Under the pieces are notes generated by a model. It was not told the origin of the DNA. It did not search any database and worked only from the letters and a program-made list of their open reading frames with translations. From assembly GCA_020354665.1 (NCBI GenBank), contig CP070653.1, forward strand, positions 3,070,249-3,109,410: a DNA stretch of 39,162 nucleotides, given 5' to 3'. Source of the stretch: Burkholderiales bacterium. Its GTDB lineage: Bacteria > Pseudomonadota > Gammaproteobacteria > Burkholderiales > Burkholderiaceae_C. Position numbers and translations under genes: made by a program. Positions 1 through 39,162 of this stretch are shown one piece after another. Position 1 is the first letter of the stretch. Every line of letters starts with the position of its first letter.

Positions 1-2
1 CG

Positions 3-497
3 TACGCTGCGCTGTGTCCGTTCACGACCCGCCCGCAGAAGCATTGGTTCGAGGATCGATGGGCCGAGCTCGCGCAGCGCCTGAGCGCGCAGGGCCTCGT
101 GCCTGTCGTGCTCGGCGGGCGGGCCGATGCCGCGGCCGCGGGCCGCATCGCCGGCTGCGCACCGGCCGTCGTGAATCTTGCCGGGCGACTGGCGCTGGAT
201 GAAAGCGTCGCGGTGATCGGGGGCGCGGGCCTGCTCGTGGGCGTGGACACCGGCCTCACGCACGTGGGAACGGCGCTGGGGATCCCCACGGTCGCGCTGT
301 TTGGATCCACCCGTCCTTACCTCGACGCAGGCGGGCCCGGGACCTGCGTGATGTACGACGCGCTGCCGTGCTCTCCGTGCCGCCGACGGCCCACCTGCCA
401 GGGGCGGTTCGACTGCATGCGCCAACTCAGCGTCGATCGCGTGTTCGCGCAGGCGCTGGTTCAGCGAACGGCCGCCCGGGCCGCATCGACGCCGTGA
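3..497 (+). CDS. Glycosyltransferase family 9 (heptosyltransferase-like), 3' part only
   Basis: This reading frame is open from the window edge to a TGA at 495-497, so the start lies outside. The visible 164 residues are the C-terminal nucleotide-sugar-binding half of a GT9 (ADP-heptose:LPS heptosyltransferase) protein. The family signature GVDTGLTHVGTALGIP followed by TVALFGST is clear. After it comes a Cys-rich segment (CSPC, then TCQGRFDC) and the closing MRQLSVDRVF, as is usual in WaaC/WaaF-type enzymes. The family transfers heptose or related sugars to the LPS inner core at the cytoplasmic face of the inner membrane. The donor and acceptor cannot be told from this fragment. The stop overlaps the GTG start of the next glycosyltransferase, so the two are translationally coupled and probably serve the same glycan. 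Confidence 0.85.
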   Translation, partial: YAALCPFTTRPQKHWFEDRWAELAQRLSAQGLVPVVLGGRADAAAAGRIAGCAPAVVNLAGRLALDESVAVIGGAGLLVGVDTGLTHVGTALGIPTVALFGSTRPYLDAGGPGTCVMYDALPCSPCRRRPTCQGRFDCMRQLSVDRVFAQALVQRTAARAASTP

Positions 498-1600
498 AGG
501 TCTTGCACGTCGAAGCGGGGCGGCACCTCTATGGCGGCGCCTTGCAGGTGGTGTTCCTCCTGCGGGGTCTGGCCACGCGCGGCGTAGAAACGGTGCTGGC
601 CTGCCCGCTCGGCAGCGCCATTGCCGAGACGGCCGCGGCCGACGTCGTGCGCGTGGTCCCGATGCCGATGAAGGGTGAGCTCGACATATGGATGGTCGGA
701 CGACTGCGACGACTGATCCGTGCCGAGCGCCCGGACGTCGTGCATTTGCACAGTCGCAGGGGCGCCGAGCTGTGGGGTGGTCTGGCAGCGCGGTGGGAGG
801 GCGTACCCGTCGTCATGAGCCGCCGGGTCGACAACCCTGAACCACGCCTCTGGGTGGCGCTGAAATATCGACTCTATGACCGAATCATCACGATCTCGCA
901 GGGCATTCGGGCGGTCCTGCTTGCGGAGGGCGTGCCGGCTGAGCGCGTCGTCTGCGTGCCGAGTGCAGTCGACACCGAACGGTACCGACCCACGCGTGAG
1001 TACCTGGACTGGTTTCGGCGCGAGTTCGATTTGTCTGCCGACCAGTTGACGCTGGCCATGATCGCGCAGTTCATTCCGCGCAAGGGACATCGCGTCCTGA
1101 TCGAAGCCCTGCCGGCAATCGTCGCCAGGCATCCCAACGTTCGCGTCCTGCTGTTCGGCCGGGGGGCCGAGCAGGCGGCGATCCGTCGGGCCGTCGCAGC
1201 ACGCCCTGAGTTGGCGCGCCGCGTCGCTTTCGCGGGCTTTCGCGACGATCTTCACCGCGTGCTGCCGTGCATCGACGTGGTCGTTCACCCCGCATCGATG
1301 GAGGGGCTCGGCGTAGCACTGCTGCAGGCGGCAGCGTGCGGTGTGCCGATCGTTGCAGGCCGCGCCGGTGGCATCCCGGAGATTGTCGAGCCCGGTGTCA
1401 ATGGCGAGTTGGTCAACCCTGGCGATGCCGCTGCGCTGGCCGAACACGTCTCGCGCCTGCTGGAATCGGAAGAACTGCGCCGGCGCTATGGGCAGGCGGG
1501 CCGCCGGCGTGTCGAGCGGGCGTTCTCGATCGACGCGATGGTTGAAGGCAATCTCGCTGTCTATCGCGATCTGGCAGGCTGGCGACAGCGCAGGGGCTGA
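494..1600 (+). CDS. Glycosyltransferase family 4 protein
   Basis: A 368-residue GT-B fold glycosyltransferase. I chose the GTG at 494, which overlaps the preceding stop (GTGA) and gives the typical GT4 N-terminus VKVLHVEAGRHLYGGALQV. The longer upstream frame only re-reads the GT9 gene. The acceptor half carries the YGG glycine loop. The donor half has the RKGH segment and the C-terminal motif HPASMEGLGVALLQAAACG. In that motif the usual E-x7-E pair is E-x7-Q (about residues 270 and 278), a variant I believe occurs in LPS-type GT4 enzymes. The gene probably adds one sugar to LPS core or another surface glycan, working with the GT9 gene upstream. Sugar specificity cannot be read from sequence. 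It ends about 100 bp from the end of a convergent gene. Confidence 0.88.
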   Translation: MKVLHVEAGRHLYGGALQVVFLLRGLATRGVETVLACPLGSAIAETAAADVVRVVPMPMKGELDIWMVGRLRRLIRAERPDVVHLHSRRGAELWGGLAARWEGVPVVMSRRVDNPEPRLWVALKYRLYDRIITISQGIRAVLLAEGVPAERVVCVPSAVDTERYRPTREYLDWFRREFDLSADQLTLAMIAQFIPRKGHRVLIEALPAIVARHPNVRVLLFGRGAEQAAIRRAVAARPELARRVAFAGFRDDLHRVLPCIDVVVHPASMEGLGVALLQAAACGVPIVAGRAGGIPEIVEPGVNGELVNPGDAAALAEHVSRLLESEELRRRYGQAGRRRVERAFSIDAMVEGNLAVYRDLAGWRQRRG

Positions 1601-1707
1601 GATCGCGCGTGCCGAAAGCACGCCCGGCCATAAGGCCGCGTCGCCGCGATTTGCCTGGTGACGGTTTCGGTGCGGCGCGGATGCTGGACCGGCGCAGTCC
1701 GTGAGCG

Positions 1708-2781
1708 TCAATGGATCTCGATCGCGAACTTTTCCATCAGATCGATCAAGTTCTTGCGCTTCTCATCGTCCTTGAACCGGACGTGATCGAGGCCGAACGA
1801 CAGGATGCGAACGTCGGGGCCGTAGATTTGTCGGGCCAGGAAGAGAACCGTCGAACAGCATCCGATGACGACCGCGTACGGCTGCGCCGCCATATGGCTC
1901 TCGATCGGTTCGTCGATCGACAGCAAACGCTGCTCGGGGGACTTCAGATCGTAGGGCAATCGGTCACGCGGATGCGCCTTGTAGACCACATCGCTGATAC
2001 CTGCATCGGCGAGCCAGCGTGCGATCTCCCGGGTGACGACCTCACAGTCTTCGCGCGACATCATGCCGACGCGGACCAACGGCTGCCCGACGATCAGCGC
2101 GACGGGCGCGCGGGACACTTCTTGCGCCCCGCGGATTGGGGCGTCGATCAACGGTGCGAGCGTGGCGGCCTTCGCCGCAGGATAGGCGTGCGGGAACCCC
2201 GCAAGCACGTAGATCCGGTCGACGAAGGGCGCGTCCGACCCGATCCGATCTCCCGCGAAGCACCAGTAGTCCAGGAGCGGATGCGCCAAGCGTCTGAATT
2301 TGCGTGCACGCTGCGCCAGTCGCTTGACTCGGCTGAGCGGGTGGCGCTGCAAATTCAGAAGGCCGTCGGGCATGACGCGGGCACGCATTTCGCGTGCCCG
2401 GCACAGCTTGGGCCGGGCCCGCAGGAAATAGTTGATGGCCTCCGTATCGAAGACGGGGCTGTGCAGATGCAACACGTCGCAGGATCCAACCACCCGTCCG
2501 ACCCGCCGCACGTTCTCGAGCAGCCGCCGATGCCGTCCGAACGGTCCTGGCAGGGGCTCGAATCGCGGCCACGGGATCACGACCACCTCGTCCCACTCGC
2601 GGCTCTCGACGATGCCGTCGAGGGCGCGCGAGTAGCAGACCAATACCTGCTTTGCGCCGCCCTCATGGTCCCGGGCGATGCGTCGCGCGCACAGGTAATG
2701 CAGTGGCGTCGCAACGAAGTACACCGCGCACCGGTGGCCCTTGTCCTGCAGCCTGTGCGACGGCGTGGACCGGTTGTTCAT
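1708..2781 (-). CDS. Polysialyltransferase-like (GT52/GT38-type) glycosyltransferase
   Basis: A 357-residue protein resembling the bacterial sialyltransferase-fold families (alpha-2,8-polysialyltransferase family, GT52/GT38). The N-terminus YFVATPLHYL is the beta-strand and T-P-x-H/Q-L start common to these proteins. Three motif-like segments occur in the expected order: MPDG at 137-140 (compare the D/E-D/E-G motif), YKAHPRD at about 267-273 with His270-Pro271 (the HP motif), and GCCST at about 307-311 (the Ser-Ser/Thr motif). In characterised members these bind the CMP-sugar donor and catalyse transfer. No signal peptide or membrane segment is evident. The start is the ATG at 2779-2781. The gene is convergent with the GT4 gene and lies 69 bp downstream of lapB. 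No sialic acid synthesis genes are visible here, so the sugar transferred may be something else. Confidence 0.7.
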   Translation of the reverse strand: MNNRSTPSHRLQDKGHRCAVYFVATPLHYLCARRIARDHEGGAKQVLVCYSRALDGIVESREWDEVVVIPWPRFEPLPGPFGRHRRLLENVRRVGRVVGSCDVLHLHSPVFDTEAINYFLRARPKLCRAREMRARVMPDGLLNLQRHPLSRVKRLAQRARKFRRLAHPLLDYWCFAGDRIGSDAPFVDRIYVLAGFPHAYPAAKAATLAPLIDAPIRGAQEVSRAPVALIVGQPLVRVGMMSREDCEVVTREIARWLADAGISDVVYKAHPRDRLPYDLKSPEQRLLSIDEPIESHMAAQPYAVVIGCCSTVLFLARQIYGPDVRILSFGLDHVRFKDDEKRKNLIDLMEKFAIEIH

Positions 2782-2850
2782 CGATTCATCTCGCGTCTGC
2801 CCGGGAGCGCCAGATCTGCTGCGCGCGACGAGGCCGGCATCGCCGGGTGC

Positions 2851-3996
2851 TCAGGACTCCTCCACCCGTTGCGGCGGATAGGTGTCCCAGCCCAGGCATC
2901 CCGGGCACTGCCAGAAGTACTGCTGCGCCTCGAACCCGCAGGCCGCGCACCGGTAGCGCTGCAACGGTTTGGCAGCAACCGCAACGGCCCGCCGGATCAA
3001 TTCGATCTCGGCAGGTGACAGCGGCGCGGGACGGTCCAGCAGCGCCAGCGCATTCGACAGACTGGGCTGCTGCCTGACCATTTCCGTAATCCGTTGCCGC
3101 TGCACGCTCGCGTCGGCATCCAGCCGCCCAATCGCTTCGAGGAGGTCTGGCGAGGGGTGCTGCGCCAGCAGCGGACGCAACAGCGCTAGCGCATGCGCCT
3201 GCCGATCGCAGGCCTTCGCACTGTGCGCGTAGTCGTTTGCGACGAGGCCGAACACGCCGGCGTGCACGGGCAACAGCAAGCTCCAGTGCGCGAGCGCCTG
3301 TTCATGCTGTCCGGCGGCCGCTGCACGGTGCCCCAGCAGCACGAGTGGCCGCGGTGCCTGTGGTGCGGCCGCTCGTGCCGATTCGAGCGCTGCGGCGGCA
3401 CCGTCGGGCTGGTGCCGTATGTCCGCCTCGAGCGCGATCTCGCACCAGTGGTGCGCCAGCCGCGTGGCGAATGACCCCGCCCCACTCTTCTCGAGCTTGG
3501 TGGCCACGTCGATCGCACGATGCCAGTCGTGCGAGCGCTCGTACAGGCCGAGCAGCGCCAGTCTCGCCTCGGTCGCGTAGGCGGTTCCCTCGAGTGCTTG
3601 ATAGGCCTGCTCTGCCCGATCGAACAGGCCGGCCTTCATGAAGTCCTGTGCGAGCGCGTGCTGTGCCCGCTCGTGGTCGGCGCGTGGCAGGTCGGCGCGC
3701 TTGAGCAGATGTTCGTGCAACCGCACCGCACGCTGGTATTCGCCCCGGCGACGGAACAGGTTCCCCAGAGCGAAGTGCAGCTCGGCCGTGTCCGGGTCCT
3801 GCTGTACTGCCTCGATGAACGCATCGATGGCCTTGTCCGGTTGCTCGTTGAGCAGAAAGTTGAGACCTCTGAAGTAGGCCTTCGGCGATTCGCGCTGCTC
3901 CCTGCGCCACTGGCGCACGTCGAAGCGCGATGCCAGCCAGCCCAGCGCGAAGGCCAACGGCAGGCCCCACAGCAGCCACTGCAAGTCGAAGTCCAT
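2851..3996 (-). CDS. lapB: LapB (YciM), LPS assembly protein with TPR repeats
   Basis: A 381-residue inner-membrane-anchored TPR protein. It begins MDFDLQWLLWGLPLAFALGW, one N-terminal membrane helix, followed by tetratricopeptide-type helices (for example NEQPDKAIDAFIEAVQQDP). It ends with a rubredoxin-like metal site, CAAC then CPGC. This architecture and length match E. coli LapB. In E. coli LapB presents LpxC to FtsH for degradation and so balances LPS against phospholipid synthesis. I chose the ATG at 3994-3996 because it gives the membrane anchor and starts 4 nt after the lapA stop. The longer upstream frame overlaps lapA out of frame and is not real. The lapA-lapB pairing is the standard arrangement and supports the call. 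Confidence 0.93.
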   Translation of the reverse strand: MDFDLQWLLWGLPLAFALGWLASRFDVRQWRREQRESPKAYFRGLNFLLNEQPDKAIDAFIEAVQQDPDTAELHFALGNLFRRRGEYQRAVRLHEHLLKRADLPRADHERAQHALAQDFMKAGLFDRAEQAYQALEGTAYATEARLALLGLYERSHDWHRAIDVATKLEKSGAGSFATRLAHHWCEIALEADIRHQPDGAAAALESARAAAPQAPRPLVLLGHRAAAAGQHEQALAHWSLLLPVHAGVFGLVANDYAHSAKACDRQAHALALLRPLLAQHPSPDLLEAIGRLDADASVQRQRITEMVRQQPSLSNALALLDRPAPLSPAEIELIRRAVAVAAKPLQRYRCAACGFEAQQYFWQCPGCLGWDTYPPQRVEES

Positions 3997-4000
3997 GTAC

Positions 4001-4315
4001 CTAGAGTCCTTCGCGCGGCGGGTGCAACGGCGCGGGCGCAGTGGTCGGCGGCGGTGTTGTCTGTGCGGACGTCGCCGAGGCCGGCCCCGATGCGATGCGG
4101 TCGGCGCTGCGCTGCCGACGCCACACGCCGGGGAGCATCGCCACCATGCCGACCGCGCCGCCGACCGCGAAGGCCGCGAGCAGCACCACGGCCATCGGGG
4201 CGTGCGACTCGTAGCCAAAGAACCACCGCACGGCCGCTTCCTGCTGGTTGTTCAGCGAAAACGCAAACAGCACAAAGAACACGGCCGCTCTGAACAGCCA
4301 GACGAGGATGCGCAT
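4001..4315 (-). CDS. lapA: LapA-domain small inner-membrane protein
   Basis: A 104-residue protein with two hydrophobic segments: MRILVWLFRAAVFFVLFAFS, and then the stretch around MAVVLLAAFAVGGAVGMVAML. Between them is the conserved N-N-Q plus WFFG region of the LapA (DUF1049) family. The C-terminal tail is low-complexity, rich in Pro, Thr and Ala. It starts at the ATG at 4313-4315, with GGAG about 5 nt upstream. In E. coli LapA associates with LapB at the inner membrane. Here its stop lies 4 nt before the lapB start, so the two are almost certainly co-transcribed. The tail is probably poorly ordered. Confidence 0.88.
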   Translation of the reverse strand: MRILVWLFRAAVFFVLFAFSLNNQQEAAVRWFFGYESHAPMAVVLLAAFAVGGAVGMVAMLPGVWRRQRSADRIASGPASATSAQTTPPPTTAPAPLHPPREGL

Positions 4316-4497
4316 GGGGACTCCGTCGCGGGATTCTAGGGTCCGTTGCCGGACGGCCCGCGGAAGTGAACTGCACGCAGTCCGGTGCGGGCGCAGAGCA
4401 GTGAGCGCGTGTGGTGCTGGACGGGCGTGACAACCCCGTGCACGGGGAGGCCGGTCGTGGTGTCCGATCCGCGCGGGGGCTGGAACCTGAACAGGCG

Positions 4498-4821
4498 CTA
4501 ATCAGCCGAAGCGTCGTCAGCCGGTGGCGGCGCGTCCGCCTGCGACGCATCGACCGCCTCGCGCAATGCCTTGCCCGGCTTGAAGTGCGGCACGCGCTTC
4601 TCCGGGATCGTCACCTGCTCTCCGCTGCGCGGATTGCGGCCGATGCGCGGCGGCCGCCGGCTGACGGAGAAGCTGCCGAAGCCGCGGATCTCGATGCGAT
4701 GACCCCGGGCGAGCGCATCGCTCATCGCGTCAACAATCGTCTTGACGGCGAACTCGGCGTCGCGATGGGTCAACTGGCTGAAGCGTTCGGCCAGTCGAGC
4801 CACGAGGTCTGAGCGGGTCAT
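4498..4821 (-). CDS. ihfB: Integration host factor subunit beta
   Basis: A 107-residue HU/IHF-family DNA-bending protein. It begins [17 protein letters not shown]. It contains the IHF/HU signature around [21 protein letters not shown], with the conserved Gly-Phe-Gly-Ser-Phe and the Pro-rich beta-arm that intercalates into the minor groove. The segment [14 protein letters not shown] is typical of the beta subunit. A short acidic tail ([12 protein letters not shown]) extends it past the usual ~94 residues. IhfB pairs with IhfA, which is not in this window, and bends DNA at sigma-54 promoters among other sites, so it could assist the glnA promoter at 21636. It lies directly downstream of rpsA, as in E. 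coli and most proteobacteria. Confidence 0.95.
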
Positions 4822-4920
4822 GGGCTGTTCCGGGGATCAATAGGTAGCGTGCCGAGGTTCCCGCCCCTTCGCGCGGCAAGAGGTCGCGATCCCTCGGCAA
4901 GCCCGCGCGACGCGGCAGCC

Positions 4921-6639
4921 TCATTCCTCCTTTTGCGTGTCGAGCTTGGCGCGCAACAGGGCCCCCAGGCTCGTGGTGCCTGCGCTTTCGCGCTCACTGG
5001 TCTGTGCCAGGCGCTGCATCGCCTCTTGCTGGTCGGCGCTTTCCCTGGCTTTGATCGACAGCTGGATCGAGCGCGTCTTGCGATCGATGTTGACGATCAT
5101 CGCGGAGATCTCGTCGCCCTCCTTGAGCACGTTGCGTGCATCTTCGACGCGGTCGCGGCTGATCTCGGAGGCGCGCAGGTAGCCGGTCACCTCGCCGGTG
5201 AGCTGGATTTCGGCACCGCGGGGATCGACCGACCGGACCTTCCCGGTGACCATGGCGCCCCGGTCATTGATCGCGGTGTAGGTCGCGAACGGGTCGCCTT
5301 CGAGCTGCTTGATGCCCAACGAGATCCGCTCTCGCTCGACGTCGACCGCGAGCACGACCGCGTCGACCTCCTGACCCTTCTTGAAGTTGCGCACCGCGCT
5401 CTCGCCCGGCTCGCTCCAGCTCAGATCCGAAAGGTGCACGAGGCCATCGATCCCGGCGGCGAGTCCGACGAAAACGCCGAAGTCAGTGATCGATTTGACC
5501 GGCCCCTTGACCCGATCGCCGCGCTTGACGTTCTGCGCGAATTCCTCCCAGGGGTTGGGCTTGCACTGCTTCATGCCCAGGCTGATGCGGCGCTTGTCCT
5601 CGTCGATTTCGAGCACCATCACCTCGACTTCCTCGCCCAGCGTGACCACCTTGCTCGGTGCGACGTTCTTGTTGGTCCAGTCCATCTCGGAGACGTGCAC
5701 CAGGCCCTCGATGCCGGGCTCGATCTCGACGAACGCGCCGTAATCGGCGATGTTGGTGACCCTGCCGAACAGGCGCGTGCCTTGTGGGTAGCGGCGAGCC
5801 ACGCCGAGCCAGGGGTCGTCGCCAAGCTGCTTGATGCCCAACGAGACCCGGTTCTTCTCGGCGTCGAACTTCAGCACCTTGGCAGTCAACTCCTGACCCA
5901 CCGTCACGACCTCGCTCGGATGGCGCACCCGCCGCCAGGCCATGTCGGTGATGTGCAGCAGACCGTCGATGCCCCCGAGGTCGACGAAGGCGCCATACTC
6001 GGTGATGTTCTTCACCACACCGTGAACGATTGCTCCCTCGCGCAATGTCTCGAGCAGCTTGGCGCGCTCTTCGCCCATCGAGGCCTCGACCACCGCGCGC
6101 CGGCTCAGCACCACGTTGTTGCGCTTGCGGTCGAGCTTGATGACCTTGAACTCCATCGTCTTGCCTTCGAACGGCGTCAAGTCCTTGACGGGACGCGTGT
6201 CGATCAGCGAGCCGGGCAGGAACGCGCGGATGCCATTGACCAGCACGGTCAGCCCACCCTTGACCTTGCCCGTGACGGTACCGTTGACGAAATCGCCCGA
6301 GTCGAGCGACTTCTCGAGCGCGAGCCACGACGCCAGGCGTTTGGCCTTGTCGCGCGAGAGAATGGTGTCACCGTAGCCGTTCTCGAAGGCATCGATGGCC
6401 ACGGCGACGAAGTCGCCGACGTGCGCTTCGATCTCGCCCTGGTCGTTCCTGAACTCCTCGATCGGCACATAGGCTTCGGACTTCAGGCCGGCGTTGACCA
6501 CCACGAAATTGGGTTCGACGCGCATCACCTCGGCCGAGATCACCTCGCCCGCGCGCAAGTCGCGCTTCCTGAGGCTTTCTTCGAAAAGGGCGGCGAACGA
6601 TTCTCCGCCCGCGGCAGCGGCGGTCTGTACTGGGGTCAT
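4921..6639 (-). CDS. rpsA: 30S ribosomal protein S1
   Basis: A 572-residue protein made of six S1 (OB-fold) RNA-binding repeats. Successive repeats show the hallmark GxVxxxxxxGxxVxL and IHxSxx elements, for example [20 protein letters not shown] and [18 protein letters not shown]. The first two repeats are the divergent ribosome-binding ones and the later four bind mRNA. The length is close to E. coli S1 (557). S1 captures mRNA on the 30S subunit, especially messages with weak Shine-Dalgarno sequences. The start ATG at 6637-6639 has AGGAAG upstream. The cmk-rpsA-ihfB order is the classical one, although cmk is here fused to aroA. The C-terminus is rich in charged residues. Confidence 0.97.
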
Positions 6640-6765
6640 CTGGCTTCCTGTGCCGGCGGGGCCGGCGATGATGCAACCGATGTTGCGGTTAGGTTGTCGT
6701 CGATCGCCGTCCTTGGGCGCACCACGCGGTGCTGAGGGAAGGGCGGCGGGCGATGCCGTTCAGGT

Positions 6766-8772
6766 TCAGCCGAACGGCCTGCGCTGCTGCCACCAACCCA
6801 ACGCCACCTCGACCGAGGCTTCGATCGAAAGGTCCGAGTTGTCGAGCAACTGCGCATCTTCGGCGGCTTTCAGCGGTGCGACACAGCGGTTCATGTCGCG
6901 CGCATCACGCGCCTCAAGGTCCGCGCGAAGAGCCGCAATGCTAACCGAAAACCCCTTCGAAATCAACTGCTTATGCCTTCGCTCGGCGCGCTTGGCGGCA
7001 CTCGCGGTGAGGAACACCTTGAGCTGCGCGTCGGGGAACACGACAGTGCCCATGTCGCGGCCGTCGGCCACCAGACCGGGCACGCGGCGAAACGACAACT
7101 GCAGTCCATGCAGAGCCTGGCGCACCGACGGCAGCGCCGAGATCTTCGACGCCAGGGCGCCGACGGATTCGCGGCGCAGTAGGTCGGTCACCTCGCTGCC
7201 GTCGAGTTCGATCCGACCGCAGTCGAACTGCAATGCGAGCGAGCCGGCCAGCTGCGCGAGGCGGGTCTCGTCCGCCTCGGCGATGCCACGTTGCAGGGCG
7301 GCGAGCGCGGCGGCGCGGTAGAGGGAACCGGAATCGAGCAGGTGGTAGCCCAGGCGGGCCGCCAGCGCGCTGGCCAGCGTACCCTTGCCCGACGCGGTCG
7401 GGCCGTCGACTGTGATCACCGGAATGTCGCTGCGGTGCGCATCGGCGACGGCAAACAGCGCTTCGAAGTAGTCAGGGTACGTCTTGCCGACACATCGCGG
7501 GTCCAGAATGCGCACCGGCACGCCGGCGAAGGCGGCCAGCGAAAAGCACATCGCGATGCGATGGTCATCGTAGGTGTGTATCGCCGCAGGCCGCGGGTGC
7601 GTCAGGGGTTGCACCTCGATAAAGTCGGGCCCTTCGACCACCGTCGTGCCGAGCTTGCGCAGCTCGGCGGCCATCGCGGCGATGCGGTCGGTCTCCTTGA
7701 CGCGCCAGCTCGCGATGTTGGTGAGCCGGCTCGGTCCGTCGGCGTAAAGCGCCATCACCGCAAGCGTCATCGCCGCGTCGGGTATTGCGTTGCAGTCCAG
7801 CGTGATCGCATGCAACGGCCAGGCGCCCCGCCGCACCTCGAGCGCACCCGGCGTGCCAACCACATCGGCCCCCATCGCCCGTGCCGCGTCGACGAAGCGG
7901 ATGTCGCCCTGGACCGCGTCGAGGCCGATTCCTTCGATTCGTATGCACCGCGAACGATCGGCACCGATCGCGCCGAGCGCAATGAAATACGAGGCCGACG
8001 AGGCGTCGCCCTCGACGTGAATCGTTCCTGGCGAGCGGTACGCGCTGCCGCGCGGGATGACGAACCGTTGCCCGCCCTCGCGGTCAATGTCGATGCCAAA
8101 GCGTGCCAGCAGGTTGAGCGTGATTTCGACGTAAGGCCTGGAGATCAACTCGCCGGCGACTTCGATCGTGATGCTGCGGTCCCGCGCGACCAGCGGCAGC
8201 GCAAGCAGCAGCGCGGTGAGGAACTGGCTCGAGACGTCCCCGCGCACGCGGATCGGGGCGTCCAGCGTGAGTCGTGCACCGCCGTCGCCGGATACCCGCA
8301 GCGGCGGATACCCCTCGCTGCCGAGATAGTCGATCGAACAGCCGAGTGGTCGCAGCGCATCGACGAGGTCGCCGATCGGCCGCTCGTGCATGCGCGGCAG
8401 GCCGGCCAGCTCGAACCGCCCGCCCTGCGTGGTTGCCAGCAAGGCGAGTGCGGCGGTCAACGGACGCATCGCCGTGCCAGCGTTGCCCAGGAACAGCTTC
8501 GCGTCGCGTACCTGCAGCCGACCGTCGATGCCGGTCACCCGCAGCGACCTGCTGTCGCCTTCGACGCCGCAGCCCAGCGCTCGCAGTGCCGTGAGCATGA
8601 CCCGCGTGTCGTCCGAGTCGAGTGCGTCACAGACCTGCGTCGTGCCGCGGCACAGCCCGGCCAGCAGCAGCACCCGGTTGGAGATGCTCTTCGAACCCGG
8701 CAGCCGGACGGTACCCGCGGCGCCAGCGAGCGGCGGGATGTCGAGAAACGGGATGTCGAACACGACAGCCAC
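6766..8772 (-). CDS. aroA-cmk: Bifunctional EPSP synthase / cytidylate kinase
   Basis: A 668-residue fusion. Residues 1 to about 442 are 3-phosphoshikimate 1-carboxyvinyltransferase (AroA): [10 protein letters not shown] near residue 24 with the PEP-binding Lys, [20 protein letters not shown] with the catalytic Asp, and VKETDR with the catalytic Glu. Residues from about 449 are a complete cytidylate kinase, with P-loop [10 protein letters not shown] at 456-465, then DSGSLYR and [13 protein letters not shown]. AroA makes EPSP in the shikimate pathway; Cmk phosphorylates CMP and dCMP. No stop or frameshift separates the domains. The start is the GTG at 8770-8772, 24 nt after the tyrA stop, with no strong ribosome binding site. 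I recall such fusions being annotated in other Burkholderiales, so this is lineage-typical rather than an assembly artefact. Confidence 0.95.
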
Positions 8773-8796
8773 GTCAAGCCGAGCGCGCGGCGGCGG

Positions 8797-9675
8797 TCAT
8801 CGACGCGGCTTGTTCGACGCCATCTTCCAGTTGGCCCGCGCGCCGGATGCCGTGCGGATCAGGTCTTCGAGCGCTTCGGCGTTGCCTGATTTGATGACGT
8901 GCTCGAGCGCGTCGAGGGTGTGCCGGAAGCGCATCGACTGCTTGAGCACCTCCTCGCGATTGCTCATCAGGATATCGCGCCAGACGCCCGGCTCGCTGGC
9001 GGCGATGCGCGTGAAGTCGCGGAAGCCCGGTCCGGCCAGTGACAGGTAGTCCGATCCCGCAGGCTGCTTCGACACCGAGAGGAAGTACGCGAACGCCAGC
9101 AAATGCGGCAGATGGCTTACCGCCGCGAACGCTGCATCATGGTTCTCGGGTGTCATGCGCAGCACCTGTGCGCCGATCGCGGCCCACACATCGGTCGCTT
9201 TCTGTACCAGTTCGGGCGCAGTCTGTGGAAGCGGGGTCAGGATGACCTGGCAGCCCTCGTACAGCGCCGGGTCGGCCTGCCCGATGCCACCCGATTCCTT
9301 GCCGGCGATCGGATGCGCCGGCACGAAACTGGGCGTGCGCTCGCGCAAAGCGCGGCGCGCCGCATCGACGACGTCGCGCTTGGTGCTGCCCACATCCATC
9401 AACAGCACGGGCGGCTCCACCAGGTGCCGGATCGCCTTGAAGATGCCCTCACTGGCAGCCACCGGCACTGCAATCAGCACGATGTCGGAGCCCGACACCG
9501 CGAGCAACGCCGACTCGGCGGCGATATCGATCGCACCGAGCTGTTTGGCCTTCTCGGTGGTCGACGGCGACTTGCTATAGCCCACAACCCGCTTGACGAG
9601 CCCGCTGCGCTTGAGCGCGAGCGCGAACGATCCGCCCATCAGGCCGCAACCGATTACGCCGAGCTGGTTGAACAT
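8797..9675 (-). CDS. tyrA: Prephenate dehydrogenase
   Basis: A 292-residue NAD(P)-dependent prephenate dehydrogenase. The N-terminal Rossmann motif GVIGCGLMGGSFA is followed by MDVGSTKRDVV and PAHPIAGKESGG. The His-containing HPIAG and the later SHLPHLLAF segment are signatures of the TyrA family, which oxidatively decarboxylates prephenate to 4-hydroxyphenylpyruvate for tyrosine synthesis. I chose the ATG at 9673-9675 (MFNQLGVIG) because the longer frame upstream runs through an intergenic repeat. No ACT domain follows. The gene sits between pheA and the aroA-cmk fusion, so three aromatic pathway genes are contiguous. hisC, which often lies between pheA and tyrA in related genomes, is absent. 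Confidence 0.95.
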   Translation of the reverse strand: MFNQLGVIGCGLMGGSFALALKRSGLVKRVVGYSKSPSTTEKAKQLGAIDIAAESALLAVSGSDIVLIAVPVAASEGIFKAIRHLVEPPVLLMDVGSTKRDVVDAARRALRERTPSFVPAHPIAGKESGGIGQADPALYEGCQVILTPLPQTAPELVQKATDVWAAIGAQVLRMTPENHDAAFAAVSHLPHLLAFAYFLSVSKQPAGSDYLSLAGPGFRDFTRIAASEPGVWRDILMSNREEVLKQSMRFRHTLDALEHVIKSGNAEALEDLIRTASGARANWKMASNKPRR

Positions 9676-9679
9676 CAGC

Positions 9680-9781
9680 GCCCGCCGGGCCGCCCCAAGG
9701 GCGCTGAAGCCCCCACGGGGGGCAGCCAACGATGTGAGCGTGGGGGCCGCATGACCTGCCCGCCGGGCCGCCCCAAGGGCG
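9680..9781. repeat. Diverged tandem repeat with two identical 24-nt cores upstream of tyrA
   Basis: An identical 24-nt core starting GCCCGCCGGGCC occurs at 9680-9703 and 9758-9781, a period of 78 nt. The sequence after each core is recognisably related but diverged (both contain a GGGGxGCAGC block followed by AACGA or AAACGA). Each core contains a 5-bp hairpin CGCCC-CAA-GGGCG, and the first unit also has the 6-bp hairpin GCCCCC-ACG-GGGGGC. The element fills most of the 163-bp pheA-tyrA gap. I believe similar GC-rich palindromic units are scattered between genes in other Burkholderiales, but I cannot check that here. It could affect RNA processing or tyrA expression. Confidence 0.7.
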
Positions 9782-9838
9782 TTGGAAGACTGCTCGGGGC
9801 GCAGCAAACGAAGTCTGAATGTGTAGCCATCGTGCCGC

Positions 9839-10936
9839 TCAGTGTGTATCGAGGGGGTAGGCGCCCAGCAGCTTGAAGAAGGCACACACCTCACGCAGCT
9901 CGTTCAACGCTTGCGCCACCTCCGCTTGATCCGGGTGCCCTGCGACATCGATGTAGAAGTAGTACTCCCACTGGCCCGAGCGCGCCGGCCGCGACTCGAA
10001 TCGCGTCATCGACACGCCATGAGCCTTGAGTGGCACCAGCATGTCGTGCACCGCACCCGGCCGGTTGGGCACCGAGACGACCAGGCTGGTGCAGTCATGG
10101 CCCGAAGCCCGCGGGGCGGGGTGGCGCTCGGGGTGCGTGACGATCGCAAAGCGCGTCCGGTTGTGCGCATCGTCCTGGATGGCGGGCGCGACGATTTGCA
10201 GGCCGAACTCGCTGGCTGCGCGCTCGCTCGCGATGGCTGCCAGCTTTGCATCCATCGACGCCAACCGGGCACCCTCCGCGTTGCTGAACACCGCTCGGCG
10301 CTCGACACCCGGCAGATGGTCGCTCAACCACTGGTGGCATTGCGCCAGCGCCTGAGGATGGGCGCACACCGCGTCGATTCCCGCCACCGTGCTCTCGCGT
10401 CGCATCAGGTTGTGCCGCACCGCAAGGCTGGTTTCGCCCACGATGACGAGGGGCGTGGTCAGGAACAGGTCGAGTGATCGGGCAACCACGCCTTCGGTCG
10501 AGTTCTCTACCGGCACCACGCCGAAGTCTGCCGAGCTCGCGGCGACGCTGCGGAACACCTCATCGATGCTGACGCACGGAACGCGCTCGATCGACGAGCC
10601 AAAGAAACCCAGCGCAGCGAGCTCGCTGAACGTGCCTGCCGGCCCCAGATAGGCCACGCGCGTCGCCGCCTCAAGCGAGCGGCACGCCGACATGATCTCG
10701 CGCCATATCGGTGCGACGCTCTCGGTCTTGAGCGGACCGGAGTTGGCGGCCTTCAAGTCGTCGATCACCTGGGCTTCGCGTTCGGGTCGAAAGACCGCCG
10801 AGCCTTCGCGTCTTTTCAATTCGCCGATTTCCCGGGCCAGCTCCGCGCGCCGGTTGAGCAGGGTGAGCAGCTCGCGGTCGACGGTATCGATCTGCGCGCG
10901 CAGTGACCGAAGCGCCGGATCCGTCGGGGAAGTCAT
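9839..10936 (-). CDS. pheA: Bifunctional chorismate mutase / prephenate dehydratase (P-protein)
   Basis: A 365-residue three-domain protein. Residues 1 to about 90 are an AroQ-type chorismate mutase ([22 protein letters not shown]). The middle is prephenate dehydratase, starting [16 protein letters not shown] and including [11 protein letters not shown] and HNRTRFAIV with the catalytic Thr. The C-terminus is an ACT regulatory domain ([17 protein letters not shown], then [17 protein letters not shown]) that in relatives senses phenylalanine. The enzyme makes phenylpyruvate from chorismate. Its ATG at 10934-10936 overlaps the gyrA stop by the ATGA arrangement, so translation is coupled to gyrA. 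serC, usually found between gyrA and pheA in related genomes, is missing here. Confidence 0.96.
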
Positions 10937-13572
10937 TGGCCGGTCGACCCTGACCCGGCCGATGGATCGGCGTCCTCGACCTCGGTGCCGGTCGCGTCGT
11001 TCTCGACGATGCGCTGCAGCCCCGATAGCGTGGTGCCCTCATCGAGGGCGATCAACGTCACACCCTGCGTCGCGCGGCCCATTTCGCGGATCTCGGACAC
11101 GCGTGTGCGCACGAGCACGCCCTTGTCGGTGATCAGCATGATCTCATCGCTGGGCCGAACCAGCGTGGCTGCCACCACCTTGCCGTTGCGCTCGCTCTGC
11201 TGGATCGCGATCATGCCCTTGGTGCCGCGGCCGTGGCGGGTGTACTCGATGATCGGCGTGCGCTTTCCGTAGCCGTTCTCGGTGGCCGTGAGCACGCTCT
11301 GCGTCTCATCCTCGGCCACCAGCATCGCGATCACGTTCTGGCCCGGCTCGAGCATCATGCCGCGCACGCCGCGCGCCTGTCGGCCCATCGGCCGCACGTC
11401 GTCCTCGTTAAACCGCACTGCCTTGCCGCCGTCGGAAAACAGCATCACGTCGTGGTGGCCGTCGGTCAGCGCGGCGCCGATCAGGTAGTCGCTCTCATCG
11501 AGGTCGACGGCAATGATGCCGGCCTTGCGCGGGTTGCTGAACTCGTCGAGCGCGGTCTTCTTGACGGTTCCCAGCGCGGTGGCCATGAAGACGTAGTGGT
11601 CCGACGGAAAGCTGCGGAACTCATCGGTCAGCGGCAGCACGACGGTGACCTTCTCATCGGGCTGCAGCGGGAACATGTTGACGATCGGCCTGCCGCGGCT
11701 CGCGCGCCCGCCTTGCGGCACCTCCCAGACCTTGAGCCAGTAGACGCGCCCACGGTTGGAGAAGCACAGGATCCAGTCGTGCGTGTTGGCGATGAAGAGC
11801 TGGTCGATCCAGTCGTCCTCTTTCGTCTGCGCAGCCTGCTTGCCGCGCCCGCCCCGCCGCTGCGCGCGGTACTCTGCCAGGGGCTGGCTCTTCACATAGC
11901 CCGCGTGACTGAGCGTGACGACCATGTCAGTGGGCGCGATCAGGTCCTCCGTGCCGAGTTCCTGAACGTTGTGCTCGACGACGCTGCGCCGCGCACCGAT
12001 CTTTGTCTGACCGAATTCGAGCTTCAGCGCGCCGAGCTCGTCGCTGATGATCGCGGTCACGCGCTGCGGCTTGGAAAGGATGTCGAGCAAGTCGGCGATC
12101 TGCGCCATCACGTCCTTGTACTCGCCGATGATCTTGTCTTGTTCCAGGCCGGTCAGGCGCTGCAGTCGCATCTGCAAGATTTCCTGTGCCTGGTCGTCCG
12201 ACAACCGGTAAAGGCCGTCGGGCTGCAGGCCGTAGGCCGGTGGCAGGCCTTCGGGCCGATAGGCTGCGCGCCCGCCGGGTGTGTCCCGCTCCGCACGCGC
12301 CAGCATCTCGCGCACCATCGAACTGTCCCAGCTCTTGCTCATCAATGCCGCCTTGGCAACCGGCGGCGTCGGTGACGTCTTGATCGTTTCGATGAACTCG
12401 TCGATGTTGGCCAGTGCCACCGCCAGCCCTTCGAGCACGTGTCCGCGCTCCCGGGCCTTGCGCAGCTCGTACACCGTACGCCGGGTGACCACCTCCCGCC
12501 GGTGCTCGAGGAAGATCTCCAGCAGCTGCTTCAGATTGCACAGGCGCGGCTGGCCGTCGACCAGCGCGACCATGTTGATACCGAAGGTGTCCTGCAGCTG
12601 GGTCTGCTTGTACAGGTTGTTCAGCACGACCTCGGGCACTTCGCCGCGCCGCAGCTCGATGACGACCCGCATGCCGGACTTGTCGCTCTCGTCCTGGATG
12701 TGGCTAATCCCTTCGAGCTTCTTCTCGTGGACGAGCTCGGCGATCCGCTCGAGCAATGTCTTCTTGTTGACCTGATACGGGATCTCGTCGACGACGATTG
12801 CCTGTCGTGCACCCTTTTCGAGGTCCTCGAAATGGCACCTTGCCCGCATCACCACCTTGCCGCGGCCGGTGCGATAGCCCTCGCGCACGCCGGCCACGCC
12901 ATAGATGATCCCGGCGGTCGGAAAGTCGGGCGCCGGGACGACCTCCATCAGCTCCTCGACGCTCGCCTGCGGGTCCTTGAGCAGGTGCAGACACGCGTCG
13001 ACGACCTCGTTCAGGTTGTGCGGCGGAATGTTGGTGGCCATGCCCACCGCGATCCCGGCTGACCCGTTGACCAACAGGTTGGGCAAGCGGGTCGGCAGCA
13101 CCAGCGGTTCCTTTTCGGAACCGTCGTAGTTCGGACCGAAGTCGACGGTTTCCTTGTCGATGTCGGCCAGCATCTCGTGCGCGATCTTTGCGAGCCTGAT
13201 TTCCGTGTAGCGCATCGCCGCAGCGTTGTCGCCGTCGACACTGCCGAAGTTGCCCTGGCCGTCGATCAGCATGTGGCGCAGCGAGAAATCCTGTGCCATG
13301 CGCACGATCGTGTCGTATACCGCGGTATCGCCATGGGGGTGGTATTTGCCGATCACGTCGCCGACGATGCGTGCCGATTTCTTGTACGGCCGGTTCCAGT
13401 CGTTGTTCAGCTCGTGCATGGCAAAGAGCACGCGCCGGTGCACCGGCTTCAGGCCATCGCGCGCATCGGGCAGGGCGCGCCCGACGATGACGCTCATCGC
13501 GTAGTCGAGATAGGACCGCCGCATCTCCTCTTCGAGACTGACCGGCAGGGTTTCCTTGGCGTATTGGGTCAT
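10933..13572 (-). CDS. gyrA: DNA gyrase subunit A
   Basis: A complete 879-residue GyrA. The quinolone-determining region reads [15 protein letters not shown], giving Thr83 and Asp87 in E. coli numbering, and the catalytic Tyr122 lies in [10 protein letters not shown]. The GyrA box, QRRGGRGK, is present in the C-terminal wrapping domain, which distinguishes it from ParC. Six beta-propeller blades follow, and the tail is short and Gly/Ser/acidic. GyrA with GyrB introduces negative supercoils. Thr at position 83 is also the normal residue in several pseudomonads and Burkholderia, so it is not evidence of selected resistance. The gene heads the minus-strand run and is divergent from ompA across about 270 bp. 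Confidence 0.98.
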
Positions 13573-13674
13573 TCGGCGAGCGCTTGGCGAGTCAACCGCA
13601 GTGCGGCGCGGGACTCCGGCGCCGATGGGCCAGCGATTTTAGTTCGCGAGCAATGTGGCTCAAGCGCAACAGCG

Positions 13675-13703
13675 ATGTTACGGACGTACACATCGACCGT
13701 CAA
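13675..13703 (-). promoter_or_regulatory. Putative sigma-70 promoter of gyrA
   Basis: On the minus strand TTGACG (complement of 13698-13703) is followed after exactly 17 nt by TAACAT (complement of 13675-13680). These match five of six -35 bases and four of six -10 bases. Initiation would fall near 13668, about 95 nt before the gyrA ATG. The position in the divergent gyrA-ompA gap fits. It is predicted from sequence only. Confidence 0.45.
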
Positions 13704-13842
13704 AATGCAGTCCGTCAAGGGGCCTATGGCACAATGTTTTGTCGCTGGCGTTGGCCCGCGTGTGCGGGTCGCGCTGACGGTTCGCGATTCCACAATTTCG
13801 ACGTTACGCAGGTCAACTGCGGCTTTCCTTGAGAGGAGAATC

Positions 13843-14544
13843 ATGAAGAAATTGAACAAGGTGGCAGTGCTATTCGCATCTGCCGCCCTTGCCGCGCCGC
13901 TGGCTGCGCTTGCGCAAACGCCGACGGCCGAAGAACTGAAGGCTGCCAACGGCTCGGACCAATGGCGTGCTTCAGACGGAACACCCTGGAAGAACGGCAC
14001 CAACGAGTATTGCTGGCGTGACTCCGGCTGGACGCCCGCGACGGCCTATCCGGGCTGCGATGGCGCAGCCAAGCCGCCGCCCCCGCCGCCGCCCCCGCCG
14101 CCGCCCCCGCCGCCCCCGCCGCCGCCAGTCGCGGCTCCGGCTCCGGCCCCGGCTCCGCCGCCGCCCCCACCGCCTGCGCCGACGAGCGAGAAGGTGACGT
14201 TCGCGGCTGACGCGTTCTTCGACTTCGACAAGGCGGTGCTGAAGCCGGAGGCGCGCGCCAAGCTCGACGACCTGGTGAGCAAGACCTCGGGCATCAACCT
14301 CGAAGTCATCATCGCGGTTGGCCACACCGACAGCATTGGCTCCGACGCATACAACCAGAAGTTGTCGGTGCGTCGTTCCGAGGCGATCAAGGCTTACCTG
14401 GTGAGTAAGGGCATCGAGAAGAACCGTGTCTATACCGAAGGCAAGGGCGAGAAGCAGCCGGTGGCCGACAATCGGACCCGCGAAGGCCGCGCCAAGAACC
14501 GCCGCGTCGAGATCGAGGTGGTGGGTACGCGCACCAAGAAGTAA
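13843..14544 (+). CDS. OmpA-family outer membrane protein with a long polyproline linker
   Basis: A 233-residue protein. A signal peptide ([25 protein letters not shown]) leads to a short domain of about 50 residues containing two Cys (EYCWRDSG, then YPGCDG). Next comes a run of 18 consecutive prolines, a Pro/Ala linker, and a C-terminal OmpA/MotB peptidoglycan-binding domain. The OmpA domain shows [35 protein letters not shown], and [10 protein letters not shown]. There is no full eight-strand beta-barrel, so the N-terminal part is not a classical OmpA porin. The OmpA domain ties the outer membrane to peptidoglycan. The start ATG has GAGAGGAG 6 nt upstream. Related Burkholderiales carry an ompA-like gene in the same place between gyrA and ubiG. 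Confidence 0.92.
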
Positions 14545-14564
14545 TTCTTGGTCGGACTGATCGC

Positions 14565-14594
14565 AAGCCCCGCTTCGGCGGGGCTTGTTTTTTT
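14565..14594 (+). terminator. Rho-independent terminator after the ompA-like gene
   Basis: A perfect 9-bp stem, AAGCCCCGC paired with GCGGGGCTT, closes a stable TTCG loop at 14574-14577. It is followed by G and seven T residues. It lies 21 nt after the ompA stop and before ubiG, so ubiG is likely to have its own promoter or be read by leak-through. Confidence 0.93.
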
Positions 14595-14615
14595 CGCGCG
14601 TCGGATAATCGCGCC

Positions 14616-15317
14616 ATGACGAATGCCGACCCGCAGGAGCTCGCCAAGTTCAGCGAACTCGCCCACCGCTGGTGGGATCCCGAAAGCGAATTTCGCCCGC
14701 TGCACCAGATTAACCCGTTACGGCTGGGCTGGATCGAGAAGATCGTGCCGTTGGCCGGGCTGAAGGTACTCGACGTCGGCTGTGGCGGAGGCATCCTGGC
14801 CGACTCGATGGCGCGCCGCGGTGCCGACGTGCTGGGCATCGACCTGGCAAGCAAGGCACTCAAGGTCGCGCAGCTGCACGCGCTGGAGGCCGGTACGGAA
14901 CGGGTGGCCTACCGTGAGATCGCAGTCGAAGCGCTGGCCGCGGAACAGCCGGCCGCGTTCGACGTGGTGACGTGCATGGAAATGCTCGAGCACGTGCCGC
15001 AGCCCGACTCGGTGGTGCGCGCCTGTGCGACGCTGGTTCGGCCGGGCGGACGGCTGTTCTTCTCGACGATCAACCGCAATCCGAAGTCGTTCCTCTTCGC
15101 GATCGTCGGCGCCGAGTACGTGCTGCAATTGCTGCCGAAGGGCACTCACGAGTACGCGCGTTTCATCCGGCCGAGCGAGCTGGCGCAGTGGTGCCGACAG
15201 GCCGGTCTCGACCTGACCGAGGAGCGCGGGCTCGAATACAACCCGCTGACGCGCGCGTACCGGCTTTCGGCGAACACCAGCGTCAACTACATGATGGCGT
15301 GCAGGCGGCCCGCATGA
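14616..15317 (+). CDS. ubiG: UbiG, ubiquinone biosynthesis O-methyltransferase
   Basis: A 233-residue class I SAM methyltransferase. The UbiG-specific N-terminus [20 protein letters not shown] is clear, followed by SAM motif [12 protein letters not shown] (about residues 51-61) and the later [12 protein letters not shown] and [17 protein letters not shown]. UbiG carries out both O-methylations in ubiquinone synthesis at the cytoplasmic face of the membrane. The length is close to E. coli UbiG (240). The stop overlaps the start of gph by ATGA, a pairing common in beta- and gammaproteobacteria. Confidence 0.96.
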
Positions 15318-15979
15318 GCCGTCGCTTCGCCGCTGTGTTGTTCGACCTCGACGGCACGCTCATCGACAGCGCGCGCGACTTGGCCGGCGCTGCCAACGAG
15401 ATGCGGCTCGCGCGATCGCTGCCCCCCTTGCCGTTCGACACGCTGCGGCCGCTGGCCGGGGCCGGTGCGCGGGGCATGATCGGCGTAGCCCTCGGGATCG
15501 CGCCGGGCGATGCCGAATACGATTCCTTGCGCGACGAGTTCCTCGACCGCTACGAGCAGCGGATGCTGGCCGAAACCCACGTCTTCGAGGCGATGGAAGC
15601 AGTCATCGACCGACTTGACCAGACAGACTGGCCGTGGGGCATCGTGACCAACAAGGTCCAGCGGTTCACGCTCCCGGTCGTTGAGGGTCTGCGGCTGCAC
15701 AGGCGGGCGGCCGTTGTCGTGAGTGGTGACACGACACCGCACACCAAACCGCACCCAGAGCCCTTGCTCGAGGCGTCGCGTCGCCTCGGTGTACGGCCGG
15801 AAGGCTGCGTGTACGTTGGCGACGACTTGCGCGACGTGCAGGCCGGGCGTGCCGCTGGCATGGTCACCGCAGTCGCGGGCTGGGGATACCTCGGCACCGG
15901 CGATGCCGTCGCGGCGTGGGGCGCCGACGTCGTTGTCGGCAGCCCGTCGCTGCTCTTGAACTGGCTGGGGTTGGCCTAA
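15314..15979 (+). CDS. gph: Phosphoglycolate phosphatase, HAD family
   Basis: A 221-residue HAD phosphatase. The nucleophile motif [12 protein letters not shown] places Asp11 and Asp13. The motif II Thr is in GIVTNK, Lys in KPHPEPLL, and the metal-binding acids in [13 protein letters not shown]. The cap insertion between motifs I and II is the helical type seen in Gph. The enzyme removes 2-phosphoglycolate, a product of oxidative DNA end repair and of Rubisco oxygenation. The start is the ATG at 15314, overlapping the ubiG stop. The ubiG linkage favours Gph over other HAD phosphatases. The tmRNA gene begins only 13 nt after the stop. Confidence 0.92.
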
Positions 15980-15982
15980 ACT
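15956..15982 (+). promoter_or_regulatory. Possible tmRNA promoter inside the 3' end of gph
   Basis: TTGAAC at 15956-15961 and TAAACT at 15977-15982 resemble -35 and -10 elements, but the spacer is only 15 nt. The -35 lies in gph codons and the -10 spans its stop codon. Initiation would fall a few bases before the mature tmRNA 5' end at 15993. The alternative is that tmRNA is processed from a ubiG-gph read-through transcript. Confidence 0.35.
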
Positions 15983-15992
15983 ACGAGGCTCT

Positions 15993-16363
15993 GGGACCGA
16001 CCTGGCTTCGACGGGGGTACGGAGTCGGAACAGGGCATGCCGAGCACCAGTTCGCTCGTAAATCCACTGGAATCAAGTAACTGCGAACGACGAACGTTTC
16101 GCCCTCGCCGCTTAATAACCGGTGAGCCTCTCAACGGTTGGCCGATGGGCCGGGTCCAAGCCGCAAGGCAAAGGCTGAGAGGTCATGCACATCGGCTGGT
16201 TCGCTGTTCGGTCACCTGGCAGCGAGCGAGATTCGGGTGACTGGCCCTGAACGTAGCGTGCTGCTGCGCGACCGAGGGGCGAGATTCAAATCAGCCAGCT
16301 AAGCATGTAGAACTGTCCGGCGATGGCTCGCGGACGGGGGTTCGATTCCCCCCGGTTCCACCA
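15993..16363 (+). ncRNA. ssrA: Transfer-messenger RNA (tmRNA)
   Basis: A one-piece tmRNA of 371 nt. The 5' end GGGACCG pairs with CGGTTCC at 16353-16359 to form the 7-bp acceptor stem (one G-U pair), followed by A and an encoded CCA at 16361-16363. The 5' segment CTGGCTTCGACGGGG is the conserved tmRNA D-loop region. The T-arm GGGGGTTCGATTCCCCC lies near the 3' end. The reading frame GCG AAC GAC GAA CGT TTC GCC CTC GCC GCT followed by two TAA stops (16083-16118) encodes the tag ANDERFALAA, the form typical of Burkholderiales. With SmpB it rescues stalled ribosomes and marks the peptides for proteolysis. Confidence 0.97.
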
Positions 16364-16400
16364 AGCTGGAGTTGCAGCGGTTTGTCCTTTAGAGCTGCGG

Positions 16401-16667
16401 ATGTCAAGACCAAAATCCGGCCCCGAACACGCTGCACCCGCGCGCTATCTGGTGATCATCGACGCCGCCGGCGAAATGCTGGCCCGGCTGTTCGACGCCG
16501 AGCGGCGCCACCTCACCGACTTCGACGCATCGTCAGAGGAGGTGGCGGTGATGACGTCCGGGCTGGTTCCCGCGGTCGGGGCCGACGTGCGGCAATGGGG
16601 TCATGCGCTCGAAGGCCACAGCGCCCAGGAACTGCGCGAGGCGCGCATCTACACCCTCGACATCTGA
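16401..16667 (+). CDS. Small protein of unknown function
   Basis: An 88-residue protein with no recognised domain. After a basic start (MSRPKSGPEH) it reads RYLVIIDAAGEMLARLFDAE, then a region with DFDASSEEVAVMTSGLVP, and it ends with REARIYTLDI. The pattern of short strands and a final beta-like YTLDI suggests a small soluble alpha/beta protein. There is no signal peptide or membrane helix. I chose the ATG at 16401 because the longer frame begins inside tmRNA. Codon use looks like that of its neighbours. It lies between ssrA and the AIM24 gene, and from memory similar small proteins occur in related genomes, which would argue that it is a real gene. Confidence 0.6.
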   Translation: MSRPKSGPEHAAPARYLVIIDAAGEMLARLFDAERRHLTDFDASSEEVAVMTSGLVPAVGADVRQWGHALEGHSAQELREARIYTLDI

Positions 16668-16761
16668 TCGCCTGGATCGACTACCAGCCCGTGGTGGGTC
16701 GCGTCCGCGTGCGTGACGCTCGGTACGATCACGACTTCTCGCCCCCCAAGGAACGACGGAC

Positions 16762-17577
16762 ATGGCAATGGACGTGATCGACTACGACATTCGGGGTGCG
16801 GAGATGCAGTTTGTCGAGATCGAGCTCGATCCGGGTGAGGCGGCGGTCGGCGAAGCCGGCAGCATGATGTTCATGGACCCGTCGATTGCGATGGACACGG
16901 TGTTCGGCGACGGGTCGGGCAATTCGAACGGAAGGCTGTTCGGCAAGTTGCTCAGTGCCGGCAAACGGCTCGTCACCGGCGAGTCGCTATTCACCACCGT
17001 CTACACGAATCAGGGCCCGGTCAAGCAGCGCGTGGCGTTTGCCGCGCCGTACCCCGGCAAGATCCTGCCCATGGATCTGAAGACGTTGGGCGGCACACTG
17101 ATCTGCCAGAAGGATGCGTTCCTCTGCGCGGCGCGCGGCGTGACACTCGGCATCCACTTCCAGCAGAAGTTGTCGGCGGGCTTCTTCGGCGGCGAGGGCT
17201 TCATCATGCAGAGGCTCGACGGCAACGGGGTCGCTTTCGTGCACGCTGGCGGCACCGTGGTCAAGCGCGAGTTGCACGCAGGCCAGTCACTGATGGTCGA
17301 CACCGGCTGTGTGGTCGGCTTCACGCGCGAAGTCGCCTTCGAGGTCCAGTACGTCGGCAAGGTCAAGACGGCGTTGTTCGGGGGCGAAGGCTTGTTCTTC
17401 GCCAAGCTCAGCGGCCCCGGTACGGTCTGGCTGCAGAGCCTGCCGTTTTCGCGACTGGCGAGCCGGGTGTTTGCCGCGGCGCCGCAGCGCGGGGGCTCGC
17501 GTGAAGAAGGCTCCGTGCTCGGCGGTTTCGGTGCCGGCGGCCTGCTCGGCGGCGTGCTTGGCGGCGACGACGAGTAG
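16762..17577 (+). CDS. AIM24 / TIGR00266-family protein
   Basis: A 271-residue protein of the AIM24 family, a widespread beta-helix-like fold of unclear function in bacteria. Typical features are the N-terminal [20 protein letters not shown], the central [21 protein letters not shown], and [22 protein letters not shown]. The C-terminus is Gly-rich ([15 protein letters not shown]), as in many members. There is no signal peptide. The mitochondrial relative Aim24 affects inner-membrane organisation, but no role is established for the bacterial proteins. It starts at the ATG at 16762, with AAGGAA upstream, and ends 6 nt before the creatininase-family gene, so the two may be co-transcribed. Confidence 0.88.
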
Positions 17578-17583
17578 CCCGCG

Positions 17584-18420
17584 ATGCGCCGACGCCGCTT
17601 CACGGCAGCACTGGCCGCACTCTCGCTGACGGCCGTCGACATGTCCCTGGCTGCGGCGTCGACGATGTCGCAGCCCGAGGTTCGTTCGCGGCTCGAGGAC
17701 ATGACGTGGAGCGAACTGCGCCAGCGCATCGATGGCGGCGCGACCACCGTGCTGGTGCCGATCGGCGGTACCGAGCAGAACGGGCCGCACATGGTGCTGG
17801 GCAAGCACAACGTGCGCGTGCGCGAACTGGCCGCGCGCATTGCGCAGCAGCTGGGCACCGTGGTCGTCGCCCCGGTCATCGCCTACGTTCCGGAGGGCGC
17901 GATCGACCCGCCGACCGCACACATGCGGTATCCCGGCACGATCAGCATCACCGATGCCGCATTCGAGGCGGTTCTGGAGTCGGCCGCACGCAGTTTCCGG
18001 CAGCATGGATTTCGCGACATCGTCTTCCTCGGCGACCACGGTGGCTACCAGAAGCAACAGGAGCGCGTCGCGGCACGCCTGAGCCGGCAATGGGCCGCTG
18101 CCACGCCTGGCTGCCGGGTCCATGCGCTGACTGAGTACTATCGCGCCACGCAGACCGAGGTCGTCGAGATGATGAAGTCGCGCGGTTTTCGCGCCGAAGA
18201 AATCGGCAGTCACGCGGGCTTGGCCGACACCGCGATGGCGATGGCGGTCGATCCGTCGCTGGTGCGCGCCGACCAACTCGCAGCCGCCGCGCAGGGCGGC
18301 GACCATGCCGGCGTCTACGGGGATCCGCGACGCGCAACGGCTGAGCTGGGTCAGGCCGCGATCGACCGCATCGTCGAGCTATCGGTCGCGGCGATTCGCG
18401 AGCGCACGCGTCGCCGCTGA
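17584..18420 (+). CDS. Exported creatininase-family protein
   Basis: A 278-residue member of the creatininase/MftE amidohydrolase family. It has an N-terminal export signal: RRRRF followed by a hydrophobic stretch ending AAAS, which could be Sec or Tat. The core motifs are PIGGTEQNGPHMVLGKHN (Glu64, His69, His75), LGDHGGYQ (Asp151, His152) and SHAGLADTAM (His210, Asp215). In classical creatininase the first motif is E-x-H with a later Asp. Here Asn66 replaces the His and His75 stands near the Asp position, so the metal site may differ. Family members hydrolyse cyclic amides or cleave peptides (as MftE does). The substrate is unknown. A secreted YVTN beta-propeller follows 33 bp later. Confidence 0.85.
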   Translation: MRRRRFTAALAALSLTAVDMSLAAASTMSQPEVRSRLEDMTWSELRQRIDGGATTVLVPIGGTEQNGPHMVLGKHNVRVRELAARIAQQLGTVVVAPVIAYVPEGAIDPPTAHMRYPGTISITDAAFEAVLESAARSFRQHGFRDIVFLGDHGGYQKQQERVAARLSRQWAAATPGCRVHALTEYYRATQTEVVEMMKSRGFRAEEIGSHAGLADTAMAMAVDPSLVRADQLAAAAQGGDHAGVYGDPRRATAELGQAAIDRIVELSVAAIRERTRRR

Positions 18421-18453
18421 CTCGCGGCGGTGAGCCATTGGAAAGAACGAGGC

Positions 18454-19773
18454 ATGCAATTGGTCAGGGACATCGCGGGCATCGGACTGGGGGTCGTTGC
18501 GGCCTTGGTCTCGTCGTGGGCCGGCGCCCAGGTATCGGCCAACGAACGATCCGGCAGTGCCGCATCGGCCGCAGTTGTCCGCGCGCCATCACCGCCGGAA
18601 GCGAAGATCGAAACGGTTCCTGGCATGCCGCCGGTATCGGACCCGCGCAACCTCTACAGCGAGATCGCCGTCGGAAGGATCAGCGCCGCGGTGCGCGAAG
18701 ATCTCGAACGGATTTATGTTCCGAACCTGCGCTCAGGTGACGTCTACGTGATCGACCCGAGCGCGATGAAGGTCGTCGACCGCTTCAGGGTCGGCATCAG
18801 CCCGCAGCACATCGTGCCGTCGTGGGACCTGCGAACGCTCTGGGTGACGAACAACGCCGAGGGGCGCACCGACGGTTCGCTGACGCCGATCGACCCGCGC
18901 ACCGGCAAGCCGGGCAAAGCCATCCCGGTGGACGACCCCTACAACATGTACTTCACGCCCGACGGCAAATCGGCGATCGTCGTGGCCGAGGCGCAAAAGC
19001 GTCTCGACTTCCGCGACCCGCGGACGATGGCACTGCAGTACTCGATCGACGTGCCGGGTTGCCCGGGTGTCAATCACGCGGACTTCTCGATCGACGGACG
19101 CTTCGCGATCTTCACCTGCGAATTCTCTGGTGCCCTCGTGAAGATCGATCTGGCTGGCCGCAGGGTGCTGGGCTACCTGCAGCTGCAGATGCCCGCAACC
19201 CGCTTCAAGGAGGTGCCGGGAGGACCGCGCGCACAAGCGGGCCAGGCCTGGGAGCCGGGCGAGACCGAGATCTGCACGGTCAAGAAGGGCATGCCGCAGG
19301 ACATCCGCAGCTCGCCCGACGGCAAGCGCTTCTATGTCGCCGACATGCATGCCGACGGCGTGCACATCGTCGAGGGCGATGCTTTCAGGCAGGTCGGATT
19401 CATTCCCACCGGCCTCGGCGCGCACGGTCTGTATCCGAGCCGCGATGGCAAGAGACTGTATGTCGCCAGCCGCGGATCGCACAAGGTACACGGTCCGAAG
19501 CTCGGCAACGGTGGCGTGGCCGTGATCGACTTCGCCACCGAGAAGGTCGTCGCACGCTGGCCCGTGCCGGGTGGGGGCAGCCCCGACATGGGCAACGTCA
19601 GCGCAGACGGCCGATGGCTGTGGCTGGCCGGGCGCTATGACGACGTCGTCTACCGCTTCGACACGACCAGCGGCGAGGTGCGACAGATCAAGGTCGGCGC
19701 CGAGCCGCACGGGCTGACCGTGTGGCCGCAGCCGGGGCGCTATTCGCTCGGCCACACCGGCAACCTGCGTTGA
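18454..19773 (+). CDS. Exported YVTN/YncE-type beta-propeller protein
   Basis: A 439-residue protein with a Sec signal (MQLVRDIAGIGLGVVAALVS to WAGAQ) and repeated propeller blades: RIYVPNLRSGDVYVIDP, TLWVTNNAEG, KSAIVVAEAQKRL, RFYVADMHADGVHIVEG, RLYVASRGSHKVHG. The closing blades read GNVSADGRWLWLAGRYDDVVYRFD, cut here for length. Such seven-bladed proteins act as periplasmic binding or electron-transfer partners in other systems. No catalytic residues or haem CxxCH motif are seen. I chose the ATG at 18454 over the GTG at 18430 because it gives a compact signal peptide. It is tandem with the exported creatininase homologue, and both probably act in the periplasm. Confidence 0.85.
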   Translation: MQLVRDIAGIGLGVVAALVSSWAGAQVSANERSGSAASAAVVRAPSPPEAKIETVPGMPPVSDPRNLYSEIAVGRISAAVREDLERIYVPNLRSGDVYVIDPSAMKVVDRFRVGISPQHIVPSWDLRTLWVTNNAEGRTDGSLTPIDPRTGKPGKAIPVDDPYNMYFTPDGKSAIVVAEAQKRLDFRDPRTMALQYSIDVPGCPGVNHADFSIDGRFAIFTCEFSGALVKIDLAGRRVLGYLQLQMPATRFKEVPGGPRAQAGQAWEPGETEICTVKKGMPQDIRSSPDGKRFYVADMHADGVHIVEGDAFRQVGFIPTGLGAHGLYPSRDGKRLYVASRGSHKVHGPKLGNGGVAVIDFATEKVVARWPVPGGGSPDMGNVSADGRWLWLAGRYDDVVYRFDTTSGEVRQIKVGAEPHGLTVWPQPGRYSLGHTGNLR

Positions 19774-19812
19774 CGGCGCCGAGATGAACGGCGCGCGATC
19801 CGGTCGACTGCG

Positions 19813-20709
19813 ATGAAGGATCTGCTCGACGCAGCCTGGCGTGCGGTGGCTTACTGCCTGCACCCGCGCGTGATCTGGTTGTCCATGCTGCCGTTGCTGC
19901 TGGCGGCGGGGTTGACCGTAGGGCTCGGCTATTTCTACTGGGAAGGCGCGGTCGAAGGCGTGCGCGCGACGCTCGAGCAGTGGGCACTGCTCGGCACGGT
20001 GCTCGACGCGCTCGACTCGATCGGCGCGCCCGGCCTGCGCGTCGTGCTCGCACCGCTGATCGTTGTCGCGCTGGCCGTGCCGGTGATCGTGGTGGTGTCG
20101 TTGTTGCTGGTGGCGGTGCTGACGACGCCATCGATCGTCAAACTGGTGGCCGCGCGGCGCTTTCCCGGGCTCGAGCGCCGCAAGGGCGCATCGGTATGGG
20201 CTTCGATGCTGTGGTCGCTGGGGTGGACGGTGCTCGCGCTGCTTGCCCTGCTCGTCACGTTGCCGCTGTGGCTCATTCCGCCGCTGGTGCTGGTGTTGCC
20301 GCCATTGATCTGGGGCTGGCTGGCCTACCGCGTGATCAGCTTCGACGTGCTCGCGGACCATGCGAGCGCGGCCGAGCGGGGCCAGCTGCTGCGCGAATAC
20401 CGCTGGCCGTTGCTGGGCATTGGCATCGCGTCGGGCTATCTGAGCGCGGCGCCTTCACTGCTGTGGGCAATGGGCGCAGCGACGCTGATCTTCGCACCGC
20501 TGCTCGTCGTGGTGTCGCTGTGGCTGTACACCCTCATCTTCGCGTTTGCCGTGCTGTGGTTTGCGCACTATGCGCTGGCCGCTCTCGCGACGCTGCGCCG
20601 ACGCGCGTCGGCCGACGCCATCGCCGCTGTGGATGCCGCGGCCGGGCAACCCGACATGGAGGGCGGTTCGCACAGGCCTCGTGCGCTCCCGCCGAGCCCG
20701 ACCGCCTGA
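19813..20709 (+). CDS. EI24/CysZ-like multi-pass membrane protein
   Basis: A 298-residue inner-membrane protein. The N-terminal pattern, an amphipathic helix followed by HPRVIWLSMLPLLLAAGL, and the spacing of four to six hydrophobic helices resemble the EI24 domain family, which includes the sulfate permease CysZ. Other helices lie around VVLAPLIVVALAVPVIVVVS, WTVLALLALLVTLPLWLIPP and SLWLYTLIFAFAVLWFAHYA. A short polar tail closes the protein. The family is widespread in Burkholderiales next to a molybdopterin-binding-domain gene, which follows here after 13 nt. Whether it transports sulfate is not shown by the sequence, and no cys genes are nearby. Confidence 0.8.
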   Translation: MKDLLDAAWRAVAYCLHPRVIWLSMLPLLLAAGLTVGLGYFYWEGAVEGVRATLEQWALLGTVLDALDSIGAPGLRVVLAPLIVVALAVPVIVVVSLLLVAVLTTPSIVKLVAARRFPGLERRKGASVWASMLWSLGWTVLALLALLVTLPLWLIPPLVLVLPPLIWGWLAYRVISFDVLADHASAAERGQLLREYRWPLLGIGIASGYLSAAPSLLWAMGAATLIFAPLLVVVSLWLYTLIFAFAVLWFAHYALAALATLRRRASADAIAAVDAAAGQPDMEGGSHRPRALPPSPTA

Positions 20710-20722
20710 TGTCGGAGTGCAA

Positions 20723-21517
20723 ATGGACATTGGACTGATCATCGTGGGCGACGAGATCCTGTCGGGCAAACGCGCCGACAAGCACATGCCCAAGGTCATC
20801 GAGCTGCTGGCCGCGCGCGGACTGCCGCTCGCGTGGGTGCGCTATGCCGGCGACGTCCGCGAGCGCATCACGCGCGACCTGCGTGATGCGTTCGCCAGCG
20901 GCGACGCCGTCTTCTGTTGTGGCGGGATCGGTGCCACGCCCGACGATCACACGCGCCAGTGCGCCGCTGCCGCGCTCGGGCGCGAGCTCGTGTTGCATCC
21001 GCAGGCGCGCGACTTGATCATCGAGCGCATGCGCGACGTGGCCGCCGAGCAGGGCGTCGCGTTCGAGCCCGACCGTGCCGACAACGTCCACCGGTTGAAC
21101 ATGGGCATGTTTCCCGCGGGCGCCGAGATCATTCCGAACCCCTACAACAAGATTCCGGGCTTCGCGATCGGCAACGTCTTCTTCGTGCCCGGCTTTCCGG
21201 TGATGGCCTGGCCGATGATCGAATGGGTGCTCGACCACAAGCTGGCGCATCTGCATCATCGTGGGAGACATGCCGAACGGTCGGTGATCGTGTTCGGCTC
21301 GATGGAGGCAACGCTGACCCCGCTGATGGAGCGCATCGAGCAGCGCTTCAGCGGCGTGCGGGTCTTCAGCCTGCCCAGCTTCGACCATGCGCAGTGGGGC
21401 CGCCACATCGAGCTCGGCGTCAAGGGAGACCCCGCGGTCGTGAACGGCGCTTGGCCTGAACTGCTGCAAGGCCTGCAGGACCTCGGCGTCCGCCTCGGAC
21501 CCGAACTGGTGCGCTGA
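20723..21517 (+). CDS. Molybdopterin-binding (MoCF/CinA N-domain) protein
   Basis: A 264-residue protein with the MoaB/MogA/CinA-type domain. The N-terminal MDIGLIIVGDEILSGKRAD and the CCGGIGATPDDHTRQ motif correspond to the cofactor-binding loop of this fold. The later PGFAIGNVFFVPGFP is typical of CinA-like proteins. The C-terminal nicotinamide amidase domain of full CinA is missing, so this is the short stand-alone form. Its substrate is unknown. ATG at 20723 was chosen, with GGAG 5 nt before it. A GTG two codons upstream is also in frame. It lies just downstream of the EI24-like gene. Confidence 0.85.
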   Translation: MDIGLIIVGDEILSGKRADKHMPKVIELLAARGLPLAWVRYAGDVRERITRDLRDAFASGDAVFCCGGIGATPDDHTRQCAAAALGRELVLHPQARDLIIERMRDVAAEQGVAFEPDRADNVHRLNMGMFPAGAEIIPNPYNKIPGFAIGNVFFVPGFPVMAWPMIEWVLDHKLAHLHHRGRHAERSVIVFGSMEATLTPLMERIEQRFSGVRVFSLPSFDHAQWGRHIELGVKGDPAVVNGAWPELLQGLQDLGVRLGPELVR

Positions 21518-21528
21518 GCGCCGAGGGG

Positions 21529-21545
21529 CGCGCAAACTTGGTGCG
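21529..21545 (+). promoter_or_regulatory. Possible second, weaker NtrC site upstream of glnA
   Basis: CGCGCA-AACTT-GGTGCG resembles the NtrC dyad TGCACC-N5-GGTGCA with several mismatches, mainly in the left half. Its centre lies 23 bp, about two helical turns, from that of the better site at 21552-21568, which would suit cooperative binding of two NtrC dimers. Confidence 0.4.
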
Positions 21546-21551
21546 ATAAGA

Positions 21552-21568
21552 TGCGCCGACATGGTGCA
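21552..21568 (+). promoter_or_regulatory. Putative NtrC-binding site (enhancer) of glnA
   Basis: TGCGCC-GACAT-GGTGCA matches the NtrC dyad TGCACC-N5-GGTGCA at 11 of 12 positions. Its centre is about 100 bp upstream of the expected start from the sigma-54-like element at 21636-21651, like the enhancer spacing at E. coli glnAp2. NtrC itself is encoded 3.6 kb downstream. Confidence 0.65.
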
Positions 21569-21635
21569 TCCGCGATGCTTCAGCGGGATACCGGGAAGGT
21601 CCGGAGCGACTGCAGACGCCCTGCACGCCAGTCCC

Positions 21636-21651
21636 GGGCATGCTTTCTGCT
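21636..21651 (+). promoter_or_regulatory. Putative sigma-54 (-24/-12) promoter of glnA
   Basis: GGGCATGCTTTCTGCT keeps the invariant GG (21637-21638) and GC (21649-21650) dinucleotides exactly 10 nt apart. It matches much of the TGGCACG-N4-TTGCW consensus, with mismatches at the first T, the C of CAC and one T of TTGC. It lies about 100 bp before the glnA start, downstream of NtrC-like sites. Confidence 0.55.
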
Positions 21652-21752
21652 AGATTGCGGTGCGCCTTTCGGCAGGCTTCGTTCGATGCCTTGTCACGCC
21701 AATCCAACCATATTCCCCACTCTCAAACCCGCATCCCGCTAGGAGTTTCCTG

Positions 21753-23168
21753 ATGGCAAAGACCGTCGCCGACGTGATGAAGATGTTGAAGGAGCACGAG
21801 GTCAAGTTCGTCGACCTCCGCTTCACCGATACCCGCGGCAAGGAACAGCACGTCTCGGTGCCCGTGTCCGCGTTCGACGAAGACAAGTTCACGGCCGGCC
21901 ATGCGTTCGACGGGTCGTCCATTGCGGGCTGGAAGGGCATCGAGGCCTCGGACATGCTGCTGATGCCCGATCCGAACACGGCCAACATCGATCCGTTCTA
22001 TGAGGAGCCGACGCTGCTCCTGACATGCGACGTGATCGAGCCGAGCGACGGCAAGCCCTACGAGCGCGATCCGCGCTCGCTCGCCGGCCGCGCCGAGGCC
22101 TACATGAAGTCCTCCGGCCTGGGCGATGCTGCCTACTTCGGCCCCGAGCCCGAGTTCTTCGTTTTCGACAGCGTGCGCTGGAACGTCGACATGTCGGGGT
22201 CGTTCTGCCACATCGAGTCCGAAGAGGCGCCGTGGAACAGCGGCAAGGATTACGAGCACGGCAACAGCGGTTACCGGCCTGCGGTCAAGGGCGGTTACTT
22301 CCCGGTGCCGCCGGTGGATAGCTTCCAGGACATGCGCAGCGAAATGTGCCTGATCCTCGAACAGCTGGGCATCCCGATCGAGGTCCACCACCACGAGGTG
22401 GCCGCGCCCGGCCAGATGGAGCTCGGCACCAAGTTCAGCACGCTGGTGCAGCGCGCGGACTGGCTGCAGCTGCAGAAGTACGTGATCCAGAATGTCGCGC
22501 ACTCGTACGGCAAGACCGCGACCTTCATGCCCAAGCCGGTGGTGGGCGACAACGGTAGCCGCATGCACGTGCACCAGTCCGTGTGGAAGGACGGCAAGAA
22601 CGTGTTCGCCGGCGACGGCTACGCCGGGCTGTCGGAGTTTGCGCTGTACTACATCGGCGGCATCATCAAGCACGCGCGCGCGCTCAACGCGATCACCAAC
22701 CCCGGCACCAACAGCTACAAGCGCCTGGTGCCGGGCTTCGAAGCGCCGGTCAAGCTCGCCTACAGCTCCCGCAACCGCTCGGCCGCGGTGCGCATTCCGT
22801 ACGTCGCCAACCCGAAGGGCCGGCGCATCGAGGTGCGCTTTCCCGATCCGCAGGCCAATCCGTACCTGGCGTTCAGCGCGATGCTGATGGCCGGGCTGGA
22901 TGGCGTGGAGAACAAGATTCACCCCGGCGAGGCCGCTTCGAAGGACCTGTATCACCTGCCGCCGGAAGAGGACGCGAAGATCCCCACCGTCTGCCACAGT
23001 CTCGACCAGGCGCTGGAGTACCTCGACAGGGATCGCGCCTTCCTCACCAAGGGTGGCGTGTTCACCGACGGCTTCATCGACGCGTACCTCGAGCTGAAGA
23101 TGCAGGAGGTGACGCGGTTCCGCATGACGACGCATCCGCTCGAATTCGACATGTATTACACGCTGTGA
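21753..23168 (+). CDS. glnA: Glutamine synthetase, type I
   Basis: A 471-residue class I-beta glutamine synthetase. It shows the N-terminal [21 protein letters not shown], the Asp50-loop [12 protein letters not shown], and the ATP and metal motif [10 protein letters not shown]. Further motifs are the [14 protein letters not shown] segment, the ATP-binding [16 protein letters not shown], and [10 protein letters not shown]. The adenylylation site Tyr lies in [10 protein letters not shown], so activity can be controlled by GlnE as in E. coli. The enzyme makes glutamine from glutamate and ammonia and assembles as a dodecamer. The start ATG has a strong AGGAG 7 nt upstream. NtrC-like sites and a sigma-54-like promoter lie in the 234-bp leader, and ntrBC follow downstream. 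Confidence 0.98.
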
Positions 23169-23176
23169 CGGGCGAC

Positions 23177-23249
23177 GGGCGGCGTCTGCCGCCCGGTCGG
23201 CCCAATCAGCCCCGGAGGGACGGCGCGAGCCGTCCCTTCTTCGCTTTTT
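23177..23249 (+). terminator. Hairpin plus rho-independent terminator after glnA
   Basis: The main terminator is at 23216-23249, a 9-bp stem AGGGACGGC / GCCGTCCCT with loop GCGA, followed by a T-rich tail ending in TTTTT. A second 7-bp hairpin, GGGCGGC / GCCGCCC, precedes it at 23177-23194. It should separate abundant glnA mRNA from the lower-level ntrBC message. Confidence 0.85.
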
Positions 23250-23377
23250 GCCCGCCGCCGTGCGTTGCTGACGGCTGAGCGTGTGCACCATGGGGGAGAA
23301 TGCGGCGTTGGGTGTTTTCGGGCGATCGTGCTGCCGGGCGCTGGGGCGCCGGGCGCGTCGCCATGGAGGTCGGTTGG

Positions 23378-23896
23378 ATGTCGAGGTCGTGGGTCAGGGG
23401 GGCGGTTGGCTTCGCGTGGGCGCTGGCGGCGGTCGGCGGCGCGTCGGCCCAGACGCAAGACCGTCCCGTCTACCGCTGTCCCGGCCCGCCCGTGCTCTAC
23501 ACCGACGCGATCTCGCCCGCCGAGGCTCAGAAGCGGGGCTGCCGCACGATCGAAAACGCACCCGTCACGGTGATCCAGTCGGCCCCGCCGCGCGCGCCGG
23601 CGCGTGCGGCTACCGGTGCCGCCGCAGAGCGGCCGGCCGAGTCGCGCGTGAATGCCGACGAACAGCGCCGGCGCGACAGCGACGCCCGGCGCATTCTCGA
23701 AGCCGAGCTCAAGCGCGAGGAGCAGAACCTCGCCGCGCTGCAGAAGGAATACAACAGCGGCGAGCCCGAACGCCTCGGCAGCGAGCGCAACTACCAGCGC
23801 TACCTCGACCGCGTCGCAGAAATGAAGGCTGGCGTCGAGCGCAAGGAAGCCGACATCGAAGCGATCAAGCGCGAGCTGGCCAAGCTCCCGCAGTGA
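23378..23896 (+). CDS. Exported DUF4124-like protein with coiled coil
   Basis: A 172-residue protein with an N-terminal signal peptide (MSRSWVRGAVGFAWALAAVG, cleaved near ASAQ). A short DUF4124-like segment follows (VYRCPGPPVLYTDAIS, then a second Cys in KRGCRTIE). The rest is a long charged helix, rich in Glu, Arg and Lys, predicted to be a coiled coil. I chose the ATG at 23378 because GGAGGT sits 7 nt upstream. The ATG at 23363 is the alternative. It lies between glnA and ntrB, a position I recall as conserved in Burkholderiales. No catalytic residues are visible. It probably acts in the periplasm, and any link to nitrogen control is only positional. Confidence 0.75.
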   Translation: MSRSWVRGAVGFAWALAAVGGASAQTQDRPVYRCPGPPVLYTDAISPAEAQKRGCRTIENAPVTVIQSAPPRAPARAATGAAAERPAESRVNADEQRRRDSDARRILEAELKREEQNLAALQKEYNSGEPERLGSERNYQRYLDRVAEMKAGVERKEADIEAIKRELAKLPQ

Positions 23897-23972
23897 TCGC
23901 GCCGAGTCCGCCCGAAGTGAACCGTCAACAGCGCCGCCCTGGGGGTGGCCCGGCAGGCCGCCACGCCGCAGC

Positions 23973-25106
23973 ATGGCCCGCTTGCTGCGCGGGCCGGCGG
24001 TTGCCCGCTTGCTGAGTACGCGGTTGAGCGCACTCGATCCCGACGAACTGGCCGCGCTCGGGGGCCTGGACCACCTGGCGACGATGGTCGCCGTGGTGGA
24101 GATCGATGGCCACTGCCTGTTCGTCAATGCCGCCTTCGAGCCGGTGCTCGGCCTGTCGCGGCGCGCGATGCTGCGCGGTTCGCTGTTCGACTGGTTCGAC
24201 GATGCCCAGGCGTTGCGCACGACCGTGGCCGCGGTGGCGCGCAACGACGTCACGACGAGCCGGTTCGATGCGCTGCTGCGTGGCCTGGGCCCGGTGCACC
24301 CGGTGTCGCTGCCGGTGCATGTCATCGTCAACAACATCGACCGTGACGACCGCGTCCTGGTCGAGATCATCGAAATCGAGCAGCAGACGCGGCTCGACCG
24401 CGAGGAGCGCGCGCAAGGGCAGGCCGAGCTGAGCAAGGAGCTGATCCGCAACCTTGCCCACGAGATCAAGAATCCGCTCGGCGGCATCCGCGGCGCCGCC
24501 CAGTTGCTGCAGATGGAGGTGACCTCACGCGACCTGACCGAGTACACGCAGGTCATCATTCACGAGGCCGACCGGCTGCAAGCGCTCGTCGACCGGTTGC
24601 TCGTGCCGCATCGCAAGCCGCACCTGGTCAGCGACGTCAACATCCACGAAGTCTGCGAGCGGGTGCGCGCGCTGATCCAGGCCGAGTTCCCCAGAGGGCT
24701 CACCGTCGTGCGCGACTACGACGCGTCGCTGCCCGAGTTCCGCGGCGACCGCGAGCAGTTGATCCAGGCGGTGCTCAACGTCGCACACAACGCCGCTTAT
24801 GCGCTCGCCGACCGGATGGCCGCGGGCGACGCCGTGATCACCTTGCGCACCCGGATCGCCCGGCAGGTGACCGTCGGCAGACAGCGGTATCGTCTGGCAC
24901 TGGAGTTGCTTGTCGAGGACAACGGTCCGGGCATTCCGGAATCGATCCGCGATCGCGTCTTCTATCCGCTGGTGTCGGGGCGCGAGGGCGGTTCGGGGCT
25001 GGGCCTGACGCTGGCGCAGACGTTCGTGCAACAGCACCACGGCACGATCGACTGCGAAAGCCGCCCGGGCCGGACGGTTTTTCGCATCCTGATCCCGCTG
25101 CCGTAG
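23973..25106 (+). CDS. glnL: NtrB (GlnL), nitrogen regulation sensor kinase
   Basis: A 377-residue soluble histidine kinase. An N-terminal PAS domain (about 30-130) precedes the H-box LIRNLAHEIKNPLGGIRGAAQLL, whose phospho-accepting His is about residue 163. This wording is specific for NtrB. The N-box VLNVAHNAAYAL, the D-box DNGPGIPESI and the G-box GGSGLGLTLAQ complete the ATP-binding domain. There are no membrane helices. NtrB phosphorylates NtrC under nitrogen limitation and dephosphorylates it when bound by the PII protein GlnB. The exact start is uncertain: the ATG at 23973 has only a weak ribosome binding site, and an in-frame TTG lies downstream near 24012. ntrC follows 44 nt later. 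Confidence 0.95.
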   Translation: MARLLRGPAVARLLSTRLSALDPDELAALGGLDHLATMVAVVEIDGHCLFVNAAFEPVLGLSRRAMLRGSLFDWFDDAQALRTTVAAVARNDVTTSRFDALLRGLGPVHPVSLPVHVIVNNIDRDDRVLVEIIEIEQQTRLDREERAQGQAELSKELIRNLAHEIKNPLGGIRGAAQLLQMEVTSRDLTEYTQVIIHEADRLQALVDRLLVPHRKPHLVSDVNIHEVCERVRALIQAEFPRGLTVVRDYDASLPEFRGDREQLIQAVLNVAHNAAYALADRMAAGDAVITLRTRIARQVTVGRQRYRLALELLVEDNGPGIPESIRDRVFYPLVSGREGGSGLGLTLAQTFVQQHHGTIDCESRPGRTVFRILIPLP

Positions 25107-25150
25107 CGCCGCGTGGGGGCACGACGGCGGGGTCGAACCCGTGAGAGGGC

Positions 25151-26641
<1,491 letters not shown>

Positions 26642-26653
<12 letters not shown>

Positions 26654-26912
26654 GGCGGGCGCCTCGGGCACCGCGAAGCGTGCGGCCAGCGGGCATCTGC
26701 ATCGGGAAGGTCAAAGTCGCTTCGGCGACGAAGTCGACGGTCCAGCCATCGTCGCTGGCGTGACGCGCGGTGGTTTCGCCGCATTGCCCAGTGCGTATGC
26801 CGCAGACGATCAGCCGCGCGATGCCGCGTTGCCACGGCCAAGGATCGGGAACACCCTGAGGAATGGAACGCGGCTTCGCGCGTATACAAACGCGCTGGTT
26901 TCCCATTCGCAA
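26642..26912 (-). pseudogene. Remnant of an isochorismatase-type cysteine hydrolase
   Basis: On the minus strand the frame at 26700-26912 reads RGIARLIVCGIRTGQCGETT, then ARHASDDGWTVDFV and AEATLTFPM. This is the C-terminal half of isochorismatase-family hydrolases, including the GIRTxQCxETT segment with the catalytic Cys. After TFPM the reading continues in another frame as LAARFAVPEAPASIVE (26642-26689), which resembles the family's final helix and strand, so about a dozen or more codons and the frame appear lost. The N-terminal half with the catalytic Asp is missing. Its 5' end abuts the lipoprotein gene's ribosome binding site, and its 3' end runs into the end of ntrC. I read it as a decayed gene rather than a functional product. 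Confidence 0.65.
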
Positions 26913-26923
26913 GGAGACGACCC

Positions 26924-27598
26924 ATGCACCGAATCGGAGTTTCCGCCCTCGTGGCTTCTGCAGCGGCCCTGCTCACCGCGTGCGCGACCACGCCGTCAAC
27001 CGGCCCGATGAGCTTTTTCGTCACCAGCGCCGGCGTTGGCAACGGCGCCGATCTGGGCGGGCTGGCGGGCGCCGACGCCCACTGCCAGAGGCTTGCCAGC
27101 GCCGCCGGAGCAGGCCCGAAGACATGGCGCGCCTACCTCAGCGTGGCCGGTGCGTTCCCGTCCGCCGGCAAGCCGGCGGTGCCATCGATCAACGCGCGCG
27201 ACCGCATCGGCAGCGGCCCTTGGTACAACGCCAAGGGCGTGCTGATCGCGCGCAACCTCGATCACCTGCACAACGGCAACCACATCAGCAAGGAAACCGC
27301 GCTCGATGAAAGAGGCAATGTCGTGAAGGGCCGCGGCGACAACCCTAACGAGCACGACATGCTCACCGGGTCACGCGTGGACGGCACCGCGTTCGCTCCG
27401 CTGACGGACACCACATGCAAGGCGTGGACCAGCAGCAACGAGGGATCGGCGATCCTCGGTCACCACGACCGCCTCGCGCCGATGCCCGACAACTGGGGCA
27501 AGAGCTGGAATTCCTCGCATCCGAGCGTCGGTTGCAGCCAGGAGGCGCTGATACGTACCGGCGGTGCCGGGCGGTTCTACTGCTTCGCCGTCGACTGA
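26924..27598 (+). CDS. Lipoprotein, DUF1554-like
   Basis: A 224-residue predicted lipoprotein. The signal peptide ends in the lipobox LLTAC, giving an acylated Cys at about residue 20. The mature part begins with a repeat-like MSFFVTSAGVGNGADLGGLA then GADAHCQRLA and TWRAYLSVAG, and ends with GCSQEALIRTGGAGRFYCFAVD. This lectin-like pattern, with several Cys and Trp, resembles the DUF1554 family known from Leptospira and myxobacteria. The function is unknown. A ribosome binding site AAGGAGA lies about 9 nt before the ATG. It sits next to a gene remnant, which suggests that it could be a later arrival, although its base composition is like its neighbours. Confidence 0.75.
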   Translation: MHRIGVSALVASAAALLTACATTPSTGPMSFFVTSAGVGNGADLGGLAGADAHCQRLASAAGAGPKTWRAYLSVAGAFPSAGKPAVPSINARDRIGSGPWYNAKGVLIARNLDHLHNGNHISKETALDERGNVVKGRGDNPNEHDMLTGSRVDGTAFAPLTDTTCKAWTSSNEGSAILGHHDRLAPMPDNWGKSWNSSHPSVGCSQEALIRTGGAGRFYCFAVD

Positions 27599-27685
27599 AG
27601 GCCGGCGCGGTCGCCGGAAGGTGATGCCCGAAGCATGGCCGACCCAAGCGACGCCCGTGCGAAAGCCGCGCAGGCCCGAGACTGA

Positions 27686-28465
27686 TCAGAGTGCGAACTC
27701 GGCGATCACCGGCGCATGGTCGCTCGGCCGCTCGGCCTTGCGCGGCGCCTTGTCGATCGTGCAGGCGGTGACTGCGCCCTTCAGCGCCGAGCTGACCAGA
27801 ATGTGGTCGATACGTAGGCCCTGGTTCCTTCGGAATGCGAGGTTGCGGTAGTCCCACCAGGTCCAGCTCCTGGGTGGCTGGTCGAACAGGCGGAATGCAT
27901 CGACCAGACCCAGCTCGATCAGCGCGCGCAAGTGCGTGCGCTCCTCGTCGGTGCAATGGATCTGCCCTTCCCACAGCACCGGGTCGTACACGTCGCGGTC
28001 TTCCGGCGCGACATTGAAGTCGCCCATCAGCACGAGCCGCGGGTGACTCGACAGCTCGGCGCGCACCCAGTCGCGCAGTGCCTCCATCCAGCGCATCTTG
28101 TAGGCGAATTTGTCGGTGCCCGGCGCCTGGCCGTTAGGAAAATAGGCATTGATCAGCCGGACCTTGCCGGCCGCGCCCGTCAACGTGCCCGCCACGATGC
28201 GCGCCTGCTCGTCGTCGAAGCCCGGAATATTCTTGAACACTTCGGCGATCGGCTGCTGCGTCAGCAGCGCCACCCCGTTGTACGTGCGCTGGCCGTGATA
28301 AGCCGCGTGCCAACCGGCGGCCTCGAGCTCGCCGCACGGGAACTTGTCATCGGGGAGTTTTGTTTCCTGCACCGCGATCGCATCCACCGGATTCGCGGCG
28401 AGCCAGTCGAGCAGCTGGGGCAGCCGCACCGACAACGAATTGACGTTCCAGGTTGCGAGTTTCAA
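27686..28465 (-). CDS. xth: Exodeoxyribonuclease III
   Basis: A 259-residue endonuclease/exonuclease/phosphatase-fold protein of the ExoIII/ExoA type. Its motifs are LKLATWNVNSL, AVQETKLPDDKF (metal-binding Glu), VLMGDFNVAPEDRDVYDP, then RIDHILVS and PSDHAPV (catalytic Asp-His). It removes AP sites and 3' blocking groups in base-excision repair. The start is a TTG at 28463-28465 (TTG AAA CTC), supported by GGGAGG upstream and by the conserved M/L-K-x-A-T-W-N start; no ATG fits. The gene is convergent with the lipoprotein gene. Confidence 0.95.
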   Translation of the reverse strand: MKLATWNVNSLSVRLPQLLDWLAANPVDAIAVQETKLPDDKFPCGELEAAGWHAAYHGQRTYNGVALLTQQPIAEVFKNIPGFDDEQARIVAGTLTGAAGKVRLINAYFPNGQAPGTDKFAYKMRWMEALRDWVRAELSSHPRLVLMGDFNVAPEDRDVYDPVLWEGQIHCTDEERTHLRALIELGLVDAFRLFDQPPRSWTWWDYRNLAFRRNQGLRIDHILVSSALKGAVTACTIDKAPRKAERPSDHAPVIAEFAL

Positions 28466-28533
28466 TGCACACCTCCCGCAGGGACCCCCAAATCATTGTC
28501 TGATGTTTGGAGCATCCGGGGGAAATCCGCTTT

Positions 28534-28626
28534 CGCCAATGGTGCACTGCGCGGCGGGCGTCTCGCCGCGTTACAGGAGTGCGCGCACGCGCGCCTCAGG
28601 TTCGCGGTCGGCGAGCGAGCCTTGCG
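28534..28626 (-). pseudogene. Decayed copy of the MFS exporter's C-terminal end
   Basis: On the minus strand this stretch reads LADREPEARVRALL, a stop, then RGETPAAQCTIGES. That aligns without gaps to LADQELEAHVRAFL, RPGEKPTVQHYIAER, the end of the MFS gene at 29797. At the DNA level 28534-28617 and 29805-29888 match at roughly three of four bases over 84 nt with no gaps, counted by eye. It has an in-frame stop and no true terminator, so it is not functional. The two related segments flank gnd, 1271 bp apart, in the same orientation. The fragment begins right at the gnd stop codon. Confidence 0.7.
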
Positions 28627-29646
28627 TCAGTCACGATCGGCTTTCTCGAGATGCCCGCCAAAGGCATAGCGCATCGCGGAAAGCACCCGGTTGGCATAGT
28701 CGCCGTGCCCGCGCGAGTCGAAGCGCGCGAACAGCGCGGCGCTGAGCACCGGCGCCGACACGCCCACGTCGACGGCCGCCTGCACTGTCCAGCGGCCTTC
28801 GCCCGAATCGGAGACGCGCCCTTCAAAGGACTCGAGCGTCGCGTCGCGGGCCAGCGCCTCGGCCGTCAGGTCGAGCAGCCACGAGCCGATCACGCTGCCG
28901 CGCCGCCACAGTTCGGTGATCTCGACCAGGTCCAAGCGGTAGCGGTACATCGCCGGGTCGCCGAGCGGTGCAGTCTCGGCGTCGATGGCGTGGTCGCCGA
29001 GTCCGGCATCGGCGTGGCGCAGCAGGTTCAACCCCTCGGCGTAGGCTGCCATGAGGCCGTACTCGATGCCGTTGTGGACCATCTTGACGAAATGGCCAGC
29101 GCCGTGCGGGCCGCAGTGCAGCCAGCCCTGGTCGGCGCTGCCGCGCCCCGCAGGCCGTCCCGGCGTCGGGGCAGCCGCTTCACGGCCGGGCGCGAGCGCC
29201 TCGAACAGCGGCTGCAGGTGTTGAACGATCGCATCCTCCCCGCCGACCATCAGGCAGTAGCCCCGCTCGAGCCCGTGGACGCCGCCGCTGGTGCCGACAT
29301 CCACGTGGTGCAGGCCCACGGAAGCGAGTGCTGTCGCGCGCCGGATGTCGTCGCGATAGAAGGAGTTGCCGCCATCGATCACGATGTCGCCCGGCTCCAG
29401 CAGCGGCACGAGGCGCTGCAGCACCGAATCGACCGCACCGGCGGGCACCATCACCCACAAAGCGCGCGGTGGCGCGAGCGCGTGCACCTGCTGCTCGAGC
29501 GACGCGGTCGCAAGTGCACCCTGCGCGACCAGCGGCTCGACCACTTCGGGCTGGCGATCATGCACGACGCACTCGTGTCCGGCGCGCAGCAGCCGCCTGG
29601 TCATGTTGCTGCCCATGCGGCCGAGGCCGATCATGCCGAGTTGCAT
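28627..29646 (-). CDS. gnd: 6-phosphogluconate dehydrogenase (decarboxylating), short form
   Basis: A 339-residue protein of the short YqeC/GntZ-type class. Features are the Rossmann start MQLGMIGLGRMGSNMTRRLL, VIDGGNSFYRDD, VGTSGGVHGLERGYCLMVGG with substrate residues, and GAGHFVKMVHNGIEYG with the catalytic Lys. A His/Ala/Gly-rich loop lies between residues 185 and 205. It converts 6-phosphogluconate to ribulose-5-phosphate plus CO2 in the pentose phosphate pathway. The ATG at 29644-29646 has AGGAG about 8 nt upstream. The longer frame before it has no support. It is flanked by two related segments from an MFS gene tail. Confidence 0.9.
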   Translation of the reverse strand: MQLGMIGLGRMGSNMTRRLLRAGHECVVHDRQPEVVEPLVAQGALATASLEQQVHALAPPRALWVMVPAGAVDSVLQRLVPLLEPGDIVIDGGNSFYRDDIRRATALASVGLHHVDVGTSGGVHGLERGYCLMVGGEDAIVQHLQPLFEALAPGREAAAPTPGRPAGRGSADQGWLHCGPHGAGHFVKMVHNGIEYGLMAAYAEGLNLLRHADAGLGDHAIDAETAPLGDPAMYRYRLDLVEITELWRRGSVIGSWLLDLTAEALARDATLESFEGRVSDSGEGRWTVQAAVDVGVSAPVLSAALFARFDSRGHGDYANRVLSAMRYAFGGHLEKADRD

Positions 29647-29796
29647 CGCGATACTCCTGTGCCCTGGTGGATTATGGATAGAAGAAGTACGCCCCCTCGG
29701 CGGGCGGAGGCGGCGGCGGCTCGAACAGACCGGCACGATGCGCGAGGCCGGCGACGATCAATTCGATCGCGCGCGGTGTGCTGCAGGGTGTGCCGG

Positions 29797-31377
29797 TCAG
29801 CGCTCGGCAATGTAGTGCTGGACGGTGGGCTTCTCGCCGGGCCGCAGGAAGGCGCGCACGTGCGCCTCGAGTTCCTGGTCGGCGAGCGTGGCGCGCGCAC
29901 GCTGGTGCAGGTAGTCGGCCCACGAGCTGACGATGAAGCGCTCGACGTAGCGCTCCGGGTCGCCCAGGTCGCGGTAGACGCGCCACAGCGTCGCGCCGTC
30001 GCGCTTGCGCGGTTCGCGCAGCGCGATGACGGCTTCGAGGAACGCCGCGCTGTCCTCGGGCCGGATGCGGTAGCCGACCTCGACGGCGACAGGGCCGGCG
30101 CTTGGTGCCGGCTCGAGCGCGATGATCAGGTCCTGCCACGGCGGCACCTGCGTGACTTCGCGCGTGTCGCCCATGCGCAGCGGAAACCAGCGCGCGAGCA
30201 CGGGGCCGGCCGCCATCAGCACGCTGGCGGCGAGCAGCGTCGCCTGCAGTCCCAGTGCGTCCGACACGGCGCCCCATAACGCCGAACCGATCGCGAACGC
30301 ACCGAGCGCGCAGATCGTGTGCATTGCCACCGCGCGTGCGCGCACCCACAGCGGTGCGCTGGTCTGCGTCGCGGTGTTGAAGGTCGACATCACCGACGCC
30401 CACGACGCGCCGCTCGCTGCGAGCGCCAGATAGACCAGCGGCGCCCAGGTGGCGAGCGCTGCGGTGGCCGTCGCCACGGCGTAGACGATGCAGCCCACGG
30501 CGATCACGGCCTCGAGCCCGTAGCGGACGCGCCAGCGATTGACGAACAGCCCGGCTGCGACCGCACCGGCGCCCAGGCAGCCCATCAGCAGGCCGAACGC
30601 CGCAGCGCCGAGCCCGAGTTGCTGCTGGCCGATCGCCGGCAGCAGGCCCCACAGCGCGGCCGCGGCGCCGCCGTAGGCCATCGTGCGCACGAGCTGCGCG
30701 AGGATGATTCGCGAGTGCCAGGCGAAGCGCAGGCCGCTGACCATGCCGCGCCACAGCCGCTCGGGGGGCAGCCGCGACGGTGGGTGCGGCGGCGGTGGCC
30801 AGCGGCGGATGGTCTGCATCATCGCCAGCGCCCCGGCGGCGCAGGCAGCGAACACCCAGCTGGCACCGGCTCCCGCGAACAGCAAGCCGGCCAGTGTCGG
30901 GCCGAGCGCCCGGGCGGTGTTGTAGGCGATGCCCATCAGCGTGATCGCCATCGGCAGCGAGTCGCGCGGCACCGTGTCGGCCACGGTCGAGTTCCACGCC
31001 GGTGTCAGCATCGCGGTGCAGCTGCCGACGACGAAGGTCAACAGCAGCAGCATCGCCGGCCCCGCGACATCGAACGCCTGCAGCAGCACCAGCAGCGCGA
31101 GTGCCACGGCCTGCACCGTCAGTGCAATGAGCAGCAACCGACGCCGGTCGGTGACGTCGGCCAGCACGCCGCCGGGCAGCGCAAGCAGGAACATCGGCAG
31201 GAACACCGCCGTCTGCACGAGCGCGGCGAGGAATCCCGAACCGGTGCGCTCGACGACCAGCCACGACGCGGCCATCACCTGCATGCCGTTCGCGATGAAG
31301 TAGACCATGCTGCCGGCCCACAAGCCGCGGAACGCGGGGTACGCGAAGGTGTCGCGGATCGAGATGGTGGCAGTCAT
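29797..31377 (-). CDS. MFS exporter with C-terminal ABM-like domain (MFS_3 type)
   Basis: A 526-residue membrane protein. Twelve hydrophobic segments of the MFS (MFS_3, EntS-like) type are recognisable, including FRGLWAGSMVYFIANGMQVM, the loop GGVLADVTDRRRLL between helices 2 and 3, and PAWNSTVADTVPRDSLPMA. After the last helix, residues about 435-526 form a soluble dimeric alpha/beta barrel-like domain (VEVGYRIRPEDSAAFLEAV, then FIVSSWADYLHQRAR), as in antibiotic biosynthesis monooxygenases. The combination is a known family architecture. I chose the ATG at 31375-31377 (MTATISIRDTFAYPAFR). Substrate is unknown; export of a small molecule is likely. It is divergent from the phosphatase gene at 31575. 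Confidence 0.88.
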   Translation of the reverse strand: MTATISIRDTFAYPAFRGLWAGSMVYFIANGMQVMAASWLVVERTGSGFLAALVQTAVFLPMFLLALPGGVLADVTDRRRLLLIALTVQAVALALLVLLQAFDVAGPAMLLLLTFVVGSCTAMLTPAWNSTVADTVPRDSLPMAITLMGIAYNTARALGPTLAGLLFAGAGASWVFAACAAGALAMMQTIRRWPPPPHPPSRLPPERLWRGMVSGLRFAWHSRIILAQLVRTMAYGGAAAALWGLLPAIGQQQLGLGAAAFGLLMGCLGAGAVAAGLFVNRWRVRYGLEAVIAVGCIVYAVATATAALATWAPLVYLALAASGASWASVMSTFNTATQTSAPLWVRARAVAMHTICALGAFAIGSALWGAVSDALGLQATLLAASVLMAAGPVLARWFPLRMGDTREVTQVPPWQDLIIALEPAPSAGPVAVEVGYRIRPEDSAAFLEAVIALREPRKRDGATLWRVYRDLGDPERYVERFIVSSWADYLHQRARATLADQELEAHVRAFLRPGEKPTVQHYIAER

Positions 31378-31512
31378 CGAGGCGCCGATTATCGGCACTG
31401 CGGTTCGCCCGCCGCAGTCGGCGTCGGTGGTGCCAGAAGCGCCCGGGAAATCCGGCCGCCGATCGCGCCGGGGTAACAGGCAAGCGCCGTTATGGGTTTT
31501 CGAGCATGTCGC

Positions 31513-31531
31513 GCTGCCCCCGCGGGGCGGC
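31513..31531. repeat. GC-rich hairpin in the MFS-phosphatase gap
   Basis: GCTGCCCC-CGC-GGGGCGGC forms an 8-bp stem with one G-U pair in the 197-bp divergent gap at 31378-31574. It is followed by further GGCGGC blocks. It resembles the GC-rich palindromes upstream of tyrA but has no T tail, so it is not a terminator. I see no convincing promoter in this gap. Confidence 0.4.
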
Positions 31532-31574
31532 GCGGCGGGTAGCATCGCCGACAACACCACCGCTGACTGTGACC

Positions 31575-32339
31575 ATGGACCGACTCGAGTTCTGCAGAAC
31601 GCTCGCGCGCGACGCGGGTCGCCTTGCGCACTCGGCGTTTGGCCGCTCGGCGACGTCGATGAAGGGGCGCCACGACGTGCTGACCGAGATGGACGGCGAG
31701 GTCGAGCGCTTCATCCGCGCTGCGCTGGCGTCGCGCTTTCCCGACGACGCGGTGATCGGCGAGGAGCAGGGCGGCGACGGCGGCGAGCGGCTGTGGCTGA
31801 TCGACCCGATCGATGGCACCGCCAACTTCGCGCGCGGCATTCCGCACTACTGCGTCTCGATCGGCTACCTCGAACATCTCGTGCCGACGGTCGGCGCGAT
31901 CTACGACCCTTGCCACGACTGGCTCTACAGCGCCGAACGCGGCCGCGGCGCTTGGCTGAACGGCGAGCGTCTTGCGGTCAGCCCCTGCGCGGAACTGACG
32001 TCGGCGACCGTCGAATGCGGCTGGTCGACGCGTCGCGCGGCGGCCGACTACGTCGCCCTGATGGGGCGCGTGCTGGGGGCCGGCTGCGCGATCCGCCGCG
32101 CCGGTTCGGGCGCGCTCGGCCTGGCCGACGTCGCCGCGGGGCGCGTCGAGGGCTACTGCGAGCTGCACATCAATGCGTGGGACTGCGCCGCCGGCATCCT
32201 GCTCGTCACCGAGGCCGGTGGTTGGGCCAACGATTTCTTTGCCGGCCGCGGCCTGACCGACGGCAACCCGTTGATTGCCACCAACCGGGCGCTTTGCGAC
32301 GCGCTCGCGGCGGTGATCGAATTGCCTGCTGAAAGCTGA
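31575..32339 (+). CDS. Inositol-monophosphatase-family phosphatase
   Basis: A 254-residue protein of the IMPase superfamily. The metal-site motifs are VIGEEQGG (Glu), WLIDPIDGTANFARGIPHYC (the signature Asp-Pro-Ile-Asp-Gly-Thr), and INAWDCAAG (catalytic Asp). These enzymes remove phosphate from small alcohols such as inositol phosphate, histidinol phosphate, fructose 1,6-bisphosphate or nucleotide bisphosphate. The substrate cannot be assigned from these motifs. It has no signal peptide, so acts in the cytoplasm. The ATG at 31575 is chosen. It ends 17 nt before an AfuA-like binding-protein gene, and this spacing suggests one transcript with the importer that follows. Confidence 0.9.
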   Translation: MDRLEFCRTLARDAGRLAHSAFGRSATSMKGRHDVLTEMDGEVERFIRAALASRFPDDAVIGEEQGGDGGERLWLIDPIDGTANFARGIPHYCVSIGYLEHLVPTVGAIYDPCHDWLYSAERGRGAWLNGERLAVSPCAELTSATVECGWSTRRAAADYVALMGRVLGAGCAIRRAGSGALGLADVAAGRVEGYCELHINAWDCAAGILLVTEAGGWANDFFAGRGLTDGNPLIATNRALCDALAAVIELPAES

Positions 32340-32356
32340 AACGAAGGAGACGACAG

Positions 32357-33388
32357 ATGAAGACGACGAAGTGGATGTGGGCGGCCGCGACCGCGACGAT
32401 GCTGGCCGCGCCGATGAGCGCGCTCGCGCAGGGCGAGTTGGTCGTTTACTGCACGGTGCAGGAGGAATGGTGCCGTCCGATGGTCGCCGCGTTCGAGAAG
32501 GCCACCGGCATCAAGGTGCTGATGACGCGCAAGAGCTCGGGCGAGTTCTATGCGCAGATCAAGGCCGAAGCCGCCAACCCGAAGGGCGACATCTGGTGGG
32601 GCGGCACCGGCGATCCGCACCTGCAGGCCGCCGAGGAAGGGCTGACCGATCCTTATGTCTCGCCGCGCCTGTCCGAGCTGCAGGATTGGGCGGTTCGCCA
32701 GGCGCGCGCCGCGCAGTTCCGCACCGTGGGCATCTACGCCGGTGCGCTGGGCTACAGCTACAACGAGCCCGAGTTGAAGAAGCGCAAGCTGCCCGAGCCG
32801 AAGTGCTGGAGCGACCTGGCCAAGCCGATCTACAAGGACGAGGTCCAGGTCGCCAACCCGAACTCGTCGGGCACCTCGTACACGATGCTCGCGACGATGG
32901 TGCAGATCATGGGCGAGGACAAGGCGTTCGACTTCCTCAAGGCGATGCACAAGAACGTCAACCAGTACACCAAGTCGGGCGCCGCCCCGGCGCGCGCGGC
33001 GGCCACCGGCGAGACGCTGGTCGGCATCACCTTCCAGCACGACGCAGTGGTGCAGGCCGTCAACGGCGCTCCGGTCAAGATCGTCTCGCCGTGCGAGGGC
33101 ACCGGCTACGAGATCGGCTCGATGAGCATCATCAAGGGCGCGAAGAACCTCGAGAACGCGAGAAAGTGGTACGACTGGGCGCTGTCGGCCGAGGCGCAGG
33201 CGATCGGCTCGCAGGCCAAGGTCAGCTACCAGGTGCCATCGAACAAGGCGGCGCCGGTGCCCGCGCAGGCGCCCAAGCTGTCGCAGATCAAGCTGATTCC
33301 GTACGACTTCGTCAAGTACGGCTCGTCGGCCGAGCGCAAGCGCCTGCTCAGCAAGTGGGACGCCGAGGTATCCACCGCGCCGAAGTGA
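32357..33388 (+). CDS. Periplasmic solute-binding protein, AfuA-type (ABC importer)
   Basis: A 343-residue periplasmic binding protein with signal peptide MKTTKWMWAAATATMLAAPM, cleaved near SALAQ. The fold is the ferric/phosphonate/sugar-phosphate type (class D). Features are LVVYCTVQEEWCRPM, MTRKSSGEFYAQIKAEA, GDIWWGGTGDPH, ANPNSSGTSY, and ITFQHDAVVQ. The consecutive tyrosines of ferric-ion binders such as FbpA are absent. The pattern is closer to AfuA, which in Actinobacillus binds hexose phosphates, and the Ser/Thr-rich loops could hold a phosphate. The alternatives are 2-aminoethylphosphonate or another organophosphate. SD GAAGGAGACGACAG precedes the ATG. Its permease and ATPase genes follow. 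Confidence 0.85.
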   Translation: MKTTKWMWAAATATMLAAPMSALAQGELVVYCTVQEEWCRPMVAAFEKATGIKVLMTRKSSGEFYAQIKAEAANPKGDIWWGGTGDPHLQAAEEGLTDPYVSPRLSELQDWAVRQARAAQFRTVGIYAGALGYSYNEPELKKRKLPEPKCWSDLAKPIYKDEVQVANPNSSGTSYTMLATMVQIMGEDKAFDFLKAMHKNVNQYTKSGAAPARAAATGETLVGITFQHDAVVQAVNGAPVKIVSPCEGTGYEIGSMSIIKGAKNLENARKWYDWALSAEAQAIGSQAKVSYQVPSNKAAPVPAQAPKLSQIKLIPYDFVKYGSSAERKRLLSKWDAEVSTAPK

Positions 33389-33461
33389 TCGCGTCCGGGC
33401 AGTCCGTCAACGGCCGCGCCGAGCGGCGCGGCGCACGGAGCACCGGCGTAGCGCGCGGGAC

Positions 33462-35588
33462 GTGCCGGTGAGCACCGCGGCGCTGCGCCCCGGCCTGGTG
33501 GCTCCCGCCCGCCACGACCGGGTCGCGCTCGCCGCGGCGGGCTGCGCGCTGGCCGCGCTGCTCGTGCTGCCCTGGGGCATGGAGGGTGGCCCCTCGGCGC
33601 TGCGTCTCGCCGCGGGCGGCGCGGCGCCGTTGGTGCTGCTGATCGGGCTGACCGTCGCAACACTGGCACTGGCGTGGCTCGACCGCGCCGGTGCGACCGC
33701 GCTCGTTGCGGCCGTCGCGCTCGCATGGGGATTGGGCAGCGGCTTTGCCGCAGGCACGGGTGGCATCTCCTACGGCGCGGGCGCCGCGGTCGCGCTGGTC
33801 GCGCTCAATGTCTGTCTGGCGCGCGCATTGGCGCGCCGCGGCTGGTTCGGCGGCGACGGTGTGATCTCGACGCTGGTCGTCGTGATCGCCTCGCTGCTCG
33901 CGCTGTTCATCTTCTTTCCGGTCGGCAAGAGCCTGCTGGCCGCGCTGTTCGACGAGAGCGGCGCGCTGGCACTGGGTCTCGCCGCCTCGCGACTGTTCGC
34001 GCCCGACATCTGGAGCCTGTCGTGCCTGGTCGGCGGCGTGCGTTGCGGCGTCGCGATCAATTCGGTGATCCTCGGCACGATCGTCGGCTGCGGTTCGACG
34101 CTGCTCGGCCTCGTGCTCGCGCTCGCCGCACAGCGCGGCGGGCAACGCTACGCCGGCGCTTACCGGTTGATGTCGGTGCTGCCGATCGTCACGCCGCCAT
34201 TCGTGATTGCGCTGGCGCTGGTCGTGCTGTTCGGCCGCACCGGGCTCGTCACCGGCTGGCTCGATACGCTGTTCGGCATCCCGCGCTCGCGCTGGATCTA
34301 CGGGCTGCCCGGCGTCGCACTGGCGCAGCTGCTGTCGTTCACGCCGATCGCGTTCATGATCCTCTATGGCGCGCTCGCGGCCGTCAGCCCTGCGCTCGAG
34401 GAAGCGGCGCAGACGCTGCGTGCCTCCAGGCTGCGCGTGTTCGGCACCGTCACCTGGCCGTTGCTGCGGCCGGCGCTCGCCAACGCGTTCCTGCTCGGCT
34501 TCGTCGAGAGCCTGGCCGACTTCGCCAATCCGATCGTGCTGGCTGCCAACTTCGAAGTGCTGTCGATCAAGATCTTCTTCGCGGTCGCCGGCGCGCAGCA
34601 CGATCCGGCGCGTGCCGCATCGCTGGCGGCGGTGCTGCTCGCGTTCACGCTGCTCGCGTTCTGGGGCCAGCAGCGCTGGCTCGGTCGCGCGAGCTACGTC
34701 AGCGTCAGCGGCAAGGGCGACGGCGGCATGCCGGCCGCGCTGCCCGACGCATTGCGCCGATCGTGCGTCGCGATCGCACTGACGTGGATCGCCTTCACGC
34801 TCGCCTGCTATGCGGTGATCGCGGTCGGCGGTTTCGTCAAGGACGTCGGCCGCGGCGACATGACGCTGTCGCTCGCGCACTTCGGCGCCGGCTTCGGCGT
34901 CAACTTGAGTGGATCGGGGCCGATGTTCATCGGCTCGGCGTGGGACAGCTTCTTCACCACCGTCATGGTCGCCGCGGTGTCCGCGCCGCTGACCGCGGCG
35001 ATCGGCCTGCTCTCCGCCTACGTGATCACGCGCCACACTTTCGCCGGGCGACGCAGCTTCGAATTCATGACGATGGTCAGCTTCGCGGTGCCGGGTACGG
35101 TGATCGGCGTCGCGTACATCGTTGCGTTCAACGTGCCGCCGATCGAACTGACCGGCGGCATGGCGATCCTCGTGCTGTGCTTCGTGTTTCGCAACATGCC
35201 GGTGGGCGTGCGCGCCGGCGTTGCGGCGCTGGCGCAGATCGACAAGGCGCTCGACGAGGCCTCGGCGACGTTGCGCGCGTCGACACTGCGCACGCTGCGC
35301 CGCGTCGTGTTGCCGCTGCTCAAACCCGCGATCGTCGCCACGCTGGTGTTCAGCTTCACGCATGCGATGACGGCGGTCAGCGCGGTGATCTTCCTGGCCA
35401 CCGCGAAGTACAACCTGGCCACCGTCTACATCATTGGCCGCGTCGAGGCGGGCGAGTATCCGCTCGCGATCGCGTACTCGTCGGTGCTGATCGTGTTCAT
35501 GCTCGCGGTGCTGCTCGTGGTGCAATGGGCAACCGGCGAAGCGCGGCTCGGGCGGCGCGGGCCTGGGGTGTTGGTGACGGGACATTGA
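33462..35588 (+). CDS. ABC importer permease, fused two-domain (AfuB/FbpB type)
   Basis: A 708-residue inner-membrane permease. It carries two complete ABC-transporter permease domains in tandem, each with the EAA loop: LEEAAQTLRASRLRVFGTVT in the first half and LDEASATLRASTLRTLRRVV in the second. About twelve or more hydrophobic helices are visible. An N-terminal extra segment of some 130 residues with several membrane helices precedes the first domain. The start codon is a GTG at 33462, and an in-frame GTG two codons later is possible. The fused layout is typical of iron, phosphonate and sugar-phosphate importers of this class. It ends one base before the start of the ATPase gene. Confidence 0.88.
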   Translation: MPVSTAALRPGLVAPARHDRVALAAAGCALAALLVLPWGMEGGPSALRLAAGGAAPLVLLIGLTVATLALAWLDRAGATALVAAVALAWGLGSGFAAGTGGISYGAGAAVALVALNVCLARALARRGWFGGDGVISTLVVVIASLLALFIFFPVGKSLLAALFDESGALALGLAASRLFAPDIWSLSCLVGGVRCGVAINSVILGTIVGCGSTLLGLVLALAAQRGGQRYAGAYRLMSVLPIVTPPFVIALALVVLFGRTGLVTGWLDTLFGIPRSRWIYGLPGVALAQLLSFTPIAFMILYGALAAVSPALEEAAQTLRASRLRVFGTVTWPLLRPALANAFLLGFVESLADFANPIVLAANFEVLSIKIFFAVAGAQHDPARAASLAAVLLAFTLLAFWGQQRWLGRASYVSVSGKGDGGMPAALPDALRRSCVAIALTWIAFTLACYAVIAVGGFVKDVGRGDMTLSLAHFGAGFGVNLSGSGPMFIGSAWDSFFTTVMVAAVSAPLTAAIGLLSAYVITRHTFAGRRSFEFMTMVSFAVPGTVIGVAYIVAFNVPPIELTGGMAILVLCFVFRNMPVGVRAGVAALAQIDKALDEASATLRASTLRTLRRVVLPLLKPAIVATLVFSFTHAMTAVSAVIFLATAKYNLATVYIIGRVEAGEYPLAIAYSSVLIVFMLAVLLVVQWATGEARLGRRGPGVLVTGH

Positions 35589-35589
35589 C

Positions 35590-36651
35590 ATGACAAGTGA
35601 GACAGCCGGCGGCGTCGAGTTCGAGCGTGTGAGCAAGCGCTACGGCGACGTGACGGCGGTCGACGACGTGTCGTTCCACATCGCGCCGGCCGAGCTCGTC
35701 ACGCTGCTGGGGCCCTCGGGCTGCGGCAAGACGACGACGCTGCGCATGGTCGCGGGCCTCGAGCCGGTGTCTGCGGGGCGCATCCTGATCGGCGGCGTCG
35801 ACGTCACGCGCCGCGCGGCCAACGAGCGCAACGTCAGCATGGTGTTCCAGTCGTACGCGCTGTTCCCGCACATGACGGTGCTCGAGAACGTCTGCTATGG
35901 GCCGTTGTCGATGCGCACCGACAAGGCGCGCGCCCGCGAGCTGGCGCATGCCAAGCTCGAGATGCTGGGCCTTGCCGGCCTCGAACACCGGCTGCCGTCG
36001 GAGCTCTCCGGCGGCCAGCAGCAGCGCGTCGCGGTGGCGCGCTCGCTGGTGCTCGAGCCCGCGGTGCTGCTGTTCGACGAGCCGCTGTCCAATCTCGACG
36101 CCAAGCTGCGCCGCCGCGTGCGCCAGGAGATCCGCGAGCTGCAGCAGTCGCTCGCGCTGACGGTGCTCTACGTCACGCACGACCAGGAGGAGGCGCTCGC
36201 GGTGTCGGACCGCATCATCGTGATGGACGGCGGTCGCATCGCGCAGCAGGGCACGCCGCACGAACTCTACGAAGCGCCGGCGAGTCGCTTCCTCGCAGAC
36301 TTCATCGGCGACGCGAACCTGGTCGACGGCGAGCTTGCGGTCGGCGCGGGCGGCACGGCGACGTTCAGCGCTGGCGGCGTCAGCGTCGCGGTGCGGGCCG
36401 ACGGCCTCAAGGCCGGACCGGCGACGCTCGCGGTGCGACCGCACCGGCTGCGCATCGTTGATGCGGGCCAAGGTAAAGTGCCCGGGGTGTGCAAGCGCGC
36501 GGCGTATCTGGGCAGTCGCATCGAATACATGGTGGACACGGCCTGGGGCGAGCTGCTCGTTTTCGACGGCGCGGCGCGGCAGGCGCGCGCGCGCGAGGCG
36601 GCGGTCGGACTTGCGTTCGAACCCGAGGACGTGATGGTGCTGGCACGTTGA
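35590..36651 (+). CDS. ABC importer ATP-binding protein (AfuC/FbpC type)
   Basis: A 353-residue ATPase. Walker A is GPSGCGKTTT (41-50), the Q-loop Gln is in VFQSYALFPHMTV, the signature is LSGGQQQRVAVARSL (139-153), Walker B is LLFDEPLSNLD, and the H-loop His is in VTHDQEEA. The C-terminal 110 residues form a TOBE regulatory domain (LAVRPHRLRIVDAG). It powers import through the permease encoded directly upstream, since the two genes are one base apart. Similar ATPases serve iron, phosphonate and polyamine importers, so specificity comes from the binding protein. A methyltransferase gene follows 19 nt later. Confidence 0.93.
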   Translation: MTSETAGGVEFERVSKRYGDVTAVDDVSFHIAPAELVTLLGPSGCGKTTTLRMVAGLEPVSAGRILIGGVDVTRRAANERNVSMVFQSYALFPHMTVLENVCYGPLSMRTDKARARELAHAKLEMLGLAGLEHRLPSELSGGQQQRVAVARSLVLEPAVLLFDEPLSNLDAKLRRRVRQEIRELQQSLALTVLYVTHDQEEALAVSDRIIVMDGGRIAQQGTPHELYEAPASRFLADFIGDANLVDGELAVGAGGTATFSAGGVSVAVRADGLKAGPATLAVRPHRLRIVDAGQGKVPGVCKRAAYLGSRIEYMVDTAWGELLVFDGAARQARAREAAVGLAFEPEDVMVLAR

Positions 36652-36670
36652 GTCTTGCCCGAGGGACCTC

Positions 36671-37381
36671 ATGAGCATTGCGGCGGACGCGGGCCCCCTG
36701 ATCGAAGACGAACTCGAGGTGCTGGCCGACCTCGTGCCGCTGGCCGGCCAGGACATCATCGAGCTCGGTTGCGGCGCGGCGGCGCTCGCACGCAAGCTGT
36801 TGACGCGCTATCCGGACAGTCGCGTGACGGGGCTGGAAGTCGACGAACGCCAGCATGCGAAGAACCTGGCTGCGCCGCAGGCGGGCCTGCGCTTCGTGGC
36901 CGGTGGCGCCGAGGCGATCCCCTTCGCCGACGACAGCTTCGACCTGGCGCTGATGCTGAAGTCGCTGCACCACGTGCCGCTGCCGTCGATGTCGCGGGCG
37001 CTCGCCGAAGTGGCGCGCGTGCTGCGCCACGGCGGCCATTTGTACGTGTCGGAGCCGGTCTACGACGGTGCGTTGAACGAGCTGATCCGCCTGTACAACG
37101 ACGAAGGCGTCGTGCGTGCCGCCGCGCAGGCCGCCGTCGACGCTGCGCTGCTCACCGGCAACTGGGCGCCGGTGGCCGAGCGGCGTTTCGAGATGCCGGT
37201 GGCCTTCGAGGACTTTGCCGACTTCGAGCAGCGCATGATGCGGCCGACCTATGCCGACCACCACATCGACGACGCCAAGCTCGCGACGGTTCGCGCAGCG
37301 TTCGAACGGCAGGTCGGTGCCGGTCCAGCGCACTTCACGCGCCCGATGCACGTGCGCCTGCTGCGCCGGGAGCCCGCTTGA
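36671..37381 (+). CDS. SAM-dependent methyltransferase, class I
   Basis: A 236-residue methyltransferase. Motif I IIELGCGAAALARKLL (about 29-44) and the acidic residue ending beta-2 in VTGLEVDERQ are the SAM-binding site. EAIPFADDSFDLALMLKSLHHV corresponds to motifs II and III. The C-terminal region (YVSEPVYDGALNELIRLYND) is family-specific, and the substrate is not evident. GAGGGA lies upstream of the ATG. The last codons overlap the start of a glutathione transferase gene (TTGA), so the two are translationally coupled and might act on related substrates, although no pathway is clear. Confidence 0.85.
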   Translation: MSIAADAGPLIEDELEVLADLVPLAGQDIIELGCGAAALARKLLTRYPDSRVTGLEVDERQHAKNLAAPQAGLRFVAGGAEAIPFADDSFDLALMLKSLHHVPLPSMSRALAEVARVLRHGGHLYVSEPVYDGALNELIRLYNDEGVVRAAAQAAVDAALLTGNWAPVAERRFEMPVAFEDFADFEQRMMRPTYADHHIDDAKLATVRAAFERQVGAGPAHFTRPMHVRLLRREPA

Positions 37382-38010
37382 ACATCCAGCTGTACGCGTC
37401 CGACACGCCCAACGGCCGCAAGATCAGCGTCGCGCTCGAAGAAATGGGCCTGCCTTACGACGTGCACGTGGTCGACCTCGGCAAGCGCGAGCAGTACGAC
37501 CCGGCGTTCACGAAGATCAGCCCCAACAACAAGATTCCCGCGATCGTCGATCCGCACGGCCCGACGGGCGCGCCGGTGAGCGTCTTCGAGTCGGGGGCGA
37601 TCCTGATCTACCTCGGCGAGAAGACCGGCCTGTTCTGGCCACGCGAGCCGTTGGCGCACATCGCCACGCTCGAGTGGCTGATGTTCCAGATGGGCGGCTT
37701 CGGGCCCATCCCCGGGCAGGTGCACCACTTCATCGCGATGCAGGACGAGACCGCGCGCCGCTACGGGCTCAAGCGCTTCATGGCCGAGACGCGGCGCCTG
37801 TACGCGGTGATGGACCGCCGGCTGGCGGACAACGAGTACTTCGCCGGCACCGAGCTGACGGTGGCCGACTTCGCGATTCTGGGTTGGGCCTGGCGCCATC
37901 CGCGCCACAAGGTCGACCTGGCCGACTTCCCGAACGTGCAGCGCTGGTATCAGGCACTGATGGCGCGGCCCGGCGTGCAGCGCGGCTTTGCCGTACCGTT
38001 GCGCCATTGA
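37378..38010 (+). CDS. Glutathione S-transferase-like protein (YghU/YfcG type)
   Basis: A 210-residue GST-fold protein. The start is a TTG at 37378 overlapping the methyltransferase stop, giving MNIQLYASDTPNGRKISVAL. The thioredoxin-like domain has the SPNNKIPAIVDP motif (cis-Pro) and FESGAILIYLGEKTG. The helical domain has TVADFAILGWAWRHP. These are features of the Nu-class GST/disulfide-bond oxidoreductases such as E. coli YghU and YfcG. It probably uses glutathione to reduce organic peroxides or disulfides. Its translational coupling to the methyltransferase is the main context. Confidence 0.9.
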   Translation: MNIQLYASDTPNGRKISVALEEMGLPYDVHVVDLGKREQYDPAFTKISPNNKIPAIVDPHGPTGAPVSVFESGAILIYLGEKTGLFWPREPLAHIATLEWLMFQMGGFGPIPGQVHHFIAMQDETARRYGLKRFMAETRRLYAVMDRRLADNEYFAGTELTVADFAILGWAWRHPRHKVDLADFPNVQRWYQALMARPGVQRGFAVPLRH

Positions 38011-38088
38011 CGACCAGCGATGAGGCCATCGGCCGCCGGACACGCTGCGCCACGCACCCTTCGACAAACGATCAATGAGGAGACACTT

Positions 38089-38982
38089 ATGACGAAACCG
38101 ACTCTTGCTGGATGCGCCCGCGCGCTGGCCTGCATGCTCGCGGCATCTGTCCTGGCGACGCCGGCAGCGCACGCGGCCTGCATGAGCCCGGCGCAGGTGG
38201 TGGCGATGGCCAACGACTACATGCAGCGTCAGCCGACGCCGAACCCCGAGGGGCTGTCGGTGGCCGACGGCGAATGCTCGCGGGCCAAGTTCAACAGCAT
38301 CCTGCAGGCGCTGTTCGGCCCGCCGGTGGGCTACAAGGTGGGCCTCTCGAACCGGGCGGTGCAGAAGCGATTCGACTACGACGCGCCGGTGTGGGGCATG
38401 TTGTATGCGCCGATGCTGCTGCGCAGCGGCGAGACCGTCGACGCCGCGTTCGGCGCGCGCCCGCTCTACGAAGCCGACATGCTGGTGCGCGTGTCCGATG
38501 CGGCGATCAATAAGGCTCGCACCCCGATCGACGTGTTGGAAGCGATCGACCAGGTGATCCCGTTCATCGAGCTGCCCGACCTGATGGTGCAGTCGCCGGC
38601 GCCGCCGGTGCTCACTGGCGCCGGCATCGTCGCTGTCAATGTTGGTGCGCGGCTGGGCGTGATGGGCGCGCCGATCCCGGTGCCGATCCTGCGCGCCGAG
38701 CGTTTCAGCATGCTCGAATCACTGCGCGACATGGACATCACGGTGCGCGCCGACGCAATGACGGTCGATCGCGGCAAGGGCAGCGACGTGCTCGGTCAGC
38801 CGCTCGAGGCCGTCGTCTGGCTGGTGCAGGACCTGGCGCGCGACGGCCGCGCGCTGAAGCCGGGCGACCTGATCAGCCTGGGCTCCTTCTCGCGCCTGCT
38901 GCCGCCGGCACGCGGTGTCGCGGTCGAGGTCGAATACAAGGGCCTGCCCGGCAACCCGCGCGTCGCAGTCACGTTCCGCTGA
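38089..38982 (+). CDS. Exported hydratase/FAH-like protein
   Basis: A 297-residue protein. It has an N-terminal signal peptide, MTKPTLAGCARALACMLAAS followed by VLATPAAHA, cleaved before ACMSP. The rest resembles the 2-keto-4-pentenoate hydratase/fumarylacetoacetase fold: VGYKVGLSNRAVQKRF, PLYEADMLVRVSD, VIPFIELPDLMV (expected acidic metal residues), and LKPGDLISLGSFSRLLPP. Cytoplasmic relatives cleave or hydrate oxo-acids from aromatic breakdown. Having a signal peptide is unusual for this family, so it may have a different or lost activity. AATGAGGAGACAC sits before the ATG at 38089. It is separate from the upstream GST by 78 bp. Confidence 0.75.
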   Translation: MTKPTLAGCARALACMLAASVLATPAAHAACMSPAQVVAMANDYMQRQPTPNPEGLSVADGECSRAKFNSILQALFGPPVGYKVGLSNRAVQKRFDYDAPVWGMLYAPMLLRSGETVDAAFGARPLYEADMLVRVSDAAINKARTPIDVLEAIDQVIPFIELPDLMVQSPAPPVLTGAGIVAVNVGARLGVMGAPIPVPILRAERFSMLESLRDMDITVRADAMTVDRGKGSDVLGQPLEAVVWLVQDLARDGRALKPGDLISLGSFSRLLPPARGVAVEVEYKGLPGNPRVAVTFR

Positions 38983-39024
38983 GCGCGCGCTCGAGAGCGA
39001 CGGGCAGCGCACCGGCGCGTCCCA

Positions 39025-39162
39025 ATGAGCGAGGCCAGCACAGTGCGCATGGAGGCGGAGGGCCGTGCTTCGTCGGCGCGGCGCATGGTCGCGGGTCTGC
39101 GGCTCGCGCTCGCCGTGCTGGCGCTCGCGATCACCTACATCGATCCCACCGAGCCCAGCCAC
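39025..39162 (+). CDS. N-terminal fragment of a membrane protein (possible sensor kinase)
   Basis: An open frame of 46 codons from ATG at 39025 runs off the window. The first 24 residues are polar, followed by a hydrophobic helix (MVAGLRLALAVLALAITYID). The pattern is typical of the start of a membrane sensor protein such as a histidine kinase, and I recall similar openings in Burkholderiales sensors. Too little is visible for a firm call. It begins 43 nt after the hydratase-like gene. Confidence 0.45.
   Translation, partial: MSEASTVRMEAEGRASSARRMVAGLRLALAVLALAITYIDPTEPSH

Follow-up and report, generated by a model that had tools for sequence, protein, structure and literature searches.

In classical creatininase five residues serve as metal ligands, namely Glu34, His36, Asp45, His120 and Glu122. 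To our knowledge, the creatininase-fold enzymes of known role, which take part in creatinine, mycofactocin and inosose hydrolysis, are cytoplasmic and keep the dinuclear metal site. Among the beta-propellers that hold copper are nitrous oxide reductase and thiocyanate dehydrogenase. In nitrous oxide reductase seven hub histidines (H132, H133, H181, H323, H378, H429 and H490), drawn from six of the seven blades, bind CuZ, as described in an excerpt of PMC11573801. Thiocyanate dehydrogenase carries three coppers in its central tunnel according to an excerpt of PMC9456337, and an excerpt of PMC6504805 lists 13 active-site residues for it (K103, H135, H136, Q156, H206, E288, D314, H381, H437, H482, H528, D529 and R544), seven of them His and two Asp. 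No paper in open-access full text joined creatininase with beta-propeller, YncE or propeller, and "creatininase family" and periplasmic came together there in one paper, on mycofactocin.

The window, by which we mean the whole stretch of 39,162 nucleotides from a Burkholderiales bacterium that was analysed, contains two ORFs on the + strand at 17584-18420 and 18454-19773, which are separated by 33 bp if the ATG of the propeller is at 18454:

17584 to 18420, + strand: creatininase-fold protein of the GKHN type, probably exported, 278 aa (PF02633, model and structure matches)
17584 to 17652, + strand: hydrophobic N-terminal segment, likely a signal peptide; RRRRF lies close to its beginning (seen in the sequence; low model confidence)
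18454 to 19773, + strand: seven-bladed YVTN beta-propeller, the partner protein, probably exported, 439 aa (PF21783, model and fold matches)

An AIM24-like gene lies 6 bp upstream of the creatininase gene and an EI24/CysZ-like gene 39 bp downstream of the propeller gene. Among the 80 best-ranked of 354 related loci the AIM24-like neighbour was found in only 12 and the downstream EI24-like neighbour in 18. An earlier note on this DNA had proposed a secreted-type YVTN propeller 33 bp behind the creatininase gene, and the ORF, its match to PF21783 and the seven-bladed model bear out the propeller.

The nearest annotated sequence families to the propeller are the PQQ-associated propeller TIGR03866 and YncE (PF21783). 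It reached 62.4 bits against the latter (YNCE-like, cut-off 27.1) and passed PF02239 (Cytochrom_D1) narrowly, with 28.7 bits against a cut-off of 25.5 and for residues 293-395 only, which may be read as repeat similarity. It remained far from the subfamily cut-off of TIGR03866 (85.2 versus 287.3 bits) and from the cut-off of the L-NosZ model NF052460 (68.2 versus 700 bits), and within NCBIfam it passed the generic YVTN repeat model only; neither of the two proteins reached any equivalog or subfamily cut-off there. No CuA domain was seen, since Pfam gave no match beyond propeller families. The model of the propeller shows seven blades with a mean pLDDT of 90.9, and its high fold matches include 1l0q (Z 35.1) and the 6-phosphogluconolactonase 6nau (Z 32.4), with PpgL 6igb (Z 30.6) and the BtuG-type cobalamin-binding protein 8bai (Z 29.5) further down. 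All 975 aligned chains reached a Z of at least 8, and such fold matches are no proof of function.

We aligned the propeller of the window with 43 of 82 homologous rows, reduced by thinning only. Within these 44 sequences exactly five of the nine histidines of the window protein are invariant (H119, H208, H324, H419 and H434), and four of them belong to a ring of four His, two Asp and one Asn, one residue opening each of the seven inner strands:

18808 to 18810, + strand: ring residue H119, inner strand 1, invariant in the propeller alignment
18943 to 18945, + strand: ring residue N164, inner strand 2, invariant
19075 to 19077, + strand: ring residue H208, inner strand 3, invariant
19300 to 19302, + strand: ring residue D283, inner strand 4, invariant
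19423 to 19425, + strand: ring residue H324, inner strand 5, invariant
19585 to 19587, + strand: ring residue D378, inner strand 6, invariant
19708 to 19710, + strand: ring residue H419, inner strand 7, invariant, three residues before the strand assigned by DSSP
19753 to 19755, + strand: H434 in the C-terminal tail, invariant

Inner strands begin with an invariant His, Asp or Asn in 7/7 cases and other strands in 1/22 (p 5e-6). The inner strands were assigned by hand, using the repeat pattern together with the DSSP string, and strand 7 was counted with its three preceding residues; strict scoring of strand 7 gives p 1e-4. In the folded protein these residues would most likely face one cavity.

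The ring recalls the tunnels in which nitrous oxide reductase and thiocyanate dehydrogenase hold copper, a likeness in place and kind only. Nitrous oxide reductases match the propeller with VIA Z 27.1-29.6, but CuZ is bound by seven His, whereas only four of the seven ring residues are His here, with one further invariant His in the tail. In hhalign the probability was 12% for nitrous oxide reductase; for L-NosZ it was 95%, over a single repeat stretch whose register differs, and because the profile alignment thus gave nothing useful we claim no residue equivalence. Thiocyanate dehydrogenase has the seven-bladed fold in common with the propeller (VIA Z 27.2-27.7; at 27.7 over 319 residues, reaching residues 438-439 of the propeller), a fold shared by many families, and takes many of the ranks 2-32 in the Foldseek order. 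It shows just 12-15% identity to the propeller and is absent from the sequence matches of the propeller, even at E 10. In their order alone, the invariant residues resemble the active-site list of thiocyanate dehydrogenase.

The propeller may plausibly serve a metal or redox function. For a metal site we see slightly less than even chances, and copper redox chemistry appears unlikely. It is possible, though on the doubtful side, that the propeller is instead a metal-free binding or scaffold protein whose ring would take up a polar organic ligand, which would leave the creatininase-like enzyme as the only catalyst. The lactonase-type (6nau, 6igb) and the cobalamin-binding BtuG-type (8bai) propellers among the structure matches fit such a role. 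The four invariant His and two Asp at the starts of inner strands, on the other hand, look like a set of metal ligands, and this set is missing from 1l0q where the alignment covers these places and from the consensus of TIGR03866, which matched by eye has residues such as R, E, V, W or G at the ring places and, unlike the propeller here, no His (a majority consensus from 16 sequences, two of them short with 241 and 244 aa; no column reached 95%). There is a small chance that the propeller represents a new tunnel metal-cluster enzyme, probably with copper held by four His and two Asp, that would partner the creatininase-fold hydrolase in a periplasmic two-enzyme pathway for a nitrogen compound; on this view the hydrolase keeps its last classical ligand His, His152, when such a partner is there and has it replaced in the sampled lineages that lack one.

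In one genome with the propeller only (locus L146), the propeller gene lies 15 bp from a gene for a TlpA-like thioredoxin and close to genes for a multicopper oxidase, a CtaG-like protein, a DUF411 protein and a heavy-metal P-type ATPase, the last named by sequence alone. When six proteins of this cluster were compared with the other neighbourhood loci, just a 36% match to the ATPase (L058) and weak matches to TlpA (L149, L075 and L049) were found. A copper context was found beside the propeller in this genome only and is therefore a lead and not evidence at the level of the family; it is as expected if the propeller needs copper.

The creatininase-fold protein matches PF02633 over its full length (161.5 bits, cut-off 31.3), which makes it a member of the superfamily, and it is the sole match to PF02633 at E 0.001 in the genome. 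It reached 94 bits against the creatininase equivalog TIGR04448, below the cut-off of 235. In the AlphaFold2 model (mean pLDDT 92.7) the protein adopts the fold of creatininase, and its top structure matches are creatininases (3a6k, 1q3k; Z 25.3, 232 residues, rmsd 2.8, 22% identity). Creatininase (PF02633; 1j2t, 3a6k) shares with it the fold and the Glu34 and His120 columns, whereas the protein here differs by the exchanges His36 to Asn, Asp45 to His and Glu122 to Gly and has in addition a signal-like N-terminus and a propeller partner. The residues concerned lie in the following places:

17773 to 17811, + strand: remodelled metal motif EQNGPHMVLGKHN, residues 64-76, with E64, H75 and N76 invariant in the creatininase alignment
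18034 to 18039, + strand: D151-H152, with H152 in the classical His120 column (counts of column 152 across homologues)
18211 to 18213, + strand: H210, invariant His of the HAGLADT motif in the creatininase alignment

Of the five classical ligands, among which the titles of the matched PDB entries name Glu122 alone, E64 and H152 are kept, and N66, H75 and G154 stand at the other three places. The creatininase alignment comprises 59 rows of the clade of the window. Besides the window itself it holds 58 rows out of 91 candidates, of which thinning at 82% identity had left 68 and removal by hand took out ten more; L006 was dropped due to an internal stop after extension. E64, H75, N76, H113, Y186 and H210 do not vary in any of these rows; at position 66 there are 53 N, 5 S and 1 K, and the Glu122 column has 52 Gly, 6 Ser and 1 Asp. 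The altered metal motif described in the earlier note is therefore real and family-wide. Its His had been called shifted, but in the alignment to solved creatininase Asn66 falls into the His36 column and His75 exactly into the Asp45 column, and the adjoining Asn76 is invariant as well. Twenty classical paralogues, picked by hand among the weaker hits in the phylum sample described below, all have His in column 66 and Asp in column 75; one of these paralogues (L115) is without the Glu34 and His120 residues. Judged from these alignments, the metal site is not an ordinary one, and since the motif residues are kept clade-wide, we are dealing with a stable subfamily with a rebuilt pocket and not with a decayed copy.

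Export of both proteins is probable, and the creatininase-fold protein has a signal-like N-terminus. In the AlphaFold2 model of the creatininase-fold protein a helix spans residues 6-23, with pLDDT 58-66 over residues 1-30. The RRRRF segment, which had been taken for a possible Tat signal, is indeed present. As a family trait we reject Tat export, because only 14 of the 79 scorable N-termini of creatininase homologues (out of 81, among them the window; start codons uncertain) show RR-x-hydrophobic and none of the 79 has the strict motif S/T-RR-x-F-[LVIM].

To see how firmly the two genes belong together we analyzed the 80 best-ranked of 354 related loci, taken from one-genome-per-species contigs and ranked by similarity to the query, so that near relatives are over-represented. 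By their titles they are mostly betaproteobacterial, with some from Rokuibacteriota, Alphaproteobacteria, and Rhizobium or Mesorhizobium. Both genes are present in 78 of them, and in 77 of these both are on one strand and less than 500 bp apart (median 137). In L046 the distance is 7.9 kb, in L060 the contig ends 12 bp past the creatininase match, and in L055 the propeller of the type found here (P0002-type) is not nearby but elsewhere in the same genome. Clustering of the ORFs of at least 90 aa from 81 loci gave two families present in most loci (79 and 76), the next one being found in 29. Thus the pair is linked across loci with differing surroundings, and the neighbourhood check called for by the earlier note came out in its favour. 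Within a sample of 299 genomes of the phylum, a creatininase of at least 50% identity occurs in 8 and has an adjacent propeller in 8/8; G055 and G171 have the propeller and no creatininase of at least 50% identity. The order sample of 270 genomes, which overlaps with the phylum sample, contains the creatininase (E 1e-40) in 10, the propeller in 8 and both in 7 genomes (hypergeometric p 5e-11, kinship ignored). The two genes are adjacent in four of these seven, 455 kb apart on one contig in G499, and on different contigs in G325 and G464. G418, G543 and G483 have the creatininase only and G307 the propeller only. As G307, G055 and G171 lack a close creatininase homologue, the propeller can apparently work alone. 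L094 and L095 share their flanks with L101; within this comparison the creatininase gene is gone from the site and the propeller is retained. With high confidence we regard the partnership of creatininase and propeller as secure, and a gene pair that moves together in this way suggests an undescribed two-protein system in many bacteria.

Residue 152 of the creatininase-fold protein goes with the presence of a propeller partner in the genomes sampled, which we take as a strong hint. His152 is found in 85/85 rows linked to a P0002-type propeller, in 2/2 rows linked to a second propeller type (prop2, see below) and in 4/11 unlinked rows (L140, L142, L144 and L060). The genomes of L140, L142 and L144 (G499, G325 and G464) carry the P0002-type propeller elsewhere; in that of L060, a locus cut by the contig end, neither propeller type was found. 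Ser or Asn occupies position 152 in seven unlinked rows (L096-L100, L148 and L149) from six genomes, and these six genomes gave no P0002-type propeller at E 1e-20 or 1e-40; the search for prop2 covered the order sample, to which two of the six belong. In a tree of 103 sequences all propeller-linked ones, 85 with the P0002 type and 2 with prop2, fall together with 3 unlinked ones into a clade of 90 with low support of 0.28, inside which a clade of 87 has support of 0.98; next to it, 8 unlinked sequences form a clade of their own (support 0.8). L144 belongs to the Ser/Asn clade, yet it has His152 and a propeller in its genome. Since His also occupies this position in the five classical paralogues included in the tree, this residue is probably ancestral, and its independent losses may be as few as one or two, so the pattern is a strong hint and not statistics.

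In L147 (genome G483) the creatininase gene is followed at a distance of about 27 bp by prop2, a propeller of the NHL/PQQ_2 type, and a homologue of prop2 with 60% identity lies just upstream of the creatininase gene in L055. At E 1e-30 prop2 occurs in 2 of the 270 genomes of the order sample, namely G483 and G499, and each of them also has the creatininase (p 0.001). G483 combines a creatininase carrying His152 with prop2 only and gave no match to the P0002-type propeller. A swap of partners was considered first; L147 and L055 stand apart on the tree, each among sequences linked to P0002-type propellers. But prop2 is better called an additional partner, because G499 and the genome of L055 contain the creatininase, the P0002-type propeller and prop2.

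The relatives without an adjacent propeller have varied neighbours. L096 and L144 lie beside FA_hydroxylase genes (sterol desaturase superfamily) and L097 is fused to such a domain, while L098-L100, L148 and L149 are near solute-binding, peptidase or CoA-transferase/lyase-like genes, named from sequence only. From this variety the creatininase fold seems to be used with several partners.

The creatininase-like protein might also be a pseudoenzyme without metal that acts as a structural partner or chaperone of the propeller. Of the five classical ligands only the Glu34 and His120 columns are left, and in the seven Ser/Asn homologues only Glu34, as this reading would have it. It is nevertheless distinctly unlikely, since the six residues E64, H75, N76, H113, Y186 and H210 are invariant in 59/59 rows, including five Ser/Asn rows, which argues for a working pocket. 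That the two genes are neighbours through shared ancestry only, with no functional tie, is highly improbable. The similarities of the two proteins across loci correlate only moderately (Spearman 0.59, 3025 pairs), as descent alone could give, but the flanks differ in many lineages, His152 goes with the propeller, and above all the two genes still co-occur where they are unlinked, by which this explanation is largely refuted. A peptidase of the MftE kind, maturing a ribosomal peptide of which the propeller would carry the product, an idea brought up by the earlier note, is barely credible: superfamily membership and a distant homology to MftE exist (TIGR03964, 82.8 bits), but the equivalog cut-off of 172 is not reached, the protein looks exported, the genome (94.5% complete) has only three weak matches to the mycofactocin radical-SAM protein (best 34 bits, cut-off 265), and among small ORFs (20-95 aa, up to about 1 kb from the pair) no cluster recurs in most loci, the widest covering 11/79, so we rejected it.

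The reading we favour, to which we give roughly even chances, is an exported two-protein module that combines a metal or substrate site in the tunnel of the propeller with a creatininase-like amide-type hydrolase. The creatininase-fold protein would use the retained Glu64 and His152, surrounded by Asn66, His75-Asn76, Asp151 and Gly154, in a pocket that is probably mononuclear or differently populated with metal. Its most likely activity would be the hydrolysis of a bond of the amide or cyclic-amide type, in a peptide or a small molecule beyond the inner membrane. With its seven invariant His, Asp and Asn residues the propeller would most likely bind either a metal or a polar substrate within the central tunnel, and it would act on, or deliver, the same compound.

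In summary, the original observation is right and stronger than first stated, and its interpretation is half right. There is a large, probably exported subfamily of creatininase-fold proteins whose metal site is rebuilt and which is regularly accompanied by a propeller; we found no description of it in open-access full text. If the ring of the propeller holds copper, it would join the very few copper enzymes among propellers, and the tie between residue 152 and the partner opens the way to direct experiment.

Two genes enclose the creatininase–propeller pair in the window:

16762-17577, AIM24-like gene, 6 bp from the pair
19813-20709, EI24/CysZ-like gene, 39 bp from the pair

This layout was found again in some of the related loci from other genomes. 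The pair is also present in L002 and L045, two loci from MAG records titled Bordetella parapertussis that stand among related loci of environmental Burkholderiales, and these titles may be wrong.

When compared with locus L101, the related genomes of L094 and L095 retain the propeller and its flanks, with the creatininase being absent from the site (L094 8870-9031, L095 8376-8526). At L146 (3429-13249), from a genome possessing only the propeller, the propeller gene is adjoined by genes for a TlpA-like protein, a multicopper oxidase, a CtaG-like protein and a DUF411 protein; a P-type ATPase and a Met-rich protein, both named from their sequence alone, also belong to this cluster. The L-NosZ family (NF052460), with which the propeller was compared, was detected above the cut-off in one of the 249 genomes of the phylum sample (L128, 786 bits); weaker matches in 43 further genomes of this sample are probably ordinary nitrous oxide reductases.

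A creatininase domain is fused to an FA_hydroxylase domain in a single 612-aa ORF in L097 (8166-10001); L096 and L144 carry both as separate adjoining genes. Immediately upstream of the unlinked creatininase copy in L140 an LTXXQ (Spy/CpxP-like) protein rich in Met and His is encoded (8641-9396). In L147 (3960-5105) and L055 (8943-9881) the creatininase is adjoined by a different, NHL/PQQ_2-type propeller, which could possibly be a third component.
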